Positions 1 to 64,000 of a stretch of 64,000 bases of DNA are shown one piece after another. Made by a program: the position numbers and the translations under genes. Numbering within the stretch: the first letter of the stretch is position 1; the number at the start of each line of letters is the position of its first letter. The DNA comes from Bacteroidia bacterium (lineage in GTDB: Bacteria > Bacteroidota > Bacteroidia > 2-12-FULL-35-15). Location of the stretch: assembly GCA_030654175.1 (NCBI GenBank), contig JAURXZ010000006.1, forward strand, positions 186,001 to 250,000. The letters are read 5' to 3'. The notes beneath the pieces were generated by a model. It was not told where the DNA came from and made no database searches. It saw nothing but the letters and a program-made list of their open reading frames with translations.

Positions 1-1
1 A

Positions 2-307
2 AAAGAAAAATACGGACTTCAAGTGGACATACAACCTCCTGATTCTGCCATTGATCATTACGATATCAGAGCAGAAATGCTTTCACTAAATGACAAAGCA
101 CATCTTATCGTTGATTTAGGTGTTACTGGAGGCAACGTTAAGAGCCAGCCCTTTTCACCAGTAATCGTTGTTATTACAGAATATGGCAAATTGTTTTATG
201 AATTGTTTAATTTATCACAAATTCCTTTTGAAGATAAATTAGAAGTTGCAGAACAAATAATACAACCTGAATGGTTTGAAAAATTGAAAAGAGAACAGCA
301 CCTTTGA
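2..307 (+). CDS. hypothetical protein, 5' end outside window
   Basis: The reading frame is open from the first complete codon at position 2 and ends at the TGA at 305-307, so the gene most likely begins upstream of the window; the GTG at 23 is only an internal valine codon. The visible ~101 residues have mixed acidic and aromatic composition, no signal peptide, no membrane segment and no motif I recognise. It ends directly at a tandem repeat block and is followed by an attC-like hairpin at 734-921, which fits a gene in a cassette whose left boundary is not visible. If the cassette rule described in the findings holds, that boundary should read GTTAGGGGC. Function unknown. Confidence 0.5.
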   Translation, partial: KEKYGLQVDIQPPDSAIDHYDIRAEMLSLNDKAHLIVDLGVTGGNVKSQPFSPVIVVITEYGKLFYELFNLSQIPFEDKLEVAEQIIQPEWFEKLKREQHL

Positions 308-336
308 ATATAGAACGTTTCGACCATAGAGTTTTA

Positions 337-700
337 AGACCTATGTGTTCAGAACTTTGTATAATGAGACCTGTGTGTAATACGACCGTAGCGTGTTTCG
401 ACCGTTATGTTTTTATAACTTTGTACTCAGACCTGTGTGTATTGCGACCAAAGCGTGTTTCGACCGTTATGTTTTTTATAACTTTGTACTCAGACCTGTG
501 TGTATTACGACCAGAGCGTGTTTCGACTGTTATGTTTTTTACAACTTTGTATTCAGACCTGTGTGTAATACGACCGTAATGTTTTAAGAACTTTGTATTC
601 AGACCTGTGTGTAATAGTACTGTCACGTGTTTCGACCGTTGTGTTTTAAGAACTTTGTATTCAGACCTGTGTGTAATACGACCGTAGCGTGTTTCGACTG
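337..700 (+). repeat. tandem repeat, ~62-63 bp unit, 7 copies
   Basis: Copies begin with AGACCTGTGTGTA or a close variant at 337, 367, 429, 492, 555, 601 and 663. Full units contain a GTGTGTAATACGACC segment, then GTGTTTCGACCG and TTATGTTTTTATAACTTTG. The first copy (30 bp) and the 555 copy (46 bp) are shortened by internal deletions. The block starts right after the stop codon of the partial gene and ends before the hairpin at 734. Related degenerate copies follow genes at 3025-3140, 54500-54670 and 57450-57790. It is not a CRISPR: there are no unique spacers, the whole unit repeats. Confidence 0.85.
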
Positions 701-733
701 ATATAAATATAACTCGAAAGAAAATTTGCACTT

Positions 734-921
734 GCCCCTAACATCACCTAAATGATAAAGCCGTTTATAGTAAGCTTCATCATTTAAGTTCGCAATGAAA
801 ATAGGTCGTGGCAAAAACATTTCACAACGGAAGAAAATTATTTTTTATTTGTTTTTGCCACTTGTAATTTTATAATTTTGTTTACGAAGTCGGCTTCATC
901 ATTTAGCTTGCCGTTATGGGC
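734..921 (+). other. attC-like hairpin 1 (cassette boundary)
   Basis: A 188-bp imperfect palindrome. It opens with GCCCCTAAC (734-742) and closes with GTTATGGGC (913-921). The arms pair through CTAAATGAT and AAGCCG on the left and CGGCTT and ATCATTTAG on the right, and an inner hairpin pairs GTGGCAAAAACA with TGTTTTTGCCAC-like sequence. The layout (AAC-ending element, pairing arms, GTT-starting element) is that of an integron attC site, although the core does not strictly fit GTTRRRY. The interior is strongly similar to hairpin 4 at 7506-7695. Confidence 0.7.
848..880 (+). promoter_or_regulatory. Bacteroidota-type promoter inside hairpin 1
   Basis: TTTG (848-851), a 21-bp spacer and TAATTTTG (873-880) fit the Bacteroidota -33 TTTG / -7 TAnnTTTG consensus. 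The element lies in the right half of the hairpin and points at the gene starting at 945, which has only 23 bp between the cassette boundary and its ATG and therefore no room for a promoter of its own. The same element is found at the corresponding place in hairpin 4. Confidence 0.5.
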
Positions 922-944
922 AATACTAAAAATCAATACGGTAC

Positions 945-1583
945 ATGAAAGCAATTATTTTATTTGGATTTTCTTTTCTACTCCTTTCATGTAATCAACA
1001 AACTGAAAAGACTGCAACAATCACAGACTCTTTGTCAAATAAACCTACATTAGATTCGAAAATAATAGACCTAACTGGAGAAATTATTTCACCTTTTCAA
1101 AAAGAACTTAATAATGCCATCAAGGATCAAAAAATTGACCCTTACTACAAAGACATATACAAACAAGAAAAACTGATTGTTGCAGACGATAATAAAATGC
1201 TATCAATTACAGACAGTTTATTTACTAATGATCCTAACACTGACCTTTTCTTTTTCATAGTATTTACAAAATCAATGAATGGTTCAGATGGCTTTTATTC
1301 TGAGGCACTTGGACTTGCATCATTTAATTTTATAACTACCAAAACAGAATGGTTTGCTGACTATTTTAACATTGCTCCTAAGCTGACCGACCAAGACATG
1401 GATAATTGGGCAACCTATATTTGGGGAGAAATTCAAATTTCTAGAGAGAACCAAGAAGGAAAAGCCATTAATGAACTGGAAGAAAAACTATTGGACAACT
1501 TAAAAGGAGTAAGAGAAGAATACAAAGTGGTAATAGAAAAACTAATTAAAAAAATAAGAAGTACTGCCCATAACACCACCTAA
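945..1583 (+). CDS. hypothetical lipoprotein (cassette gene)
   Basis: 212 residues. The N-terminus has a short hydrophobic segment ending in LLLSC, a lipobox with the lipid-modified Cys near residue 16, so the product should be anchored in the cell envelope. The rest is soluble, rich in Asp, Lys and aromatic residues, with a charged helix at the C-terminus. I recognise no family. The ATG lies 23 bp after the GTT boundary at 913. The last codons (AHNTT) and the stop are encoded inside the opening element of the next hairpin (1566), so the cassette boundary supplies the end of the protein. It is flanked on both sides by attC-like sites and is the only gene of its unit. Confidence 0.75.
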   Translation: MKAIILFGFSFLLLSCNQQTEKTATITDSLSNKPTLDSKIIDLTGEIISPFQKELNNAIKDQKIDPYYKDIYKQEKLIVADDNKMLSITDSLFTNDPNTDLFFFIVFTKSMNGSDGFYSEALGLASFNFITTKTEWFADYFNIAPKLTDQDMDNWATYIWGEIQISRENQEGKAINELEEKLLDNLKGVREEYKVVIEKLIKKIRSTAHNTT

Positions 1584-1747
1584 AATAAATGCGGAGCAAG
1601 TGCAAGTTGCAAATGTTTTTTCGCAGCGGTATAAATTAATTTCTAAACATTTGCAAGGTTGGTTTGTGCTTTTAATTTACATTTGCGGTAACGAATAGCA
1701 GAGTGCAAGTAAGTCCGCACTTCTTTTAGGTTCGTTCGTTGTGTGCC
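1566..1747 (+). other. attC-like hairpin 2 (cassette boundary)
   Basis: A 182-bp imperfect palindrome from GCCCATAAC (1566-1574) to GTTGTGTGCC (1738-1747). ACCTAAAA near 1578 pairs with TTTTAGGT near 1725, TGCGGA with TCCGCA, and an inner perfect 12-bp hairpin pairs TTGCAAATGTTT (1607-1618) with AAACATTTGCAA (1645-1656). GCCCATAAC is the exact reverse complement of GTTATGGGC at 913, the left end of the same unit. A -7-like TACATTTG lies at 1678-1685 without a well-spaced -33 element. Confidence 0.72.
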
Positions 1748-1855
1748 ATTGTAAAAAAAAAAAGAACGGACAACCTTTCCGTTCGACAATTATGATTTCT
1801 GTAAATCGAATTTTGAATTTATTATACCGTATCTTTCGACTATTGTTCTTTTCGA
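1738..1855 (+). repeat. cassette leader repeat, copy 1
   Basis: The sequence from GTTGTGTGCCATTG onward recurs at 3238-3360 with the same order of blocks: an A-run, a short hairpin GAACGGA...TCCGTTC, GACAATTAT, then GAATTTTGAATTTATTATA and a TTTCG motif. The copies begin exactly 1,500 bp apart, both at a GTT boundary, so two successive units share the same 5' leader. This suggests duplication, or capture of units from a common pool. Confidence 0.75.
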
Positions 1856-1930
1856 CTACTAATTTTTAAAAAACATTTATTAATTAACACATAGATGTAT
1901 TTAGACCCTGATGTTGCTAACAGAAATTAC

Positions 1931-3022
1931 ATGAAACCTCAGCAGACAATTTTACTGATAATTGTTTTGATGACTTTTGGAAGTTGTAAAAACTTTAATT
2001 CAAAAATAATCGAGGAAAATGCTAACCAAGCGGAGTATTATGGGAACAAAAAAGATACTGCATTAGTTAAACATTCAAAAGAAAAGGTATTTCCCAAAAT
2101 TAGTAATCTATCCGAATACAAAAGGTCTGTATTTATTCCAACATTAGAAAGCAAAATTTCTAATAAAAAAAATGCAGTTTATTGTGTAACACTTTTGTAT
2201 GCTTGGGACGAGATAAGAAAAACTATAACAACACCGTTGCAAATTGAGGATAAATTTTCTGATTTGTCATTGTTAAATAATTCGAAATCTTATATCGGAG
2301 TTCTGGATTCAGAAGATTATGAAGCAAAAGGTGAAGTAATTGGAGATAAAATAATAGCGAAAGCCAGTTTTAAGAAATCATTACCATTTGAAGTTAGACT
2401 CCAGGGTTTTGATAACGAAATAAAAGTAGAAGATAAACTAAAATTTGATAATATAAAAGTTGCATCATTTGGCACTTTTGGTTGTTTTCGTGACATTTCA
2501 AGTATGATTGAAATTCTTTTCTACGAAGACGATAATAATTTTATTCTGAAGTTAATACCAAAAGACAAGCAACATGAGATAGTTTTATTTAAGTCTGAAA
2601 TTAAATTCAACTCAATGACTGAAATTATTGAAGAAATAAGTAAGAAAGTTGAAATTGGAAAAGTTGAAAGCCAAAATAAAAAATTAAGATGGAAATATAG
2701 ATTCGAAGAGATGGATGTCGTAATTATTCCTAAATTCAAATTTAATATAGAAACAAATTACAAGGCACTAGAAGGTCAAAATTTCAAATCAAATGAAAGT
2801 GTATTTTATATTGAAACAGCCTCGCAAAAAACTGCTTTTATTTTAGATGAAAATGGCGCAGATATTGAAAGTGAAGCATTAATGGCTGCTTCCTCTAACA
2901 AACCTAAACCTAAGAAAATGAGATTTGATAAACCATTTTTCTTGATGCTTAAAAAGGCGGACTGTATGAATCCCTATTTTGGACTATGGACGACAAATAC
3001 AGAATTAATGGTAAAAGAATAA
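1931..3022 (+). CDS. hypothetical lipoprotein (cassette gene)
   Basis: I place the start at the ATG at 1931 because the sequence from there (MKPQQTILLIIVLMTFGSC) is a typical lipoprotein signal ending in GSC; an upstream ATG at 1895 would add 12 polar residues in front of it. The mature protein of about 345 residues is soluble, rich in Lys, Ile and Asn, without recognised domains. It is the single gene of the unit between hairpins 2 and 3, and a degenerate GACC-type repeat block follows its stop codon. Function unknown; an envelope location is the only inference. Confidence 0.72.
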   Translation: MKPQQTILLIIVLMTFGSCKNFNSKIIEENANQAEYYGNKKDTALVKHSKEKVFPKISNLSEYKRSVFIPTLESKISNKKNAVYCVTLLYAWDEIRKTITTPLQIEDKFSDLSLLNNSKSYIGVLDSEDYEAKGEVIGDKIIAKASFKKSLPFEVRLQGFDNEIKVEDKLKFDNIKVASFGTFGCFRDISSMIEILFYEDDNNFILKLIPKDKQHEIVLFKSEIKFNSMTEIIEEISKKVEIGKVESQNKKLRWKYRFEEMDVVIIPKFKFNIETNYKALEGQNFKSNESVFYIETASQKTAFILDENGADIESEALMAASSNKPKPKKMRFDKPFFLMLKKADCMNPYFGLWTTNTELMVKE

Positions 3023-3024
3023 TT

Positions 3025-3140
3025 CTTAGAAATATGTTTTACGACCACTGTACATTTTGACCATAGCGTATCTCGACCGTTACGTTTTTAGAAAAAAATA
3101 TTACGACCGCTGCGTGCCACGACCATAGCGTATTTGGACT
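3025..3140 (+). repeat. degenerate GACC repeat block after cassette gene
   Basis: Contains several ACGACC / TTTGACCATAGCGTAT / TCGACCGTTACGTTTTTAGAA segments, recognisably related to the tandem unit at 337-700 (shared GACCATAGCG, TTTCGACCGTTATG and GTTTTTA elements) but more diverged. As at 337-700 it lies between a gene's stop codon and the closing hairpin and reads in the sense of the gene. Confidence 0.55.
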
Positions 3141-3161
3141 TTAACGAAAAGAAAGAACAAC

Positions 3162-3247
3162 GGCACACAACATAAAATATGCAATACCTTTGCCGACACG
3201 CTCAAAAAGGCCAATGCGCGGCATCGCCTATTTGACCGTTGTGTGCC
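3162..3247 (+). other. attC-like hairpin 3 (cassette boundary)
   Basis: An 86-bp palindromic element from GGCACACAAC (3162-3171) to GTTGTGTGCC (3238-3247). The outer 10 bp are perfect inverted repeats, and the interior holds GACACGCTCAAA and GCGCGGCATCG. The opening element is the exact reverse complement of the left end of the same unit (GTTGTGTGCC at 1738). The interior strongly resembles the reverse complement of hairpin C at 58298-58379, including the ACACGCTCAAAG and AATGCGCGGCATCG blocks, which links the two arrays. Confidence 0.72.
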
Positions 3248-3360
3248 ATTGTAAAAAAAGAAAAACGAACGGACAGAAACTTTCCGTTCGACAATTATAA
3301 TTTTTGCAGACTGAATTTTGAATTTATTATAACGTAACTTTCGGCTGTTCCGTTTTTTTA
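3238..3360 (+). repeat. cassette leader repeat, copy 2
   Basis: Second copy of the leader described at 1738-1855, differing by small indels in the A-run and scattered substitutions. I see no convincing gene between here and the hairpin at 3616. Confidence 0.72.
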
Positions 3361-3615
3361 CTATTATCAGGGTTACCTACCCAAAATGGGTGGATAGGCC
3401 TGACAAAATCAGGGGCATAAACAAGTTGGCTGCAAGGCGGACAGAAAATTTCTCCGTAACGACAATTCATCAAAAACTAAAATCATTTTTCTTTCAAAAA
3501 AGTAAACTGGCGGACTTCTTTGCAACCACACATCGACCGCTCAAAAGTTTAAATTTTTACTCCACCGCACATTTTTACGCACCGCTGAAAAAGCGGTACG
3601 ATTTGGCTATCACAC

Positions 3616-3708
3616 ATTGCAGCACATTTGCAGGTTAATTTTATTTATGCGTAGAAAAAATACGCATAAATAAAATTTGCTGAGCACCACCTGCAAAAGA
3701 GCTGCAAT
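3616..3708. repeat. long nested palindrome
   Basis: Three nested arms: ATTGCAGC (3616) with GCTGCAAT (3701-3708), TTTGCAGGT with ACCTGCAAA, and a perfect central stem of 16 bp built on ATTTTATTTATGCGTA with its complement around a GAAAAAA loop. It lies about 35 bp from the truncated transposase remnant. It lacks the GTT/AAC ends of the cassette hairpins, so I treat it as a separate element, perhaps a terminator or a small repeat associated with the insertion sequence. Confidence 0.65.
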
Positions 3709-3743
3709 CCCGACCGCTCACAAATTGGTGTGCTTCGCACGAA

Positions 3744-4013
3744 TTATGCGCTACTCCCTCCGGTGGCAGAACGTAAGCCATTACTAATGTCTCGTAGTGA
3801 TTGGCTTTTTGCAAACTGACAGAAGAGCATGAATACCAAATGAGTCCAGCTATTGAATCCTTTTTGATGCTTATCTGTTTCCTTTTCTTTTACAAGTTTT
3901 GAAAATTTTAATCCGTCTAACTTGGAGATAATTTGAGAAAACAAAGTTGCATCTGTCTTGAGAGAAAATTTTTTTTTGTGCAACTCAAAGATAATTGAGA
4001 TACTTAAATTCAT
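3744..4013 (-). mobile_element. IS4-family transposase, truncated N-terminal remnant
   Basis: About 89 residues. The order FSQIISKLD, F-x-KLV, then the block around HQKGFNSWTHLVFMLFCQFA and SQSLRDISNGL is the N-terminal domain (DUF4372 type) of IS4-like transposases common in Bacteroidota. The DDE catalytic core that should follow is missing; after NGLRSATG the frame runs into unrelated sequence and stops, so only about a fifth of a transposase remains. No terminal inverted repeat pair is visible around it. It is a dead insertion-sequence relic inside the largest cassette unit (3238-7689). Confidence 0.75.
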
Positions 4014-4067
4014 TCTATTATTTTTTAACGTTTAGGACGCTACTGATTGGTCTTATATATTTTCATT

Positions 4068-6905
4068 TTAATTGAGCTCCACAACCTTTTTTATAACTGA
4101 CTTTCCATCAATCATAATTTTAACAAAGTAAATACCAGCCCTATCTCCATTTGCTTTAGCACTGAATTTATATGTATACTCGGCCGCTATTTGATAAGCA
4201 TTTACAAGTGTTTGCACCTTTTGGCCAGTTGTATTATATACTTCGATACGTATGTCGGATGTTTTATTTAACACATAGCTAAGGGTAGTGTTTTCCGAAT
4301 ACGGGTTTGGAGAAATGGAAAAGGTAACTTCATCAGAAAGTCCCTTATTATTTGACCTTGAAGTACTGATTGCCCTTGTTGGTGAACAACTGATGTTCCA
4401 CACTGTCTCAACATGCCATCGAGCATTGGGGTACGATAAATAATCAGGATCGATAATGGTTAACTGTGAGCCTGAAACACCATTTACCAGTGCCCAATTG
4501 CCGGAACCACTGTTATCCCTCCAAAGATAATAAGCGTTTAACTCCGGGATGGGACTAATTTCGCCTTCTATTTGATAATCATTAAAAGTAAAAGTCCCAC
4601 CAGTTTGATTAATAAAAATAGTATTGTGGTATGCACTCATTGGGCTATAATTTCCACATGTATCTCGCACTTGTAATTTATACCGGTATGTACCGCTATT
4701 TGGATTCCCTGAAAATGGGAAATACAAATTTCTTACTGTATCTACTAGTAAACTCAATGAATCCATTGAAACCGCACCAACTCTTTTGTAGGTATTAGAA
4801 AGTGTTTCACGATATACAATAAATGAATCAACATTGGTATAAGATGCCTTGTCCCAATAAATAATATTATTTGTTGATGTGTTATCTACTGTTACCATGC
4901 AAATGGAAGGCGCTGCGGGTATTGGCAAAACCTGTGTTATCTGGCTATCAATATTTGAGCAGTTATTTCCATCAACATAAGTATACGTGATAGGTTGCAT
5001 ACCGCTTCCAGCGATAGAAGGATTGAAGCTATTATTGCTTATTCCAACGCCACTAAATATACCTCCAGCAGGAAATCCTGTTAACGTTTTTATGGAATCA
5101 TTAAAACATAAAACACTATTCAAACCACTGAAACCAACTATTGGTAATGAATTTATTATTGTATTAACAGGCTTAATATCATCGAGGCATCCACCTGAGG
5201 CTGTAAGTTTTATATAATATGTTCCGCTTGTCGCAATGGTATTGGGAGATAACAAAGTATTTGTAGCACTAGTATCCATCCAGTACGATAATAAGCCAAC
5301 ACCAGTGCTTCCGGCTGTTATGGAATTTGCTGTAAGATCAACAGTATTGGGAAAACATACTGAAGCTGGGTCTGAAACATTTAAAACTGGTTGTTGGAAA
5401 ACGACAACATCAGTTCCTGAAGAGATTTGAGAGCAGCCCATTGAAGGCGTTACAGTAACAGAGTAATTTCCTGAACTTGAAACAACAATGCTTTGTGTGG
5501 TTTCATTGTTTGACCATAAGAAACTGCTTCCTGAACTTGCTGTTAAAGTAACATTGCTACCCTGGCAAAATGTTGTTGTTCCACTTGAAGTAATTGTTGA
5601 TGTTAATGCAGCAATTGTAAATGTACTTCCAGTCGAAAGATTTAAAGAGTTAAATGAGCCGGCTGGAGCGGGCTGTTGGGAAGCTAGATAATTACTAAAG
5701 GCAACCTGCCCGACATTAATGTTATCATAATAATCATATATTTTTGAAGCAATAGCAGCAGTATTTGTAGTATCCCACCAATTATTTTTTGCAGTAACTC
5801 CTGAGCTTGACAAATTTTGTAGATTGAATACTGAATTACTAATAAAATTGCAACTATCCATAACTACCGAATTTGCATTCGATATTTTCATTCCAATAGC
5901 ATTTTCAGAAATAGTTGAATTAGTTATAGATACGTAACCTCCAATCTGGTATCCTGAATAGCCTGTTATTTCGAAAGCAATACCAGTGTTATTGCCCATT
6001 TGCTTTACAGATGCAATTGCTCCGTTTCCAAAAATTATTCCGTTTGAAGCAGTATTATTGATTATACTTTTTGAAATGTTAACGGTAGCAGTGGGCAGGT
6101 TAATGGGAACATTGTCTAGTTCGCTATTTGAAATTGAAAGCGGACCACCTACTGGAGTTCCCCATCCTTCGGTTATTTCAGAAGAAATTATTTTTGAATG
6201 ATTGAAAGAAATATTTGCTCCGCAGCAACCAATCAGTAATGATGAATTGGAAACAGTACTACTATCGAAATTAATTCCATAATTATAGGGATCGGAATTA
6301 ATTATGCAATTGTCAATAAAACTGCTTTTTAAAGTTATTGGCTCAGTGCAGGGGTAAACTCCCCATAGTCTACTCCCAATAATGGTTGTTTTGTTAAGAA
6401 TCAAGGAGGCTGAAGTTTGGTAACCATGAGTTATTACATTACTGTTGCTGAATAAAGCATTATAAATAATTAAAATTCCTGAATTTTTTATTGGATCCTC
6501 ATTCTGTTCACTTTCATTTGCAAGCTGAACTGCAGGCTTTGGACCATAAAATTGAAGGTTATTTAAACTGCTATTACTTAAATTAGCCCCTTTAAACATT
6601 AGCATCGGATTATTGCCACCTGAACATCCATTAAAAAAGATAGGTAGTGTATCAATTCCATTAGCAACTATGGCTCCTTGAATTATAATTTGATAATCTC
6701 CATTGTAAGTAATTTTTACACCGGGTTGAATTGTCAATGTAATCCCCAATGGTATTCCAATATCGCCAATTAAATTGTAAGGACTGCCGCTTATATTCCA
6801 GGTGGTGTTTGAAAAGAATGCTCCGCTTACGTCAGTTTGGGCTTTGGAAGTTTGCAATCCAAAGATAATTAAGAGAAATATAAAAATTGAAAATTGTGAT
6901 TTCAT
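4068..6905 (-). CDS. secreted T9SS cargo, beta-helix and Ig-like domains
   Basis: 945 residues from the ATG at 6905; the upstream ATG (6941) would add 12 charged residues before a clear signal peptide (MKSQFSIFIFLLIIFGLQTSKAQ). Residues ~30-400 contain repeated N-x-S-x-I rungs with many Asn and Ser, typical of a right-handed beta-helix. An Ig-like segment follows (TTFCQGSNVTLTASSG...SNYSVTVTPS type, ~450-520), then FSGVGISNNSFNPSIAGSG-type repeats. The last ~85 residues (SISPNPYSENTTLSYVL ... GIYFVKIMIDGKSVIKKVVEL) form a T9SS type A sorting domain, so the protein should be exported to the cell surface or medium. It lies in the unit between 3238 and 7689. Substrate or ligand unknown. Confidence 0.85.
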   Translation of the reverse strand: MKSQFSIFIFLLIIFGLQTSKAQTDVSGAFFSNTTWNISGSPYNLIGDIGIPLGITLTIQPGVKITYNGDYQIIIQGAIVANGIDTLPIFFNGCSGGNNPMLMFKGANLSNSSLNNLQFYGPKPAVQLANESEQNEDPIKNSGILIIYNALFSNSNVITHGYQTSASLILNKTTIIGSRLWGVYPCTEPITLKSSFIDNCIINSDPYNYGINFDSSTVSNSSLLIGCCGANISFNHSKIISSEITEGWGTPVGGPLSISNSELDNVPINLPTATVNISKSIINNTASNGIIFGNGAIASVKQMGNNTGIAFEITGYSGYQIGGYVSITNSTISENAIGMKISNANSVVMDSCNFISNSVFNLQNLSSSGVTAKNNWWDTTNTAAIASKIYDYYDNINVGQVAFSNYLASQQPAPAGSFNSLNLSTGSTFTIAALTSTITSSGTTTFCQGSNVTLTASSGSSFLWSNNETTQSIVVSSSGNYSVTVTPSMGCSQISSGTDVVVFQQPVLNVSDPASVCFPNTVDLTANSITAGSTGVGLLSYWMDTSATNTLLSPNTIATSGTYYIKLTASGGCLDDIKPVNTIINSLPIVGFSGLNSVLCFNDSIKTLTGFPAGGIFSGVGISNNSFNPSIAGSGMQPITYTYVDGNNCSNIDSQITQVLPIPAAPSICMVTVDNTSTNNIIYWDKASYTNVDSFIVYRETLSNTYKRVGAVSMDSLSLLVDTVRNLYFPFSGNPNSGTYRYKLQVRDTCGNYSPMSAYHNTIFINQTGGTFTFNDYQIEGEISPIPELNAYYLWRDNSGSGNWALVNGVSGSQLTIIDPDYLSYPNARWHVETVWNISCSPTRAISTSRSNNKGLSDEVTFSISPNPYSENTTLSYVLNKTSDIRIEVYNTTGQKVQTLVNAYQIAAEYTYKFSAKANGDRAGIYFVKIMIDGKSVIKKVVELN

Positions 6906-6940
6906 ATTCTTGGATTTATTTATTTTATTGACCAATAGCA

Positions 6941-7267
6941 TTATTGCATTTTCACATACTTTTCATTAACTGATTTCGCATGAATCATAATCTTAACAAA
7001 GTATGTACCAGCCCATCTCCATTTGCTTTAGCACTATAATTATATGTGTTCAAAGCGCTGTTTGAGTTGAACTTACAAGTGTTTTATCCTTTTTTTCATC
7101 TTGTTATATCCTTTCATATATGCATCTGAATTTTTATTCAATATATATGTTTTGTTTGTTTCCTCAGTAAGGGTTAGGTGAAATGGTAAGAGCAATTTCA
7201 TCCGAAAGAGCATGTGTACATAGGACATCGCCCCCCCAAAAAAAGTGTAATTATTTTTCAAGTTCAT
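6941..7267 (-). pseudogene. decayed 3' end of a second T9SS gene
   Basis: Translated in shifting minus-strand frames it gives ETNKTYILNKNSD, then TYNYSAKANGD, then AGTYFVKIMIHAKSV, ending in EKYVKMQ and a stop at 6941-6943. These segments align with the sorting domain of the neighbouring gene at 4068-4340 (TTLSYVLNKTSD, TYKFSAKANGD, AGIYFVKIMIDGKSV). At least one frameshift lies between GD and AG. The relic sits just upstream of the intact gene, so an ancestral tandem pair of T9SS genes has lost one member, or the tail was duplicated. Confidence 0.8.
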
Positions 7268-7505
7268 AAATTAAATCACGTTAATAATTTAATTCGTATA
7301 AACAAATATGCCAGATACACATAAGGATATTGGTTTTCAGATTAATTTAATTCGAAAAAAAGGTGATTAAATTGTTTTGATTTTAGAGATGTATGAAATC
7401 CGATTAAAATGTTCTGCCGTATGTGACGAACTGTAGGTAATCGGACTTCTGTATGTGGCGAACTGCTGGGACTATAACATAACGACAAGACAAAAAAGAA
7501 ACAAC
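7268..7505. other. gene-free spacer upstream of hairpin 4
   Basis: No supportable gene. Two imperfect direct copies of a CTGYMGTATGTGRCGAACTG motif occur around 7413-7470, about 37 bp apart, each preceding a related TCGGACTT or CTGGGACT segment. The rest is AT-rich sequence that could carry promoter elements, but none is convincing. Confidence 0.4.
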
Positions 7506-7695
7506 GGCACACAACATTGGCTAAGCGAAATAGCCGTTAATAGCCAGTTTCATCATTTTAGTTAGCAATGAAAATTGGTCGTGGCAAAAACATTTCACAG
7601 CGGAAAAAAAAATATTTTTTATTTTGTTTTTGCCACTGGTAATTGATTAATTTCGTTTACGAAGGCGGCCATGTTCGCCAAGCCTGCCGTTATGC
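7506..7695 (+). other. attC-like hairpin 4 (cassette boundary)
   Basis: A 190-bp imperfect palindrome from GGCACACAAC (7506-7515) to GTTATGC (7689-7695). GGCTAAGCGAA pairs with TTCGCCAAGCC, and an inner stem pairs GTGGCAAAAAC with GTTTTTGCCAC. The opening element is the exact reverse complement of GTTGTGTGCC at 3238, implying that everything from 3238 to here (IS remnant, T9SS gene, pseudogene) forms one unit of about 4.45 kb. The interior is strongly similar to hairpin 1 (GGTCGTGGCAAAAACATTTC and TTTTGCCACT blocks). Confidence 0.7.
7623..7655 (+). promoter_or_regulatory. promoter-like element inside hairpin 4
   Basis: TTTG (7623-7626), a 21-bp spacer and TAATTTCG (7648-7655), one base off the TAnnTTTG consensus, at the same relative place as the promoter in hairpin 1. 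It points at the serine hydrolase gene starting at 7725. Confidence 0.4.
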
Positions 7696-7724
7696 ATAAG
7701 TTTTAAAGACCACCGAATCACATC

Positions 7725-9137
7725 TTGAAAACGAGACTACTGATATTATTCTTTACGACAACTGCTAGAATTGTACTGGCACAGACAAGCGTTTTTGGGC
7801 AAATTAAATTAGTGCAAAGCACGCTTGATTCTCTTAAACTTGAAAAACTAAATAAAAACATCAAAAAAGGATTTTATGGGGAGGTGACAAGCGTTGTTGT
7901 TTATCACGACAGCAATGTGGTTTTTGAAAAGTATTATAACGGTGCCAGACCGAATGATTTATTGACAATGCGCTCAGGAATGAAAAGCATAACGGCCTTA
8001 TTAATTGGTATAGCAATAAAGGAGCAATTAATTAAATCAGAAAATGAACCAGTAATAAATTATTTCAAAAATGAAGAAATTTTAAATCTTGATGATAGAA
8101 AAAAAGCAATTACAATTTCAGATATACTGAAAATGTCTTCTGGAATTGAATGGCATGAAATCCAGCCGCCAATCCCCGACCCGAGAAATAGTATTATGCA
8201 AATGGTGGCAGCAAAAGATCAGGCCGCTTTTGTCTTAAATCAAAAGATGGATACCCTACCTAATTCAATATTTCTGTATAACAGCGGTCATTCGGAAATA
8301 CTTGATAGAATCATTCTAAATTCAACAGGGAAAACCACACCCTTGTATGCCAAAGAAAAATTGTTCGCTCCACTTGGGATTAATGAATTTTATTGGAAAG
8401 ATGGAAGTTTTACAGAAAAATCATCAAAAGACATTCACTATAATAAAAATGAAATATCCCTTAACCTAAAGTCTGTTGACATGCTTAAACTGGGTGTGTT
8501 GATCTTAAACAAGGGCAAATGGAATAACCAACAAATTATTGACACAACATGGTTACATAAAACGTTTAAAGAGTACTTTATTTCCGGTAATGATGTTCAT
8601 TATGGCTATCAATGGTACATTTGTAATTATCCTTCTGGTTTTATAGTATACAATACTGCAGGTGGAGGCGACCAATATATTAATGTAATTCCAGCACTAA
8701 ATATGGTTGTTGTCACGACTGCTAAACATTTTTCCGGAGATAATAAGAACAATGGACTTCTTCGTTTTCACATTATGCAATCCCATCCAGAATTCAAATC
8801 GATTCTTCTAGAAAAGACAAATGAAATTTTACGTTCAGACACAATAGTGGAATCAAGCTTTGATTTGGGCGTCATAGCACGAGATTTATTAGAGTGTGGC
8901 TTATATAATGAAGCAATTAAGCTCAGTGATATCATCATATATAGGAATGAAGCGACTTATAGGACATATTTGAGAAAAGGTAATGCGTATAAAATGTTAA
9001 GTGAAACTGATAAGGCTATAGAATCGTTTCAGAAGTCATTACCTTTAAATCCAGGCAAGACGTACGTAGAGAAACAAGACAAGAAATTTTGTAAGAAACA
9101 AATTAAAAACCCTACCCATAAATGCACCTACCAGTAA
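7725..9137 (+). CDS. serine hydrolase (beta-lactamase/class C-like fold) with C-terminal TPR
   Basis: 470 residues starting at a TTG; no ATG lies suitably upstream and the TTG is followed at once by a signal peptide (KTRLLILFFTTTARIVLAQ), so export is likely. The catalytic Ser-x-x-Lys motif is SGMK at residues 84-87. The second motif is YNS near residue 184 (family form YxN or YSN), and GGGDQ near 315 replaces the KTG/HTG triad. Residues ~385-455 look like two TPR-type helical repeats (ALKLSDIIIYRNEATYRTYLRKGNAYKML form). The family covers penicillin-binding-protein-like peptidases, esterases and beta-lactamases; the substrate cannot be told. It is the only gene of its unit; its final codons and stop lie in the left arm of hairpin 5. 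Confidence 0.85.
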   Translation: MKTRLLILFFTTTARIVLAQTSVFGQIKLVQSTLDSLKLEKLNKNIKKGFYGEVTSVVVYHDSNVVFEKYYNGARPNDLLTMRSGMKSITALLIGIAIKEQLIKSENEPVINYFKNEEILNLDDRKKAITISDILKMSSGIEWHEIQPPIPDPRNSIMQMVAAKDQAAFVLNQKMDTLPNSIFLYNSGHSEILDRIILNSTGKTTPLYAKEKLFAPLGINEFYWKDGSFTEKSSKDIHYNKNEISLNLKSVDMLKLGVLILNKGKWNNQQIIDTTWLHKTFKEYFISGNDVHYGYQWYICNYPSGFIVYNTAGGGDQYINVIPALNMVVVTTAKHFSGDNKNNGLLRFHIMQSHPEFKSILLEKTNEILRSDTIVESSFDLGVIARDLLECGLYNEAIKLSDIIIYRNEATYRTYLRKGNAYKMLSETDKAIESFQKSLPLNPGKTYVEKQDKKFCKKQIKNPTHKCTYQ

Positions 9138-9248
9138 TTGGCGCGGACGAGGTAATATAAAGTTTTGTATCTTTAAAAAACCATTTGTAGGTATAGAAAG
9201 TTGAGTGTTCCAAACGCCAACTACTGATAGCTGCAAACCGTTATGCCC
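9111..9248 (+). other. attC-like hairpin 5 (cassette boundary)
   Basis: The arm at 9123-9143 pairs with 9215-9235 over 21 positions with three mismatches (core AGTAATTGGCG with CGCCAACTACT). The right end is CCGTTATGCCC, with GTTATGCCC at 9240-9248. The left end is degenerate (CCCATAAAT around 9115 instead of the GCATAAC expected from the left boundary at 7689), which makes this the weakest closed boundary of the array. The stop codon of the serine hydrolase lies inside the left arm. Confidence 0.55.
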
Positions 9249-9360
9249 AATGCAAGTAGACAGGTCAAACTCACACAGAGCGGTAAGCCTTACAACTATG
9301 TCGCTCTTTTTCGTTATATTTTTTGATCAAGCCTGCGCTTTTGGTGGATATTTTCCAGTT

Positions 9361-9903
9361 TTATTTACTCAGTTCATACCTCTTTTTCGGTTTTCTGTAA
9401 ATAGCCCGAAAATTCACCTGTGTACCAATTGTAATTATGGAATCAATTCCCATATCAATAAAAGGTGATATGATACCAAGATCGAACTGACATATTAAAC
9501 CTATATTTATATTCCCTATATATTTCTTTCCTTTCCGATGATAAGGTATGTTTTCGAAATTTGGCCCGGGTATAAAAAAGAATTTATATCCCCCATATAT
9601 ATCTAAGTTCAATCTTTTATAATTCAAAAAACGATATTGTACATTTAAACCCGTACACAACACTTTTAATGGAGGAGTGTATATTAATTCAAACATTAAA
9701 CGTGCATTTTTTTTGAATTTACCAGGGTCTTCTTCATTCGACCATTTAAACCTGGGCGAGAGATACCTCAAATTAAGACTCGGAGACTCTAAAGCATTGT
9801 TTGTGCTTGCTCCACATTCTATTCCCCAAGACCTTTCAACTAACGATTGGCAGAATATTGGCAAGGACAAATGGCATAAAATCAAGAGAAAGGGCAATTT
9901 CAT
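9361..9903 (-). CDS. hypothetical secreted protein, possible small outer-membrane beta-barrel
   Basis: 180 residues. Signal peptide MKLPFLLILCHLSLPIFCQ; the Cys is not followed by typical lipoprotein spacing, so signal peptidase I cleavage is more likely. The mature part alternates aromatic and polar residues in short strands (LNVQYRFLNYKRLNLDIYGGYKFFF; GNINIGLICQFDLGIISPFIDMGID), as in outer-membrane beta-barrels of Bacteroidota. It is the single gene of the unit 9240-9908 and reads against the direction of the attC-like sites. Its ATG lies 4 bp from the GCATAAC boundary, so the boundary occupies the ribosome-binding region. No family recognised. Confidence 0.65.
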   Translation of the reverse strand: MKLPFLLILCHLSLPIFCQSLVERSWGIECGASTNNALESPSLNLRYLSPRFKWSNEEDPGKFKKNARLMFELIYTPPLKVLCTGLNVQYRFLNYKRLNLDIYGGYKFFFIPGPNFENIPYHRKGKKYIGNINIGLICQFDLGIISPFIDMGIDSIITIGTQVNFRAIYRKPKKRYELSK

Positions 9904-9907
9904 TTTT

Positions 9908-9914
9908 GCATAAC
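9908..9914 (+). other. right boundary of first cassette array (half site)
   Basis: GCATAAC is the reverse complement of the first seven bases of the left end of the same unit (GTTATGC at 9240). It is followed by GGCC, as in other opening elements. I cannot find the partner arm or a closing GTT element in the next 170 bp, so the hairpin has decayed or the array ends here. Confidence 0.5.
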
Positions 9915-10131
9915 GGCCATTTCAGGCTTTTATTGCGTTTGCTTGCGCACGATTGACATACTGACTTATTTTTCTAACGCATTTCCACAGCAGACTGCAA
10001 ATTTTTCAGTTCATCATTCTTTCATAAATTTCTCGGCAGACAGTCTTTCGTTGACTTAAAAATATTTGTACCCCCTCCTAAAAATCGGACTTTATAAAAG
10101 TAGACGTTGTAGCATCTATTAGAATTAAAAA

Positions 10132-10166
10132 AAAATGTGATCCGACACAAGTTCGAATCACATTTT
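10132..10166 (-). terminator. rho-independent terminator of pyrH-frr
   Basis: Perfect 10-bp arms AAAATGTGAT (10132-10141) and ATCACATTTT (10157-10166). On the minus strand the stem is followed by a run of T, giving intrinsic termination 68 bp downstream of the frr stop codon. Confidence 0.85.
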
Positions 10167-10233
10167 CGCAAAATATCAGGAGTAAAAATATGGGTGTATA
10201 GTCTTTATCTTTATGATATATAAATAGTGTTGA

Positions 10234-10797
10234 TTATACAGTCATAATTTCTTTTTCTTTAATTTCAAGATGTTTATCGCATTTCACAACAAAGCCATCA
10301 GTAAGCTGTTGTACCTTTACTTCGCTCTCTTTTATTTCATCTTCAGGAACATTATTTTTTAGCAATTTTTTTAATTCTTCGTTGGCTTCTTTACGGATAG
10401 TGCGGATGCTCACTTTTGCATTTTCAGCTTCTGATTTTGCTTTTTTTACCAGATCTTTTCTGCGCTCTTCGGTTAAAGCCGGAACTAAAATGCGAATTAA
10501 TACACCATCATTTTGTGGATTTAAGCCAAGGTTAGCGGCCATTATCGCTTTTTCAATTGGAGTTAGCGTTGCTTTTTCCCAAGGTTGAATTACCAATGTC
10601 CGTGCATCTGCTGTATTGATACTTGCAACCTGATTCAATGGTGTTTTAGAACCATAATAATCTACCAATATTGATTCAAGCATAGTTGGACTTGCTTTTC
10701 CTGCACGTACCTTCACTAATTCAGCTTCCAAATGCGAAAGGCATTTCTCCATTTGTTCTTTGGTATCGTCTAATATAAATTGAATGTCTTCGTTCAT
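10234..10797 (-). CDS. frr: ribosome recycling factor
   Basis: 187 residues, the normal length. It splits the post-termination ribosome together with EF-G so that subunits can be reused. The sequence follows the RRF family throughout: an N-terminal helix with EAELVKVRAGKASP, then YYGSKTPLNQVASI, the domain II strand NDGVLIRILVPALTEERRKDLVKKAK, and the long C-terminal helix. The ATG start is the usual family start. It lies 130 bp downstream of pyrH on the same strand, the conserved pyrH-frr pair, and ends before the terminator at 10132-10166. In many bacteria rpsB and tsf precede this pair; here they are about 48 kb away at the other end of the window. Confidence 0.97.
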   Translation of the reverse strand: MNEDIQFILDDTKEQMEKCLSHLEAELVKVRAGKASPTMLESILVDYYGSKTPLNQVASINTADARTLVIQPWEKATLTPIEKAIMAANLGLNPQNDGVLIRILVPALTEERRKDLVKKAKSEAENAKVSIRTIRKEANEELKKLLKNNVPEDEIKESEVKVQQLTDGFVVKCDKHLEIKEKEIMTV

Positions 10798-10927
10798 AAT
10801 CTTTAATTTGATAATTTGATGATTTGAAAATGTGATGATTTTTGCGTCCTTTTTTTAACCAATTTGAAGATGTAAATGTAATTGATTTTCAATTTACAAA
10901 ATCATCAAATTTTTGAATTGTACTTTA

Positions 10928-11635
10928 TTAAAACTCCACCAAGGTACCAACTTTATTACCTTCTATTATTCTTTTTAGATTTCCGGGCTTGTTCATATCA
11001 AAAATAATGATGGGTAATTTATTTTCATTACAAAGTGTAAAGGCTGTCATATCCATTATTTCCAGGCCTTTTTCATATACCTCACTAAAAGTAATGGTCT
11101 CGTATTTTGTGGCGGTTTTATCTTTTTCAGGATCGGCAGTATAAATACCATCAACGCGGGTTCCTTTCAAAATGATATCCGCTTCAATTTCAATGGCACG
11201 TAAGGTTGCTGCTGTATCAGTTGTAAAATAAGGGTTTCCGGTACCGGCACCAAAAATCACCACACGATGTTTTTCAAGATGGCGAACTGCACGTCTGCGA
11301 ATAAAATGCTCACAGATCTGTTCCATTTTAATTGCCGATTGAAGTCTGGTTTCTACCTTAATTGCTTCCAATGCAGATTGTAAAGCCATTGAATTAATAA
11401 CCGTAGCAAGCATTCCCATATAGTCGCCTTGCACACGGTCCATACCGCCTTCAGCAGCTTGTATCCCTCTGAAAATATTTCCACCACCAATTACAACAGC
11501 CACTTGAATTCCCATTTCTGAAATTTCCTTGATCTGTTCGGCATATTCACTTAAACGTTCGTGATCAATACCAAATTGTTTTTTACCCATTAAAGATTCA
11601 CCACTTAATTTTAAAAGAATGCGTTTGTATTTCAT
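10928..11635 (-). CDS. pyrH: UMP kinase
   Basis: 235 residues. Phosphorylates UMP to UDP with ATP in the cytoplasm (pyrimidine nucleotide synthesis). Visible family motifs: KLSGESLMG at the N-terminus, [10 protein letters not shown] (phosphate loop), the [14 protein letters not shown] helix, [27 protein letters not shown], and the C-terminal [16 protein letters not shown]. It is of the hexameric bacterial amino-acid-kinase fold, unrelated to eukaryotic UMP kinase. It precedes frr with a 130-bp gap that contains AT-rich inverted repeats. About 145 bp separate its start from the Lcl-domain gene upstream, enough for its own promoter. Confidence 0.97.
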
Positions 11636-11780
11636 TTTTTATTAGAATTATTTTTTATTTTTTTGAATTATATATTTTAAAGCTGAAGGTGATTTTTTGA
11701 TTTCTTTTCGTTGTTCTTTCTGCTTCTTAACCTTCTGAATAAAGGTAGTAATTTCTGCTTTACCGATTTAATAATAATAG

Positions 11781-13628
11781 TTAAAAAGAACGAATAGCAC
11801 GAACTCTAAAGCCATTTGGTTTAGTGTTCACGGTTTGCATCACACCATTACCTACTTGGATCCAAACATAGTTTTGATCAGCTTCACTGGATGTCCAATA
11901 ATAGCTGCCCATAAAACCGCCTATTTCTAAATTGTTTAAACAAAGAATGTTCAATTCATCTTTACTTGGTAAATACCAGTCACTGTAACTGTTCAATACT
12001 AAATCATTACACAATTGAGCCGCATAGGTTCCTGCTCCCTGACTGGCAACAATCGTGTTTGTATTTGCATTTCCTGTGCCTAATGCTGTTGCTGTTGCTC
12101 CCGTTATTGTATTGGTTCCATTGTTCCACTGTATGCTAGAACTTTGGTCGCTTGGTGCAGCTATTAATCCATGTGGTACGTTTGCATCATAACCAGGGTC
12201 ACCAGATTGTAAAACGTAGGCAACAATACCTCCCTGATGGCTCGCTCCAATTCCAGCTGTAAAACTTAGCTCATTTCCATAAGCGGTCCCTATACTATTA
12301 GTGGCATAAGCTCTTACATAATAAATGGTGCCAACTGTTAAGCCAGCCATTGAGCTTGTAAATATTCCTGCTCCGGTACCGTCCGTTGTTATATTGTCAA
12401 CTATTGTTGGATTTGTAGATATGCTCCAGCATACACCTCTTGCTGTAACTGCTGCACCACCATCATTTGTTATATTACCCCCACTAGCTTCAGCGCTTAG
12501 GCTTACTCCGGATACTGCGGTGGTAGTTAGCGTTGCAAGTACAGCCACAGTTGTAAAACTTTCCTGGTTGCCATACATGGTACCGGCAATGCTGATAGCA
12601 TAAGCCCGTACATAATAAGTGGTGCCTACAGCAAGTCCTGTTATATTGCTTGTAAATGTTCCAGTACCTGCACCATTAGTGGTTTTAATATCAGCTGTTG
12701 TTGGATTTGGAGATGTGCTCCAGCATACGCCACGTACGGTAATTTCCCCACCTCCATCGCTGGTAATATTTCCACCACTTGTAGCCGAAACATTTGTAAT
12801 GGCAGATACTACTGTGGTTGTAAGAGTTGGATAGGTGGCTCCTAACCATGCAGGTATGTTTGCAGTGTTAAGCTGTAAATATTGGCCGGGTATGCCAACA
12901 GGTATCATAACCCATGCTGTACCATTCCAGTATTGCATATCTCCGGCATTATTTCCGGCAGGTTTATTTAATATTTGTGCATCACCACTTGTAGCATTCC
13001 AGTCGGCATTTACATTCACTTCGGCACCAGCTGCAATACCTGCCAGCTTAATTGAATCAACGGCCGGATAAGAGTTTTTTGCAGTATTAGCTAACACTTC
13101 TGTGTTATTAGTTACACTTGTTTGAAAGTCGCTGATCTGTGAAGCAGGAATTGTAATACCTGTACTTTTATCCCAGGCAGTAAAAACAGGATCTGTTTCA
13201 GTGATTGTGCCTAAGAGGGAATCAGCAGTTTTCGCATGCAAAGCATAAGGGATACTTAATAACTGGCTTGTTCCGGAAATGCTGTAATTAGTTCCTCCTG
13301 TGATGTCGGTTTCAGTTTTTATAAAATACGGTCCGTTTGCCCAATTGATAGCATCAAACCCTGTCCCCCCTCCTATTTCAATACTCACCAAACCATTCAC
13401 ATTGGTTGTTGGGGTCTGTGTTTCAACATATACAGGAGTTCCTGTTGATGAACCCTGCAAAATGCTTATTTGCATACCTATAACAGTTGAAGTAACTAAA
13501 GCATCACCACTGTTGCGGATAACGGCCTGATAACTCATTTTTTGAGGCGCCTGGGCGAAGGAGTTGAAAGTTAAAAGTTGAAAGCTAAAAATTAAAACTG
13601 TTGTGAAAAATAGAATTACTTTTTTCAT
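11781..13628 (-). CDS. secreted modular protein: N-terminal surface domain, two fibronectin-like repeats, C-terminal Lcl (DUF1566) domain
   Basis: 615 residues with signal peptide (ends FNSFAQ). Residues 28-140 carry the APQKMSYQAVIRN ... LLSIPYALHAKTAD block found at the start of many Bacteroidota surface proteins. Around 265-360 and 365-450 are two related repeats of ~90 residues (GGNITSDGGGEITVRGVCWS ... TGLAVGTTYYVRAYA; GGNITNDGGAAVTARGVCWS ... GLTVGTIYYVRAYA), resembling fibronectin type III-like modules. The C-terminal ~150 residues (SDWYLPSKDELNILCLN ... YYWTSSEAD ... FRVRAIRSF) are a DUF1566/Lcl domain, a C-type-lectin-like fold that may bind carbohydrate. It begins 15 bp after the 13644-14132 gene, so the two are probably cotranscribed. 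There is no obvious T9SS tail. Confidence 0.85.
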   Translation of the reverse strand: MKKVILFFTTVLIFSFQLLTFNSFAQAPQKMSYQAVIRNSGDALVTSTVIGMQISILQGSSTGTPVYVETQTPTTNVNGLVSIEIGGGTGFDAINWANGPYFIKTETDITGGTNYSISGTSQLLSIPYALHAKTADSLLGTITETDPVFTAWDKSTGITIPASQISDFQTSVTNNTEVLANTAKNSYPAVDSIKLAGIAAGAEVNVNADWNATSGDAQILNKPAGNNAGDMQYWNGTAWVMIPVGIPGQYLQLNTANIPAWLGATYPTLTTTVVSAITNVSATSGGNITSDGGGEITVRGVCWSTSPNPTTADIKTTNGAGTGTFTSNITGLAVGTTYYVRAYAISIAGTMYGNQESFTTVAVLATLTTTAVSGVSLSAEASGGNITNDGGAAVTARGVCWSISTNPTIVDNITTDGTGAGIFTSSMAGLTVGTIYYVRAYATNSIGTAYGNELSFTAGIGASHQGGIVAYVLQSGDPGYDANVPHGLIAAPSDQSSSIQWNNGTNTITGATATALGTGNANTNTIVASQGAGTYAAQLCNDLVLNSYSDWYLPSKDELNILCLNNLEIGGFMGSYYWTSSEADQNYVWIQVGNGVMQTVNTKPNGFRVRAIRSF

Positions 13629-13643
13629 GGATTTGAGTGTTTA

Positions 13644-14132
13644 TTAATTTTTAATGATCTTAAATATTTTCATCTCTCTATTGTTTTGGATCACTTTAAT
13701 AAAATAAGTAGCAGGAACAAGGTTTTCCATTGAAATAATTGTTTCAGCAGCACTTACTTTTTTACTTTCTATAAGTTTAGAACTGATATCGTAAAGTTGA
13801 TAATTCAGATCTTCAATTTTGTAATCGTCTACTTTCAGTTTCACATAATCAATTGTTGGATTTGGATATGCCGAGCACAAAAGGTTTACCGCTTTAGCTT
13901 CTGCAATACCTGATACAATTGAAATTTCGTAGGGCTGCTGTACTCCTTGCGCTACAGAACCATTCGTTCCACTTGCAGTGGTGTAAACAACCTGCCCGAC
14001 AGAATAGCTCACCGAGCCATCAGTCCCCGATATGTTACCACCTGAGGCAAGTATCGTTTTTTGGGCATATAATGCCGGTAGGCTACAGCCTATAAAGAGT
14101 ATGAGACTTAATATAATTTTTTTATGCTGCAT
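13644..14132 (-). CDS. small T9SS-exported surface protein
   Basis: 162 residues. Signal peptide (IILSLILFIGCSLPALYAQ), a short Gly/Ser-rich domain (ILASGGNISGTDGSVSYSVGQVVYTT ... VAQGVQQPYEI form, ~25-72) and a C-terminal T9SS type A sorting domain (CSAYPNPTIDYVKLKV ... YDISSKLI ... PATYFIKVIQNNREMKIFKIIK). This small architecture commonly sits directly in front of Lcl/FISUMP-type surface genes in Bacteroidota, as it does here with a 15-bp gap. The pair may be exported or displayed together; the function is not known. Confidence 0.85.
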   Translation of the reverse strand: MQHKKIILSLILFIGCSLPALYAQKTILASGGNISGTDGSVSYSVGQVVYTTASGTNGSVAQGVQQPYEISIVSGIAEAKAVNLLCSAYPNPTIDYVKLKVDDYKIEDLNYQLYDISSKLIESKKVSAAETIISMENLVPATYFIKVIQNNREMKIFKIIKN

Positions 14133-14188
14133 TGGTACGTCAGATTATAATGAAAATTTCAAATTCAATTTTCTTGTATTCATTAACA

Positions 14189-15178
14189 TTATTTGCGAAT
14201 AATATATTCCACTTTTTCAGGATTCATTTTAACAGACCTGATTTCAGAAGGATATTTCATTAACTGAACTTTAAGTTTATTACTTCCCGGTTCAATTTTT
14301 AAATAATCAACCACTGCACGGAACTGCAAAGCATTAATTTTCTCGTAATTCTCAAAGGCAACATTATATTTTACTGATACTTTATCCGGAAAGAGCTTAA
14401 GCACATAACCTGACGGTAAATTTTCCACTTCAATAGGTAATTCGATGGTTGCTTCGGTAAATTTAGTAACATTCACCGTTGCCTGCACCGAAGTTTGTGA
14501 AAGGTCGATCAATTTTAACGCAGGTGTTTTTAAAATGTTGATTTTTAGAGAAAGGGAATCGGTGATATTTTTTAAATACACCGGTTCAGTTTCAACATAT
14601 TTAATTTTTTCAATTAGGTCGGCTGCCCCTGAAATTTTAATAAAAGCAGGGCTTAGCTTAACTGAATCGGTCTGTTGATAAAGCTTGTCAAAGTCAAGTT
14701 TTAAATTTGCTTTTACGGGTACCGTTTTAGTTATTTTTTTACTGAAATTCAGAAATATAGTATCGGGGTAGATCTTAACAACTTTTATATCATCAAATTG
14801 TGAAGTAACTTTATCGATCCTGGAATTGGTAAGCAGGTAGTTGTGATTTTTTATTCTTAATGATTTTGAATCCTTAACATCAATCAAAACCGTTTCTTTT
14901 TTCCGTTTAAGCTTGTAGATCAACAAATTGAACCCGTTTGATTTAACGTCAATGTTAATGGTTTCGGGTAGATTGTTGGAAATTACTTTATCAGAAGGCA
15001 GGTTAATATAACTTACCGGGAAGTTAAGTTCAATCGTATAATCTTTTGAAAGAGACATTGTGAGCCAAAAAAATGCCGATACTAATAAACAAAATAAAAA
15101 AGTCACCACCCGCCTGTTTAAGCGGATGCCTTCTTTTTCAGGAGTATCAGAACTATTTTTAAAAAATGGTATCTTCAT
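14189..15178 (-). CDS. YbbR/CdaR-like membrane protein
   Basis: 329 residues. One membrane segment near the N-terminus (VVTFLFCLLVSAFFWLTMSL, ~25-45) is followed by an extracytoplasmic region with the YbbR-type repeat (FPVSYINLPSDKVISNNLPETINIDVKSNG; later VPVKANLKLDF and ELPIEVENLPSGYVLKLFPDKVSVKYNV). YbbR (CdaR) proteins regulate di-adenylate cyclase in Firmicutes; in Bacteroidota the gene usually follows nusB and yajC, as here, and no cyclase gene is adjacent. About 135 bp with a strong hairpin separate it from yajC. Confidence 0.8.
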   Translation of the reverse strand: MKIPFFKNSSDTPEKEGIRLNRRVVTFLFCLLVSAFFWLTMSLSKDYTIELNFPVSYINLPSDKVISNNLPETINIDVKSNGFNLLIYKLKRKKETVLIDVKDSKSLRIKNHNYLLTNSRIDKVTSQFDDIKVVKIYPDTIFLNFSKKITKTVPVKANLKLDFDKLYQQTDSVKLSPAFIKISGAADLIEKIKYVETEPVYLKNITDSLSLKINILKTPALKLIDLSQTSVQATVNVTKFTEATIELPIEVENLPSGYVLKLFPDKVSVKYNVAFENYEKINALQFRAVVDYLKIEPGSNKLKVQLMKYPSEIRSVKMNPEKVEYIIRK

Positions 15179-15269
15179 ACGTCTTTCTAAATTAAGTCCA
15201 CCATGCTCTCCCTAAGGCAGGGAGAACCAATCCACAGGCCACCCAGGCGGCATCGTGGTACGTAGTTTC

Positions 15270-15300
15270 CTCCTAAGCTCCCCTTCAAGGAGCTTAGGAG
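15270..15300. repeat. perfect 12-bp intergenic hairpin
   Basis: CTCCTAAGCTCC (15270-15281) and GGAGCTTAGGAG (15289-15300) around a CCTTCAA loop, with the pairing extended outward by GTTTC/GAAAC and CGTGG/CCACG. There is no T-run on either side, so it looks like a dispersed repeat or an mRNA-processing element between yajC and ybbR rather than an intrinsic terminator. Confidence 0.7.
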
Positions 15301-15313
15301 AAACCACGGTTAT

Positions 15314-15634
15314 TTATTTTTGTTCTGCACCGATCATTGTGGATGAATCCATAGAAACTGCACTCTTCTCAATTTTTAGTTTGTGCCCACCTTCTACTTC
15401 AATAATAAAAGTAGTATCCTGAACATCTATGATTTTTCCGTGAATCCCGCCAATAGTAACGATTTTATCACCTTTTGCAATATTAGCACGGAATTTTTTT
15501 TGATCTTTTGATTTTTTTAATTGAGGACGGATCATAAAAAAATAAAATACTACAATAATTAAAATTAAAGGAATAAATTGTCCTAATCCTCCGGCTTGAC
15601 CGCCTGTCATTAATAAAATACTTGTTGGATTCAT
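15314..15634 (-). CDS. yajC: preprotein translocase subunit YajC
   Basis: 106 residues. Small inner-membrane partner of SecDF in the Sec translocase. The family pattern is clear: a Gly-rich N-terminus, one membrane helix (GQFIPLILIIVVFYFFMIRPQ), then a basic stretch and the soluble domain IAKGDKIVTIGGIHGKIIDV ... FIIEVEGGHKLKIEKSAV. It sits in the conserved Bacteroidota order nusB / DUF1573 / yajC / ybbR and is probably cotranscribed with the DUF1573 gene 97 bp upstream. Confidence 0.93.
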   Translation of the reverse strand: MNPTSILLMTGGQAGGLGQFIPLILIIVVFYFFMIRPQLKKSKDQKKFRANIAKGDKIVTIGGIHGKIIDVQDTTFIIEVEGGHKLKIEKSAVSMDSSTMIGAEQK

Positions 15635-15731
15635 CGTTTTTTGTTTAGTTATTGGTTTTTAGTTGTTGGTTGTTGGTTGTTAGTTTATCATTTTCAAATC
15701 AGCATATCGGTAAATTAGCACATCAGCACAT

Positions 15732-16211
15732 CTATTTCTCCGGAACAATAATGGACGCACTGATGGTTAAAGTTTTTGTGCTCGGATTACAATTGGTCAC
15801 CAAGGTTATTGTTTTTTCTACCAATCCGGACTTGCCTTCACTGTCAAATACCACGTCAATTTTACCTTCTTGTCCTGCTTTTACCGGTTGTTTTGAATAA
15901 GTAGGAACAGTACATCCGCAGCTACCTTGTGCCGAAGAAATAACGATATCGGAGCCTCCGGTATTTTTAAAAATAAAAGAATAGGATACTTTTTCACCTT
16001 GTGTAACACTTCCAAAATCATGTTTTTCTTCTGAAAATGTAATAACAGGTGCCGAACCTGCTTCAACAGGCACACCGGATGCTGTAGATGGGACATTGAT
16101 CACATCAGTTGAAATATCCGTTTCGCTTTCTTTTTTTGCTTCCTGATTACAAGCTGCTGTAATAATCAGCAGTGCTACCATTATAAGATTTACAATTGAA
16201 TTTGTTTTCAT
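15732..16211 (-). CDS. DUF1573 lipoprotein
   Basis: I start at the ATG at 16211, which gives MKTNSIVNLIMVALLIITAACN, a lipoprotein signal with lipobox TAAC; the longer frame to 16268 only adds basic residues. The mature part carries a DUF1573 domain: FSEEKHDFGSVTQGEKVSYSF, FKNTGGSDIVISSAQGSCGCTVP and GKIDVVFDSEGKSG. This Ig-like periplasmic fold is extremely common in Bacteroidota; its precise role is unknown. Position between nusB and yajC is conserved. Confidence 0.88.
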   Translation of the reverse strand: MKTNSIVNLIMVALLIITAACNQEAKKESETDISTDVINVPSTASGVPVEAGSAPVITFSEEKHDFGSVTQGEKVSYSFIFKNTGGSDIVISSAQGSCGCTVPTYSKQPVKAGQEGKIDVVFDSEGKSGLVEKTITLVTNCNPSTKTLTISASIIVPEK

Positions 16212-16300
16212 TTTAATTTTTAAACGAATTACGAACTTGCATAAATTTTTCTGTTTTTTAATTGTCACATCGGCACATTTTCAAATCAGCACATCGCTTT

Positions 16301-17248
16301 CTACTCCATTAATCCTCTACCAATTTTATTCAATTTCTTCTCCGCTTTAAAATCGATAAGGAGTTTATCCAAAATACCATTAATAAAAAGTTTACTTTTA
16401 GGTGTACTGTATATCTTTGATATTTCAATAAACTCATTCAATGAAACTTTAACCGGGATATTTGAAAAATATAATATTTCAGTAATAGCCATCTGCATGA
16501 GTAAAACATCCATCATTGCAATACGTTCTACTTCCCAGTTTTTTGTTTTATCACCAATTAATTTTTTTGTTTCATCATACTGCATAACCGTTTGACGAAA
16601 CAGGTCCTTTATAAACTGCTCATCTTCTTCTCTATCTTTATAAAGAGGTAACAAAGCAAAATCAGGGGTTGAATTTTCTTTAAATGACTCAATTGTTTTT
16701 ACAACCATTGGATTTACAAGATAAATATCATCTCCCCAATGCAAGTTTCTTTCCTCGTAAAAATGGTTCAGCAATTCAAAGTCAGCCATGTGCTCTTTGA
16801 ACACTTCAATGGCAAAATCAAGATGTGTTTTATATGAATCATCAGAAACATTCATATAATTATCATACTCTTCACTTGCCTTAATATTGTTGAATATTTT
16901 TTTTACCAGTTCAAACTCGTTAGACCAGCTGATTCTCCTGTTATTCATTTCGCGCTTCAAATGAATATTTTCTACAAGTTGCAAAATAAATTTATTCTCA
17001 ATAAATTTCAGATTCGGATTCAGATCGTTGCTGGTCGGAAGCCTTTTGTTCTTAGCCTCTTCACTCAATACAGTAGCTACGTGATGTAATTCTACAAGAA
17101 AAGCTAACTGGTATATATAGAGATCATAAATTTTATCTATGCCTGTAAAAAGATCGCGCTCACCTTTTGGCAGATCCTTATTATCGGATTGAAAAAACGC
17201 ATACAACGCCTGCATTACTTTTATTCTTAAATACCTTCTGTTTAACAT
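16301..17248 (-). CDS. nusB: transcription antitermination factor NusB (long Bacteroidota form)
   Basis: 315 residues, about twice the length of E. coli NusB. The start MLNRRYLRIKVMQALYAFFQSD is the family N-terminus, and the C-terminal NusB core includes LFRQTVMQYDE, WEVERIAMMDVLLMQMAITEILYF, PVKVSLNEFIEISKIYSTPKSKLFINGILDKL. The extra ~150 residues in the middle are the charged helical insertion seen in Bacteroidota NusB. It binds boxA RNA with NusE (S10) to prevent termination in rRNA operons. First gene of the nusB / DUF1573 / yajC / ybbR group. Confidence 0.93.
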   Translation of the reverse strand: MLNRRYLRIKVMQALYAFFQSDNKDLPKGERDLFTGIDKIYDLYIYQLAFLVELHHVATVLSEEAKNKRLPTSNDLNPNLKFIENKFILQLVENIHLKREMNNRRISWSNEFELVKKIFNNIKASEEYDNYMNVSDDSYKTHLDFAIEVFKEHMADFELLNHFYEERNLHWGDDIYLVNPMVVKTIESFKENSTPDFALLPLYKDREEDEQFIKDLFRQTVMQYDETKKLIGDKTKNWEVERIAMMDVLLMQMAITEILYFSNIPVKVSLNEFIEISKIYSTPKSKLFINGILDKLLIDFKAEKKLNKIGRGLME

Positions 17249-17395
17249 TCCCTACTTTGAATTACAAATCTTTACTAATTTACGAATTTTAAGCATCCTA
17301 TTATCACTATCTCACTGTCAACACCCTTCGGCTAATGCTCAGAAAAAAATTCCAGGGGAACCTGTTGCTTCGAACTAACAACTAAAAACTATCAA

Positions 17396-18502
17396 CTAAA
17401 AACCTAATTTAACCTTACCAATATCAGCAATACGTTTTTCAGCAAGACGATTAGCAGCCATATACGTAGGAATGTTTTGTTCCTTGGCTACTTTAAAAAT
17501 ATTCAACGTTGTCTGATAAATTTTTTCGGCATGAGCCAATGCACGCTCACGGTTATAACCTTCCAGTTCATAATAAACATTAATGATACCGCCTGCATTT
17601 ACTACAAAATCGGGAGCATATAAAATCCCTTTTTCAATAACCATTTTGCCATGTACGTTTTCATCGGCCAATTGATTGTTTGCCGATCCGCAAATAATGG
17701 AACATTTTAAACGATTTAATGTATCTGTATTTACGGTTGCACCAAGGGCACATGGAGCATAAATATCCATTTCCATATCGTACACCATTTCAGCAGAAAT
17801 AACTTCGGCACCTGTTTCTTTTGCAACTGCCTTTAAACGTGTTTCATTGATATCATTAATAAAAACTTTAGCACCATCTTTTACCAGGTAGTGAACAAGG
17901 CTTTCGCCAACATGTCCAATCCCTTGTACTACTATTTTTTTACCTGATAAACTTTCGTTCCCCCATTTTTCATGAGCGGATGCTTTCATTGCAATATATA
18001 CACCATAAGCTGTAACCGGAGAAGGATCACCACTTCCACCCATATTTTCGGGCAAACCGGTAACAAAATCAGTTTCCATTTTAATGTACTCCATGTCTTT
18101 TGTAGAAATACCAACATCCTCGGCAGTAATGTATTTACCTGCAAGGCTATTGATAAATTTACCAAACCTGCGCATCAATGCTTCACTTTTTTGTGTTTTT
18201 GAATCACCTATGATTACAGCTTTTCCACCACCCAGGTTTAAACCGGCAACAGATGATTTATAGGTCATACCGCGGGAAAGGCGCAATGCATCCGTAAGTG
18301 CTTCCATTTCATTCTTATAGGTCCACATGCGGGTACCGCCAAGACTTGGTCCAAGAACAGTATTGTGTATCGCTACAATTGCTTTTAATCCGGTTTCATT
18401 ATCATTACAAAACAAAACTTGTTCATGATTATTCAAGGTCATTTGCCCAATCACAGGATTTTCAGCCAATGACGAATTTTTAATATCTAAAACTTCTATC
18501 AT
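17396..18502 (-). CDS. Glu/Leu/Phe/Val dehydrogenase (leucine-dehydrogenase-like)
   Basis: 368 residues. NAD-dependent oxidative deamination of an amino acid to its 2-oxo acid. Two active-site lysines are visible in GMTYKSSVAGLNLGGGKAVI (K82 and K94), and the Rossmann motif is VQGIGHVGESL. Length and sequence fit the leucine/valine/phenylalanine dehydrogenase branch rather than the larger glutamate dehydrogenase. Substrate choice cannot be fixed by eye. It is transcribed away from the ABC exporter gene (divergent 200-bp gap). Downstream, 147 bp without a gene precede nusB. Confidence 0.9.
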   Translation of the reverse strand: MIEVLDIKNSSLAENPVIGQMTLNNHEQVLFCNDNETGLKAIVAIHNTVLGPSLGGTRMWTYKNEMEALTDALRLSRGMTYKSSVAGLNLGGGKAVIIGDSKTQKSEALMRRFGKFINSLAGKYITAEDVGISTKDMEYIKMETDFVTGLPENMGGSGDPSPVTAYGVYIAMKASAHEKWGNESLSGKKIVVQGIGHVGESLVHYLVKDGAKVFINDINETRLKAVAKETGAEVISAEMVYDMEMDIYAPCALGATVNTDTLNRLKCSIICGSANNQLADENVHGKMVIEKGILYAPDFVVNAGGIINVYYELEGYNRERALAHAEKIYQTTLNIFKVAKEQNIPTYMAANRLAEKRIADIGKVKLGF

Positions 18503-18703
18503 TATTTATTTGTTTAAAGTGTTTATTTTATTTAGTATTTTTGAGGCTACTAAACCATATCACCTGCATTTTATTTCCGGCACAAAATTATATTAATTTT
18601 CCGAGTTGAAGCACGGTTGCTTAAAGTTAATTAAGCACCAAGATACGGTTTCCCTCTTTAATTTACTTTAACTGGCTGAATATAAGCTACACAAGCTATA
18701 ATA

Positions 18704-20458
18704 ATGAAATCTCTCATCTATTTAAACAAATACTTTTTAAAATACAAATGGCGGCTGTTATTGGGTGTTTTATTCGTTGGTATTTCAAATTATTTCGCAG
18801 TTGATGGTTTTATCTATGCAGGACAAGCGGTTGACTTTATTCGTAACAATATAAACAACCCTGATAAAGATTTTTTAATCAGTGAATTAGTGCGATATGC
18901 CGCAATAATACTTGGATTAGCCCTTTTGAGCGGAGTGTTTTTATTTTTTACCCGACAAACAATTATTGTGATGTCGCGGCTGGTTGAATACGACCTCAAA
19001 AATGAAATTTATGCGAAATATCAACAACTGGATGTGGCTTTTTATAAACGCAACAACACCGGTGATATGATGAACCGTATCAGCGAAGATGTGGGACGTG
19101 TGCGGATGTATATTGGCCCTGCGGTAATGTATATTTTAAATACTCTTTTTCGGTTTATATTAACGATAACGGCAATGCTTCATGTAAATGCCCAACTTAC
19201 CTTGTATGTGCTGATCCCATTACCTTTACTGGCATTTGCAATTTATATCGTTAGTTATACGATCAATAAAAAGGGAACTTTAATTCAAGAAACGTTATCA
19301 GATATCACCACACATGCACAGGAAGCATTTTCCGGTATTCGTGTGTTAAAAACCTTCGGGCGGGAGGATTTTTCGGTACAGAAATTTGAAGAACAGAGTG
19401 CTGAATACCGCAAACGTACTATGGGCCTGGTAAAAACAGAATCACTATTTCAACCCATTATGATATTATTGATCGGTTTGAGTAATATATTTATTGTTTA
19501 TATTGGTGGCAGGCTTGCTATTGAAGGTAAAATAAGTTTTGGAAATATTGTTGAATTTATTTTATACGTAAATGCTTTAACATGGCCGATTGCATCCCTG
19601 GGCTGGGTAACATCACTTATTCAGCGTGCCGCTGTGTCGCAAACAAGGATCAATGAGTTTTTACAAACACAACCTGAAATTTATAATTCAAATGGTATTT
19701 CAGGTAAAATTGAAGGTGACATTGAATTTAAAAATGTAAGCTTTACCTATCCCGATTCAGGTATACAGGCTTTGAATAACATATCATTCAGCATCAAAAA
19801 AGGAAGTTCTGTAGCTATTATTGGTCGCACAGGATCGGGCAAATCAACTATTGCAAATCTCATTTGCAGGTTATATGATGTAAATTCAGGTGAAATAGTG
19901 ATAGACAATAAAAATATTAAAAACATCAATTTATTTGAATTGCGCTCGCAAACCGGCTATGTGCCGCAGGAAGTGTTTTTGTTTTCGGATACTATCTCCA
20001 ACAATATTGGCTTTTCGATGGATCAGAAAGATAATATAGCAATAGAAGAAGCCGCAAAAAACGCTGCGATTTATGATAATATTATGGATTTCCCTTTAAA
20101 ATTTGAAACCATTGTTGGTGAACGCGGAATCACACTATCAGGTGGACAAAAACAACGTATTTCCATTGCCCGGGCGATTATTAAACAACCACAATTATTG
20201 ATCTTTGATGATTGCCTTTCGGCTATCGACACCGAAACAGAAGAAAAAATCCTCAACAATTTAAAAAAACTAATGGCAGGTAAAACCTCTGTTATCATCA
20301 GTCACCGCGTATCCTCCGTTAAAAATTCAGATACTATAATTGTTCTTGACCAGGGACAAATCATTGAACAGGGAAATCATCGTGAATTGATAAACAAAAA
20401 AGGAAGCTATTACGAGCTTTTTAAAATGCAACAATTGGAAGAAGAGTTGATGGCCTAG
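18704..20458 (+). CDS. ABC transporter half-exporter (membrane and ATPase domains fused)
   Basis: 584 residues. Six membrane helices in ~1-310 followed by the ATP-binding cassette. Walker A GRTGSGKST is near residues 374-382, the Q-loop is TGYVPQEVFLFS, the signature LSGGQKQR is near 480 and the H-loop is ISHRVSSV. Walker B is LLIFDDCLSAID: aspartate stands where the catalytic glutamate usually is, as in MdlA/YheI-type half transporters that pair with a canonical partner. No partner gene is adjacent, so homodimer or distant partner is open. Probably exports a lipid, peptide or drug. Single-gene unit. Confidence 0.9.
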   Translation: MKSLIYLNKYFLKYKWRLLLGVLFVGISNYFAVDGFIYAGQAVDFIRNNINNPDKDFLISELVRYAAIILGLALLSGVFLFFTRQTIIVMSRLVEYDLKNEIYAKYQQLDVAFYKRNNTGDMMNRISEDVGRVRMYIGPAVMYILNTLFRFILTITAMLHVNAQLTLYVLIPLPLLAFAIYIVSYTINKKGTLIQETLSDITTHAQEAFSGIRVLKTFGREDFSVQKFEEQSAEYRKRTMGLVKTESLFQPIMILLIGLSNIFIVYIGGRLAIEGKISFGNIVEFILYVNALTWPIASLGWVTSLIQRAAVSQTRINEFLQTQPEIYNSNGISGKIEGDIEFKNVSFTYPDSGIQALNNISFSIKKGSSVAIIGRTGSGKSTIANLICRLYDVNSGEIVIDNKNIKNINLFELRSQTGYVPQEVFLFSDTISNNIGFSMDQKDNIAIEEAAKNAAIYDNIMDFPLKFETIVGERGITLSGGQKQRISIARAIIKQPQLLIFDDCLSAIDTETEEKILNNLKKLMAGKTSVIISHRVSSVKNSDTIIVLDQGQIIEQGNHRELINKKGSYYELFKMQQLEEELMA

Positions 20459-20750
20459 AAGATAAGAACATAAACAGGCTGCAATATTCAGCTGTAAAAT
20501 GGTATTAAATACCACAAAAAACTTACCCAATAAGCAGATGCGGGATGGAAACCCCAATATTGGAGTTCTTTATAATAAATCCCCAAAAATCGCAACAATT
20601 AAACTATTCATACGCTTATTTAAGCAGTTCGTAGACAAAAACTCATAGTTAATATTAATGAAAAGTTATTAACAAGCCTTGTTTTTTGTTTTTATATTTT
20701 AAATATTTGCCAAAGAATTTATATAAAAACCAACAATTTCAGTTATTAGG

Positions 20751-21128
20751 ATGGAAGAAGGATTTGAAAAAAACGGAGTAGAAAGAGAAGAAATATTCTC
20801 TAAAGCTGTAAGAGCGGGGAAAAGAACCTATTTCTTTGATGTAAAAAGCACCAGGGGAAATGACTATTACCTAACAATTACTGAAAGCAAAAAGCGTTTT
20901 GGCGATGATGGTAAGTTCTTTTATGAAAAACATAAGTTGTTTTTGTACAAAGAAGATTTTGAAAAATTTACGGAAGGTTTTGCTGAGGTAATCGAGCACA
21001 TTAAATCAATTTCTCCTATTGAAGTTGCTTCCTCTGAAACTGCTACACAGGAAGAAGTATCAACATCTGAATCACCAAAAACTGACAACAGTTTTTCTGA
21101 TGTGAATTTTGAAGATTTAGATAAATAG
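20751..21128 (+). CDS. DUF3276 / PUR-alpha-like nucleic-acid-binding protein
   Basis: 125 residues. The first ~85 residues (EIFSKAVRAGKRTYFFDVKSTRGNDYYLTITESKKRF ... FYEKHKLFLYKEDFEKFTEGF) match the small PUR-type domain (DUF3276) conserved in Bacteroidota and spirochaetes, which binds single-stranded DNA or RNA; the bacterial role is not settled. The C-terminal ~40 residues are an acidic, Ser/Thr-rich low-complexity tail. Monocistronic: an upstream AT-rich gap of 292 bp and a terminator at 21200-21231. Confidence 0.88.
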   Translation: MEEGFEKNGVEREEIFSKAVRAGKRTYFFDVKSTRGNDYYLTITESKKRFGDDGKFFYEKHKLFLYKEDFEKFTEGFAEVIEHIKSISPIEVASSETATQEEVSTSESPKTDNSFSDVNFEDLDK

Positions 21129-21199
21129 AAATTTCTTTTTATTCTTTCCATTAGTCTTTCCTAAGGACACTATTATTAATCAGTGATGCTAAAATCACA

Positions 21200-21231
21200 C
21201 AAAACAATGGCTTTTAAAGCTATTGTTTTTT
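21200..21231 (+). terminator. rho-independent terminator after DUF3276 gene
   Basis: AACAATGGCTTT pairs with AAAGCTATTGTT (one mismatch) and is followed by TTTTTCTGTTT on the plus strand, about 72 bp after the stop codon. Confidence 0.75.
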
Positions 21232-21323
21232 CTGTTTCCGGGTAACTTATACCCTTCCGGCAAGACCGCTATAACTCTTCTTGCAAGTAATTCCCAACAA
21301 ATTTTATTTTTTTTTTAGAAAAC

Positions 21324-21373
21324 TTGCTTATTTAAATAAAACAATCTACTTTTGTAAGCGAACACTCACTTAC
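21324..21373 (+). promoter_or_regulatory. promoter and palindromic operator of the tetR gene
   Basis: TTG (21324-21326), 20 bp, then TACTTTTG (21347-21354), an exact TAnnTTTG -7 element. Beginning at its last base is the 20-bp imperfect palindrome GTAAGCGAACACTCACTTAC (21354-21373), 7 of 10 base pairs symmetric, placed over the expected transcription start. That is where a TetR-type repressor would block its own gene. A shorter relative of the palindrome lies at the start of the tolC gene (24966-24982). Confidence 0.65.
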
Positions 21374-21503
21374 TTTAATTCAAACAAAACAAAAAAACAA
21401 AAACTGAATCATTCCATATTTACTGATAATAGGTCTTCCATGACTTTTTAAGTTGCAGTTTAAAATAGTATTCAGGTAGTCATTTTTTACAAAAAAAATA
21501 ACG

Positions 21504-22106
21504 ATGGAAAATAAAAAATTCACAGAACGACAAATAGAAATCATAGAAGCTGCCACAAAAAGGATTGATGAACATGGTATCCAGGATTTAACGATAAAAA
21601 CACTTTCCTCTGATTTAAATCTATCGGAAGCCGCATTGTACCGTCACTTTAAAAGCAAAAATGAAATTTTACTTGGTTTACTTACCTATTTTATTGAAAA
21701 TATGAAAAAGAGGCTTGAAGTTATCCTCTCCAAAACCAATACAAGTCCATCAGAACTATTGAAAGAAATTTTCGAATCCCAATTAAATACATTTGTTAAA
21801 AAGCCTTCAATTGTAAGTGTTATTTTTTCGGAAAGTATTTTTCAATTTAATAAGGAATTATCAAATACAGTTTCTTCTATGATACAAGTAAATCAAAATC
21901 ATATCGAAAACATTATTAAAAAAGGCCAGGCGAATGGGACTTTCACTAAAGCTATTGGTGTTTCTACAACAGCAACAATTATTATGGGAGGCATGAGAAT
22001 TACAGTTCTAAAATGGAAATTAACAGGCCATAAATCTGATCTGATAAAAGACGGTAGCAAAGTATTAAATGGAATATTAAAATTGATAGAGGTTAAGCAA
22101 AAATAA
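21504..22106 (+). CDS. TetR/AcrR-family repressor
   Basis: 200 residues. The N-terminal helix-turn-helix is clear: RQIEIIEAATKRIDEHGIQDLTIKTLSSDLNLSEAALYRHFKSKNEILLGLL, the standard TetR pattern with recognition helix EAALYRHF. The C-terminal ~140 residues form the ligand/dimer domain, which cannot be assigned a ligand by eye. It heads a run of same-strand genes (membrane protein 8 bp downstream, lipoprotein, CoA-disulfide reductase, then the efflux operon), and its probable operator occurs both before itself and at the efflux operon. Confidence 0.93.
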   Translation: MENKKFTERQIEIIEAATKRIDEHGIQDLTIKTLSSDLNLSEAALYRHFKSKNEILLGLLTYFIENMKKRLEVILSKTNTSPSELLKEIFESQLNTFVKKPSIVSVIFSESIFQFNKELSNTVSSMIQVNQNHIENIIKKGQANGTFTKAIGVSTTATIIMGGMRITVLKWKLTGHKSDLIKDGSKVLNGILKLIEVKQK

Positions 22107-22114
22107 CAAACCCA

Positions 22115-22507
22115 ATGAAAACCATTATTTTAAGATCATCGGCAGTTTTAATAACTCTATTTGCAATGGTAACTCTTTTCATGAGTACCTCGGTACTATT
22201 TGATCTATTCGGAATACGAGAGAAAGAAGGTAATTATGTATTATTTGTTGTCCTCTCCAATTTTATTGCCGGATTCCTTTACCTGATTGCAGCTTATGGT
22301 TTATTTAGCGAAAAGAAATGGTCCACAAAATTGATCTTAATTACAACTTTGATTCTTATCGTAAGTTTTGCAGGTTTATTAATTCACGCGAATACAGGAG
22401 GCATTTATGAGCAGAAAACAATCACAGCCATGATTTCACGCATCGCCATTACAGGTGCATTTGCATCAATTTCTTGGTTTTTTATAACACAAAAAAAATA
22501 CAATTAA
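22115..22507 (+). CDS. small integral membrane protein, four helices
   Basis: 130 residues with four hydrophobic segments (about 5-32, 40-64, 72-92, 100-123) and little else. The start lies 8 bp after the tetR stop, so the two are cotranscribed. I do not recognise the family for certain; small four-helix proteins beside TetR regulators in Bacteroidota are usually uncharacterised. The next gene starts 36 bp downstream, after a run of A-rich spacer. Confidence 0.75.
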   Translation: MKTIILRSSAVLITLFAMVTLFMSTSVLFDLFGIREKEGNYVLFVVLSNFIAGFLYLIAAYGLFSEKKWSTKLILITTLILIVSFAGLLIHANTGGIYEQKTITAMISRIAITGAFASISWFFITQKKYN

Positions 22508-22542
22508 TACGAAATAAAAAAACAAAAAAACAAAAAAAAACA

Positions 22543-23034
22543 ATGAAAAAACAAATAATAATAACTGTTGTGGCATGCATAAGCATGGCTTACGGTTGCA
22601 GTGATCCAATTACGAAAGAAAACAATGAAACCGTAAAGGCCCAGCAAGAGCCCATATCAGCGTCCACGGAAACCGAACACCATCATAATGAAGGCGCTTC
22701 CATTGAATTAAATAATGGTCATAAGTGGAAAATAGAAGTTGAAATGATGAAGTACATTACAAATATGCAATCAGATGTAAAGCTGTTTTCTGAAGCAAAC
22801 AATAAAAATCTGAACGACTACGCTATACTTGGAGCCGGTCTGCAGAAAAACGTTGATCTGTTAACCTCAAATTGCACCATGAAAGGAAAGGCTCATGACG
22901 AGTTGCACAAGTGGCTTTTACCTTATATTGATATGGTGGATAAATTTAATAAATCAAAAAATGAAAGTGATAATCAGGCTATATTTAAAGAAATAGAAAA
23001 CTCTTTTGTTCTATTTAATCAGTACTTTGAATAA
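22543..23034 (+). CDS. hypothetical lipoprotein, His-rich N-terminus
   Basis: I start at the ATG at 22543, which begins a lipoprotein signal (MKKQIIITVVACISMAYGCS); the longer frame from 22474 would overlap the preceding gene and add only Lys/Gln-rich sequence from the poly-A spacer. About 163 residues. After the lipid Cys come a low-complexity linker and ETEHHHNEG, a possible metal-binding patch, then LNNGHKWKIEVEMMKYITNM and a helical domain with two further His/Cys positions (SNCTMKGKAHDELHKWL). It belongs to a periplasmic family of unknown function that I have seen beside sulfur or metal genes. Fits the TetR operon. Confidence 0.7.
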   Translation: MKKQIIITVVACISMAYGCSDPITKENNETVKAQQEPISASTETEHHHNEGASIELNNGHKWKIEVEMMKYITNMQSDVKLFSEANNKNLNDYAILGAGLQKNVDLLTSNCTMKGKAHDELHKWLLPYIDMVDKFNKSKNESDNQAIFKEIENSFVLFNQYFE

Positions 23035-23138
23035 TACAAGAATGCACATTATGATATTTACTTTGTAATGTAACCTATGTTACTGATTATAAGTTCTGAT
23101 ATGAGTACGTTTGTTCTTAAATCAATATAACCATAAAA

Positions 23139-24824
23139 ATGAAATATATAATAATAGGAGCAGTAGCAGGCGGAGCCAGCACTGCAGCAAGACTTAGAAG
23201 ATTAGACGAGCATGCCGAAATTATAATGTTCGAAAAAGGAGAATATATATCTTATGCCAATTGTGGCCTGCCTTATTATATAGGTGATGTAATTAAAGAC
23301 CGAAACGCTTTATTGATTCAAACAGCATCCGCATTTAATAAAAGATTTAACATTGATGTAAGGACAATGACTGAAGTACTAGCCATTAACCCCGCATCAA
23401 AAACAGTAACAGCTAAAAACCAAATTACAGGAAAGGAATATGAGGAGAACTATGATAAATTAGTACTATCACCCGGTGCTGATCCTATTCGTCCTCCTTT
23501 GCCCGGCATAACTAATGAAGGAATATTCACACTCCGAAATGTGAATGATACCGATCATATTAAAGAATTTGTACAACAAAAAAATGTAAAGAAAGCTGTA
23601 ATTATCGGGGCCGGATTTATAGGGCTGGAAATGGCCGAAAATTTACATAGCCTAGGGATGGATATTACGGTTATAGAAATGGGAAACCAGATATTAGCAC
23701 CATTAGATTTTCCGATTGCGGCTATTGTTCAACAACACATACGCTCCAAAGGTGTTAATTTGCTTCTCAATTCTGCTGTTACCGCATTCGAGAAAAACAA
23801 TTCTAAACTAAATGTTTTATTAAAAAGTGGAGATGAAATAACTGCCGATATAGTGATCCTCTCAATTGGTGTAAAACCTGATACCCGATTGCCAATCAAA
23901 GCCGGACTTAAAATCGGAGATGCAAAAGGAATATGGGTTAATGAATATTTACAAACATCCGACCCGGATATTTATGCAGTTGGAGATGCGATAGAATTTA
24001 AAAATCCAATTACAAATCAATCCATGAATACATACCTTGCCGGCCCGGCAAACAAGCAAGGGCGTATATGTGCTAATAACATTGTATCGGGTAATGTTCA
24101 AAAATATAACGGTGCTATCAATACCGCTATTGTCAAGGTGTTTGATATGACTGTTGCCACCGCAGGAACTGCCTCGAAGCACCTTACGAAAGCAGAAATA
24201 AAACATATTGTATCCACAACATACAGCGGATCACATGCAGGTTATTATCCGGGCGCGCAGGAAATGAGTATTCAAATTGCTTTCTCTCCCAAAGATGGTC
24301 GCTTATTAAGTGCACAAATAGCGGGTTATGATGGTGTAGATAAACGAATAGATGTATTGTCGTCCGTTATAAAAAGAAACAGCAACATTTATGAATTAAC
24401 AGAATTTGAGCACGCATACGCCCCTCCTTACTCATCGGCTAAAGATCCGGTAAATATGGTTGGATTTGTTGCAGAGAATATTTTACAAGAGAAATTAAAA
24501 GTTTTCTACTGGGACCAGGTTGCCACTATTTCAGATAGCGATATATTATTAGACATCAGAAGTAAAGAGGAATTTGACAAAGGCTTCATTCCAAATGCAA
24601 TTAATATTCCAATAGATGAACTAAGAGACAGGATAAGTGAGTTGGATCTAAACAAAAACATATATGTTTATTGTCTTGGCGGAGTGAGAGGATATTTGGC
24701 TCAACAGATATTAAAACAAAACGGATACAAAAAGATTTTAAACTTATCGGGGGGGTATCAATTATGGGATATCTGTAATAAAGAAATTGATCAAACCAAA
24801 ACAGCTGAAATAACAATTGCATGA
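23139..24824 (+). CDS. CoA-disulfide-reductase-like flavoprotein fused to rhodanese
   Basis: 561 residues. FAD-binding GAVAGGASTAARLRRL at the N-terminus, single redox cysteine at C42 in SYANCGLPYYIG, NAD(P)H-binding VIIGAGFIGLEMAENL near 155, a second FAD motif YAVGDAIEF near 280, then the dimerisation domain. Residues ~460-550 are a rhodanese domain with active-site loop CLGGVRG near 512. Proteins of this CoADR-Rhd type reduce CoA disulfide, CoA persulfide or polysulfide. With the TetR gene and the His-rich lipoprotein it suggests a response to reactive sulfur or another thiol stress, which is an inference. It is closed by a strong terminator. Confidence 0.9.
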   Translation: MKYIIIGAVAGGASTAARLRRLDEHAEIIMFEKGEYISYANCGLPYYIGDVIKDRNALLIQTASAFNKRFNIDVRTMTEVLAINPASKTVTAKNQITGKEYEENYDKLVLSPGADPIRPPLPGITNEGIFTLRNVNDTDHIKEFVQQKNVKKAVIIGAGFIGLEMAENLHSLGMDITVIEMGNQILAPLDFPIAAIVQQHIRSKGVNLLLNSAVTAFEKNNSKLNVLLKSGDEITADIVILSIGVKPDTRLPIKAGLKIGDAKGIWVNEYLQTSDPDIYAVGDAIEFKNPITNQSMNTYLAGPANKQGRICANNIVSGNVQKYNGAINTAIVKVFDMTVATAGTASKHLTKAEIKHIVSTTYSGSHAGYYPGAQEMSIQIAFSPKDGRLLSAQIAGYDGVDKRIDVLSSVIKRNSNIYELTEFEHAYAPPYSSAKDPVNMVGFVAENILQEKLKVFYWDQVATISDSDILLDIRSKEEFDKGFIPNAINIPIDELRDRISELDLNKNIYVYCLGGVRGYLAQQILKQNGYKKILNLSGGYQLWDICNKEIDQTKTAEITIA

Positions 24825-24877
24825 TTTAATCAAATGAATACCCAGAGGCAGAGCCTCGAGGTATTCATTTGATTAAA
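24825..24877 (+). terminator. strong nested hairpin terminator
   Basis: Perfect 18-bp arms TTTAATCAAATGAATACC (24825-24842) and GGTATTCATTTGATTAAA (24860-24877), with an inner GAGGC/GCCTC stem in the loop. It begins right at the stop codon of the flavoprotein. A scrambled relative of the same sequence lies at 31376-31553 after the efflux operon, so it is also a repeat family. Confidence 0.8.
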
Positions 24878-24959
24878 CCTTTTACCATAAAATCGATTCT
24901 AAATACAAGGATGAATAAACAACGAAAACTTAATTAATTCTAAAAAAATTTGCCCAATC

Positions 24960-26294
24960 ATGTTAGTAAACGCTCACTTAACAAAATTAAAATCCATATT
25001 GGTTTTCACAATATTGATTTTTACATTAAATGCAAAAGCTCAGAACCTATCGCTGAAAAATTGTATTGATTCCGCACTGCTGCATAATAAAACATTACAA
25101 ATTGCACAAAGCGATATAGAGATTTCTGATGAGAGGAACAAAGAAGCTAAGGGTGGTTTAATACCTAAATTATATGGAAATGCAGATTATCGATATTATA
25201 CCGATCTGCCCTATCAGTTGTTACCGGCCTCAGTTTTTAACGGTCCTGCCGGGGTATATAAAGAAGCGCAATTTGGTGTGCCGCATAACTTAAATGCAAA
25301 CCTAACTATAGATGTGCCTTTGTATAATCCTCAGGCAATTGGAGCAATTACAGTTTCCAAAAGAGCAAAGGAATTAAGTCAGATACAATTTCAACAAACC
25401 GAAGAACAGGTAATTTTTGAAATATCCAATTTGTATTACAATGCACAAATCGTATCCAATCAAATTTTGTTTATAAAAAACAGCATTAGCAATAGCGAAA
25501 AATTGCACAGCAATATCAAATTGCTTTATTCACAACAAATGGCTAAAGGAACAGATGTTGACAAAATTAAACTTCAGCAAAGTCAACTTAACACACAATT
25601 AAGTAAAGCTAATACACAATATCAACAACTATTAAATTTATTAAAAATCCAATTGGGAATTGCAGTATCCCAATCAATTGCAATTGAAGAAACCTTTACC
25701 CCAATTTCGGAAGAAGCAAAGTACTCCACTAAACCAACCTCCGACATTACATTATCAAACACTAAGCAATTGCTTTTAAAATCAGAATTGCAAACATTAA
25801 AATTATCACATCTCCCCTCTTTCTCGCTTTATGGTTCTTATGGAACAACAGGTTATGGAAACTATAGTGGAGCAAATGATTTTTTCAAATTTTATCCAAT
25901 TGGATTTGCAGGTGTAAAAATGACATGGCTAATATTTTCAGGGACTTCATTGGAACACAAAATATTCCAAAAGAAAGAAGAGATAAAACAAAATTCACTT
26001 CGTGTGGAATTATTAAATGAGAAACAAAACGTTCAAATTGAAAACACACAAATGCAATATGACGTTGCGGTTTCCAATCTGTCCAATTCAAAATCTCAAT
26101 TGGAATTAGCAGAAACTATTTATTCAAAAACTCTTATTCAGCAAAAGGAAGGTGTTGCCACATTAACAGATATTTTACTTTCAGACAATGCACAAAAAGA
26201 AGCACAACAGAATTATTTGTCGGCTTTAGTAGATTTAATGAAGGCCGATCTGGAACTCAAAAAAGTATCAGGAAATTTATCATTTAAAAATTAA
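24960..26294 (+). CDS. TolC-family outer-membrane efflux protein
   Basis: 444 residues. Signal peptide region SILVFTILIFTLNAKAQN, then the TolC pattern of two repeated long-helix segments: LSLKNCIDSALLHNKTLQIAQSDIEISDERNKEAKGGLIPKL and, in the second half, GYGNYSGANDFFKFYPIGFAGVKMTWLIFSG with the closing helices ETIYSKTLIQQKEGVATLTDILLSDNAQKEAQQNYL. It forms the trimeric outer-membrane channel for the HlyD/RND pair downstream (38 bp gap to the adaptor). The ATG at 24960 gives eight residues in front of the signal peptide; the operator-like sequence lies in these codons, so the start is not fully certain. Confidence 0.9.
   Translation: MLVNAHLTKLKSILVFTILIFTLNAKAQNLSLKNCIDSALLHNKTLQIAQSDIEISDERNKEAKGGLIPKLYGNADYRYYTDLPYQLLPASVFNGPAGVYKEAQFGVPHNLNANLTIDVPLYNPQAIGAITVSKRAKELSQIQFQQTEEQVIFEISNLYYNAQIVSNQILFIKNSISNSEKLHSNIKLLYSQQMAKGTDVDKIKLQQSQLNTQLSKANTQYQQLLNLLKIQLGIAVSQSIAIEETFTPISEEAKYSTKPTSDITLSNTKQLLLKSELQTLKLSHLPSFSLYGSYGTTGYGNYSGANDFFKFYPIGFAGVKMTWLIFSGTSLEHKIFQKKEEIKQNSLRVELLNEKQNVQIENTQMQYDVAVSNLSNSKSQLELAETIYSKTLIQQKEGVATLTDILLSDNAQKEAQQNYLSALVDLMKADLELKKVSGNLSFKN
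24966..24982 (+). promoter_or_regulatory. operator-like sequence at the start of tolC
   Basis: GTAAACGCTCACTTAAC resembles the tetR palindrome (GTAAGCG ... CTCACTTAC) with a 3-4 bp shorter centre. It lies 4 bp inside the reading frame that begins at 24960. Either the repressor site overlaps the 5' codons, or translation begins further downstream. No exact TAnnTTTG element is found just upstream. Confidence 0.4.
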
Positions 26295-26331
26295 CAGTTT
26301 GAATTATCAATAAAGTAAATAAAAATAAATT

Positions 26332-27384
26332 ATGAAAAAGATATTATACATCATTATTCCATTGGCATTAATTGCAATCGTGGTAATTAAATTGAAAACT
26401 AATAAGGAGATCGTAAAAGATAAAGTTTATCAATATGATAAAGAGGAAGCAATCAACGTTATTGCAGACACGATCCAGATTGAATTTATTGGTGCTGAAA
26501 TTCCACTTTCAGGGACATTCGAGCCTAACAAGGAAACTAAATTAAGTGCCGAGATACAAGGTAAGATCAATGAAGTTTTGGTTGATCTGGGAAGCAACGT
26601 AACAAAAGGTCAAACGTTAATTCAGTTAGATAATTCATTATTGAAACTGCAATTGCAAACCGCAGAAGTCCAGATTGAAGGACTTGAGGCTGATGTAAAA
26701 CGTTTCACAATTTTAGCTAATGCTGACGCCATACAAGGTGTTCAATTGGAGAAAGCTGAATTAGGTTTAAAATCGGCTAAAGTACAAAGCACCACTATAC
26801 GCGAACAAATTAATAAAACATCAATCAAGGCTCCCTTTAACGGAGTTGTTACTGCCAAACTCAGTGAGGAGGGAGCATTTGCAGCACCCGGAGTACCATT
26901 GCTTCAAATAACAGATATTGCCAATTTGAAATTTACCGTAAATGTTTCGGAAAATGATCTGGGCCTTTTTCAATTAAATCAACCATTCGCAATTATTGCA
27001 GATGCGTATCCTGATATTTTATTATCCGGAAAAATAACTATGATAGGCAGCAAAGCTAATATGGGTAATAGTTTCCCTGTTCAGCTAATTGTTAGCAACA
27101 CATCAGATCTAAAAATAAAATCCGGAATGTTTGGCAAAGTGAATTTTAAAAGTGACAAACAAAAATCGGGAATTGTAATTCCAGCTTCAGCAGTTGCAGG
27201 CACAGCAAGCCTACCACGGATTTATAAAGTAGAAAATGGAAAGGCTGTTTTACATGATATAACTATTTCTCAACGGATAAAAAATAAAGTTGTTGTATCA
27301 AGTGGATTAAAAGAAGGTGATATAATTATAACAAATGGATTTATTAATCTTTTTGAAGGCGCAAATGTTTCAATTAAAAATTAA
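26332..27384 (+). CDS. RND efflux periplasmic adaptor (HlyD/AcrA family)
   Basis: 350 residues. N-terminal membrane anchor (ILYIIIPLALIAIVVIKL). Then the biotinyl-lipoyl-like hairpin: LSAEIQGKINEVLVDLGSNVTKGQTLIQLDNSLLKLQLQTAEV, the coiled coil, and the second half TSIKAPFNGVVTAKLSEEGAFAAPGVPLLQITDIANLKFTVNVSE, followed by the beta-barrel and membrane-proximal domains. It links the inner-membrane pump to TolC. The last codons and stop lie inside an 18-bp inverted repeat that flanks the following four-helix-bundle gene, so the original C-terminus may have been changed by that insertion. Confidence 0.92.
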   Translation: MKKILYIIIPLALIAIVVIKLKTNKEIVKDKVYQYDKEEAINVIADTIQIEFIGAEIPLSGTFEPNKETKLSAEIQGKINEVLVDLGSNVTKGQTLIQLDNSLLKLQLQTAEVQIEGLEADVKRFTILANADAIQGVQLEKAELGLKSAKVQSTTIREQINKTSIKAPFNGVVTAKLSEEGAFAAPGVPLLQITDIANLKFTVNVSENDLGLFQLNQPFAIIADAYPDILLSGKITMIGSKANMGNSFPVQLIVSNTSDLKIKSGMFGKVNFKSDKQKSGIVIPASAVAGTASLPRIYKVENGKAVLHDITISQRIKNKVVVSSGLKEGDIIITNGFINLFEGANVSIKN

Positions 27385-27781
27385 GAATTAAAAATTTAGA
27401 ATTTAAAAATTTAGTATGAAAGAGAATATTATACAACAAAAGAGTTTTGCATTTGCAATTAGAATTGTGAATGCTTATAAATATTTACAAGCAGATAAAA
27501 AAGAGTTTGTATTATCTAAACAATTATTAAGAAGCGGTACATCTATTGGTGCAAATGTTGAAGAAGCAATAGGTGGTCAATCTAAAAAAGATTTCATCGC
27601 CAAAATTTCCATTTCATATAAAGAAGCGCGCGAAACAATGTATTGGGTCAAATTATTAAAAGCCACTTTATATCTTGAGGAAAAGGAAGCCGACAGCATT
27701 ATGAATGATGCTGAAGAATTATGTAAAATTCTCTCTTCAATTCTCGTTTCATCAAAACAAAACAATTCTTAATTTTTAATT
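27372..27781 (+). mobile_element. four-helix-bundle (IVS-type) mobile unit with inverted repeats
   Basis: Exact 18-bp inverted repeats AATTAAAAATTAAGAATT (27372-27389) and its reverse complement (27764-27781) bound a unit of 410 bp with one gene. The repeats are extended by further imperfect AAGAATTA copies on both sides. The unit sits between the adaptor and pump genes of an operon that is normally contiguous, with the adaptor stop codon in the left repeat and the pump ATG 22 bp after the right repeat. Units with this type of protein are known as intervening sequences in 23S rRNA genes and as dispersed copies in Bacteroidota. Confidence 0.7.
27416..27772 (+). CDS. four helix bundle protein (S23/IVS family)
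   Basis: 118 residues. The family pattern is plain: KSFAFAIRIVNAYKYL, VLSKQLLRSGTSIGANVEEAIGGQSKKDFIAKISISYKEARETMYWVKLL, and EEAEELCKILSSIL-type C-terminal helices. These proteins form pentameric helical bundles; the related Avd protein takes part in diversity-generating retroelements, but no reverse transcriptase is near. Cytoplasmic. It is transcribed in the sense of the efflux operon and would be co-expressed with it. No role in efflux is implied; the flanking inverted repeats suggest mobility. Confidence 0.88.
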   Translation: MKENIIQQKSFAFAIRIVNAYKYLQADKKEFVLSKQLLRSGTSIGANVEEAIGGQSKKDFIAKISISYKEARETMYWVKLLKATLYLEEKEADSIMNDAEELCKILSSILVSSKQNNS

Positions 27782-27803
27782 CCTAATTCTTAATTGATTA
27801 AAA

Positions 27804-30800
27804 ATGAATATTACAGAAATATCAATAAAACGCCCTTCGCTGATAATCGTTCTTTTCAGTGTGCTAACATTATTAGGATTTATCGGATATAAAAATCTGA
27901 GTTATGAACTCATGCCGGATTTTAATCAACCTGTTGTGGTCATTAAAACGGTGTATCCGGGGGCAGAACCAAATGAAGTAGAAACTTCGGTTTCGCGAAA
28001 AATAGAAGATGCCTTATCAAATCTGGAAGGAGTAGATTATTTGGTAACAAAATCTTTACCCAACGCATCCATCATTATTGCCAACCTGAAATACGGAACA
28101 GATCTGGATAAAACAATGCAGGATGCGCAACGCTATATTGATAATATCCGTAAAGATCTACCGCAGGATATATTAAGTCCGGTAATGAGTAAGGTTTCGC
28201 CAAATGATTTACCCATCATGTCTATCAGTGCAACAAGCAACCTGGCGGGAACGGAATTTTATCAAAAAATGAAAGATGAATATCTTCCGCAAATCCAACA
28301 AATTAAAGGGGTAGCAGAGTTAACTATTTTGGGTGGTGAAGAAAGAGAGATACAAGTAAAAGTAAATCAGGACAAGCTAAAACTATATAAAATTTCGCTG
28401 TACCAGGTTGTAGAAGCCATTAACCGGTCGGGTTTAGACTTGCCTGCCGGTAAAGTGCAAACCGATCAGGAGAATAATTCTGTTCGTTTAACCGGTAAGT
28501 TTACAACCATTGATGACATAAAAAATGTTCAGGTGGCAATGCCTGTTGCCGGAAGTCCGGTATATGTAAAGGATGTAGCCAATGTGATGGATGGGATTAA
28601 GGAAACAACTTCTATCAGCCGTTACAATGGCAAGAATGGCATTGGACTGTTATTAAAAAAACAGGGAGATGCCAATGCCGTGAATGTTTCAAAAATGGTT
28701 CGTGAAAAATTCAAAACCATCGAACAGCAAAATGTTGATTCACAAGTGGAATTTATTATCGCTGACGACAGCACCGATAAGACAATAGCTGCAGTTGATT
28801 CAGTTATTTTTGATTTAATATTAGCTGTAATATTGGTTTCATTGGTAATGCTTTTATTTCTGCGAAGTTTAAGAAACTCAATAATTGTATTGATAGCAAT
28901 CCCTACCTCTCTGGTTACAGCCTTTGCAGTGATGTGGCTTTTGGGATACACACTAAATTTGATGACCTTGCTTGCCATGTCTTTAATTATCGGGATACTG
29001 GTGGATGATGCAACGGTTGTGTTGGAAAACATTCAACGACATCTGGATATGGGAAAAGGAAAACGAACGGCCTCAATGGAAGGACGTATGGAAATTGGCT
29101 TTTCGGCTATATCAATCACATTGGTGGACGTGGTAGTATTTTTACCCATTTTATTTTTACAGGTTTTTGTTGCCGATATGCTTAAACAATTTTCGGTAGT
29201 TGTTGTAACTTCCACACTCACCAGTTTATTGGTTGGCTTTACACTCACCCCGTGGTTGGCTTCACGAATTGGAAAGAAAGAAGATTTACAACCTACCAAC
29301 TTTTTTAATCGTTTCCTTCTTGGATTTGAACATCAATTAGAAAAATTCACCAATTGGTATGGCAAGCAACTAGAATGGGTGCTGAGTCATAAACTGATTT
29401 TTACAGGCATTGTGATATTGCTATTTGCATTGACCTTAGGCGTAATGAAACAAGGTATCATTGGTAAAGAACTTATTTCTACCGGTGATCAGGGGAAATT
29501 CAGATTGAATATAGAGTTTGATAAATCTATTTCTATCCACCAAAATAATCTCATCGCTCAAAAAATTGAAACCTATATAATCAAACAATCCGAAGTTTCA
29601 ACTGTATTTAGCAATATTGGTGGACCAAGCACAGGGATTGGTAGTTTGGGTGTAGGCTCGGCCAACAAAACCGAATTTACTATTCAATTGAAAACGGCCA
29701 AAGAACGCAATGAACAACCAACAGAAAAGTTTATGCAAGAACTCCGGGAAGAACTAAAAATGAAATTTCCGGGTATAAATTATTCAATGGCTGCATTGGG
29801 TTTAATTCCAAAGTCTGCACCAATAGAAATTACATTAAGTGGAAGTAATTTGGATTTGGTAATGAAAACAGGTAACGGACTAAAATCAATTATTGAAAAA
29901 ATACCGGGTTCAGACAATGTGCGTTTGTCGGTGGAACAAGGCAGTCCTGAATACAAAATAGTTCCCGACAAGGACAAGATGCAGCGCTTAGGTTTAACCA
30001 CCGCTTATGTAGGCCTAAATTTAAGAACAGCACTTACAGGTAATGATGATGCAACATTGACTGAAAACGGAACAGAATATCCTGTAAGGATATGGTTTGA
30101 TGCTTACGATCGGCAAAACTATGAAGATGTGCAACATCTATCTATTGTTAACCCCATGGGTATGCCTGTTGAAGTTTCACAATTTGCAAGCGTAGAACGG
30201 GATAATTCACCATCCTTATTAGAAAGAAAAGATCGTCAACCGGCAGTAACACTCACCTCGGATGCATTAGGCAGACCTTCAGGGACAGTTGCCGGAGATG
30301 TTGTGGCGTATGTTGATAAGCACCCTTTGCCCGAAGGCATACAAATGACCTGGGGTAGTGATATCAAAAGGCAAAATGATAGTTTTGGTGCATTAGGTTC
30401 TGTATTACTTATTTCGTTTCTCCTCATCTATTTAATTATGGTGGCTCTGTATGACAGCTTCGTTTATCCTTTTGTGGTTTTATTTTCAATCCCTGTTGCT
30501 GCAATAGGTGCATTTTTAGCTTTGAATTTATCACTGAATAATATAAGCTTATTTGCTTTACTTGGTTTGATCATGCTAATGGGCTTAGTAGTAAAAAATG
30601 CAATTTTAATTGTGGACTTTACCAACCAGCTAAAAGCAGAAGGTAAACATTTTAAGGAGGCGTTAATCATTGCCGGGAAAGGCCGTATGCGGCCCATTTT
30701 AATGACAACTATTGCTATGATAATAGGCATGTTACCCATTGCATTGGCCAAGGGGACTGCAAGTGAATGGAAAAACGGTTTGGCCTGGGTGATTATCGGA

Positions 30801-30902
30801 GGGCTTTTTTCATCATTGATATTAACTGTTTATTTAGTACCAATGGTTTATTATTTAGTGGACAGATTAAAAGAAAAAATTATAAATAAAAAAAATAATT
30901 AA
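27804..30902 (+). CDS. RND multidrug/solute efflux pump (HAE-type inner-membrane subunit)
   Basis: 1,032 residues, normal length. The N-terminus MNITEISIKRPSLIIVLFSVLTLLGFIGYKNL is the family start. The porter domain begins VYPGAEPNEVETSVSRKIEDALSNLEGVD, the proton-relay region contains LAMSLIIGILVDDATVVLENIQRHL, and the second half repeats the layout with LLGLIMLMGLVVKNAILIVDFTNQLKAEG and RMRPILMTTIAMIIGMLPIAL. Two Asp (DD in GILVDDA) stand at the usual transport positions. It uses proton influx to expel substrates through the adaptor and TolC. Substrate unknown. Confidence 0.94.
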   Translation: MNITEISIKRPSLIIVLFSVLTLLGFIGYKNLSYELMPDFNQPVVVIKTVYPGAEPNEVETSVSRKIEDALSNLEGVDYLVTKSLPNASIIIANLKYGTDLDKTMQDAQRYIDNIRKDLPQDILSPVMSKVSPNDLPIMSISATSNLAGTEFYQKMKDEYLPQIQQIKGVAELTILGGEEREIQVKVNQDKLKLYKISLYQVVEAINRSGLDLPAGKVQTDQENNSVRLTGKFTTIDDIKNVQVAMPVAGSPVYVKDVANVMDGIKETTSISRYNGKNGIGLLLKKQGDANAVNVSKMVREKFKTIEQQNVDSQVEFIIADDSTDKTIAAVDSVIFDLILAVILVSLVMLLFLRSLRNSIIVLIAIPTSLVTAFAVMWLLGYTLNLMTLLAMSLIIGILVDDATVVLENIQRHLDMGKGKRTASMEGRMEIGFSAISITLVDVVVFLPILFLQVFVADMLKQFSVVVVTSTLTSLLVGFTLTPWLASRIGKKEDLQPTNFFNRFLLGFEHQLEKFTNWYGKQLEWVLSHKLIFTGIVILLFALTLGVMKQGIIGKELISTGDQGKFRLNIEFDKSISIHQNNLIAQKIETYIIKQSEVSTVFSNIGGPSTGIGSLGVGSANKTEFTIQLKTAKERNEQPTEKFMQELREELKMKFPGINYSMAALGLIPKSAPIEITLSGSNLDLVMKTGNGLKSIIEKIPGSDNVRLSVEQGSPEYKIVPDKDKMQRLGLTTAYVGLNLRTALTGNDDATLTENGTEYPVRIWFDAYDRQNYEDVQHLSIVNPMGMPVEVSQFASVERDNSPSLLERKDRQPAVTLTSDALGRPSGTVAGDVVAYVDKHPLPEGIQMTWGSDIKRQNDSFGALGSVLLISFLLIYLIMVALYDSFVYPFVVLFSIPVAAIGAFLALNLSLNNISLFALLGLIMLMGLVVKNAILIVDFTNQLKAEGKHFKEALIIAGKGRMRPILMTTIAMIIGMLPIALAKGTASEWKNGLAWVIIGGLFSSLILTVYLVPMVYYLVDRLKEKIINKKNN

Positions 30903-30903
30903 T

Positions 30904-31350
30904 ATGAAACAGTTAAGTTCATTCATATTGGCCGGTATAACAATATTGACATTATTTTCATTTATACAAAAAGGAGAAACATATTCTTTAACCATAGAAG
31001 TAAAAGATCTAAGAAATTCAACCGGAGCAGTTCAATTTGCTTTGTATAATAAAGATGGAACCATCCCGGATGAAGATTATAAACAATACTGTAAAATATT
31101 AAAAGGAAAAATACAAAAAGGGATCGCTAAAGTAACATTTACCAGTCTTCCGCATGGTAAGTACGCGGTAAATATTCTCCATGACGAAAACGAAAATGGA
31201 GAAATAGACAAAGGTTTTATTTTACCAATAGAGGGAATTGGTTTTTCAAACTTTCAATCTATTGGATTTAGCAATCGTCCAAATTTTTCAAAAGCTAGTT
31301 TTGAGTTAAAAGAAAACAAAACAATAAATGTTAAGGTGATTTATATGTGA
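30904..31350 (+). CDS. DUF2141 secreted protein
   Basis: 148 residues. Signal peptide (LSSFILAGITILTLFSFIQKG), then the DUF2141 pattern: YSLTIEVKDLRNSTGAVQFALYNKDGTIP, KVTFTSLPHGKYAVNILHDENENGEIDKGFILPIEGIGFSN. This is a small periplasmic or secreted beta-sandwich of unknown function, common in Bacteroidota. It starts 1 bp after the RND stop codon, so it is translated with the pump and may be an accessory to it. Confidence 0.88.
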   Translation: MKQLSSFILAGITILTLFSFIQKGETYSLTIEVKDLRNSTGAVQFALYNKDGTIPDEDYKQYCKILKGKIQKGIAKVTFTSLPHGKYAVNILHDENENGEIDKGFILPIEGIGFSNFQSIGFSNRPNFSKASFELKENKTINVKVIYM

Positions 31351-31375
31351 AGTTAAGATCTGAACAAACGAACCT

Positions 31376-31553
31376 TTTGATAATGAATACGTCCGAGGCA
31401 GAGCCTCGATATATCAGTGCAGTATTTGCCACAGATTACACAGATTCACACAGATAAATTTGTATTAATTTCTAAAATCTGAGGCAAAGGACTAACAACA
31501 GACTGCTTATGCACATCCCAAGGCTGAGCCTCTGGGAATTCATCAGATTAAAT
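31376..31553 (+). repeat. diverged copy of the 24825 hairpin after the efflux operon
   Basis: This gap of 325 bp has no gene. It begins with GATAATGAATACGTC and GAGGCAGAGCCTC, as in the terminator at 24825, then ~100 bp of unrelated sequence, then CCCAAGGCTGAGCCTCTGGG and GAATTCATCAGATTAAAT, which resembles the right arm. It looks like the same hairpin with an insertion in its loop. The last 110 bp before 31676 are extremely AT-rich and may contain the promoter of the next gene. Confidence 0.5.
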
Positions 31554-31675
31554 TAACAATTTGAGTTTTGTACCTAATATTTTATAAAAAATTAAATAAA
31601 AAATCATTACGACTTTTTTTAAATAATATTAAATATATTTATAATCGTTTAAAAAATATTTTTGACACCTTTTAA

Positions 31676-32188
31676 ATGGATTACAAACAGCAACTTCTCA
31701 AGGAACATTCCCGTGCTAATACCGATGCAATCGCAAAGGCAATAGGAAACAATGCTGTTGAATTTAAAAAAATAATTGACATTATTTATAACGAAAAAGC
31801 CCCATTACCACAGCGTGCTTCCTGGTTATTATCAACTATAAATGATAAACATCCTGATCTGCTGCTGCCTTATATTTCTCTTTTTATATCCAGCATAAAA
31901 AAAATAAAAATTGATGGGATCAAAAGAAATATGCTTGCTGTATTGGCTTCGAATAAGATTTCTAAAAACCTCCAGGGTAAATTAGTAAATCTCTGTTTTG
32001 ATTTTTTACTTTCATCTGATGAAACAGTAGCTGTAAAAGTTTATGCTATGCAAGCCATTGCAAATATTGCCAAACATCACCCTGAATTAGAAAACGAATT
32101 AAAAGCTGCTATTGAAGATCAATTGCCAAAAACTACTGCCGCATTTCATGCACGTGCAAAACGGGTTTTGAAGGGTTTTAGTTTTTAA
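31676..32188 (+). CDS. HEAT-repeat-like helical protein
   Basis: 170 residues, entirely helical by pattern, with repeated amphipathic helices (QRASWLLSTINDKHPDLLLPYISLFISSIKK; VKVYAMQAIANIAKHHPELENELKAAIEDQL), typical of HEAT/ARM-type solenoids. No signal peptide. Known relatives are small cytoplasmic proteins of unknown role in Bacteroidota. Convergent with the DUF1801 gene 17 bp downstream on the other strand. Confidence 0.78.
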   Translation: MDYKQQLLKEHSRANTDAIAKAIGNNAVEFKKIIDIIYNEKAPLPQRASWLLSTINDKHPDLLLPYISLFISSIKKIKIDGIKRNMLAVLASNKISKNLQGKLVNLCFDFLLSSDETVAVKVYAMQAIANIAKHHPELENELKAAIEDQLPKTTAAFHARAKRVLKGFSF

Positions 32189-32205
32189 TTTCCTCTGCTA
32201 AACTT

Positions 32206-32661
32206 CTATTTTTTAAAGGCACTTTCGTAAACATCGATCCATTCCTTAGGTGTCATTTTGGCTGCCAGATCGCCAATAAGCTTATAAGGTATTTGATCCA
32301 TCTTTTTGAAACGCAGGCAACTTTTACCCATGTCCAATTTTGTTTTTGAATGCTTTGGGTATTCTTTTATGAACCAATCCGATAATTTTTTATCAGCATA
32401 AACACCCATGTGATAAACAGCTATGAAATTTTTTTGTGAGGCAATACTCATAAAAGGTAAAGGTAGTTTGGGATCACAATGGTAACCATTTGGATATAAA
32501 CTATGAGGCACCACATAACCGATCATTCCGTAACTCATTACTTCAGAAAACCCCTTAGGCAGATTTTTGAGAATAACTTTTCTTAATTCATTTATTGCTT
32601 CTTTCCTATCATCAGGAAGGCTGTCAATATAATCCTTTGGTGTGGTTGCTGATGATTTCAT
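32206..32661 (-). CDS. DUF1801 (YdhG-like) protein
   Basis: 151 residues. The sequence TPKDYIDSLPDDRKEAINELRKVILKNLPKGFSEVMSYGMIGYVVPHSLYPNG and LPFMSIASQKNFIAVYHMGVYAD is the DUF1801 fold, related to the iron-chaperone-like YdhG/frataxin-shaped proteins. C-terminal KSCLRFKKMDQIPYKLIGDL is also typical. Cytoplasmic, function not established. Monocistronic, ending tail-to-tail with the helical repeat protein. Confidence 0.88.
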   Translation of the reverse strand: MKSSATTPKDYIDSLPDDRKEAINELRKVILKNLPKGFSEVMSYGMIGYVVPHSLYPNGYHCDPKLPLPFMSIASQKNFIAVYHMGVYADKKLSDWFIKEYPKHSKTKLDMGKSCLRFKKMDQIPYKLIGDLAAKMTPKEWIDVYESAFKK

Positions 32662-32763
32662 GTTCTGCTTAGTATTGCTTTGTTTGTTATGAGAATTTTG
32701 ATGAGCCTGTTTAATTATTTATCAAATATATTTATTTTTTAGCAACAAGCATTTTTACAAAAA

Positions 32764-32792
32764 AAAGCTCCCGAAAAAATTCCGGGAGCTTT
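32764..32792. terminator. bidirectional rho-independent terminator
   Basis: AAAGCTCCCG (32764-32773) and CGGGAGCTTT (32783-32792) around an A-rich loop, with an A-run on the left side that gives a T-run on the minus strand. It ends the FKBP gene 32845-34029. Confidence 0.85.
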
Positions 32793-32844
32793 CAAAATAT
32801 AAAACTGTTTTGATTAAAAAAAAACAGAGGCAGTTAAAACTGTT

Positions 32845-34029
32845 TTATTTTACTTCCACTAATTCCACATCAAAGGTCAGATCAGCCTTTTCAGGGATCA
32901 TTGGCAATCTGCCTTGTTCGCCATAGGCTAAATAGTAAGGAATTATCAAACGTAATTTATCACCAACATTCATCAGTGCGATGCCTTCATCCCAACCCGG
33001 GATAACCTGTGCTTGCCCTAAAACAAATTCAAATGGTTCACCACGCTCCACGGATGAATCGAACATTTTTCCATCCGCTAAATAACCGGTGTAGTGCACC
33101 CTAACCGTTTTGCCGGGAGCGGCTTTTACAGGGTTAGTGCTTTTTACTATTTCATAGTATTTTAAACCTGAAGCGGTTGTTTTTGCTTCTTTACCAGTAA
33201 TATCAAAATGAGCTGGAACTAAAACCGGTACAACATCTAATATTTCAATATCAAAGATCAAATCGGCTTTTGGCGGAATTGCAGGGGCATGTCCCTGATC
33301 ACCATAAGCTAATTGATAAGGGATATAAAACTTTACTTTATCACCTTTATGCATTAAAGCAATACCATCTTCTAAAGCCTTAATAAGTTGACCTGAACCC
33401 ATTTTCACTGTAAATGGTTGTTCTCTTTCAACAGATGAGTCGAACAATTTGCCGTCCTTAAAAAAACCACTATAATGAAGTGTAACGTTGTTTCCAACAT
33501 CGGCTTTTGCAGCAGCCTTGTTTTCTTTTATCACTATGTATTTTAAACCATTTGCCATAGTAACAGTATCTTTTCCTTTCACATCCCATGCTTGCGGACT
33601 TTCAACTATATTCAACAATTCAACATCAAAAATGAGCGTTGAGTTGGCCGGTATTGCACCTGATTGTCTGTCACCATAACCTAATTCAGGACCAAATTTG
33701 ATTGTTGCTTTATCGCCAACCTCTAAAAGGAGAAATGCTTCATCCCAACCTTTAATTACCTGACCTGCACCAAGTTTAAAAGAAAATGGTGCACCACGAT
33801 TTACTGAACTATCAAAAACGGTATCATTAGTAAACTTTCCGGTATAATGAACAAATACTTTATCCCCAACCTTTGGTTTCTTTCCTTTTCCTTTTTCTTT
33901 AATTGTATACTCCAAACCTGATGCGGTTTTCATAGTTTTTGGATTAGTAATTTTCTGACTTTTTCCTTTTTCCTGTGCATTAACAGCAACAGCAGTTAAC
34001 GCTAAAATAATGATTGCTACTTTTTTCAT
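32845..34029 (-). CDS. three-domain FKBP-type peptidyl-prolyl isomerase, exported
   Basis: 394 residues. Signal peptide MKKVAIIILALTAVAVNAQ, then three FKBP domains in tandem (about 35-140, 160-265, 285-394). Each has the VHYTGKF/LHYSGFF/VHYTGYL strand, FDSSV-x-R-G/E-x-PF, the QVI(P/K)GWDE or QLIKALEDG helix and the closing IP-x-x-x-DL-x-FDVEL. Domains 1 and 3 keep the usual catalytic pattern; domain 2 replaces GWDE with ALED. Prolyl isomerisation or chaperoning in the periplasm is expected. It is the first of four FKBP genes in a row, all on the minus strand. Confidence 0.93.
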   Translation of the reverse strand: MKKVAIIILALTAVAVNAQEKGKSQKITNPKTMKTASGLEYTIKEKGKGKKPKVGDKVFVHYTGKFTNDTVFDSSVNRGAPFSFKLGAGQVIKGWDEAFLLLEVGDKATIKFGPELGYGDRQSGAIPANSTLIFDVELLNIVESPQAWDVKGKDTVTMANGLKYIVIKENKAAAKADVGNNVTLHYSGFFKDGKLFDSSVEREQPFTVKMGSGQLIKALEDGIALMHKGDKVKFYIPYQLAYGDQGHAPAIPPKADLIFDIEILDVVPVLVPAHFDITGKEAKTTASGLKYYEIVKSTNPVKAAPGKTVRVHYTGYLADGKMFDSSVERGEPFEFVLGQAQVIPGWDEGIALMNVGDKLRLIIPYYLAYGEQGRLPMIPEKADLTFDVELVEVK

Positions 34030-34051
34030 AATTCAGTATTGAAATTTGAGT

Positions 34052-35011
34052 TTATTGAGCCGGAGTAAAACTTACTAATTCCACATCAAATACCAATGGA
34101 GAATAAGGAGGAATCGGTCCTGCTCCCTGCTCACCATATCCTATTGCAGATGGGATAAGTAATTGCCCTTTTGCACCGGCACTCATTAAAGAAATACCTT
34201 CATCCCATCCCGGAATAACCTGTCCCTGACCTAAAGGAAATTCGATAGGTTCATACGTTCTTCTTTCGTCATACACTCCGGCTTGTTTTGCAACAGCTTC
34301 ATCACTTGTATCAAAAACACTGCCATCAAGTAAGCGTCCTGTATAATTTACTTTAACTTTACTTCCTGTAGCAGGTTTAGGGCCTTTTCCTTTTGTAATT
34401 TCAATATAATACAAACCGGTAGCTGTAGGTTTAGCAGTAATTTTATTCGTTTCTAAATAGTTGGCAAATGCTTTTGGTTCTTCATTTTTACGAAGTTCAG
34501 CCATTGCTTTTTGCTCTTCCATTTTTTGATTGCGTTCTTTATCAGCATCTGCTTTTGCAGTGATCTTTTCAAGTTTTACCTCAAAATTTAACATACTGCC
34601 TTTTTCAATATAAGGTGGAAGAGTTTTAGCTCTAAAGGTTTTAGTGTAAACAGAATCTGCGCTGATCATAAAACTTGCGCTATCCCCCACCGACATCATT
34701 GATAAAGCATCTTCAAAACTTCCTTTAAATGTTGATTTAGTTAAAGGGAATTCGATAAAAATAGTACCATTCGGGTTCTTGTCTTTTGAATCAAATAACA
34801 CTGAGTCTTTGCTGTTCTTGTATGCCAAAACCAATTTAACTATATCTCCTTCTTTAGGCTTCACACCACTTTCATCTTGCTTATAAAATTTAGAATAAAC
34901 ACCGTTTTCTTCCATTTCATAACCCGGGTAAGGTGATTTATTACAAGCTGAAATTACAAGCACAGCTCCAAGAGTGGCAAAGGCGATTTTTTTAGAAAAT
35001 TGATTTTTCAT
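34052..35011 (-). CDS. FKBP-type prolyl isomerase lipoprotein, degenerate N-terminal domain
   Basis: 319 residues. Lipoprotein signal (IAFATLGAVLVISAC). Residues ~35-155 form an FKBP-like domain with shortened motifs (VYSKFYKQDESGVKPKEGDIVKLVLAYKN, KGSFEDALSMMSVGDSASF) that lacks VHYTG, so it is probably not catalytic. A Lys/Glu-rich coiled linker follows (~155-195). The C-terminal domain is complete (VNYTGRLLDGSVFDTSD, PLGQGQVIPGWDEGISLMSAGAKGQLLIPSAIGYGEQG). This layout, a chaperone domain plus a catalytic domain, recurs in the next gene. It lies 22 bp upstream of the three-domain FKBP gene, so they share an mRNA. Confidence 0.9.
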   Translation of the reverse strand: MKNQFSKKIAFATLGAVLVISACNKSPYPGYEMEENGVYSKFYKQDESGVKPKEGDIVKLVLAYKNSKDSVLFDSKDKNPNGTIFIEFPLTKSTFKGSFEDALSMMSVGDSASFMISADSVYTKTFRAKTLPPYIEKGSMLNFEVKLEKITAKADADKERNQKMEEQKAMAELRKNEEPKAFANYLETNKITAKPTATGLYYIEITKGKGPKPATGSKVKVNYTGRLLDGSVFDTSDEAVAKQAGVYDERRTYEPIEFPLGQGQVIPGWDEGISLMSAGAKGQLLIPSAIGYGEQGAGPIPPYSPLVFDVELVSFTPAQ

Positions 35012-35106
35012 CTTATTTTTTTGTGAATTTTATTTATTTAAGTTTATTATTTATTCAATTTTATTCAAATGCAAATATAAAAACATCCTTCAAAAGAAGA
35101 AGAACA

Positions 35107-36006
35107 CTAATTGTTATGTTTTGTTAAATTCAACAGTTCAATTTCGTATATAACTGTTGAGTAAGCAGGCACAATATTGGTTGAAGAACCTGTTTCCCCA
35201 AAAGCAAGGCGCGAAGGTATAATAAATTTTGTTTTGGCACCTTCATTCATTAAACTTATTGCAGTTTTAAAACCATTTATTACCTGCCCATCCTCACCAA
35301 AATTAAATTCCAAAGGCTGTCCGCGTTCATAAGTAGATTCAAATTTTTTTCCATTTAAAAAATAACCGATATAGTGTATTTTTACCATATCTCCGTATTT
35401 TACATATTCGCCAACGCCTTGTTTTACAGGCAAGTAATACATACCATTATTGATCTGATAAAATTGAGTTTGATTGGTATCCAGGTAGATCTTAAGCTTG
35501 CGTGATTCTTCAATATCACGGTCCTCAACAATAACCTTATATTTCTCCAGTTCAGCTAAATATTCCTCCCGGGTAAGGATACTCTGCAATTTTACATCCA
35601 TTTTTACCATGCTTCCCGGTTCCAGAAACAATGGTAGTTCGGAATTGAAAAATTTTTCAAATAGAGAATCTGAGCTAACAATAAAGGAATTACTATCTCC
35701 GGCATTCATGGAAGTTAAACCTTCTTCAAAACTGCCTTCAAAAGATGAACGGTTGAAAGGTAAAATAACCATTCCTGTTTCATTACAATAATACGAATCC
35801 AAAAAAACAGAATCTTTGATGGTTTTATAGGTAATTTTTAATTGCAGGAAATCACCGGGTGCAGGTTTTCTTTTTCCATCCCCTATTGCTTGCAATTTAT
35901 AATAAAGTCCGGAATCGGACCGGGTGTATCCTTTATATGGGGAATTATTCCAACAAGAACTTAACAATGAAGTAATAAAGAGTGCAACTAAAACATTAAT
36001 TTTCAT
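35107..36006 (-). CDS. FKBP-type prolyl isomerase lipoprotein, paralogue
   Basis: 299 residues. Lipoprotein signal (VLVALFITSLLSSC). Same architecture as 34052-35011: a degenerate FKBP-like N-terminal domain (YYKLQAIGDGKRKPAPGDFLQLKITYKT; EGSFEEGLTSMNAGDSNSF), a charged linker with SRKLKIYLDTNQ, and a C-terminal FKBP domain (VKIHYIGYFLNGKKFESTYERGQPLEF, GQVINGFKTAISLMNEGAKTKFIIPSRLAFGE). Here GWDE is replaced by GFKT, so catalysis may be weak. The two genes clearly come from a duplication. Confidence 0.9.
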   Translation of the reverse strand: MKINVLVALFITSLLSSCWNNSPYKGYTRSDSGLYYKLQAIGDGKRKPAPGDFLQLKITYKTIKDSVFLDSYYCNETGMVILPFNRSSFEGSFEEGLTSMNAGDSNSFIVSSDSLFEKFFNSELPLFLEPGSMVKMDVKLQSILTREEYLAELEKYKVIVEDRDIEESRKLKIYLDTNQTQFYQINNGMYYLPVKQGVGEYVKYGDMVKIHYIGYFLNGKKFESTYERGQPLEFNFGEDGQVINGFKTAISLMNEGAKTKFIIPSRLAFGETGSSTNIVPAYSTVIYEIELLNLTKHNN

Positions 36007-36034
36007 AGTAATTTAAAATAATTTCACAATTGGG

Positions 36035-36127
36035 CAATTTTGCTGTAGGCAATTCAAAAACTAATTTTCAATTGACCAATTAATCTATAGGCTATAAGTA
36101 ACTTTTAAATTGCCTACTGCAAAATTG
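36035..36127. repeat. 20-bp inverted repeat between FKBP genes
   Basis: CAATTTTGCTGTAGGCAATT (36035-36054) and its near-perfect reverse complement (36108-36127, 19 of 20). The 53-bp loop also contains imperfect AATT-rich copies. It lies between two FKBP genes and may act as an mRNA-stabilising or terminating structure, or be a dispersed repeat. Confidence 0.65.
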
Positions 36128-36153
36128 TAAAATTAAAAAAATTGCCTACTATA

Positions 36154-36804
36154 TTAACGAATAGATAGTAATTCAATATCATAAATAACTGAAGATTTTG
36201 GAGGAATTTTGCTATCATCCCCCATTAATCCATGCGCTAAATGGGATGGCAAAATAAACTTCGCTTTATCACCAACATGCAAAAGTTGAATACCTTCATG
36301 TAGTCCGGTCTCCACATTATCCCTGCCGATCAAAAAAACTTTGGCGCCTGTAGAATCAGATGAGTAACAGAGTGTACCATCAAGCAGGCTGATCTTATAA
36401 TTCACCTTGGCATATTTTTCAACAACCGCGGCCTCACCTTTACCTTTATTTATGATCATGTAACGCAAGCCAGTGCCTGTGGTGGTCATATCCCAGCCAT
36501 GGTGTTTCACATAATTATTAATTTCATCACTTTCCTGCTTCACATACATTTTGTTGGCAACAATCAATTTATCCTGAAAATCTTTGCTCTGCAGATTTGT
36601 GTTTTTTGTTGTTTTTTTATGCCCGTCACTGCAAGATTGGAATACAGAAACAGAAACTAAAAAAAACAAACTTAACACAGCGTTAAAAAGTTTTGTCCCT
36701 TTCTTAACTGCCTTAGGGCATTCTTTCTTTACCGGAATAGGTTTCAGATCAGAATTAAAGGATGGGAATAGATAGTTAAACAACATTTTAATGTAACCGA
36801 TCAT
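36154..36804 (-). CDS. FKBP-type prolyl isomerase lipoprotein, GldI-like
   Basis: 216 residues as drawn. A lipobox FQSC near residue 58 follows a hydrophobic stretch (FNAVLSLFFLVSVSVFQSC), so the real start is probably the ATG a few codons in; the first ~35 residues are unusual for a signal peptide. One FKBP domain at the C-terminus (GLRYMIINKGKGEAAVVEKYAKVNYKISLLDGTLCYSSD, ETGLHEGIQLLHVGDKAKFILPSHLAHGLMGDDSKIPPKSSVIYDIELL). In Flavobacterium the gliding/T9SS lipoprotein GldI is an FKBP encoded beside a DHH phosphoesterase and ndk, the same neighbours as here. GldI is therefore a reasonable guess, from context. Confidence 0.75.
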   Translation of the reverse strand: MIGYIKMLFNYLFPSFNSDLKPIPVKKECPKAVKKGTKLFNAVLSLFFLVSVSVFQSCSDGHKKTTKNTNLQSKDFQDKLIVANKMYVKQESDEINNYVKHHGWDMTTTGTGLRYMIINKGKGEAAVVEKYAKVNYKISLLDGTLCYSSDSTGAKVFLIGRDNVETGLHEGIQLLHVGDKAKFILPSHLAHGLMGDDSKIPPKSSVIYDIELLSIR

Positions 36805-36853
36805 CAGAATTAATAATTTTTTATTTTTTGTGCTTCTAAAAGGCTGAATTAAC

Positions 36854-37924
36854 TCAAACCTTCTTTTTGGCTGCTTTGGTAATGCCCTTTTTTTTCAAAG
36901 CAGGAGATGTTGCAGGATGAAGTTCTTTCTTATAGCCTGCTAATAAAGAAACGAATTTAATAATTGTTTCATCCAATGATATTTCGCTCATGCCGCCAGC
37001 TGCATTAGCATGGCCGCCACCACTAAAATGTTTGCGTGAAAATAAGTTCACATTGAAATCACCTTTCGATCGAAAAGACGTTTTTATTATACCATCGCGT
37101 TCAACAAAAAAAGCTGCAAAACGTATTCCTGCAATAGAAAGCGCATAATTGACTACACCCTCGGTATCGCCTTTTTTATAATTAAAGCGTTTCAATTCAT
37201 CTTCTTGTAAAGTAAAAAATGCTGTTCCGTATTCTTTTAAAACTGTTAGTTTTTCAGCAAGGCAATATCCCAATAATCTCAATTTATCTTCTGTATTGTC
37301 ATCATAAATACGATTGTGTATTTCTGAATTTTCAGCCCCGGCATCTATTAATTCGGCAATTATGCGGTGCGTTTTGGGAGTAGTAGATGGAAACCGGAAA
37401 GATCCTGTATCCGTCATTATCCCGGTATATAAACAGTTGGAAATGTTTTTATTTATTAATTTTTTATCACCCATTAACTCAATAAAATCATGGATCAATT
37501 CACAGGTAGAACAGGCTTTTATATCATGAAGCATAAAATCTGCAAAATCTTCAGGTTGCAAATGATGATCGATGATACACTTTTTCGCCTTCGATTTTCC
37601 AACTTCATCACCTAAGGCATCAATACGCTTAAGGGAATTAAAATCCAGACAAAAAATAATGTGTGCTTTCGCAACCGCAACTTTAGCTTCTTTGGCTTTA
37701 GTTGAAAAATTTATCACATTTTTATTGCCGGGCAACCAATATAAAAAGGAAGGGTAATCATTAGGCGTGATTACGGTCACTTTATGTTTTTTTTGACTCA
37801 AATAGTTATACAAACCTAAAGATGAGCCCATTGCGTCACCATCTGGCGACCAATGTGTAACAATAACTACGTTTTTAGGCTTACTTAAAAGCTCTTTTAT
37901 TTCTTTAACCTGATTTGCGTTCAA
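36854..37924 (-). CDS. DHH-family phosphoesterase (NrnA-like)
   Basis: 356 residues. Likely degrades nanoRNA and pAp (oligoribonuclease/PAP phosphatase), possibly also linear or cyclic dinucleotides. Metal-binding motifs are visible: THWSPDGDAMGSSLGLYNYL near 22-41, FCLDFNSL, CIIDHHLQPEDFADF with the DHH triad, GIMTDTGSFRFPSTT, and the C-terminal DHHA1 motif FSGGGHANAAGGMS. A basic tail of ~25 residues (PALKKKGITKAAKKKV) is added at the end. Divergent from ndk across 268 bp that contain a dispersed repeat. Confidence 0.92.
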   Translation of the reverse strand: MNANQVKEIKELLSKPKNVVIVTHWSPDGDAMGSSLGLYNYLSQKKHKVTVITPNDYPSFLYWLPGNKNVINFSTKAKEAKVAVAKAHIIFCLDFNSLKRIDALGDEVGKSKAKKCIIDHHLQPEDFADFMLHDIKACSTCELIHDFIELMGDKKLINKNISNCLYTGIMTDTGSFRFPSTTPKTHRIIAELIDAGAENSEIHNRIYDDNTEDKLRLLGYCLAEKLTVLKEYGTAFFTLQEDELKRFNYKKGDTEGVVNYALSIAGIRFAAFFVERDGIIKTSFRSKGDFNVNLFSRKHFSGGGHANAAGGMSEISLDETIIKFVSLLAGYKKELHPATSPALKKKGITKAAKKKV

Positions 37925-37994
37925 TTGTGATATTGTTTGATTAAGCTACAAATTTACGATTTTTAACCGGCTTTTTGCATCATTTTTAAATCCT

Positions 37995-38090
37995 TTGGGC
38001 GTTCCCCTTTCTTAAAAAAGAAAGGGGCGGGCTTTCCGCTTCAATCTTTTTGTGAAATACAAAAAGGATTTACGCTGCAATCCCTAACGC
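37995..38090 (+). repeat. dispersed ~95-bp repeat, copy 1
   Basis: Runs GGGCGTTCCCCTTTCTTAAA, GAAAGGGGCGGGCTTTCC, CTTCAATCTTTT, AAAAGGATTTACG, TGCAATCCCTAACGC. The same blocks occur in reverse orientation at 62394-62487. It contains a C4/G4-type hairpin (CCCCTTTCTT ... AAGAAAGGGG) typical of small mobile or REP-like elements. It lies between the DHH gene and ndk. Confidence 0.8.
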
Positions 38091-38192
38091 AGCGAACCAT
38101 GAAATAACTAAATAATTCCCTAAACTTGAGATACTGAGTATATTTTTCTAATTTCGCAGCCTCAAAATAATAATTAATACTTATAAAACAAA

Positions 38193-38612
38193 ATGGCAAC
38201 AAACAGAACTTTTACAATGCTTAAGCCTGATGCTGTATCGAATGGATACATTGGCGGAATTTTAAAAATGATCAATGATGCAGGTTTCCGCATCGTTGCA
38301 ATGAAATATACAAAACTTGCAGCAGAAACAGCGGGAGCATTTTATGAAGTACACAAAGAGCGCCCTTTTTATGGTGAATTGGTATCTTATATGTCGTCAG
38401 GTCCTATTGTTGCAGTTATTCTTGAAAAAGAAAATGCAATTGCTGATTTCAGAACATTAATTGGTGCTACAGATCCAACAAAAGCAGATGCTGGAACAAT
38501 TCGTAAAATTTATGCAAAATCTATTGCTGCTAATGCAGTTCATGGTTCCGACAGCGATGAAAATGCTCAAATTGAGGGTGATTTCTTTTTCTCGAAATTA
38601 GAACGATTCTAA
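38193..38612 (+). CDS. ndk: nucleoside-diphosphate kinase
   Basis: 139 residues. Transfers the gamma phosphate between nucleoside tri- and diphosphates. Complete family sequence: [62 protein letters not shown], and the phosphohistidine loop [15 protein letters not shown]. Cytoplasmic. It is monocistronic; an AT-rich bidirectional hairpin separates it from pheT on the other strand. Confidence 0.97.
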
Positions 38613-38615
38613 AAC

Positions 38616-38694
38616 AGTTTTAAAGTTTAAAGTTTAAAAGTTTAAAGTTCTGTGTAATGCTAACTTAAAATTTTTAAACTTTAAACTTTAAACT
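38616..38694. terminator. AT-rich bidirectional terminator between ndk and pheT
   Basis: Repeats of AAAGTTTAAAGTTTAAAAG (left) pair with TTTTTAAACTTTAAACTTT (right). It lies between two converging genes; the stem is weak per pair but long, and T-runs flank both sides. Confidence 0.65.
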
Positions 38695-38698
38695 ATTT

Positions 38699-41152
38699 TT
38701 ACCTTATCTCCGCTCCTACTTTCTCCTGATACGTTTTTATCAACTTCTCCATTATTTTCTCTATCTGTTTATCTGTAAGTGTAGCACTTTCATCCTGAAG
38801 AGTAAAGCTTAATGCATAAGATTTCTTTTCTGCCGGAAGCTTATCCCCCTGGTACACATCAAAAAGATTTACGTTTTTTAACATGTTTTTTTCGGTTTGA
38901 TATGCCAGTTGCTCCAATTGTTCAAACTGAATGGCCTTATCTATCAATAGGGCAAGGTCACGTCTTACTTCTGGAAATTTAGGAACCTCGGTATACATTA
39001 TATTGGTTTTCTTCAATCTTTCAATTATAAGATCCCAATTAAAATCAGCATAAAAAACATCTTGTTTGATATCTGTTAATTTTAGAACAGATCTGTTAAC
39101 GGTTCCAAATTCAACCAGTGTTTTTTTATTGGAACTAAAACTTAACCCTTGCGAAAAAATATCTGAATCTGACTCCGCTAACTTTATGTCGTTTATTCCT
39201 AATCGTTCAAGAATAGCCTTAACATAGCCTTTCAATGTATAAAAATTAACTGCCTCATTTTTCACATTCCAGCTTTCCTCTTGTTTACGACCGGAAATAA
39301 AGAGCGACAAATGTTTTGTTTCAATATATTTGGTAGCTTCTCCGCCCTTTATGGCCATATACGTTTTTCCAAATTCATAGATCTTCAAATCGGCATTTCT
39401 ACGATTCTGATTATAAGCAATAGTCTCTAAACCACTAAATAAAAGGGTTTGACGTAATGCATTCAGATCACTACTCAATGGATTCATCATTAAAACGCTT
39501 TTTGAAGGATCCAATGATTTTATTTTAGAAGCGTATTCACTTTTGGTCAATGACAAACCCATCATTTCCGCAAAACCATTATTGGATAATATTTCAGAAA
39601 CAACATTTTGTGTTTTTTCTTTATCCGGTTTTTCAGCAAATTGAATGGATGAATTTAATGTTGTTGGAATTTCAATATTGTTGTAACCATAGATCCTTAA
39701 TATTTCTTCAACCACATCCTGTTCGCGTTGCACATCCACTTTGAATGTTGGAATAGAAAGCAGCAATGCATCATTTCCTTCATGCGCAATTTCAATTCCT
39801 AATGATATTAAAATATTTTTAACGATCTCCAGATCTATATGCTTACCAATCAGACGGTCGCAATTTTCATAAGAAAATGGAATTTTACAGTTTTCAATTT
39901 TCTTTGGATAAATATCAATAAGGTCAGAGGAGATCTTACCACCAGCAATTTCTTTGATTAAAAGGGCGGCTCGTTTTAAAGCATATACAGTAATGTTGGG
40001 ATCTGTTCCACGCTCAAAACGGAAAGATGCATCTGTTTTTAAATTATGTCGTTTTGATGATTTACGAACTGAAGTTGGACTAAAGTAAGCACTTTCTAAA
40101 AACACAGTTGTGGTAGCAGATGTAACGCCCGACTCTATCCCGCCAAACACTCCTGCAATGCACATTGGATTATCGGCATTACAGATCATCAAATCTTCAG
40201 AGGACAATTCGTGCTCTACCAGATCCAATGTTTTGAATTTTACTTTATCGGCTAATTTTTTAACGATAACTTTATTTCCATTGATTTTTTTCGCATCAAA
40301 TGCGTGCATCGGCTGCCCCAACTCATGTAATACATAATTGGTAATATCCACAATATTGTTGATAGGCCTTACACCAATTGCTTTCAAACGGTTTTTCAAC
40401 CATTCAGGGGAATCTCCAACAGTAATTTCAGAAATCACAATTCCGGAATAACGGGGACAAGCATTTGTATCTTCAACAAGCACTTCAATTTTATAATCTG
40501 TATTGTCTATTTCAAATTGACTTACTGATGGTAGTTGAAATTTCGGAGCTTGGAGTCCGGACTTCTTAGTTACAGTGTTTAATACAGCTGAAAGATCACG
40601 CGCCACACCAACGTGCGATGCTGCATCAGCACGATTAGGTGTTAAACCAATTTCCAATACATGATCTTCTTCCACCTTAAAATAATCCTTTGCCGGTGTT
40701 CCTATTTTTGCAGAAGCATCAAGAACCATAATACCTTCATGCGATGCTCCCAAACCAATTTCATCTTCCGCACAGATCATTCCTTCAGAAAGTTGCCCGC
40801 GAATTTTTGATTTTTTTATTTCAAATGGCTCTCCAACACTTGGATATAACATTGCCCCAATAGTTGCTATCACTACTTTTTGTCCGGCAGCTACATTGCT
40901 TGCTCCGCAAACAATGGTTAATAAAGTCCCGGTTCCGATATCTACAGTTGTAACACTTAAACGATCAGCATCAGGATGTTTTTCCTTCGTTATTACTTCG
41001 CCAATCACTATCCCGGCCAAGCCCCCCTTAAGAGTTTCAAACTTCTCAATCCCTTCAACTTCTAACCCGCAATCAGTTAATAACTTACCTGCTTCTTCGG
41101 CCGATAGATCCGTATTAATATATTCCTTAAGCCAATTATATGATATTTTCAT
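38699..41152 (-). CDS. pheT: phenylalanine-tRNA ligase beta subunit
   Basis: 817 residues, standard length. Forms the alpha2-beta2 synthetase with PheS, which is not in the window. The N-terminal tRNA-binding domain is visible (VVIGEVITKEKHPDADRLSVTTVDIG ... IVCGASNVAAGQKVVIATIGAML), then the B3/B4 editing region (YSGIVISEITVGDSPEWLKNRLKAIGVRPINNIVDITNYVLHELGQPMHAFDA), the B5 domain, and the C-terminal FDX-ACB anticodon-binding domain (TEVPKFPEVRRDLALLIDKAIQFEQL ... SYALSFTLQDESATLTDKQI). Housekeeping, cytoplasmic. Confidence 0.97.
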   Translation of the reverse strand: MKISYNWLKEYINTDLSAEEAGKLLTDCGLEVEGIEKFETLKGGLAGIVIGEVITKEKHPDADRLSVTTVDIGTGTLLTIVCGASNVAAGQKVVIATIGAMLYPSVGEPFEIKKSKIRGQLSEGMICAEDEIGLGASHEGIMVLDASAKIGTPAKDYFKVEEDHVLEIGLTPNRADAASHVGVARDLSAVLNTVTKKSGLQAPKFQLPSVSQFEIDNTDYKIEVLVEDTNACPRYSGIVISEITVGDSPEWLKNRLKAIGVRPINNIVDITNYVLHELGQPMHAFDAKKINGNKVIVKKLADKVKFKTLDLVEHELSSEDLMICNADNPMCIAGVFGGIESGVTSATTTVFLESAYFSPTSVRKSSKRHNLKTDASFRFERGTDPNITVYALKRAALLIKEIAGGKISSDLIDIYPKKIENCKIPFSYENCDRLIGKHIDLEIVKNILISLGIEIAHEGNDALLLSIPTFKVDVQREQDVVEEILRIYGYNNIEIPTTLNSSIQFAEKPDKEKTQNVVSEILSNNGFAEMMGLSLTKSEYASKIKSLDPSKSVLMMNPLSSDLNALRQTLLFSGLETIAYNQNRRNADLKIYEFGKTYMAIKGGEATKYIETKHLSLFISGRKQEESWNVKNEAVNFYTLKGYVKAILERLGINDIKLAESDSDIFSQGLSFSSNKKTLVEFGTVNRSVLKLTDIKQDVFYADFNWDLIIERLKKTNIMYTEVPKFPEVRRDLALLIDKAIQFEQLEQLAYQTEKNMLKNVNLFDVYQGDKLPAEKKSYALSFTLQDESATLTDKQIEKIMEKLIKTYQEKVGAEIR

Positions 41153-41399
41153 TTTATGATTTTTTGTTGCCGTCCATCAAAGACCCAAAGTTTGCTACCC
41201 TTTCTTTGCGTTTTTGAGCCTTTGTGGCATTTATTTTTTTTTCATTAACACGAATACAAAACTAAGAAATTAAACGATAATAAAAATGTATTAAATAACA
41301 GATGATATCCATCATTTAATCCTTTGAACTTGTATAATTTGCTTAATTTCGTTGCCTTTCGCAGATTGATAAGTACGCAAGAAAAAATGAAATTTAATT

Positions 41400-43217
41400 A
41401 TGGATGATTTAATAGAAATATATAAGAGCAAAATTGTTGAATTTAATAAACAGATCGGCATTCAAAAAAGCAAGGCTAACCTTGTATTTTATAGCCGATT
41501 GATCTTGTTTATTGCTGCAGCAATTACTTTTTTTTACCTGATTGAAAAACATCCGAATCTTTCAATTACCATAATTCTGTTAACGGTAATCCTTTTCCTG
41601 ATCCTTCTGAATATTCAACTAAAAATTGCAAGAGAAATAACATTTTTACAGAACCTGATCAAGGTAAACGAAATAGAAATTGATCTGCTGAATAACAATT
41701 ATGAAAAATTAAATGAAGGTGCTGAATTTATTGATAAGCAGCATAATTTTATTGCCGATCTCGATATTTTCGGAAAAAGATCCATATTTCAAATCTTAAA
41801 CAGAACATCCACTTATACAGGTAGAATCAAGCTTGCTGGTTGGCTTTCTAATCCGTTTTTAAATATAAATGAAATAACTGAACGTCAGTCAGCCGTTAAA
41901 GAGCTTTCTAAAAAACAGGATTGGAGCCAGCATTTTGTTGCTCTGGGTTTTGGAAATACTGAAGGGAAACCTGATAAAGACGTGATCAAAGAGTGGTTAG
42001 AAGAACCGGCAATTTTTTCTTCTGTAATTTTTAAAATAATAGGATTTGCACTCCCTGCATTAACAATAGTAACCGGATCACTTTATTTTATAGACCTGTT
42101 ACCTGCCGGTTATTTTTTACTGCCATTTTTACTTCAGTTGATAATCATTGGTTTCTACACAAAAAAGATCAGTCAAACTCATGATCGTTTAAGCCGAAGA
42201 TTCAACTCTATAAATAAATATGTTTCACTTATTGCACATGTAGAATCAGAAAAATTTGAATCTAAAAATTTAATAGAATTAAGTTCGGGTTTTGCAAATG
42301 GTCCCGAACAGGCAAGTGTGAGCATCGGCAAACTGAAAAAATCAGTTGATATGCTGGATGCACGCATGAACATTGTCGTTGCAATGCTTCTGAATGGGAT
42401 TTTTCTTTGGGATATTAATGTGATGAAAAGTATTGAAGGCTGGAAGAAAGATCATAAGGAGAAATTTCTTAAATGGATAAACAATATAGGTGAATTTGAT
42501 GCCTATATAAGCCTTGCATTATATGCTGCCACCAATCCAAACTTTTCCTTTCCGGAAGTGGTAACTGAACCATTTGTAATTGATACAGAAAATATTGGGC
42601 ATCCATTATTAAACAAAAATAAACTTGTAAAAAATAATTATCATATTGAAGGAAGCCCTAAAATTGATCTCTTAACAGGTGCAAACATGGCCGGGAAAAG
42701 TACTTTTTTGCGCACTATAGGAGTTAACCTTACCCTTGCCATGATTGGAGCTCCTGTATGTGCCACAAAATTCAAATTTACTCCTGTGCTATTATTTACC
42801 AGTTTAAGAACCAACGATTCCTTACAGGAAAACGAATCGTTTTTTTATGCTGAGCTCAAACGTTTACAATTGCTGATCAATCATTACGAAAGTGGTAAAA
42901 AAGTATTTTTCTTATTGGATGAGATCTTAAAAGGTACCAATTCTAAGGACCAGCATACCGGTTCAGAAGAGTTGATCAAAAAGATCATTAAACTAAATGG
43001 CGTTGGCATTGTTGCCACCCATGATGTAGAGCTTTCTATACTGGCAAATCAGTTTCCTGACAATGTGAGAAATTTATGTTTTGAAATTACCATCAGTGAT
43101 GACAAATTAAATTTTGATTATAAAATAAAAGATGGTGTTTGCAGAACCATGAATGCTTCTTTTTTGATGAAAAAAATGGGGATCATAGATCTTTCTCCTT
43201 CCACAATCTCAATTTAG
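41400..43217 (+). CDS. membrane-anchored MutS-like ATPase
   Basis: 605 residues. The N-terminal 240 residues include two pairs of membrane helices (about 25-45 and 55-75, then 205-250); the C-terminal half is the MutS ATPase: Walker A LTGANMAGKSTFLRTIG, then TSLRTNDSLQENESFFYAELKRL, Walker B VFFLLDEILKGTNSKDQ, and GVGIVATHDVELSIL. There is no mismatch-recognition domain. Such proteins are widespread in Bacteroidota next to housekeeping genes and their role is unknown. A 61-bp piece of its 3' end is found again at 49611, see the findings. Confidence 0.88.
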   Translation: MDDLIEIYKSKIVEFNKQIGIQKSKANLVFYSRLILFIAAAITFFYLIEKHPNLSITIILLTVILFLILLNIQLKIAREITFLQNLIKVNEIEIDLLNNNYEKLNEGAEFIDKQHNFIADLDIFGKRSIFQILNRTSTYTGRIKLAGWLSNPFLNINEITERQSAVKELSKKQDWSQHFVALGFGNTEGKPDKDVIKEWLEEPAIFSSVIFKIIGFALPALTIVTGSLYFIDLLPAGYFLLPFLLQLIIIGFYTKKISQTHDRLSRRFNSINKYVSLIAHVESEKFESKNLIELSSGFANGPEQASVSIGKLKKSVDMLDARMNIVVAMLLNGIFLWDINVMKSIEGWKKDHKEKFLKWINNIGEFDAYISLALYAATNPNFSFPEVVTEPFVIDTENIGHPLLNKNKLVKNNYHIEGSPKIDLLTGANMAGKSTFLRTIGVNLTLAMIGAPVCATKFKFTPVLLFTSLRTNDSLQENESFFYAELKRLQLLINHYESGKKVFFLLDEILKGTNSKDQHTGSEELIKKIIKLNGVGIVATHDVELSILANQFPDNVRNLCFEITISDDKLNFDYKIKDGVCRTMNASFLMKKMGIIDLSPSTISI

Positions 43218-43239
43218 ATCGGAGAAATAAAATTTCACT

Positions 43240-44745
43240 TCATTTTTTTTCTTTAGGCAGAGTGAAATAAAAAGTACTCCCTTCACCAAATTTTGATTCT
43301 ATCCAAATTTTACCATTATGGTGAGCGATGATTTTCTGGGCAATAGCCAATCCTATCCCATTACCCTCATACTCGGATGCATTATGCAAGCGCTTAAAAA
43401 CCACAAAAAGCTTACCAATGTCCTGTTGTTCAATACCGATTCCATTGTCCTTAATGGAAAAAACATATTCAGTATCTTTTTCTTTAACAGTGATCTCTAT
43501 TTCCGGTAATACATTTTTCCTATGAAATTTTATGGCATTGCTTATTAAATTTTTGAATACTTGTTTTAATTGTATCTTATTTCCTATTATAACAGGCAGA
43601 TCGGTTGCAGTGATTTTTGCATTGCTTTCTTTTATGGATGCTCCCATTTCATCAAGTACTTCTTTTAAAACAGCATTACAATCAACAGCTAAAAATGTAG
43701 TTGGCATTTCTAATCTTGAATAGTCCAGCAAGTCTTTAATCAGGTTTTGCATTTTGGAGGTTGCAGCTAAAACAAATTCAAGATATTGATTCGTGTCTGT
43801 ACCACATTTTCCAGAGATCTTTTTGTCAATAAGTCCAACAAAATTAGAAATGGTTTGAAGCGGTTCCTGCAAATCGTGTGATGCAATAAAAACAAACTGT
43901 TCAAGTTGCTTATTAGACATGATTAACTCTTTTGTCCGTTTTTCTTTCTCTTCGATTTGAAGAACAAGCTCTTTATTGGTATGAAATAGTTCTTCCGATT
44001 TTTGTTTTATCTCAGATTCAGCCTTTCTTCGTTTGGTAACGTCTCGGGTTATTTGGGAGTAACCCTGAAAGGCATTGTTTTCATCATACATTGCTGTTAA
44101 TATAACATCCGCAAAAAATTTCGCCCCATCTTTACGAACCCGCCACCCCTCACTCTCAAATCTCCCCTCTTCTTTCGCAATTTTCAAATCCCGTTCCGGT
44201 TCTTTGCTAATTATATCATCTTCAGTGTACAGTACAGAAATATGTTTACCTATAATTTCCTTTGCCGAATATCCATTAATTCGTTCTGCACCAATATTCC
44301 AAGATTGAATAAAGCCATTGGCATCAAGCCTGATAATTGCAAAGTCCTTTACATTTTCTACTACCAGACGAAACCGTCTTTCACTTTCTTTTAATTGTTT
44401 TATGTTGTTTTCTAATTCTTCACCCAAAGTGTTTAAACCCAAAGCAATTGCATCCAACTCATCTCGATTTTCGCTCACTACAATTCTCTGCGAAAAATCC
44501 ATCATCGTAAATTTTAAAAGAACTTCTACTATTTCATTTGTTTTTTGTTTACTTCCTTCAATATAAGATAATTTACCTGCAATCTCTTCACCCAATGTAT
44601 TCAGACCTACTATAATAGCATCCAACTCATCTTTTCCCTCTGAAAAACTTGAACGTGCGTTAAAATCAAATTTCAGAAATTTTAAAATCATGTCTAAAAT
44701 CTGTTGTACCCGTTCATCTTGAATATATTTTTTTTCGAGTTCCAT
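43240..44745 (-). CDS. PAS-domain sensor histidine kinase
   Basis: About 501 residues from the ATG at 44745 (MELEKKYIQD...); a longer frame from 44796 exists but begins in the TTCATATA repeat. Two HAMP-like repeats come first (ILKFLKFDFNARSSFSEGKDELDAI and LLKFTMMDFSQRIVVSENRDELDAI, each ending in GLNTLGEE), then a PAS domain (~125-235: FRLVVENVKDFAIIRLDANGFIQSWN ... YSAKEIIGKHISVLYTEDD), a coiled coil, the phospho-acceptor box HDLQEPLQTISNFV, and ATPase boxes NLISNAIKFHRKN, DNGIGIE and GNGIGLAIAQKI. No membrane segment is seen, so it is a cytoplasmic sensor. The cognate regulator is not adjacent. Confidence 0.9.
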   Translation of the reverse strand: MELEKKYIQDERVQQILDMILKFLKFDFNARSSFSEGKDELDAIIVGLNTLGEEIAGKLSYIEGSKQKTNEIVEVLLKFTMMDFSQRIVVSENRDELDAIALGLNTLGEELENNIKQLKESERRFRLVVENVKDFAIIRLDANGFIQSWNIGAERINGYSAKEIIGKHISVLYTEDDIISKEPERDLKIAKEEGRFESEGWRVRKDGAKFFADVILTAMYDENNAFQGYSQITRDVTKRRKAESEIKQKSEELFHTNKELVLQIEEKEKRTKELIMSNKQLEQFVFIASHDLQEPLQTISNFVGLIDKKISGKCGTDTNQYLEFVLAATSKMQNLIKDLLDYSRLEMPTTFLAVDCNAVLKEVLDEMGASIKESNAKITATDLPVIIGNKIQLKQVFKNLISNAIKFHRKNVLPEIEITVKEKDTEYVFSIKDNGIGIEQQDIGKLFVVFKRLHNASEYEGNGIGLAIAQKIIAHHNGKIWIESKFGEGSTFYFTLPKEKK

Positions 44746-44791
44746 TGATTTTAATAATTTACTGGTTAATTTGAATTGGCAGATTTCGCAA

Positions 44792-44821
44792 TTCATATAT
44801 TCATATATTCATATATTCATA
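44792..44821 (-). repeat. TTCATATA microsatellite upstream of the kinase
   Basis: Nearly four exact copies of the 8-bp unit TTCATATA (44792-44821). It lies just upstream of the kinase start and inside the optional N-terminal extension of its reading frame, so a change in copy number would change the frame or spacing of that 5' end. Confidence 0.85.
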
Positions 44822-44855
44822 AAAACTTCTTAAAACAGACCGATTCGTTTTTCGT

Positions 44856-45251
44856 TTATTTACAATATTGAAATAACCATTCTTTTGCATCCATCTCATT
44901 GTTAAACATTTTTAAAGGATACGGAGGAGGTTTTAAATTAAAGAACAAGTTGGCTAGCATTTTCGCAAAAGCTGAGTCGGCAATTATTGCAGCTGCTTTA
45001 ATTATTTTTGGCAACTCTTCGGCAGCATATTGGCGAACCTCTCTGGAACTGGGCGAAGAGTTGGTTACATCTAACACCATGCAAAATTTTTTATCACCAA
45101 ATATTTTTTTAAATTCTTCAACTGATTTTTGGGTTTCTTCAAGAGTTTGTGCTGGAACTTTTTTAGAGATGGAATAGAGTATTCCTCCTTCACCAACCCA
45201 TAAGGTTGCTGTCCGCGTTTCAATTAATTTAGCATTTTCAGGAGGTTTCAT
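44856..45251 (-). CDS. STAS/SpoIIAA-like protein
   Basis: 131 residues, no signal peptide. Alternation of strands and helices (LIETRTATLWVGEGGILYSISKKVPAQTLEETQKSVEEFKKIFGDKKFCMVLDVTNSSPSSREVRQYAAEELPKIIKAAAIIAD) and the conserved Asn/Asp strand followed by SSPSSREVR resemble the STAS-like regulatory fold seen next to PAS kinases in Bacteroidota. The gene ends 60 bp upstream of the kinase on the same strand and is probably its operon partner; a possible phosphorylation-type partner switch is an inference. Confidence 0.65.
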   Translation of the reverse strand: MKPPENAKLIETRTATLWVGEGGILYSISKKVPAQTLEETQKSVEEFKKIFGDKKFCMVLDVTNSSPSSREVRQYAAEELPKIIKAAAIIADSAFAKMLANLFFNLKPPPYPLKMFNNEMDAKEWLFQYCK

Positions 45252-45864
45252 AATTTTAAATTTATTGTTTAAATTTATTTATGGATATTATTTTCGGTAA
45301 GCCCGCCATGATCTATTCAACAATCGAGTCAATGCTTTTTCAAGCATAAAACCTGAAATAGTTTCAACACCATTTGCTGAAAATAACAGACCAACGGAGC
45401 AAATAATAAGCCCATGTAACAAGCTATGATGTAATACAGGTAATTAAAAATTTATGCCAGAAGGTTCATTATTAAACAACCTTCACAACAATAATGGTTT
45501 TAAATTTCTTTTTAATCTAATCTTTTTTGAACGAAGAAGGGCCAATACCTTAAAAGTGGAAGTGGGCGATATTTTTAGCACCGAGTAAATTCGTTAAATG
45601 TTGCAATTTTTTTTGGACCCCAACTATTCTTATTTGTGACTAAGAATATTAGCATCTTAACGAAAAGTAAATGGAATCAGTAAATTGTCTGTATAATTTC
45701 GAATAAAAATTATTAGGATGAAAATATTGATACTCTTAACATTTTAAAAATTGAATTTTCTTGCTCTAAAATAGTTTGGGCAATTCCAAATTTTGGTTTA
45801 TCAATCGAACGAGAGAAGGAAAATTTTTAAAATGAAATAAGGTAAAAATATAATTTCTCCTATC
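45252..45864. other. 613-bp gene-free interval with promoter-like elements
   Basis: No supportable gene. It separates the minus-strand STAS/kinase operon from the plus-strand SprB-repeat adhesin and so should hold both promoters. A short reading frame of 22 codons (from 45279) has no ribosome binding site or recognisable product. TAATTTCG near 45698, preceded by AATTGTCTG, resembles a -7 element but has no well-spaced -33. Confidence 0.4.
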
Positions 45865-48800
45865 ATGAAAAAAATAATTCTAATCAGTTTGTGCTTACTG
45901 TTTGCTTTATACACAGCATCCGCTCAAAGCTGGCAATGGTCAAAAAAAATCACTCAATCAGAATTTAATAGCCATTTTGGCTTTAGTAAGGGACTTGAAA
46001 CTGATAAAAATGGAAATATTTTTTCTTATGGCGCTAATTATAGTACTTCAACTGATACAATAGGTTCGTATTTGCAATGTTATTCCAGTAATGGAGTATT
46101 GCTTTTTTCAAAACAGTGGGAAATCCCCTTTCATATTCAAAAGATGGATTACGATGGCAATGATTATTTCTACTTTGCCGGGAAATTTTTTGGTACACAA
46201 ACAATTGATGGTATCACCATTGTTAGTCAGGGAAATGAAGATGGAGTGATCGGCAAGATGGATTTAGCTGGAAATATTATATGGATGAAAACTTTTGGAG
46301 GAGGAGGTTCGGATGGCGCTCTCGGTATTTGTTTAATTCCTGGTGATGCCAGTATATATGTTACAGGTGGTATTAAAGATACTTTGTTTTTTAATAATTC
46401 TTTCGAATCAGTAAATCAGCAATCAGCAATTATTTGTCAATATTCCGCAGAGGGTGAACTTATTCGTCACAAGTTATATGATTTTATACCTCAAAGGGAT
46501 ATTGAATACCGCAATTGCGGTGTGGAAATAAGTTACAAAACGGGAAATATCTACGTGTTAATGGACCGTGATGGTGTTCAGTGGTATGGAGATACAATAA
46601 ATGCTTCCGATGAAGGGAGATATGTTATAAAATTGAATTCTAATCTTGATACCATATGGTCTACTTTTATTATCAGTGATGCATGTTATTATGGATGGTC
46701 TTGCAATAGTTTAAGTGTTGCAGCAAATGGAGATGCATATGTTTCAAGAGAATGCAGCGGTAAATACGGAGGTACAGCTGAATTATTAAGGCTGAATGCA
46801 AATACCGGTAACATAAGTTGGAATTTAGTCAATCATGATGGGTTTTACACCGATGTATTTATTGATTCCAACACGGTTTACCTTATCGGGAATGAAGGAG
46901 CTAACGGTTGTCCTTGTGAAGAAAATCACCCAGGATATTATGTAATAAAAAAAATTAATGACAACAATATTGTAGTAGGAGAAACAAGAATTTCCACGGT
47001 ATACTTATCTAATATTTGCAAAAGTTCATCCGGAAATATTTTTGTTACCGGTCGCATTAATGAAAAACAAACAATTATAGGTCCAGATACTATTTTAGCG
47101 GACAGCCTTCAAAGCGGAGACTATTATTATTATTATGGAAAGTTTTTGTCAAAGCTAAGTGATATTAATTGCATTGTTCCAACTGTTTCTGTTTCCGCAC
47201 CGGATGTGTTCAGTCATTATTATTCGCTTTGTCATGGGGATACTGCTTCCTTAACTGTAAATCCAACTGTAGGAAGTTTTAATTGGTCGAACGGCAGCAC
47301 CGGCCTTCAGACAAATGTAGGAAGTACGGGTAACTATTGTGTATCAAACATCCAACCTAATGGATGCATTGCTTATTCTTTACCGGTTTCTGTTATCGTA
47401 AATGAAAACATTAATTCGCATAAAATATGCATGGTTACCTATAATAAAACTACACATAAAAATACAATTGTGGTAAAATATGATGATTACAATAATTCTG
47501 AAGACATAAAACAGATCAATTTATTTAAAAAAGATGGAAATTCCATAGTACCGGTTAGTTCAACAACGACTGGTAATATTACATGGGGAACTGTATTTAC
47601 CGACCATACTTCAGTAGCGGATTCGGTTTCAGTGGAATATTATATTTCAACTATTGATACATGCGATACTGAATCTGCATTAAGTTTAATGCATAAATCC
47701 ATTTTTTTAGATGTTTATAAGAATTTTAATAATAAAAATGTGCTTAACTGGAATGCATCTATTGGTAATCCAGTCACCGGTTATCGAATCTGGAGGGGCA
47801 CCACAGAAAACACACTTACCATTTATGATTCAGTAAATGCTCCGCTAACAACTTATACAGAGCAAAACAGTTCAATCATCCATTATTTCTACCGGATCGA
47901 AACTATCAATCAATATTCCGGTTGTTATGTAGATGGAGTAGCTTATTATTCTTCACGCTCAAATATTGCGAACGATAATATTATACAAACAATTCCTCTT
48001 GTCCTTTCACAAACACATTCCGATGTATTATGCCATGGTCAATGCACGGGTTCTGTAATACTCAGTGCCAGCGGAGGTTTTCCTCCATATACTTACAGTG
48101 GTTTAACCACCGGACTTTGCATGGGCACCTATTTTTATTCTGTCACGGATTCAAACGATAGCATTGCAACAACAACAGTAACAATTAATCAAGGAGTTGC
48201 AATTACTGCAATCGCATCTGCTATACCTGTTGAGGTTTGTGCAGGCAGCTGTTCCGATTTAGCTATAAGCGTGACAGGTGGCACTCCAGGCTATACGTAT
48301 TTATGGATGCCGGGAAGTTTAACAAGTGCAACACCCAACATCTGTCCTGCCGAAACCACAACCTACACTTGTACTGTAGAGGATTCGAACGCATGTTCTC
48401 AAAATACATTGTTAATAGTAACTGTAAATGCTTTGCCTAACGTAACCATGATTGCAACTGACACAATAACCAGCATTAACGGGAATACAGATTTACTCAC
48501 AGGAACACCGGCAGGAGGAATATTCTCAGGAACAGGAGTGAGCGGAACAAACTTTGACCCTTCGGTTGCAGGTTTAGGAACATGGCTTGTCACTTATACA
48601 TATACTGATGAAAATGGATGTATAAATACCGCAACAACAAATATTACTGTGAACACTGCCGAACCCACTCCACTTGTCCTTTCACAAACACATACCGATG
48701 TATCATGCCATGGTCAATGCACGGGTTCAGTAATACTCAGTGCAAGCGGAGGTTTACCTCCATATACTTATAGCGGTGTAACCACCGGGCTTTGCATGGG

Positions 48801-49602
48801 TACATATTTTTACTCTGTCACGGATTCAAACGATAGCATTGCAACAACAACAGTAACAATTAATCAAGGAGATGCAATTACTGCAATCGCATCAGCAATA
48901 CCTATTGAGGTTTGTGCAGGTAGCTGTTCTGATTTAGCTATAAGCGTAATAGGTGGCACTCCGGGTTATAGGTATTTATGGATGCCGGGGAGTTTAACAG
49001 ATAGAACTCCGAACATTTGTCCTAATGGAACCACCACCTATACCTGCAGCGTAACCGATTCGAAAGCTTGTGTCCAAAACGCTATGATAACTGTTACAGA
49101 AAATGGTATACCAACAGTAACCATAGCTGCAACTGATACAATAATTGAAATAAACCTGGATACAGATTCACTAAGGGGTACACCGACCGGAGGAATATTC
49201 TCAGGAACAGGAGTGAGCGGAACCAACTTTGATCCGTCTTTAGCAGGCTTAGGAACATGGACAGTAACTTATACTTACACTGATGAAAACGGATGCACAA
49301 ACACTGCATCTTTGGACATAACGGTAAATATGTCTACTGATGTCAGCACTACCGGAACTGAAATGTTAGATTTTGAAGTTTATCCAAACCCTTCTTCGGG
49401 AATTATTATAATCCATTTGAAAAAGAAAACAGTAGAAACGAAAATCTGTGTTTATGATGCGTTGGGAAAATGTCTCCTTGAAAAAGTCTTTACGAAAAAC
49501 GACAAAGGGAAAATTGATTTAACCGATCTGCCAAAAGGTCTTTACAGTATGGAAATTGAGGCCGATGGACATAATTTAATAAAAAAGCTTGTCCTTCAAT
49601 AA
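45865..49602 (+). CDS. giant T9SS surface protein with duplicated SprB-repeat module
   Basis: 1,245 residues. Signal peptide (ILISLCLLFALYTASAQ). Residues ~25-430 have repeated YFAGKF/GVIGKMDLAGNIIWMKTFGGGGSDGALGI-type blades, an SBBP-like beta-propeller. Residues ~440-510 and 530-700 look like Ig/fibronectin-type modules (WSNGSTGLQTNVG; LNWNASIGNPVTGYRIW). Then comes a 225-residue unit twice in tandem (47998-48672 and 48673-49347), each with an SprB repeat (LSQTHSDVLCHGQCTGSVILSASGG) and a GIFSGTGVSGTNFDPS module. The end (VYPNPSSGIIIIHLKKKTVE ... VYDALGKCLLEK) is a T9SS type A sorting domain. SprB-like proteins act in surface adhesion and gliding. Confidence 0.9.
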   Translation: MKKIILISLCLLFALYTASAQSWQWSKKITQSEFNSHFGFSKGLETDKNGNIFSYGANYSTSTDTIGSYLQCYSSNGVLLFSKQWEIPFHIQKMDYDGNDYFYFAGKFFGTQTIDGITIVSQGNEDGVIGKMDLAGNIIWMKTFGGGGSDGALGICLIPGDASIYVTGGIKDTLFFNNSFESVNQQSAIICQYSAEGELIRHKLYDFIPQRDIEYRNCGVEISYKTGNIYVLMDRDGVQWYGDTINASDEGRYVIKLNSNLDTIWSTFIISDACYYGWSCNSLSVAANGDAYVSRECSGKYGGTAELLRLNANTGNISWNLVNHDGFYTDVFIDSNTVYLIGNEGANGCPCEENHPGYYVIKKINDNNIVVGETRISTVYLSNICKSSSGNIFVTGRINEKQTIIGPDTILADSLQSGDYYYYYGKFLSKLSDINCIVPTVSVSAPDVFSHYYSLCHGDTASLTVNPTVGSFNWSNGSTGLQTNVGSTGNYCVSNIQPNGCIAYSLPVSVIVNENINSHKICMVTYNKTTHKNTIVVKYDDYNNSEDIKQINLFKKDGNSIVPVSSTTTGNITWGTVFTDHTSVADSVSVEYYISTIDTCDTESALSLMHKSIFLDVYKNFNNKNVLNWNASIGNPVTGYRIWRGTTENTLTIYDSVNAPLTTYTEQNSSIIHYFYRIETINQYSGCYVDGVAYYSSRSNIANDNIIQTIPLVLSQTHSDVLCHGQCTGSVILSASGGFPPYTYSGLTTGLCMGTYFYSVTDSNDSIATTTVTINQGVAITAIASAIPVEVCAGSCSDLAISVTGGTPGYTYLWMPGSLTSATPNICPAETTTYTCTVEDSNACSQNTLLIVTVNALPNVTMIATDTITSINGNTDLLTGTPAGGIFSGTGVSGTNFDPSVAGLGTWLVTYTYTDENGCINTATTNITVNTAEPTPLVLSQTHTDVSCHGQCTGSVILSASGGLPPYTYSGVTTGLCMGTYFYSVTDSNDSIATTTVTINQGDAITAIASAIPIEVCAGSCSDLAISVIGGTPGYRYLWMPGSLTDRTPNICPNGTTTYTCSVTDSKACVQNAMITVTENGIPTVTIAATDTIIEINLDTDSLRGTPTGGIFSGTGVSGTNFDPSLAGLGTWTVTYTYTDENGCTNTASLDITVNMSTDVSTTGTEMLDFEVYPNPSSGIIIIHLKKKTVETKICVYDALGKCLLEKVFTKNDKGKIDLTDLPKGLYSMEIEADGHNLIKKLVLQ
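47998..49347 (+). repeat. two tandem 675-bp coding repeats
   Basis: Starts at 47998 and 48673; the copies are highly similar over their first 450 bp (CTTGTCCTTTCACAAACAC, CATGGTCAATGCACGGGTT, GGATTCAAACGATAGCATTG shared exactly) and less so at the end. The reading frame is kept, so copy number can change by recombination without breaking the gene. Confidence 0.85.
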
Positions 49603-49610
49603 AATAGTTT

Positions 49611-49672
49611 AAAATCACCATTAGTGATGACAAATCAAATTTTGATTATAAAATAAAAGATGGAGTTTGCAG
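49611..49672 (+). pseudogene. fragment of a membrane MutS-like gene
   Basis: The 62 bases are about 90 percent identical to 43083-43144 in the MutS-like gene and translate in frame as TISDDKSNFDYKIKDGVC, the same peptide as there (TISDDKLNFDYKIKDGVC). The following residues diverge. No ATPase region is present, so this is a relic of a second copy, or of an ectopic recombination event, dropped just after the adhesin stop codon. Confidence 0.85.
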
Positions 49673-49781
49673 GGATATCCATTTTGCAATAAAAAATCAT
49701 TCTCTATGATGACTGCCATCATTCCTTTTATCCTAGTTGGGAATTAGTTTTGTACCAGAATAGATCAAATACTCTTTTAGC

Positions 49782-50183
49782 ATGAAAAACACCCTTAAGT
49801 TATTCGCAATTTTGATTGTATTAATTTCAAATAATTCATTTGCTCAAAACAATAGAATTTATGACGTAAATACTTTTACTGAAACAAAAGGAAAGGTATT
49901 ACAAGTTGTGGAAATCGTTCCTTCGAAAGGCGTATCCGGTGGAATTCATATAGTGCTGAATACGGGGAGCGAAGATCTTTCAGTACATCTGGGTCCTAAA
50001 TGGTATTTAGATAAACAAAGTGTTCAGTTAAAAACAGGTGATAAGATTGAAGTTAAGGGATCAAAAGTGATAATAGATGGAACAGAGGCTATTATTGCAA
50101 GAGAGATTATTAAGGACGGCAACACATTAAAATTAAGGGATACAAATGGAATTCCTTTTTGGTCAGGGAAAGGAAGACGTTAA
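49782..50183 (+). CDS. small secreted OB-fold-like protein
   Basis: 133 residues with signal peptide (LFAILIVLISNNSFAQ). The mature part (NTFTETKGKVLQVVEIVPSKGVSGGIHIVLNTGSEDLSVHLGPKWYLDKQSVQLKTGDKIEVKGSKVIIDGTEAIIAREII) has the five-strand pattern of small OB-fold proteins of the MamS/MamX-like or DNA-binding-OB type, where LGPxWYL and GDxIEVxGS are typical. It is periplasmic and probably binds a ligand such as metal or heme; not identified. Confidence 0.65.
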   Translation: MKNTLKLFAILIVLISNNSFAQNNRIYDVNTFTETKGKVLQVVEIVPSKGVSGGIHIVLNTGSEDLSVHLGPKWYLDKQSVQLKTGDKIEVKGSKVIIDGTEAIIAREIIKDGNTLKLRDTNGIPFWSGKGRR

Positions 50184-50253
50184 ATTTAATTGTGATTTTT
50201 TTTATACGCACAAAGTTCTATTAGTAGATCATTAGTTTAAACTAAAAAAGAAT

Positions 50254-50496
50254 ATGAAAGGCTTAATCAAATTTATGACAAGCACAAGTGGGAAAGCAGT
50301 GCGAATAGTAATAGGATTAGTACTGATTGCATGGGGAGTTTATTTCGCAACAAATACACCAAACTGGATCTTAATAATCATAGGACTAATTCCTTTATCG
50401 GCCGGAACCTTCAATTTTTGCATTTTAGCACCATTTTTTGGTTATAGCTTAAATGGCGCAGAGGCAAGGCGACAAATTGATGCGGACAAAAATTAA
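50254..50496 (+). CDS. DUF2892-like small membrane protein
   Basis: 80 residues with two membrane helices (VRIVIGLVLIAWGVYFA; WILIIIGLIPLSAGTFNFCILAPFFG), resembling the YgaP-type inner-membrane anchor (DUF2892), where the Cys in the second helix is typical of the family. It lacks a rhodanese domain. 70 bp downstream of the OB-like gene; possibly cotranscribed. Confidence 0.75.
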   Translation: MKGLIKFMTSTSGKAVRIVIGLVLIAWGVYFATNTPNWILIIIGLIPLSAGTFNFCILAPFFGYSLNGAEARRQIDADKN

Positions 50497-50539
50497 TCAA
50501 ATTTTATAAATTGGTTCGTTTGCAGTAAAAAGCTACCAA

Positions 50540-50929
50540 TCATTCGAAAGTGCCTCTAAGCAGCTCGCAAAATCTTCTCCATCTTACGACCTTTCGCCAA
50601 TTCATCCACCAACTTGTCCAAATACCAACTTTTTGTGTCAAAGGATTTACGATTTCCTCTACACGATAACCACAAATTGCACCAGTGATGAGATGTGCAT
50701 TTGGGTTTAATGTTGCATTCTTAAAGAATGTTTCAAAAGTTACTTTTTTATCAATTTGGTTTTGCAGTTTTTTGTTGTCGAAACCGGTAAGCCATTCAAT
50801 TACTTGCAGCAATTCTTCTTTTGACCTGCCTTTCTTCTCTACTTTTATGAGATAGTGTGGATATACCGAAGCGAATGTCATTTCCGCTATACGCTCATCA
50901 TGTGTTTTCGTGTTTTTCATTATTTGCAT
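50540..50929 (-). pseudogene. DUF2200 family gene with C-terminal frameshift
   Basis: The first ~98 residues (HDERIAEMTFASVYPHYLIKVEKKGRSKEELLQVIEWLTGFDNKKLQ ... TLNPNAHLITGAICGYRVEEI) are a DUF2200 protein. After NPLTQK the open frame gives an implausible VGIWTSWWMNWRKVV tail. One extra base at the A5 tract (T5 on the plus strand, 50630-50634) restores the normal ending WYLDKLVDELAKGRKMEKILRAA, which the DNA encodes in the neighbouring frame. The gene therefore carries a one-base deletion in a homopolymer, either a real mutation or a sequencing error. The role of DUF2200 proteins is unknown. It lies just downstream of the HTH-pentapeptide gene on the same strand. Confidence 0.85.
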
Positions 50930-50931
50930 AA

Positions 50932-51840
50932 CTATGTTAATAATGTAATCCCTGTCAAATCTGCCAGGTTGTTCTTCAAAAAGGCATAAGTGATTTTGTC
51001 TACTTTACAGTTAATAAACTGCACTCTTTTAAATCTCTTATTGTACTTAAAAAAGGTATTTAAAATAGTCGCATTTTGAAATTTAACTCCATAAAATGAA
51101 CAGTTCTCAAAATGGCAGTCCTCAAAGGTTCCTTCAAAAACAACATTACTTATATTAGTGTTTTTAAATAGTGTAAATTTCCATATAACATCTTCTACAA
51201 CATTACTCTCGAAATTTACTCCGGAAATCTCTGCACCCGAAAAATTCGCCTTAGAGAAATTGCATTTTTCAATATTATTTTTCAAAAATTCAGCATCGAT
51301 AAAAGAGCAATTATTAAACTGATCATTTAATAAATTTGAAGATTGAATTTTGCTATTTCTAATATCCGAAGATGAAAAATCACACATTTCAATATTATTG
51401 CTTCCAAGAATAAGTCCCGACAAATCTGAGTTTATAAACTTACAGTTCTTCATATTTGAAGAACTAAACTTTTCTTGCAAATTTTTTAATCCCGAAAAGT
51501 CCGCATCTAACCAATTTCCTGATGACATATTCCAATTCCAACTCAATTTTTTCTTTGGTTTGAATGGAGAAAACTCATCTAATGACTTTACAGCGGGTTG
51601 AAAAATTGTAACTTCTTTGTCGTCTGACTGGAAACTATCAGAAAAATAGTTTAGGTCAACTCCCAAAATTTTAGCAACACGGTTTAAGGTCATAATGTCT
51701 GGCATTGATTCACCACGTTCCCATTTGCCGACTGCTTGAGAACTGATAGATACCTGCTGAGCAAGTTCTGCTTGAGAAAGTTTAGCTTTCTTTCGTGCTG
51801 TGGCGATTTTATTGCCAATTGATTTTGAATTTAGCATCAT
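50932..51840 (-). CDS. HTH (XRE) regulator fused to pentapeptide repeats
   Basis: 302 residues. The N-terminal 75 residues are a Cro/C1-type helix-turn-helix (KIATARKKAKLSQAELAQQVSISSQAVGKWERGESMPDIMTLNRVAKILGV). Residues ~110-280 contain more than ten A(D/N)LXX-like pentapeptides (LDADFSGLKNLQEKFSSSNMKNCKFINSDLSGLILGSNN; FSKANFSGAEISGVNF; FKNTNISNVVFEGTFEDCHFENCSFYGVKF), a right-handed quadrilateral beta-helix. This layout suggests a regulator whose beta-helix senses DNA shape or a partner. A three-copy operator-like repeat lies upstream. Confidence 0.88.
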   Translation of the reverse strand: MMLNSKSIGNKIATARKKAKLSQAELAQQVSISSQAVGKWERGESMPDIMTLNRVAKILGVDLNYFSDSFQSDDKEVTIFQPAVKSLDEFSPFKPKKKLSWNWNMSSGNWLDADFSGLKNLQEKFSSSNMKNCKFINSDLSGLILGSNNIEMCDFSSSDIRNSKIQSSNLLNDQFNNCSFIDAEFLKNNIEKCNFSKANFSGAEISGVNFESNVVEDVIWKFTLFKNTNISNVVFEGTFEDCHFENCSFYGVKFQNATILNTFFKYNKRFKRVQFINCKVDKITYAFLKNNLADLTGITLLT

Positions 51841-51903
51841 ATTATTTATTTTTTTGATGCTGCAAAGTTATATTGACCTGTTGCCATAATGCAAAAATAA
51901 TCA

Positions 51904-51959
51904 GCTACTTATAGTTGTAAATACGCTACTTTCAGTTGTTATTCGACAACTATTAGTGG
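51904..51959 (-). promoter_or_regulatory. operator-like triple repeat before the HTH-pentapeptide gene
   Basis: GCTACTTATAGTTGT (51904-51918) and GCTACTTTCAGTTGT (51925-51939) are direct repeats 21 bp apart, 13 of 15 identical. ACAACTATTAGTGG (51946-51959) is an inverted third copy; the last two form a perfect AGTTGT-N6-ACAACT palindrome. Two-turn spacing and position 65-120 bp upstream of the regulator start fit autoregulation by an XRE protein. Confidence 0.6.
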
Positions 51960-52099
51960 TTTTTCGGAATTATGCAGTGTATTGTCCTCATAAAATTACG
52001 ATCGACCTTTTTGATCTATATTAATCAAACGAAATATGTCAAAACATGGGCCGATTTATAAGGGCCTGGAACAGTTAGTACTGGAATTAATATATCCAT

Positions 52100-53548
52100 T
52101 TATGCCTTTTTTCTCTTTAAACAGCGCCCTCTCGGCTCATCACCCTCACGGAGCACAATTTCTGAATGTAGTAACTGCGCAGCCTCAGCTGAATCATTCA
52201 CTTTGGAAGCACTGCGTTCTAACATTTCTGATTCAAAATCAGATAATACACTTGCCCTCATTCCTGCTTCTCTCCATTTAGATAAGGGTCTACATCCTTT
52301 TGATATCCCCCTGGCCAGTGCCAGCGCATCCAAAAGAGCTTGATTTGCCCCCTGCCCTTTGAATGGACTCATAGGGTGAGCCGCATCTCCGATCAGTGTC
52401 ACTGCCCCTGCATTTTCTAACAATTCCGGCTTGAGCAATTCCCGGTCATACGCGGGATAGCCGGAAACCTGAGCTTCCGGGCTGGCCGCTAAAATCTGAG
52501 GAATGGGATCGTGCCACTGAGTTCTGCGACACGCTTCTTCCTTGAGTGCCTTTGCACCTTTAGCACTCAATGCCTTCGCCTCCTTTTCCGGCATTTGGAA
52601 GCTAAATTGCCACATCACTGTATCTGATGAATAAGGCATCATGTACATCCGCTCATTGCCATTGACTGTTTGAAATACAGTGGCCGAGTCCAGCAAAGAA
52701 CTATCAAGACCATTGAGATTCACCAAAGGACAAATACCCAATATCACTATGCAACCCAGATAACGTAAAGGGGTAATATCCTCATCAATGAGCAATCTCC
52801 GCACCGAACTACGAATACCATCGGCTCCAACCACCAGATCCGCCCTGGCGCTTTTCATCTCCCCGTTCACCTGAAAGCTCAGCTCAACACCTTCACCCTC
52901 ACATTCCTTAAAATCTACTAACTGGTGCCCCCATTGCACGGCACCATGGCCACCGAGTTGCTCAAGCAGCTCTAAACGTAATGACTGTCGTGCGATATGC
53001 ACGTTTGTGCGTTTGGGAGACGTTTTCGAATCTGACAGCATCCTCATTCTCATTCCCCATTCACCAATCACTTTTCCTTCTGTAGTATGCACCACATGTC
53101 TTGTAGAATTCACCCCTTGTTTTAACGAGAAAAGCCCCAATCCCTTGATGGCTTTACTAGCTTGTTGCAACGTGAGTCCATAGCCCTGAGATCGGGCATC
53201 GAAGTTGTTATCCCGCTCATAAAGTGTAAAAGGGATCCTGCGATGCAAAAAAGCTACAGCCAGAGCCACTCCTCCAATACCACCACCAATAATAGCAACG
53301 TGTGGGTAGTTTTCTTTGTCAGCTATGGGATGACCGGTAGAATGAACCAATCCTGAGCCGCCACAGTTCAGGCATAAAGATAGGTGACGATTGGGACGAA
53401 CCGGAGCCGTCCCTTCGCCCTTGTTTTTTTCAAATTGATCTAATTCCAACTGGAAGCGGAGTTGCACTTTCTTTTTGAACTTCCGGCTTTTTTTGCCGCG
53501 TCCCTGACATTCCTCGCAAATAATCCAGCTAGCCTCTTCGTTTTCCAC
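52100..53548 (-). CDS. FAD-dependent monooxygenase with N-terminal zinc-ribbon-like motif
   Basis: 482 residues. Residues ~11-65 contain CEECQGRG and CLNCGGSG, two DnaJ-type CxxCxGxG knuckles likely to bind zinc. The FAD domain follows: VAIIGGGIGGVALAVAFLHRRIPFTLYERD near 85, the second motif LVVGADGIRSSVRRLL near 240, and GDAAHPMSPFKGQGANQALLDALALA near 395, typical of group A flavin hydroxylases such as TetX-like enzymes. The codons and base composition look clearly GC-richer than the flanks, suggesting recent transfer. Substrate unknown. Confidence 0.9.
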   Translation of the reverse strand: MENEEASWIICEECQGRGKKSRKFKKKVQLRFQLELDQFEKNKGEGTAPVRPNRHLSLCLNCGGSGLVHSTGHPIADKENYPHVAIIGGGIGGVALAVAFLHRRIPFTLYERDNNFDARSQGYGLTLQQASKAIKGLGLFSLKQGVNSTRHVVHTTEGKVIGEWGMRMRMLSDSKTSPKRTNVHIARQSLRLELLEQLGGHGAVQWGHQLVDFKECEGEGVELSFQVNGEMKSARADLVVGADGIRSSVRRLLIDEDITPLRYLGCIVILGICPLVNLNGLDSSLLDSATVFQTVNGNERMYMMPYSSDTVMWQFSFQMPEKEAKALSAKGAKALKEEACRRTQWHDPIPQILAASPEAQVSGYPAYDRELLKPELLENAGAVTLIGDAAHPMSPFKGQGANQALLDALALARGISKGCRPLSKWREAGMRASVLSDFESEMLERSASKVNDSAEAAQLLHSEIVLREGDEPRGRCLKRKKA

Positions 53549-53649
53549 CTTTTTTTATCTTCTTTATTTAACCTGATTTTGACTACACTCTATGAAATAA
53601 TGCTTAACCGATACACAATTGATGCTGAGACAACAATACTATTGCCGCC

Positions 53650-53790
53650 ATTAAAAATATTAAAAAATCCCAGAGAATTAATATTTTTCCAAATCTTTCT
53701 TCCGGAATTTTTACAGTCAATTTGGAAAGCAAAATTGACAAAACTAAAATTTGTATTTATGATTTATTGGGAAACAGTCTTCTGAATAAA
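53650..53790 (+). pseudogene. decayed T9SS C-terminal domain
   Basis: In frame from 53683 the DNA encodes IFPNLSSGIFTVNL, ESKIDKTKICIYDLLGNSLLNK, the hallmark of a T9SS type A sorting domain (compare FPNPSSGIFTVNLKNKTVEAKISVYDVLGNCVLDEVF at 57140). The frame then runs into the 3' end of the FISUMP gene on the other strand, so the tail of a lost plus-strand surface protein has been cut by the junction with that gene. Confidence 0.85.
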
Positions 53791-54450
53791 TTTTGTTGTG
53801 CACCGAACAGAAAAGCCGTACGTCTTATAATCTGTGGTACGGTGCACACGGGCCTCCGAGGAATACATGGCGCGCCCCCATGCATTACCGCCACTCTCGG
53901 TGGCCGACCACCAGAGGCCGTAGACACCAACATTGTAGAACGAGCTTCCGTTGGAGGAGCCTCCGGGAAGAGCCCTAAAACCATTGCTGTTGGAAGCTCC
54001 TTTATCATAAGTACCTCCAACATTCATCCAGCCTGTAGTTGGTCTCAACTTGTTTCCCGCAACATCTTCACCGCCTAAATAGCTTGTCAGTGTTGTCCAT
54101 TCATCATCACTTGGTAAATGCCATCCTGCCGGGCAGGCATTTAGTGCAACTTTCCAGGTATAAAGGTAACCATATACTTTTGCATTATTCTTGTCATTAT
54201 TATAAGCAGTACAGCCTTCTGCTGCTTTATAAGCAAGATTTTCCGCCATCCATATTTGAGTACCTATATTTATTATTTTGTATGTTTTGCCATCTCTTGA
54301 GTCTGTCATTGAGCCGATGGTTTTGGTTTCTGTATAGCTAGCTTCCTCTATTTGAACTTCGGCAGGAGCTGTGGATTTTATCTGCGCTTTACTGCTCATT
54401 GCAATAAACAAAATTGCAATTGCGGTAGTTAATAAAGGTTTGTTTTGCAT
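53764..54450 (-). CDS. FISUMP-domain surface lipoprotein-like protein
   Basis: 228 residues. N-terminal hydrophobic signal (LTTAIAILFIAMSSKAQ). The FISUMP (Fibrobacter succinogenes major paralogous) domain is clear: DGKTYKIINIGTQIWMAENLAYKAAEGCTAYNNDKNNAKVYGYLYTW, ACPAGWHLPSDDEWTTLTSYLGGEDVAGNKLRPTTGW, SNGFRALPGGSSNGSSFYNVGVYGLWWSATESGGNAWGRAMYSSEARVHR, and the usual end YGFSVRC. The last ten residues (TKFIQKTVSQ) are read from the antisense of the T9SS relic. Surface adhesion or fibre binding is only a family-level guess. Confidence 0.85.
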   Translation of the reverse strand: MQNKPLLTTAIAILFIAMSSKAQIKSTAPAEVQIEEASYTETKTIGSMTDSRDGKTYKIINIGTQIWMAENLAYKAAEGCTAYNNDKNNAKVYGYLYTWKVALNACPAGWHLPSDDEWTTLTSYLGGEDVAGNKLRPTTGWMNVGGTYDKGASNSNGFRALPGGSSNGSSFYNVGVYGLWWSATESGGNAWGRAMYSSEARVHRTTDYKTYGFSVRCTTKFIQKTVSQ

Positions 54451-54457
54451 TTTTTAT

Positions 54458-54466
54458 GTTATGGGC
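54458..54466 (+). other. left boundary of second cassette array (half site)
   Basis: GTTATGGGC, exact reverse complement of GCCCATAAC at 55650, opens the first unit of the second array. No pairing hairpin lies to its left; the FISUMP start codon is 8 bp away. In a classical integron the first cassette is preceded by an attI site, which also has no hairpin, but no integrase gene is adjacent, so this could equally be a boundary left after loss of a unit. Confidence 0.55.
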
Positions 54467-54499
54467 TGTTCTTTCTTTTTATTTCTGGTCCTAATACCC

Positions 54500-54670
54500 A
54501 CCAGTCGTTGCACACAGCATTTTTTTTAACTGCGGTCGTGACACCCTACAGTCCTCATACACGCTGGTCGTAAAGTGAAATTCTTAAAACCTTGCGGTCG
54601 TAATACCCTACAGTTGTATATCTTTCTTTTTACTTATTCCGTGATATATTCTCATACTTAACGACCGGTG
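54500..54670 (-). repeat. degenerate GACC repeat block in second array
   Basis: On the minus strand it reads TTACGACCGCAAGGTTTTAA and TACGACCAGCGTGTATGAGG, recognisably related to the tandem repeat at 337-700. It lies downstream of the stop codon of the minus-strand gene at 54691, the same gene-relative position as in the first array. Confidence 0.5.
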
Positions 54671-54690
54671 AATCAATATTTTTAATGATT

Positions 54691-55551
54691 TTAAAGTTCG
54701 TAATTTACCTTTTTCAATTTACCTTCAGAATACCAATATAAATCTCTACTAACTAAATTGGGGGCATTATCATTGAGAATATTGTCTAAAACAACTCTTG
54801 CAAAGTAGGAAACTGAATTAACTTCTGATTCTTCATTTACAGGATAAATTATTACAATATTTTGATTTGGAACTATTATAAAAGCTCCTTTCTTTCCTAA
54901 TAAATCCTTTTTATTTTCCAAATCCAAAATTACATTGGCTTCAAATAAAGTTTCGCCTTCCAATGCGTATGAAACAAACTCTCCTTCCGTAAGTGTTTCA
55001 AAAGTAAAGTTATATTTTTCTGAAATATTTTTCTTTCCCAATTCAAATAATTCTTCAGGTGTTTTATTCCAACTTCCAAGAAATTTCTTATTAACTGAAG
55101 ATATTGTATATGGCAAATCAAAAATTACCATGGCATGAATATGATTACATATTTCTTTGTCAATCTTTTTGGATGCCTCTATTCCTTCAATATATTCATA
55201 AGAGCATATTTTTATGCCGATGTATTTTTTCACCTGCTCAAAATCGTCTTCTATTTTATGAAACTCGCGAGCAAATTCTTCAGCCTTAATTATACTTTCA
55301 AAATGATCGTCTATAGTCTCTTTATAGTTTTGTAAATTACTGTTTTTGCATTGTTTAGCAAGGTTTAAAAGACCAAGATTTCTATCATTACTCAAATGAA
55401 TAACCCCATCCTCCATTTTATATTCTAAAGCAAAGTCATTTAATGTGCTGTGTACTTCGTTAATAAAAATAGTATATTCTTCCTTTGTAAAAAAATTAGC
55501 CCAAGAAGGAACATGGTTTCTGGAATTAAAAAGACGAGTAAAAAAAGTCAT
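54691..55551 (-). CDS. hypothetical protein, possible DUF1444-like (cassette gene)
   Basis: 286 residues without signal peptide. The C-terminal half (KIDKEICNHIHAMVIFDLPYTISSVNKKFLGSWNKTPEELFELGKKNISEKYN ... GEFVSYALEGETLFEANVILDL) has features of the DUF1444/YtpQ family: a central helix-strand core and the W-x-KTPEELF-x-LGKKN motif. The N-terminus is highly charged and helical. Function unknown; cytoplasmic by sequence. It is the only gene of the unit 54458-55692 and reads against the direction of the attC-like sites. Confidence 0.55.
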   Translation of the reverse strand: MTFFTRLFNSRNHVPSWANFFTKEEYTIFINEVHSTLNDFALEYKMEDGVIHLSNDRNLGLLNLAKQCKNSNLQNYKETIDDHFESIIKAEEFAREFHKIEDDFEQVKKYIGIKICSYEYIEGIEASKKIDKEICNHIHAMVIFDLPYTISSVNKKFLGSWNKTPEELFELGKKNISEKYNFTFETLTEGEFVSYALEGETLFEANVILDLENKKDLLGKKGAFIIVPNQNIVIIYPVNEESEVNSVSYFARVVLDNILNDNAPNLVSRDLYWYSEGKLKKVNYEL

Positions 55552-55649
55552 TTGTATAGTTTTAGTTTTTTTAAAGTTGCCTATAACTTGTAAATACTCA
55601 CATTGTCAGTCGGCAAAAGATACTGTTTTTTGTTTTTTTTAATTGTCTT

Positions 55650-55700
55650 GCCCATAACGGCTAAATATGCGCATTTCCGCGCATATTTTTTGTTGGTGGC
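55650..55700 (+). other. attC-like hairpin A (cassette boundary)
   Basis: A compact 51-bp palindrome from GCCCATAAC (55650-55658) to GTTGGTGGC (55692-55700). The stem is AAATATGCGC (55663-55672) with GCGCATATTT (55679-55688) around a six-base loop. The opening element is the exact reverse complement of GTTATGGGC at 54458. The stem is shared with hairpin B at 57396. Confidence 0.75.
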
Positions 55701-55807
55701 TGTGGTTCTTTTGTCCTTCCGTCCAACACAGCTATTAATAATACAGTCTTGGCGAAAAATCAAATGTAGCACAAAATTGTCGATGTAATTTTGACTAAAA
55801 ATTTCAA

Positions 55808-57361
55808 ATGAAGAATTTTTTTCTTTTTTTCTTTTTCATTTTAAACCCAACTGTTTATGCGCAGCAATGGGAGTGGGCAAAACAGATTCCTTGCTCAGTA
55901 AATCTGTCGGGAGTGCAAATACTCACTGACAATGTTGGAAATCTTTATTTCAAGGGGAGCTTAGATGCTAATGGATTATTTGCCGGTTTTAATCTCAACG
56001 AAGGAACTTTTATTGCTAAATTCAATTCTAACGGACAGGTTTTGTGGACTAAAAATATTCAAGGCATCAGTAAAGTCAAGATTGATAGTAAAGGCATTCT
56101 TTACATTACAGGAACTTTTAACGATTCTTTAATTCTAAATCCCTTTAGCGTTTACAGTCATGGTGGAGCAGATATTTATTTCGGCAAAATTAACTCGAGT
56201 GGGCAAATATTACTTCTAAAAACCTTTGGTGGATCAAATGATGATGCAGGAGTCGGATTGGATATAGATAAGGATGATGAAATATATTTAACCGGCATGT
56301 TTCATGACAGCATTGCAATCGGAACAATAAATATTAAAGACACCATTGGGTTTAACAACTTTTACGTAACCTGTCTTGACACTAGTCTGAATACTAAATG
56401 GGTTAGTACCGGAAATTGGAATTATGCGGTTGGGATTGATATTGCTGTTGATAAAAATAAAAACTCTTTTGTTTGGGGGAAATATGCAGATACGACCTAC
56501 ATGTATTCCGGTGGTGATTTTATAAGCAAATTTAATAGTTTAGGAATGAAAACGTATTCGGATGAGTTTTATAGTTATGGAGACTTATATAATATAGAAG
56601 TAAATAATTCCAATGTCTATTTACATGGCTACGGTTGTAATCCGCAATTTTGCACTGCTTTATTGAGAAAATATGACCCATTAATGAATCAGATATGGGC
56701 AAAGTATTTGGGAGATGGATATGATTACTTTTTATCTAACGGGATTCCTTTTGAAAATGGGAACATGATTATTGCGGGAGGGTATGGATATCAGTATGAA
56801 GACTCTGTCCAAATTGATTCTGTCTGGATTCTGAAAAAAAATGGGAAGTATTCAGATTTGTTGGTTGCAAAGGTGGATTCAAATGGAAATTATTTGTGGT
56901 TCATGACTGCTGGCGGAAATGGGGGCGAATGGGCTGAAGAGGTTGCACTTGACAAATTCGGTAATTGCTTTGTCTATGGAAGCATTACAAATTATCAGGG
57001 AATTGCAGATACAGTAATATTTGATTATGACACCCTAATCGGATCCGGAAATCAAAAACAATTTTTTCTTGCAAAGATTAATCAACCACTTATAGAGGTT
57101 ATAACCGCAATAAATGAAATTACTGAACTGTTTTCTGTTTTTCCAAATCCATCTTCTGGAATTTTTACAGTCAATTTGAAAAACAAAACTGTCGAAGCAA
57201 AAATTAGTGTCTATGATGTGTTAGGAAACTGTGTTTTAGATGAAGTATTTGTAAAAAACAATAGCTTGGAAATCAATTTGAGCAATCAGCCAAAAGGTGT
57301 TTATTTTATAGAAATTATGTCTGAAGAGGTTCAAGCAGTAAAGAAAATTGTCTTGCAGTAA
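55808..57361 (+). CDS. T9SS-exported SBBP-type surface protein (cassette gene)
   Basis: 517 residues. Signal peptide (FFLFFFFILNPTVYAQ). Residues ~20-420 show repeated blades with AKFNSNGQVLWTKNIQG, YFGKINSSGQILLLKTFGGSNDDAGVGLDIDKDDEIYLTGMF and YVTCLDTSLNTKWV, the SBBP-type beta-propeller also found in the 45865 adhesin. The last ~85 residues (FSVFPNPSSGIFTVNLKNKTVE ... ISVYDVLGNCVLDEVF ... GVYFIEIMSEEVQAVKKIVLQ) are a T9SS type A sorting domain. A complete surface protein carried by one cassette-like unit is unusual. It is the only plus-strand gene in this array. Confidence 0.85.
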   Translation: MKNFFLFFFFILNPTVYAQQWEWAKQIPCSVNLSGVQILTDNVGNLYFKGSLDANGLFAGFNLNEGTFIAKFNSNGQVLWTKNIQGISKVKIDSKGILYITGTFNDSLILNPFSVYSHGGADIYFGKINSSGQILLLKTFGGSNDDAGVGLDIDKDDEIYLTGMFHDSIAIGTINIKDTIGFNNFYVTCLDTSLNTKWVSTGNWNYAVGIDIAVDKNKNSFVWGKYADTTYMYSGGDFISKFNSLGMKTYSDEFYSYGDLYNIEVNNSNVYLHGYGCNPQFCTALLRKYDPLMNQIWAKYLGDGYDYFLSNGIPFENGNMIIAGGYGYQYEDSVQIDSVWILKKNGKYSDLLVAKVDSNGNYLWFMTAGGNGGEWAEEVALDKFGNCFVYGSITNYQGIADTVIFDYDTLIGSGNQKQFFLAKINQPLIEVITAINEITELFSVFPNPSSGIFTVNLKNKTVEAKISVYDVLGNCVLDEVFVKNNSLEINLSNQPKGVYFIEIMSEEVQAVKKIVLQ

Positions 57362-57395
57362 AGTTTTTAGATGCGAAGTTTTGAAGCCCACCATT

Positions 57396-57448
57396 GCCAC
57401 CAACGGCTAAATATGCGCGTTTTTCAGCGCATATTTTTTGTTGGTGGC
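57396..57448 (+). other. attC-like hairpin B (cassette boundary)
   Basis: 53 bp from GCCACCAAC (57396-57404) to GTTGGTGGC (57440-57448); outer nine bases perfectly inverted, inner stem AAATATGCGC / GCGCATATTT as in hairpin A. The opening element is the exact reverse complement of the left end of its unit (GTTGGTGGC at 55692). It lies 35 bp after the stop codon of the surface gene. Confidence 0.8.
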
Positions 57449-57449
57449 A

Positions 57450-57790
57450 GGTTTTTCTTTTACTAAAGTTTTAACACAACAGTCTAAAAGTCCTTTAAAA
57501 TTTGGTCGTTACACACAATTCGTAAAAACACATTGGTCATATTTTAAAAACATTTTATTTTTAAGTTAACCACAAAGGTCTAAAAGTCCCTTGAACAAAG
57601 GTTGTCACACATAGTTCGTAAAACACAACAATCTTAAAGTGTTTTAAATTGTGGTCGTAACACAAAGTTAACAAAAACATAATGGTCTAAAAGTTCATTA
57701 AGTAAAGGTCTTCAAGCATGGTTCGTAAAAACACAACAGTCTGAAAGTTCTTTAAAAAATAGTCGTGAAACATAGTTCGTGAAAATGTAC
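57450..57790 (-). repeat. tandem repeat block in second array, ~55-60 bp unit
   Basis: At least five degenerate copies marked on the plus strand by AACACAACAGTCTAAAAGTC, CACAAAGGTCTAAAAGTCCC, AACAATCTTAAAGTG, CATAATGGTCTAAAAGTTC and AACAGTCTGAAAGTTC; between them are TTCGTAAAAACACA and GGTCGTAACACA segments. Read on the minus strand the unit has GTTTTTACGAAC, ACGACC and AACTTT-AGAC blocks, the same order as the first-array unit. It lies downstream of the minus-strand gene at 57790. Confidence 0.7.
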
Positions 57791-58176
57791 TAGTCATATT
57801 TTGTAACTGCAATCAAATGTATTCTTTTTATGCTTGAACCGTCTAAATGAAGTCGGACATTTTTAACAAGCTCATTATGTATTGAAAGCAAATCTGATTT
57901 TAATTTTAAATACTCATTTTTAACTAATTGCCTGTCGTGATTTTCATTGACACCAGGCAACCAGAATTCAATCCAATAAAGATCTGCGTTTTTGAAAGTA
58001 AAAAACAAGTCAACAATATATGTTTTTGTCAAAAATGTCAGGGTTGCAGCTTTTAATGAATAAGAGAATTTGTCTTGAAAGTCAAATACAAATTTTGCAT
58101 CTTTAAATAACGCAAAGAATGTTTCTTGGGTAACAGGTGGCTTTAATTCTATGCTATTTATTATTAATTGTGTCAT
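57790..58176 (-). CDS. hypothetical protein (cassette gene)
   Basis: 128 residues, no signal peptide. Pattern: LIINSIELKPPVTQETFFALFKDAKFVFDFQDKFSYSLKAATLTFLTKTYIVDLFFTFKNADLYWIEFWLPGVNENHDRQLVKNEYLKLKSDLLSIHNELVKNVRLHLDGSSIKRIHLIAVTKYD. Mixed alpha/beta with a long C-terminal helix; I recognise no family. It is the only gene of unit 57440-58371 and reads against the attC-like direction. Its stop codon lies at the edge of the repeat block. Confidence 0.6.
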   Translation of the reverse strand: MTQLIINSIELKPPVTQETFFALFKDAKFVFDFQDKFSYSLKAATLTFLTKTYIVDLFFTFKNADLYWIEFWLPGVNENHDRQLVKNEYLKLKSDLLSIHNELVKNVRLHLDGSSIKRIHLIAVTKYD

Positions 58177-58297
58177 TTGTTTGGTGTTAAAATTGCTAAG
58201 TCATAAACCATAGTTCGTAAACTAATAACTGTCTTATTTTAAATATGGTTTTATTTAGAAGTCGAAATATATAGGTTTCGATTCTTGCTCTAAACTT

Positions 58298-58379
58298 GCC
58301 ACCAACGGTCAAATATACGATGCCGCGCATTGGGCTTTGAGCGTGTCAGCAAAGGTATTGTATATTTTATGTTATATGC
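58298..58379 (+). other. attC-like hairpin C (cassette boundary)
   Basis: 82 bp from GCCACCAAC (58298-58306) to GTTATATGC (58371-58379). CAAATATAC pairs with GTATATTTT-like sequence. The interior (ATGCCGCGCATTGGGCTTTGAGCGTGTC) is close to the reverse complement of hairpin 3 at 3162. The opening element is the exact reverse complement of GTTGGTGGC at 57440. Confidence 0.75.
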
Positions 58380-58396
58380 TGTGGTTCTTCAGTCCG

Positions 58397-59140
58397 CTAC
58401 CGTTGCCATCCTTCTATTATATAATTTTTCTCAATTAATTTTCGTTCTTCTCCACCCTTGTCTGGAATAAACCAAAGTTCAAACCTTGCTGCATAAGGTT
58501 TCCCCCAGTCGCCTTCATAAATTGTAAATGGTCTGCCGAAGTCTGAATTTCCTTTGTCCATTTGAAAGCTAACTAAGCTGTCGGTCGAATTGCAAACAGA
58601 TATTGTTGAGTTTTCTTTTAGTCTGTCCACAGAAAGTGGGTCGTTTTGAGTAATTTCAAATGCTTTTAAATAAATTTTTCCTTTGTCAATACGCTTTGTC
58701 CCAAAAGCATACTGATAAAGTCCAGGTTGCAATGAACTGTATATGTAAAAGTCAGTGTCTGCAATATTTGTCGGCTGAGTATATTCAAGCGGCTCATTTA
58801 TTTTCACGTTTGTAGGGATTTTCAAATTGTCAGCATATTTGTCTGGCATTGATTGGTCTTTCCAAAACAAAGCAATTGAGTAAAATAAAAAAGCAACAAT
58901 TGAAATTCCAATGATTATTGTCGTCAAGATTGCAAAACGCCAATGTCTTTTAACCAGTTGAAAAACTGTCGAAATGATAAGTCCTAAAAATCCAAGCAGA
59001 AACAACAAGAAAGAATAGTCTTGCAATTTAGGTTCATTTGTAAATTCACATAATACCATTATTATTGCTGTCAGTCCGAAAAAAAGAACTGGTCGCCACC
59101 ATTTGTCAAAGCAATACGTAAAGAATTTTGTCATTGTCAA
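58397..59140 (-). CDS. membrane-anchored hypothetical protein (cassette gene)
   Basis: 247 residues. Three membrane segments near the N-terminus (about 15-32, 40-60, 68-92: VLFFGLTAIIMVLCEF, FLLFLLGFLGLIISTVFQLV, FAILTTIIIGISIVAFLFYSIALFW), then an extracytoplasmic soluble region with aromatic-rich strands (DTDFYIYSSLQPGLYQYAFGTKRIDKGKIYLKAFEITQNDPLSVDRLKEN). A second Met two codons in (59134) is an alternative start. No family recognised. It is the only gene of unit 58371-59207 and reads against the attC-like direction. Confidence 0.65.
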   Translation of the reverse strand: MTMTKFFTYCFDKWWRPVLFFGLTAIIMVLCEFTNEPKLQDYSFLLFLLGFLGLIISTVFQLVKRHWRFAILTTIIIGISIVAFLFYSIALFWKDQSMPDKYADNLKIPTNVKINEPLEYTQPTNIADTDFYIYSSLQPGLYQYAFGTKRIDKGKIYLKAFEITQNDPLSVDRLKENSTISVCNSTDSLVSFQMDKGNSDFGRPFTIYEGDWGKPYAARFELWFIPDKGGEERKLIEKNYIIEGWQR

Positions 59141-59164
59141 TTAGTTTCTGTGTATCCTACCATA

Positions 59165-59213
59165 GCATATAACACATCAGTAACCGCCATCCCGTAGCGT
59201 TTATTTGTTGTTT
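59165..59213 (+). other. attC-like hairpin D (right end of second array)
   Basis: GCATATAAC (59165-59173) is the exact reverse complement of GTTATATGC at 58371, the left end of the same unit. TAACCGC pairs with GCGTTTA (one mismatch) and GTTGTTT (59207-59213) is the closing GTT element. About 90 bp further right lies the terminator of tsf, so the array abuts the translation operon. Confidence 0.6.
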
Positions 59214-59302
59214 TAGACCTGTATACGCTATCTACTGCGTTTAATTCTTCATTAGATACCAAAAGATTCCCTAAACCAATATCAATCCTTTAAGCAAAAA
59301 AA

Positions 59303-59323
59303 AATCCCGAATAAATCGGGATT
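59303..59323 (-). terminator. rho-independent terminator of rplM-rpsI-rpsB-tsf
   Basis: AATCCCGA (59303-59310) and TCGGGATT (59316-59323) with a five-base loop; on the minus strand the stem is followed by TTTTTTTT. It is 21 bp after the tsf stop codon. Confidence 0.85.
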
Positions 59324-59343
59324 CTTTTTGAAAAATTATTTTA

Positions 59344-60180
59344 TTAGCTTAATGCTATTCGTTTGAAGTTTGTTACTGTCAAACCTTTTTCAGAATCGTT
59401 CAGATACTGAGCAATTGTTTTTTTGCTGTCTTTGATAAATTCCTGGTTAAGTAAAGTAGATTCTTTGTAGAATTTATTTAATTTACCTAAAGCAATTTTT
59501 TCCAACATATCTTCCGGTTTACCTTCTTCGCGAGCTTGTTCTTTTCCAATTTCAATTTCACGTTTAATGGTATCGGCATCAACATCACCTTTATCAACAG
59601 CTACAGGAGCCATTGCTGCAACTTGCATAGCAACATCTTTTGCTACTTCAGCAGAAACAGTTGGAGAACTAAATCCTACAATGTTTGCTAATCTGTTTCC
59701 CGGGTGGTTGTATGCAATAACAAAAGGAGCTTCTACAACACCAAATTTAGTTAATTCAATTTTTTCACCAATAACACCTGTTTGCTCAATTAATTTATCA
59801 GCAATAGTAATGTTATTATCATAAGCTAATGCTTTTACTTCATCAGCAGATGTTGCATTTTTTGCAATAGCAATATCTAAAATGTTATTTGCAAGTGTAA
59901 TAAAGGCTTCATTTTTTGCAACAAAGTCAGTTTCGCAGTTTACACCTAAAACAACACCACGTTTGTTATCAGCAGTAGTTTTAGCAACTATCAAACCTTC
60001 TTTAGAGTCACGATCGCTGCGGTTAGCAGCTACTTTTTGTCCTTTTTTACGCAATTCATCAATTGCTTTTTCAAAATCACCTTCTGCTTCAGTTAATGCT
60101 TTTTTGCAATCCATCATACCGGCACCAGTCATTTGTCTTAACTTGTTTATTTCTGCGGCTGTTATCGTCATTGTTGACAT
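59344..60180 (-). CDS. tsf: elongation factor Ts
   Basis: 278 residues. Exchanges GDP for GTP on EF-Tu. The N-terminal UBA-like domain (TITAAEINKLRQMTGAGMMDCKKALTEAEGDFEKAIDELRKKGQKVAANRSDRDSKEG) and the core motif TDFVAKNEAFITLANN are typical, and the dimerisation and C-terminal regions follow. It overlaps the end of an AT-rich gap after rpsB and is the last gene of the ribosomal operon. In many Bacteroidota pyrH and frr come next; here an accessory array does. Confidence 0.97.
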   Translation of the reverse strand: MSTMTITAAEINKLRQMTGAGMMDCKKALTEAEGDFEKAIDELRKKGQKVAANRSDRDSKEGLIVAKTTADNKRGVVLGVNCETDFVAKNEAFITLANNILDIAIAKNATSADEVKALAYDNNITIADKLIEQTGVIGEKIELTKFGVVEAPFVIAYNHPGNRLANIVGFSSPTVSAEVAKDVAMQVAAMAPVAVDKGDVDADTIKREIEIGKEQAREEGKPEDMLEKIALGKLNKFYKESTLLNQEFIKDSKKTIAQYLNDSEKGLTVTNFKRIALS

Positions 60181-60195
60181 ATTTTTTTAGTATTG

Positions 60196-60264
60196 AGATG
60201 TGAGATGTGAGATTTGAGAGCTGAGCTATTTTGTCTCAATTCTCAATACTCATATCTCACATCT
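60196..60264. repeat. hairpin in the rpsB-tsf gap
   Basis: AGATGTGAGAT (60196-60206) and ATCTCACATCT (60254-60264) form a perfect 11-bp stem; the loop carries further GAGATTTGAGAG and CTCAATTCTCAA copies. It may attenuate transcription or mRNA decay between rpsB and tsf; a dispersed repeat is the alternative. Confidence 0.6.
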
Positions 60265-60266
60265 AT

Positions 60267-61133
60267 TTAGTTTATCTTTCTTCTTGGTTTTTTAGCAGTA
60301 CCTGCAGCAGTTTTTGCAGCTGTTGCAACACCACCTTCTTCGTCAGTAGTTTTGAATTTAGCATCAACACTTAACTTTTCAGCTTCATCGCGTGATGTTT
60401 TACCACCTTCTTTTTCTTCAGTTGCAGTGTTTTCTTTATCTACTTTACGCTCAGCTAAACCTTCTTCAATTGCTTTTGCGATGATACCTGTAATTAAAAT
60501 GATAGATGTAGAAGCATCATCATTTGCAGGGATAGCATAATCAACAGCGTTAGGATCGGAGTTAGTATCAACAATAGCAAATGTAGGGATGTTCAAACGT
60601 TTTGCTTCAGCCACTGCGATATGTTCTTTAGAAATATCAACAATAAATAATGCTGCAGGCAAACGTGTTAGATCAACAATACTACCTAAGTTGGTTTCTA
60701 ATTTTGCGCGTTCACGTGAAATTTGTAATTTTTCTTTTTTAGAAATATTTGCAAACGTTCCATCAGTTGCCATTTTATCAATAGTAGCCATTTTTTTAAC
60801 AGCTTTACGGATAGTAGCAAAGTTGGTAAGCATACCACCCGGCCAACGCTCAGTAACATAAGGCATACCAATTGCTTTTACTTTATCGGCAACAATATCT
60901 TTAGCTTGTTTTTTAGTAGCTACAAATAAAATTTTCTTACCTGATTTTGCAATTTGTTTCAAAGCTTCAGCAGCTTCGTTTATTTTTACAACAGTTTTAT
61001 TTAAATCGATAATATGAATACCGTTTTTTTCAGTAAATATATATGGAGCCATTGCCGGATTCCATTTTCTTTTTAAGTGACCAAAGTGTGATCCTGCCTC
61101 TAATAATTCAGTAAAATTTGTTCTTGATGACAT
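60267..61133 (-). CDS. rpsB: 30S ribosomal protein S2 with long charged tail
   Basis: I start at the ATG at 61133 (MSSRTNFTELLEAGSHFGHLKRKWNPAMAPYIFTEKNGIHIIDL), the usual S2 start; a longer frame to 61217 adds 28 unrelated residues. The S2 core is complete (SGKKILFVATKKQAKDIVADKVKAIGMPYVTERWPGGMLTNFATIRKAVKKM). From about residue 225 there is a Lys/Glu-rich tail of ~60 residues (KVDKENTATEEKEGGKTSRDEAEKL ... AAGTAKKPRRKIN), as often in Bacteroidota S2. Confidence 0.95.
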   Translation of the reverse strand: MSSRTNFTELLEAGSHFGHLKRKWNPAMAPYIFTEKNGIHIIDLNKTVVKINEAAEALKQIAKSGKKILFVATKKQAKDIVADKVKAIGMPYVTERWPGGMLTNFATIRKAVKKMATIDKMATDGTFANISKKEKLQISRERAKLETNLGSIVDLTRLPAALFIVDISKEHIAVAEAKRLNIPTFAIVDTNSDPNAVDYAIPANDDASTSIILITGIIAKAIEEGLAERKVDKENTATEEKEGGKTSRDEAEKLSVDAKFKTTDEEGGVATAAKTAAGTAKKPRRKIN

Positions 61134-61231
61134 TGAGTCTTTATTTATGATTATTAATACTTTGTTTGATAGATGTTTCTTATATAAAAGTATGAAATCA
61201 ATTTTCATTGATCTCATACTCCCAGATAATA

Positions 61232-61618
61232 TTAACGCTTGCTAAATTGGAAACGTTTACGGGCCTTTTTCTGACCAGGTTTTTTACGTTCAACCATTTT
61301 AGGATTACGAGTCATTAAACCGTCTACTTTTAATAGTGGCTTGTGATTCGTATCAATTTCTACTAAAGCACGGGCAATTGCTAAACGTACAGCTTCTGCC
61401 TGACCTGTTACCCCGCCCCCCTTTACATTTACTTTTACATCAAATTCACCTAACGTTTTTGTAACGCTGAATGCTTGAGTAACTTTATATTGTAAAGCAG
61501 ATGTTGTGAAATAAGCCTTGTAATCTTTGTGGTTGATTACAATGTTGCCAGTTCCTTTTTGCACATAAACACGTGCTACAGCGGTTTTTCTTCTACCAAG
61601 AGTATTTGCTACTTCCAT
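61232..61618 (-). CDS. rpsI: 30S ribosomal protein S9
   Basis: 128 residues. LGRRKTAVARVYVQKGTGNIVINHKDYKAYF at the N-terminus and the basic C-terminus VERKKPGQKKARKRFQFSKR, whose last residues contact tRNA in the P site. It lies 4 bp after rplM, the normal gene pair. Confidence 0.97.
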   Translation of the reverse strand: MEVANTLGRRKTAVARVYVQKGTGNIVINHKDYKAYFTTSALQYKVTQAFSVTKTLGEFDVKVNVKGGGVTGQAEAVRLAIARALVEIDTNHKPLLKVDGLMTRNPKMVERKKPGQKKARKRFQFSKR

Positions 61619-61622
61619 TGTT

Positions 61623-62078
61623 TTATTTAATTGTATTTAATTTAATTTCTTTTGGTTGTTGTGCTGCGTGTGGATGCTCTGCACCTGCATAAATATAAAC
61701 GTTGCGTCTTAACGCATCACCTAATTTATTTTTTGGTAACATACCACTAACTGCCATTCTGATAACCTCAGTCGGTTTTCTTGCTAACAACTCTTTAGGA
61801 GTAGCAAAACGTTGTCCGCCCGGGTAACCTGTGTGGCGCACATATTCTTTATCAGTTAATTTGTTGCCGGTTAATTTTACTTTTTCAGCATTAATAATGA
61901 TAACATTATCACCAGTATCAACGTGAGGAGTAAAGTTAGTTTTATCTTTACCTCTTAGGATAAAGGCTGCTTTTGAACTCAAACGACCAAGTATTTGATC
62001 TTCGGCATCTATTAACACCCATCCTTTGTTTACAGTCTCTTTACTTGCTGAAACCGTTTTGTAACTAATTGCTTCCAC
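61623..62078 (-). CDS. rplM: 50S ribosomal protein L13
   Basis: 151 residues. Family motifs WVLIDAEDQILGRLSSKAAFILRGKDKTNFTPHVDTGDNVIIINAEKVKLTGNK and RHTGYPGG ... MAVSGMLPKNKLGDALRRNVYIYAGAEHPHAAQQP. First gene of the rplM-rpsI-rpsB-tsf operon; about 560 bp of repeats and AT-rich sequence lie upstream. Confidence 0.97.
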   Translation of the reverse strand: MEAISYKTVSASKETVNKGWVLIDAEDQILGRLSSKAAFILRGKDKTNFTPHVDTGDNVIIINAEKVKLTGNKLTDKEYVRHTGYPGGQRFATPKELLARKPTEVIRMAVSGMLPKNKLGDALRRNVYIYAGAEHPHAAQQPKEIKLNTIK

Positions 62079-62393
62079 TGTATTTAGTATTAATTTATAT
62101 TCTTAAATTTCCAAAATTATTTAATTCGGGACGCGAAGATAGGTAGATTTTTTATTCCCGACAAACTAATTTACAAATAATTGTTGAAAACTATATTTTA
62201 AACCTGTTTTGATCGTATTTTCCTTAAAAAGAAGAAATTGGGAGAATTTGGAAGTCGAAATACTCAATTCTGTCAACATTACCCCTGCTTTACGTTGCAA
62301 GTCCGCGCTCCACGCAAAAAAGCCAACCTTTGGCGTGCTTTCCACTACAATCAGGCTTAATTTATCAAAAGTATCGTTTCTTAAGGGATACTA

Positions 62394-62487
62394 TGCGTTA
62401 GGGATTGCAACGTAAATCCTTTTCTGTTTAGAAAAGATTGAAGTGGAAAGCCCGCCCCTTTCTTCTTTAAGAAAGGGGAACGCCCAA
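62394..62487 (-). repeat. dispersed ~95-bp repeat, copy 2
   Basis: Reverse-complement copy of 37995-38090 (GCGTTAGGGATTGCAACGTA, AAATCCTTTTCTG, AAGCCCGCCCCTTTCTTCTT, AAGAAAGGGGAACGCCC). It lies in the 567-bp gap between rplM and hemA. No gene is visible in this gap. Confidence 0.8.
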
Positions 62488-62645
62488 ATAAACCTTAAAC
62501 TGAGCAAAGTCATAATTCCTCAGTGGCCTTAGTGCCTCAATGATAAAAGCTCCCCCCACCTATTAAGAATCGTTCTAAACTAAACTCCTGACAATTCCAT
62601 GACAATAAGCTCCGAAATAGAGGGGATATTTGTAAAGACAAAAAA

Positions 62646-63887
62646 ATGCCCCTGGTGAATAAAGTTAAAATTATAGCGTTTACCCACAAAATTACCGACA
62701 TTAACGATATCGGTAAACTTCATATTGAAGAAAATGCTTTACAAGGTCGCTTAGCTTTTTTGAAGCAGGAAGCCGATCTTGATGAATTATTATACCTGTC
62801 TACCTGTAACCGTGTTGAATTTATGCTATCCAACAACGAAAGCGTAAATACTACTTACCTTAAAAAATTCTTCACTGCATTTAATCCTGTTTGGAATGAG
62901 TCTGAAATTAACTGGGCAATAGAAAACGCACAGGTGTTTGAAGGCGATGATGCCTTGCGTCATTTATTTAATGTAGCATCATCAATAGATTCATTGGTAG
63001 TTGGAGAACGTGAAATTATTACCCAGGTTCGTAATGCTTATGAGAAATGCAGCGAATTTAATTTAACCGGGGACTTAATTCGTTTGGCGATCAAAAAAAC
63101 TGTGGAAACAGCAAAAGACGTTTACACGCATACTAATATTGCCCGTAATCCTGTATCTGTAGTATCATTGGCATACCGTAAATTGCGTGAGCTAAATGTA
63201 AAACAAGATGCACGTTTTTTAATTATTGGTTCCGGTGTTACCAATACCACCATGGCTAAATATTTGAAAAAACATAAATTTGCCAACTTCACTATATTTA
63301 ACCGCACCTTGGCAAATGCACAAAAATTAGCTGAAGAATTAAACGGTACCGCGTATACACTTTCTGAATTAAAGAACTACACTAAAGGTTTTGATATTAT
63401 TGTTACCTGTACCGGTGCTTCCGAAAGCATTATCACTTCTGAAATTTACAAGAGTTTAGTTGGTGAAGACAGATCTAAAAAAGTAGTGATCGACCTTGCT
63501 ATCCCTAATGATCTTGATGCTGAAATATTAAATAATTATGATGTTAATTTAATTGCGATCAACAATTTACAGGAAGTTGCAAAAGAAAATTTACAAGCAC
63601 GTGAGCAGGAATTGCACGCTTGCGGAACCATCATCGAAAAAAATATTATTGAATTCAAACAACTTTTAAAAACACGTAAAGTTGAGCTGGCAATGAGTGA
63701 AGTGCCTAAGAAAATGAAAGAGATCAGGGAAACTGCGAATGAGGTTTTTGCAAAAGAAATATTGAGTTTGGATTCCGGATCAAAAGAGGTATTGGATAAG
63801 ATCTTATCCTATATGGAAAAAAAATACATTAGCGTACCAATGAAAATGGCGAAAGCAATTTTGATTGAAGATATAAAAAATAACTAA
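62646..63887 (+). CDS. hemA: glutamyl-tRNA reductase
   Basis: 413 residues. Reduces glutamyl-tRNA to glutamate-1-semialdehyde, the first step of C5-pathway heme synthesis. The catalytic cysteine is C54 in LLYLSTCNRVEFML. The NADPH domain contains FLIIGSGVTNTTMAKYLKKHKFANFTIFNRT, and VVGEREIITQVRNAYEKCSE is the conserved catalytic-domain helix. The C-terminal dimerisation domain follows (KMKEIRETANEVFAKEILSLDSGSKEVLDKILSYMEKKYISVPMK). Other heme genes would lie downstream of the window. Transcribed away from the ribosomal operon. Confidence 0.95.
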   Translation: MPLVNKVKIIAFTHKITDINDIGKLHIEENALQGRLAFLKQEADLDELLYLSTCNRVEFMLSNNESVNTTYLKKFFTAFNPVWNESEINWAIENAQVFEGDDALRHLFNVASSIDSLVVGEREIITQVRNAYEKCSEFNLTGDLIRLAIKKTVETAKDVYTHTNIARNPVSVVSLAYRKLRELNVKQDARFLIIGSGVTNTTMAKYLKKHKFANFTIFNRTLANAQKLAEELNGTAYTLSELKNYTKGFDIIVTCTGASESIITSEIYKSLVGEDRSKKVVIDLAIPNDLDAEILNNYDVNLIAINNLQEVAKENLQAREQELHACGTIIEKNIIEFKQLLKTRKVELAMSEVPKKMKEIRETANEVFAKEILSLDSGSKEVLDKILSYMEKKYISVPMKMAKAILIEDIKNN

Positions 63888-63930
63888 TTTTACTTCCTTA
63901 GAGGCATTCTCAAATTCAATTGCCCCCATC

Positions 63931-64000
63931 AATGTTATGCTGAGCGAAACCGAAGCATCTTGTAAATCAATAAAAAGATTTCTCGACTCCGCTCGAAATG
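63931..64000 (+). repeat. dispersed hairpin repeat, cut by window end
   Basis: GTTATGCTGAGCGAAACCGA, AGCATCTTGTAA and GATTTCTCGACTCCGCTCGA are the two arms of a very common repeat in Bacteroidota and other genomes (ATGCTGAGC ... GCTCGAAATG). Only part is in the window. Confidence 0.6.

Follow-up and report, generated by a model that had tools for sequence, protein, structure and literature searches.

A putative TetR-repressed efflux operon with a second predicted operator in the first codons of tolC

We analyzed a 64,000-nucleotide stretch of a Bacteroidia bacterium genome (GCA_030654175.1, contig JAURXZ010000006.1, positions 186,001–250,000; hereafter the window), in which a gene for a TetR-family repressor adjoins a complete tripartite pump, encoded by OEP, HlyD and ACR_tran genes between 24960 and 30902 (Table 1). 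The repressor's TetR_N domain, the N-terminal DNA-binding domain of TetR proteins, scored 39.5 bits against a cut-off of 24. NCBIfam scores and solved structures both place it closest to the TetR subfamilies FadR (Bacillus) and SlmA, with both scores far below the curated cut-offs (66.4 of 200 bits and 60.5 of 120 bits, respectively). Between tetR and tolC lie three further genes. The product of the first, a membrane protein by our reading, had no Pfam or NCBIfam match at the thresholds used. The second encodes a His-rich lipoprotein in which C111, M113, H118 and H122 are invariant in an alignment of 34 rows (the 37 sequences listed minus L171, L177, L183 and L185, plus the window's own). Compared with the cytochrome b562 fold, the lipoprotein reached a best Foldseek E of 0.11, and VIA-align Z was 11.1–12.5 over 87–102 residues among the matches listed, a range common for helical bundles. 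The third gene encodes a flavoprotein resembling CoA-disulfide reductase, which fell below the NCBIfam cut-off for TIGR03385 (481.7 of 578.8) and above that for PRK13512 (395.9 of 394).

Table 1. Genes and sequence features of the tetR–efflux locus, in window coordinates
Feature	Position	Strand	Remarks
TTG, candidate −33 element, tetR promoter	21324–21326	+	weak; 20 nt 5′ of −7 box
−7 box TACTTTTG (TAnnTTTG), tetR promoter	21347–21354	+	predicted start ~21359
Operator site 1, GTAAGCGAACACTCACTTAC	21354–21373	.	conserved at tetR orthologs
tetR-family repressor gene	21504–22106	+	200 aa; TetR_N, TetR_C_4 YsiA-like
130-aa protein of module, putative membrane protein	22115–22507	+	in 21/108 loci
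His-rich lipoprotein	22543–23034	+	predicted four-helix bundle; in 40/108 loci
Crp/Fnr-like palindrome TGTAACCTATGTTACT	23069–23084	.	centre −41.5 from predicted reductase start
−7 box TACGTTTG, reductase's own promoter	23106–23113	+	predicted start 23118
CoA-disulfide reductase-like flavoprotein	23139–24824	+	with rhodanese domain
Strong hairpin 3′ of reductase gene	24825–24877	.	without proper U run
A/T tract AAAAAAATTT	24942–24951	+	last base 11 positions 5′ of first base of site 2
tolC, outer membrane efflux protein	24960–26294	+	444 aa
Operator site 2, GTTAGTAAACGCTCACTTAA	24962–24981	.	within first tolC codons
hlyD, RND periplasmic adaptor	26332–27384	+	
S23-like four-helix protein	27416–27772	+	between adaptor and pump; cluster in 9/108 loci
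RND permease	27804–30902	+	multidrug type by best NCBIfam scores, all below cut-off
DUF2141 protein	30904–31350	+	likely last module gene; cluster in 11/108 loci

The initial annotation of this locus had described a 20-bp palindrome beginning at the last base of the tetR −7 box. We found site 1 at 21354, starting at the last G of TACTTTTG as claimed; the 20-bp site is present, and as a palindrome it is imperfect, with 7 of 10 base pairs matching by eye. The related site described at the first codons of tolC was likewise found, with 15 of 20 positions identical to site 1 by eye, and its first G is the G of the tolC ATG (24960–24962). The tetR start, previously put near 21361, moves to about 21359 under the rule for F. 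johnsoniae that the G of the −7 box lies at −5 from the transcription start, as given in the consulted portion of PMC6847099. A pattern drawn from both sites matched exactly two places in the 5.1 Mb genome, namely sites 1 and 2, which is circular because the pattern was drawn from those same two sites. Allowing up to two mismatches gave 6 matches (3 of them at sites 1 and 2) against 12 for the reversed pattern. The identical 14-mer core has one further place in the genome, C32:114276, inside a coding frame that we take to be hsdR; we set it aside as an operator, along with the two-mismatch matches L192–L194 (L192 and L193 inspected), as coding or control-level matches. One more match (score 15.4), within the reductase gene at window position 23937, we took to be a chance occurrence and left out of the counts. 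The matrix score of the window's site 2 is 18.3, below that of most other loci. Within its own genome, sequence alone is weak evidence for the sites, and we take both as real because they are conserved in other genomes.

We compared 108 distinct loci with a TetR of this family: 94 have site 1, and 51 also carry a second site downstream, 615–5446 bp from the first. The pairing is found again in distantly related bacteria, and a cultured Algoriphagus strain (locus L055) is one relative that shares the arrangement. At 34 loci, the window included, site 2 lies in the first tolC codons, and 32 of these also have site 1; a further 23 second sites were counted apart. The tolC ATG stands at −2, −5 or −8 of the operator in these 34 loci, which were chosen by those positions and by a frame of at least 340 aa, so that the common frame is partly built in. 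In three more tolC loci the site is offset differently; L068 and L081 keep the frame and L173 does not. The Leu codon is TTA in 33 of the 34 genes (against 21% of the Leu codons further into these genes), and the fourth codon ends in T and the fifth in C in all 34 (CAC makes up 39% of later His codons); the sites were chosen by matrix score, so this invariance is also partly built in. Of 76 first pump genes, 37 had an operator scoring at least 14 close to their start; among 760 other forward genes 14 did, and 13 of those are the opening gene of the tetR operon. No site reached this threshold at 39 of the 76, including all 15 in which HlyD or RND comes first. When 395 genomes were scanned with the site-2 pattern, without using TetR, 7 matches in 7 genomes were recovered, all adjoining this TetR, against 1 match for the reversed-pattern control; the pattern itself derives from the same TetR-family loci. 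Training of the operator matrix started from thirteen seed sites, six of them site-2, and used sites near tetR, and its scores are therefore not independent of these loci; the loci also share ancestry, and the counts given here are not independent events. One search kept the best 80 of 576 loci, L109–L122 (14 of the 80) were left out of the analysis, L001–L030 were replaced by longer stretches where used, and six duplicate loci were removed. The TetR/pump regulon with two operators that had been put forward earlier is well supported: both of its sites are kept in related genomes, where we found no lack of conservation. At the level of sequence, the operator overlapping tetR's own promoter is conserved, and we consider it very likely that the locus holds two functional operators.

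The initial annotation had also drawn the CoA-disulfide/rhodanese flavoprotein into this regulon and suggested a response to reactive sulfur or a thiol-reactive compound. Adjacency in the window favors such a link between reductase chemistry and efflux, as do sulfur-related genes at a few other TetR-family loci (SQR-like at 3, persulfide-dioxygenase-like at 3 and rhodanese at 3, partly by our own reading). Against it, no reductase ortholog was found between −4 and +10 kb of tetR at any of the 107 other loci, 27 of which have less than 6 kb after tetR. The reductase gene also has a predicted promoter of its own: a Crp/Fnr-like palindrome stands at −41.5 of that promoter in 9 of 13 reductase genes (window copy included), whereas the strict operator pattern occurs in none of the 13 within 170 nt upstream. 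In the relatives G003, G034 and G071, TetR and the reductase are both present on different contigs of draft assemblies, and G003 is the clear case, since in G034 and G071 the contig with tetR breaks off within tetR and tolC. A Crp/Fnr-type activator probably acts on the reductase gene at its own promoter, and we are confident that the gene is a passenger, independently controlled and outside the TetR switch. The thiol link is unsupported and the proposed reactive-sulfur regulon is highly improbable; a sulfur-related inducer may still be at work, since a few TetR-family loci do carry sulfur-related genes. The case corrects a tempting inference of function from gene adjacency.

A strong terminator between the reductase gene and tolC had been taken to split the locus into two transcripts. 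The hairpin is indeed strong, with 25-nt arms that are 92% complementary and an RNA fold of −31.5 kcal/mol for 24818–24900. Directly 3′ of it stands CCTTTTACC, which is not a U run, and the hairpin was not among the 6 terminator-like sites in a scan of 20400–31700. It is not a canonical intrinsic terminator, and it is on this hairpin that the argument for separate transcripts depends. Hairpins just 5′ of site 2 also occur at L182, L174 and L060; L174 was dropped as an example of tolC behind an opposite-strand gene, as by our reading that frame seems to run antisense to an OsmC-like gene. Over 57 site-2 sequences, a test for an RNA hairpin just 5′ of site 2 (−60 to −11, a stretch that leaves the window's own hairpin further upstream and outside; 100 single-base rather than dinucleotide shuffles each) gave a mean z of −0.17, with 3 sequences below −2.

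An A/T tract, either AAAAAAATTT as in the window or a T run, lies directly 5′ of site 2. It was present at 37 of 42 TolC/MMPL genes with site 2 versus 3 of 24 without, or 3 of 22 once corrected for L043 and L170, which were counted as lacking the site though it is present, their frames starting further upstream. The searched stretches were 20 nt with site 2 and 26 nt without, an inequality that works against the tract finding. In most Bacteroidota the tract takes the form A7T3; elsewhere it is a T run. Its distance to site 2 is fixed: among 33 cases scoring 9 or 10 of 10, 24 have its start at −20 of the operator, and in those 24 the ATG is at −2 (13) or −5 (11). A role in translation only is disfavored, as the tract's place is fixed to the operator and not to the ATG, and as the tract also occurs at loci with the ATG some 30 nt further on; its A part may serve tolC translation as well, because adenines 12–13 nt 5′ of the ATG favor translation in F. 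johnsoniae, according to the consulted portion of PMC6847099.

These features are best explained, at about even odds for the whole, by a self-repressed efflux operon of this TetR subfamily, with two operators, a roadblock at site 2 and the reductase outside the switch. TetR on site 1, overlapping the −7 box, would block initiation, and TetR on site 2 would stop RNA polymerase that has escaped, blocking elongation into the pump genes. There would then be slight leaky expression of the tetR, membrane protein and lipoprotein genes but none of the pump, until an inducer frees both sites. With polymerase halted, the growing end of the RNA would be close to the A/T tract, which would make the enzyme pause, slip back or release. 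The roadblock step itself, to which we give slightly less than even credence, draws on the operator conserved in the coding region at 34 tolC loci, where polymerase would transcribe across it, and on precedents for repressor or controller roadblocks inside transcribed regions (PMC6237814, PMC4132739 and PMC3711431, in the portions consulted).

The main rival is a weak separate promoter at site 2, with the AAAATTTG part of the tract as its −7 box, whose start TetR would repress directly and from which tolC mRNA would begin at, or a few bases 5′ of, its ATG. The tract (AAAAWWWTTT) contains AAnnTTTG, one base off TAnnTTTG, and a G follows in 47% of the 34 loci; if this G marks −5, transcription would begin at the ATG itself in loci with the ATG at −5, and 3 nt upstream of it in those with the ATG at −2. 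Hairpins located 5′ of tolC (in the window, at L182 and at L174) fit this account too: if they terminate, the downstream genes need a promoter near site 2, which a roadblock by itself would not supply. However, the base that is missing is the first T of TAnnTTTG, which is nearly invariant in F. johnsoniae promoters (PMC6847099, in the portion consulted). TAnnTTTG was found within 45 nt 5′ of site 2 at none of the 34 tolC loci, compared with an exact match at the window's place 5′ of site 1 in 57 of 93 site-1 sequences, and column counts gave no clear −33 signal. A group of eight loci picked by us (L098 plus seven of Ignavibacteria type) has TTGACA before site 1 in every case and before site 2 in one, with a T run as the tract in most of them. 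For an ATG at −8, the predicted start would come after the ATG. We regard a local promoter as less likely than not.

Alternatively, TetR oligomers might bridge operators 0.6–5.4 kb apart into a DNA loop, for which the A/T tract would be a helpful bend. The 51 loci with both sites allow this, and SlmA, which oligomerises on DNA, is among the nearest solved relatives of this TetR. TetR dimers seldom loop, however, and the site spacing is very variable across loci, which leaves looping improbable.

If the roadblock model holds and site 2 halts elongation, one repressor would grade the operon, letting sensors and periplasmic proteins leak and the costly pump not. The operator would also dictate the first residues of the TolC signal peptide, so that regulatory DNA would shape protein sequence. 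More tentatively, the loci may belong to a widespread class of ligand-gated roadblock terminators, mostly hairpin-free, with TetR at the first codons and a positioned A/T tract that would together halt or free RNA polymerase; were this so, one repressor would set two expression levels within one operon. The position-fixed tract makes sequence-tuned roadblock termination in bacteria directly testable. By title and the start of the abstract, in a literature search covering few subscription journals, we found no paper on this two-operator arrangement.

The locus resembles TetR-repressed RND operons of the AcrR, TtgR and BmeR type in that the TetR gene adjoins a tripartite RND pump and an operator lies over the repressor's own promoter. 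Unlike them, it has a conserved second operator where the first pump gene begins, with the A/T tract just upstream, and extra genes for a lipoprotein and a membrane protein. C.Kpn2I, in the part of its report consulted (PMC6237814), likewise has a binding site in coding sequence 3′ of a promoter, with an elongation roadblock demonstrated; that site controls its own gene, whereas here the proposed site would split an operon and hold the pump back. In LacI at O3 blocking lacI (PMC3711431) and in engineered LacI roadblocks (PMC4132739), an operator-bound repressor also stops elongating polymerase, and the consulted parts of these reports describe no A/T tract. Sequence-tuned roadblock termination with T-rich elements is already known from Pol I. 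The Reb1/Nsi1 Pol I terminator, as described in the consulted part of PMC12366685, needs an RNA hairpin, while most loci here are without one close by. Its T-rich stretch stands about 15 bp before the roadblock site; the tract at a fixed distance from site 2 may be its counterpart here, although most Bacteroidota have it as A7T3 and only the others as a T run.

The cluster opens with tetR, followed by genes for a membrane protein of 130 aa, a His-rich lipoprotein and a flavoprotein that resembles CoA-disulfide reductase and carries a rhodanese domain. Next come tolC and hlyD, then genes for an S23-like four-helix protein, the RND permease and, last, a DUF2141 protein. The promoter type of the window, like its named relatives, points to Bacteroidota. 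TetR relatives came from three sources: 99 relatives, the class (395 genomes searched, 61 of which gave a match) and a collection scan, from which the best 80 of 576 were taken. After dropping six duplicates, and without L109-L122, we analysed 108 loci, whose record titles name Bacteroidota, Ignavibacteria, Cloacimonadota and others. The S23-like gene lies between the adaptor and RND pump genes, and its protein cluster occurs in 9/108 loci.

Both palindromes proposed in the initial annotation were present: site 1, at the tetR promoter, begins with the final G of TACTTTTG, and site 2 with the G of the tolC ATG. A pattern search of the window's own genome (5.1 Mb) could not distinguish either from chance by that genome alone. 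Using a symmetric operator matrix trained near tetR, we found site 1 in 94/108 loci and an additional downstream second site in 51/108. The second site lay at the tolC start in 34 loci, 32 of which also have site 1, with the ATG at −2, −5 or −8 from the first base of the operator. Run on 395 genomes of the phylum, a scan with the site-2 pattern that took no account of TetR matched seven times, versus once for a reversed control; three of the seven were at TetR loci already found (in genomes G402, G128 and G159) and the other four adjoin the same TetR family. Sorted by first pump gene, a matrix site lay near the start of 30/46 TolC and 7/15 MMPL genes, and of 0/15 HlyD or RND genes. Other forward genes had one in 14/760 cases, 13 being first genes of the tetR operon, i.e. 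site 1, and one (at locus L158) unclassified. Judged from sequence, the two operators are real and conserved. At another locus of the family, L040, the same operator letters coincide not with tolC but with a cytochrome c gene that has three possible start codons, falling at one of them.

Coordinates of the features discussed (window positions unless a locus is named)
Feature	Coordinates	Strand	Remark
Site 1	21354-21373		predicted operator, tetR promoter
Lipoprotein gene	22543-23034	+	His-rich
Reductase promoter region	23069-23118		Crp/Fnr-like palindrome, TAnnTTTG box
Reductase gene	23139-24824	+	
Hairpin	24825-24877		
A/T tract	24942-24951		just before site 2
Site 2	24962-24981		predicted operator, first codons of tolC
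S23-like gene	27416-27772		
Partial hairpin copy	31382-31409		shortly past DUF2141 gene
Cytochrome c gene	L040:11837-12268		operator at possible start

The encoded tolC start over site 2 is mostly (K)LVN(T/I)HK in the 34 loci. Its Leu codon is TTA in 33/34, whereas TTA makes up 21% of Leu codons further along these genes. A T closes the fourth codon in 34/34, whichever of Ile, Thr, Ala or Val it encodes, and a C closes the fifth in 34/34, part of this invariance being built in because sites were picked by score and by frame. Given these codons, the constraint on the tolC start looks to be acting on DNA. At locus L173 the site is in a different frame from the other tolC loci.

The proposed regulon linking thiol chemistry to efflux was unsupported, as the reductase is missing near tetR elsewhere and has its own promoter-linked palindrome. 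No ortholog was found from −4 to +10 kb of tetR at the 107 other loci (27 with <6 kb after tetR); locus L034 gave a rhodanese match of 77 residues only. At a cut-off of E 1e-60, 13/99 relatives have an ortholog, counting the genome of the window itself, and in genomes G003, G034 and G071 ortholog and TetR are on different contigs. A palindrome resembling TGTAACnnnnGTTACA at 14-16 of 16 positions is present in nine of the 13 sequences, the window's among them, and absent from four; some of the nine are near-identical and so not nine independent cases. Its centre lies at −41.5 relative to the start inferred from a TAnnTTTG box, where class II Crp/Fnr activators typically sit. Such palindromes with ≤1 mismatch number 44 in the genome versus 21 in the reversed control, per strand. 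The strict operator pattern was found in 0/13 sequences within 170 nt upstream of the reductase. The reductase gene is therefore most probably a passenger in the cluster, under separate control.

The lipoprotein occurs in 40/108 loci, with C111, M113, H118 and H122 invariant across 34 aligned sequences. Pfam and NCBIfam searches gave no confident match. Its structural model (mean pLDDT 81.1, pTM 0.66) becomes confident at around residue 51 and places four helices over 66-161; the nearest folds, without significance, are cytochrome b562-type bundles. The invariant Cys, Met, His and His on this predicted bundle are a possible copper or heme ligand set. Recurrent neighbours are cupin (18 loci), MMPL pumps (15), DUF302 (9), P-type ATPase (9), cytochrome b561 (8), multicopper oxidase (6), cytochrome c (6) and OsmC (5), the P-type ATPase and OsmC being named by reading of sequence. 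With the lipoprotein, these neighbours hint at redox or metal-linked stress. Hcp-like, RIC-like or Rrf2-like genes, also named by reading, lie near family loci L079, L094, L097, L180 and L099, an indication of a link to nitric oxide in certain lineages.

Upstream of site 2 is a tract, AAAAAAATTT or a T run, whose last T lies ~11 positions before the operator. TTT occupies −13 to −11 in 26/34 tolC loci, 15/23 other second sites and 9/93 site-1 sequences, and at tolC loci the place of the tract relative to the operator is unchanged whether ATG is at −2 or −5. Among first TolC/MMPL genes, the tract is found at 37/42 with site 2 versus 3/24 without; it is at 27/51 tolC starts versus 40/649 other genes and 4/103 HlyD/RND genes.

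TAnnTTTG is positioned exactly ahead of site 1 in 57/93 cases; in the 45 nt preceding site 2 it is present at 0/34 tolC loci and 1/23 other second sites. In eight hand-picked loci, of which seven are of Ignavibacteria type, TTGACA lies ahead of site 1 in 8/8 and of site 2 in 1/8. Because these elements mark site 1 and seldom site 2, site 2 may act on elongation, as a roadblock to RNA polymerase, a reading to which we give slightly less than even weight. A local promoter at site 2 seems somewhat less likely, and looping between the operators improbable. Two things count against a roadblock: AAnnTTTG is the −7 box but for one base, and the window's hairpin sits between the two transcripts. This hairpin, annotated as a strong terminator, does fold at −31.5 kcal/mol; the terminator assignment is less secure, as no U run directly follows and the terminator scan did not pick it. 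The hairpin and its partial copy are possibly a repeated terminator-like element. Hairpins close upstream are scarce (z < −2 in 3/57 second sites), and the window's own sits further away.

An effect on elongation like that of the suggested roadblock has been demonstrated for other DNA-bound regulators (PMC6237814, PMC4132739, PMC3711431, PMC10310618). In Pol I termination, polymerase stops in a T-rich stretch 15 bp ahead of a roadblock site and a hairpin is required (PMC12366685). Set against that description, the TetR loci differ in mostly having no close hairpin and in a tract that is often A7T3, but resemble it in a similar distance from tract to site.

Follow-up and report, generated by a model that had tools for sequence, protein, structure and literature searches.

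The analyzed stretch of DNA (the window) comprises 64,000 nucleotides from a Bacteroidia bacterium and contains two arrays of cassette-like units. Array 2 (54458–59207) starts directly after the terminator of tsf and runs along the minus strand. Its features, in the direction of the array, are:

59165–59207, minus: attI-like array start; inverted repeat TAAACGC..GCGGTTA, then CG-N11-GTT, R' = GTTATATGC
58371–59173, minus: cassette 1, GTTATATGC to GCATATAAC; gene 58397–59134, directed toward its own attC (245 aa, membrane protein-like)
58298–58379, minus: attC of cassette 1, 83-nt family; model R1 47.7 bits on the minus strand, model R2 81.2 bits
57440–58306, minus: cassette 2, GTTGGTGGC to GCCACCAAC; gene 57790–58176, directed toward its own attC (128 aa, no Pfam match)
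57396–57448, minus: attC of cassette 2, short family; R1 63.2 bits minus, 28.4 bits plus
55692–57404, minus: cassette 3; gene 55808–57361 on the plus strand (517 aa, T9SS C-terminal sorting domain)
55650–55700, minus: attC of cassette 3, short family; R1 63.3 bits minus, 24.3 bits plus
54458–55658, minus: cassette 4, GTTATGGGC (minus, 55658–55650) to GCCCATAAC (minus, 54466–54458); gene 54691–55551 (286 aa), directed toward its attC end

The gene of cassette 3 is the only one in array 2 that opposes its attC. Cassette 2 also contains a tandem repeat of ~54 bp (57571–57785). A complete attC hairpin was not recognizable at the 54458 end, where one arm is left and the model score was 12.4 bits; the array seems to be cut off against the gene at 53764–54450. 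An Rfam search at the array gave no match. Among the genes of array 2 we found neither a recombinase nor the known immunity domains that would mark an rAID-1 cluster, and no recombinase gene adjoins either array of the window.

Array 1 lies on the plus strand. It starts 9 kb left of the window (C19:176954) with an attI-like site of the alpha type, which is common, nearly letter for letter, to contigs C31 and C27. Its features within the window are:

735–921, plus: attC, long family L2
913–1574, plus: cassette, GTTATGGGC to GCCCATAAC
1566–1747, plus: attC, long family L1
1738–3171, plus: cassette; gene 1895–3022 (375 aa, weak similarity to serpins)
3163–3246, plus: attC, 83-nt family; R1 53.1 bits plus
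3238–7515, plus: cassette; T9SS gene 4068–6941 in reversed direction
7507–7697, plus: attC, long family L2

Unit ends and cassette boundaries

Direct reading of the window reproduced the exactly complementary 9-bp ends which the earlier note had described for four units of array 2, at the same positions: GTTATGGGC (54458–54466) with GCCCATAAC (55650–55658), GTTGGTGGC (55692–55700) with GCCACCAAC (57396–57404), GTTGGTGGC (57440–57448) with GCCACCAAC (58298–58306), and GTTATATGC (58371–58379) with GCATATAAC (59165–59173). In the last pair GCATATAAC is the exact unit partner of the R' of the array start. The rule was examined in a sample of 100 attC-like sites from fetched loci of six genomes of the genus (the window genome G000 together with G001, G008, G018, G021 and G025). 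Outside the invariant GTT/AAC, all six positions matched in 41/59 successive site pairs, compared with 2.4% expected by random pairing. Chance is thus a very unlikely origin, as had been proposed. The two arms within one hairpin matched perfectly in only 10/88 cases; the complementarity is that of R' and R'' within one unit, as in an integron. Several of the non-matching pairs arose because the wrong GTT was picked in GTTCGTT. An exact 9-nt partner was found for 64 cassettes with a median length of about 770 bp. The sites of G025 had no exact partners and looked decayed.

Breakpoints away from GTT, which the earlier note regarded as evidence against its reading, were not what we observed: homologous cassettes as well as attI sites part exactly at the G of GTT. 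This position, G|TT, is the crossover point of integrons. It was seen at locus L169, between G031 and G034, and in a pair of Chryseobacterium plasmids. The sequences of G031 and G034 agree completely through the end of the recombinase gene and the attI site as far as GTTAT and differ beyond it. We gave up tandem cassette duplications as proof of boundaries, one of them being ambiguous because attC copies resemble each other: in this duplication, from G001, the shared attC is the upstream copy, and homologous recombination between attC copies fits too. The cassette array with complementary unit ends stands as first described.

Strand of the arrays and anatomy of the attC sites

The orientation originally given to the arrays does not stand. 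The end rule is strand-symmetric, since the right arm of site n and the left arm of site n+1 pair either way, and it therefore gives no direction. Folding energy was dropped as a strand criterion, as the hairpins fold about equally well on either strand (the attC of cassette 2, folded as ssDNA, has a z of about −7 on both). The direction was settled by the asymmetric spacers (AAA, ATA or ATT next to AAC; nGCC or GACC next to GTT) and by the direction of the genes. Covariance model R1, built from six seed hairpins taken from both arrays, gave the array 2 sites minus-strand scores of 63.3, 63.2 and 47.7 bits. Plus-strand scores were only 24.3 and 28.4 bits for the first two, and the third had no plus-strand match. 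The array 1 site scored 53.1 bits on the plus strand. The two arrays therefore point in opposite directions, not in the same one. The resemblance of hairpin C to the reverse complement of hairpin 3, pointed out earlier, is real and leads to the same conclusion. Once array 2 is placed on the minus strand, the three of four genes that had appeared to run, uncommonly, against the hairpins read classically toward attC. The fourth hairpin (59165–59207), previously counted among the hairpins of the array, turned out to be an attI-like start and not an attC. Among ORFs of at least 80 aa in cassettes, 52 point toward attC and 3 against it, which is the co-orientation of integrons. The window genome has two reversed genes, both encoding T9SS-secreted proteins.

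attC sites have unpaired spacers of unequal length between their R and L boxes. The boxes and the extrahelical bases are described in PMC12901181. The sites between the cassettes studied here show the same hairpin layout: in the direction of the model they consist of R'' (NNNNNNAAC), a 3-nt spacer (AAA, ATA, ATT or ACC), L'', a loop, L', a 4-nt spacer ending in CC (AGCC, GACC or TGCC) and R' (GTTNNNNNN). They fall into size families of about 50, 83, 100 and 180 nt. The strict GTTRRRY/RYYYAAC consensus is missed by most R arms and fits 12/92 and 14/95 of them, counts for which GTT and AAC themselves had already served to read the sites. An exact-pattern scan of the whole genome gave only seven matches because the site family is too diverse. 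G001 contains two long arrays, one of them with about 20 near-identical 180-nt attC sites in 22 kb, a pattern known from chromosomal integrons, and about 35 copies of the L1 family. A search of phages, plasmids and viral contigs for attC-like DNA of the 83-nt and long families found none.

attI-like starts and the adjoining recombinase

The first R' of an array is preceded not by an attC but by a conserved element, an inverted repeat followed by CG, 11 nt and GTT. We assigned 59165–59207 as attI-like because of this CG-N11-GTT geometry, which it has in common with other array starts and with recombinase-adjoining sites in relatives. Three types of start occur in the window genome. In the alpha class about 90 bp are conserved. 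The core pattern of the beta type has four occurrences in the genome, all of them array starts, and none in a reversed control. CG was present at positions −13/−12 in 18/19 sites, a count to be read in view of the sites being related and some having been found through that very motif. In 22/28 relatives pyrH comes next after tsf and an array is absent; in G008, whose Tsf is 98% identical, the spot occupied by array 2 holds an attI-like element and another gene.

With at least nine array starts in a single genome, all remote from any integrase, a visiting integrase could also have placed cassettes at scattered secondary chromosomal sites (attG-like) rather than at a true attI. Insertion of cassettes into attG has been described in the literature (Loot et al. 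2024, as cited in PMC12901181). Such sites, however, are described as divergent, whereas the starts have conserved sequence in common and the layout of the recombinase-adjoining site in relatives. We regard secondary sites as a minority option, though one to be reckoned with, and prefer to see the starts as attI-like.

The recombinase genes were reached by searching for the alpha palindrome. Five relatives (G001, G018, G023, G031 and G034) have a recombinase gene followed by a co-directional, palindromic attI-like site. The protein has 547 or 546 aa where complete, and the attI types next to it are those that head the arrays of the window genome. Cassettes obeying the end rule follow in G001, in G023 (one) and in G034 (several); the cassette in G001 extends from GTTACGCGC to GCGCGTAAC and has a 180-nt attC. 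In the window genome the attI-like starts have no adjoining recombinase. Its assembly is without the 547-aa type and has a 359-aa relative (39% identity), which lies far off and has no adjoining attI. Related recombinases are also present in genomes without arrays.

The catalytic half of the recombinase resembles Xer and IntI proteins (NF040815, 219 bits with a cut-off of 220; TIGR02249, 219 bits with a cut-off of 265), and the protein has N-terminal repeats. The closest solved structure by sequence is that of an integron integrase (2a3v). In an alignment the insert typical of IntI was absent from the clade and present in the control IntI. The tree separates the clade together with IntI from the host XerC/XerD with 100/99 support, which covers this split and not the internal order. 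Host XerC/XerD had been considered as the cassette enzyme, as G025 (98% complete) has little else. We dropped this candidate, since the G025 sites have no exact partners and another recombinase was found adjoining attI.

A classical IntI was sought as the builder in the window genome, in the genus and order, and in the class. None was found among the 36 genomes of the order (here equivalent to the genus), in all of which TIGR02249 stayed below its cut-off. Within the class a single genome out of 395 has one, which served as the positive control, and no R1-type sites were present in the 12 kb surrounding this gene. These results bear on the view that the window arrays are a CALIN, i.e. the decayed or trans-fed remains of an ordinary integron, with the classical IntI either lost or encoded on an unbinned plasmid and the Xer-like recombinase a bystander. 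The arrays do contain at least two attC sites without an intI in the element and without an adjoining recombinase, the final attC of array 2 is absent, the sites of G025 look decayed, and CALINs are common in MAGs (PMC9668308). Against this stand the near-absence of classical IntI described above, the five genomes in which a recombinase precedes an attI of the array-heading type, and recombinase-attI-array units on plasmids of isolates. Moreover, and unlike in a CALIN, a conserved attI-like site heads each array and the type of integrase is visible in relatives. A relic of this kind is improbable in our judgment. That the hairpins are inverted repeats arisen by chance, terminators or REP-like sequences lying between ordinary genes is already refuted by the pairing statistics: strong hairpins lie close to gene ends at some sites, but each site has its own hairpin, matching runs across units and not within the hairpin, and cassette-level duplications and swaps speak against it as well.

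Recombinase-attI units also occur beyond the genus. Plasmids of Chryseobacterium sp. SNU WT5 and C. oryzae carry recombinases with 95% identity and the same attI, and split exactly at GTT into different cassettes. On a plasmid of Rufibacter tibetensis the recombinase is followed by six co-directional cassettes with the same type of attC spacer, and the ends of each unit match at a mean of 7.2/8 positions, compared with 3.9 in other pairings. A Parabacteroides distasonis plasmid combines the recombinase with immunity genes of the SMI1/KNR4 and Tdi1 types, an arrangement that PMC12247911 gives for rAID. The end rule holds in 5/5 of its units, with ATT replacing GTT, a weaker case because other pairings score fairly high too (mean 5.7, maximum 8). 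In Acinetobacter plasmids a recombinase gene truncated at its 5' end, whose product has about 70% identity to the enzyme of the genus, is followed by an attI-like ACGCCATTTGGCGTATAGCCACTT|GTT (CG-N11-GTT), tet(X3) and an attC-like start GCTACTAAC... Here the right attC was disrupted by later insertions and R' does not match the remaining R'', so tet(X3) would be only a putative cassette.

Proposed mechanism and relation to known systems

With good confidence we interpret array 2 as an integron-type array of four minus-strand cassettes at an attI-like site after tsf, built by a Xer-like recombinase without the IntI insert. The cassette-building enzyme is most likely a Xer-like tyrosine recombinase from a sister clade of IntI and not a classical IntI. 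We propose the following course of cassette capture. Each cassette begins with the TT in an R' arm (GTT..) and ends with the G that follows its attC. On closure of the cassette circle, its left end (R') would pair with its right end (R''), and the unit ends would be complementary for this reason. The recombinase would then join the folded, single-stranded attC of the circular cassette to attI, cutting between G and TT, and new cassettes would enter next to attI. In relatives the gene of this putative integrase lies just upstream of the attI-like site and is co-directional with it. From the sequences we infer that the Xer-like clade performs attI × attC recombination and that folded single strands are the attC substrate. 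It would have served the window genome in trans, have since been lost, or reside on an unbinned replicon; action of the 359-aa enzyme is possible as well.

In their attC sites, cassettes and attI-like starts the arrays behave as an integron; by the IntI insert they are not a member. Like the sedentary chromosomal integron of Vibrio cholerae (IntIA/VCR), they have an attI with tandem cassettes, species-specific repeated attC sites (the L1 family of G001), the order R''-L''-L'-R' with an unpaired spacer, genes that share the direction of attC, crossover at G|TT and complementary R'/R'' per cassette. Unlike it, they have a putative Xer-like integrase that lacks the IntI insert and carries N-terminal repeats, encoded by a gene directed toward attI, and lie at many loci per genome with R arms largely outside GTTRRRY. 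The catalytic domain is like that of XerA, XerC and XerD (near the NF040815 cut-off), whereas the extra N-terminal domains, the attI-attC context and the position in the tree, apart from host XerC/XerD, are not. rAID-1 of gut Bacteroidales likewise combines a tyrosine recombinase, co-oriented short genes and conserved intergenic motifs (PMC12247911); it differs from the window arrays in carrying immunity genes and, in the Parabacteroides example, in crossing at ATT instead of GTT. The xerD-like gene next to tet(X3) resembles our system in the recombinase, the attI-like site and the attC-like start, and differs from it in the truncation, the broken right attC and the R'/R'' mismatch.

Integrons are gene-capture systems known for the spread of antibiotic resistance. 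Bacteroidota have been described as nearly free of them, with complete ones rare (PMC9024848). The recombinases that go with arrays of this kind score under the cut-off of the integron-integrase model; searches built on IntI would therefore tend to miss such arrays. On balance we favor the view that Bacteroidota have a second, widespread integron lineage, with a Xer-like sister enzyme of IntI lacking the insert and a co-directional attI, which also built rAID clusters and brought tet(X3), as a putative cassette, to Acinetobacter plasmids. According to the open-access literature both the link between xerD and tet(X) and the biogenesis of rAID are unexplained, and the original rAID paper may already contain a comparison with integrons. 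The IntI insert is held to be essential (PMC8138268); an integrase that handles attC without it would alter ideas on the recognition of folded attC sites. The proposed lineage would also offer a concrete mechanism for two published questions, the unexplained role of the xerD-like gene that adjoins tet(X) (PMC7473080) and the gain of genes by rAID clusters, posed as unresolved in PMC12247911.

Setting and first part of array 1

The genes tsf and pyrH-frr, neighbours in most relatives, are separated by 47.7 kb in the window (pyrH-frr at 10234–11635, tsf at 59344–60180). Array 2 lies on the tsf side of this split and the end of array 1 adjoins frr. The window also contains two Flavo-1 RNAs (Rfam RF01705), assigned with Rfam:

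38021–38098, minus strand, Flavo-1 RNA
62389–62461, plus strand, Flavo-1 RNA

To the left of the window, the stretch from the attI-like start of array 1 to its first recognised attC (locus L029, 6954–15397) carries an HTH gene, a pair of restriction/methylase genes of the Eco57I type and a gene for an AAA_13 protein. These genes in the first 8 kb of the array are a defence-like set.

Cassette contents and small units

Both reversed cassette genes of the window genome (55808–57361 and 4068–6941) carry a T9SS sorting tail. Tandem repeats with a unit of ~54–63 bp occupy non-coding 3' parts of cassettes (367–698 and 57571–57785), and related repeats are found close to attC in cassettes of other genomes (loci L109, L107, L125 and L108). 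In genome G001 (contig C84, L171 3622–7121) two distinct cassettes are each present as near-identical tandem copies. A Chryseobacterium plasmid (L217, 6120–6290) harbours a ~40-bp unit without a gene, which adjoins attI, has ends complementary over 14 bp and recurs further along the same array.

Classical IntI and tet(X3)

Among 395 genomes of the class, the sole classical IntI was that of L106 (genome G173, contig C40); no sites of the R1 covariance-model type were detected in the 12 kb around it. On an Acinetobacter indicus plasmid (L214, 6052–8260), tet(X3) is surrounded by a truncated integrase, an attI-like site and an attC-like start. This arrangement suggests that tet(X3) came into the plasmid as a cassette.
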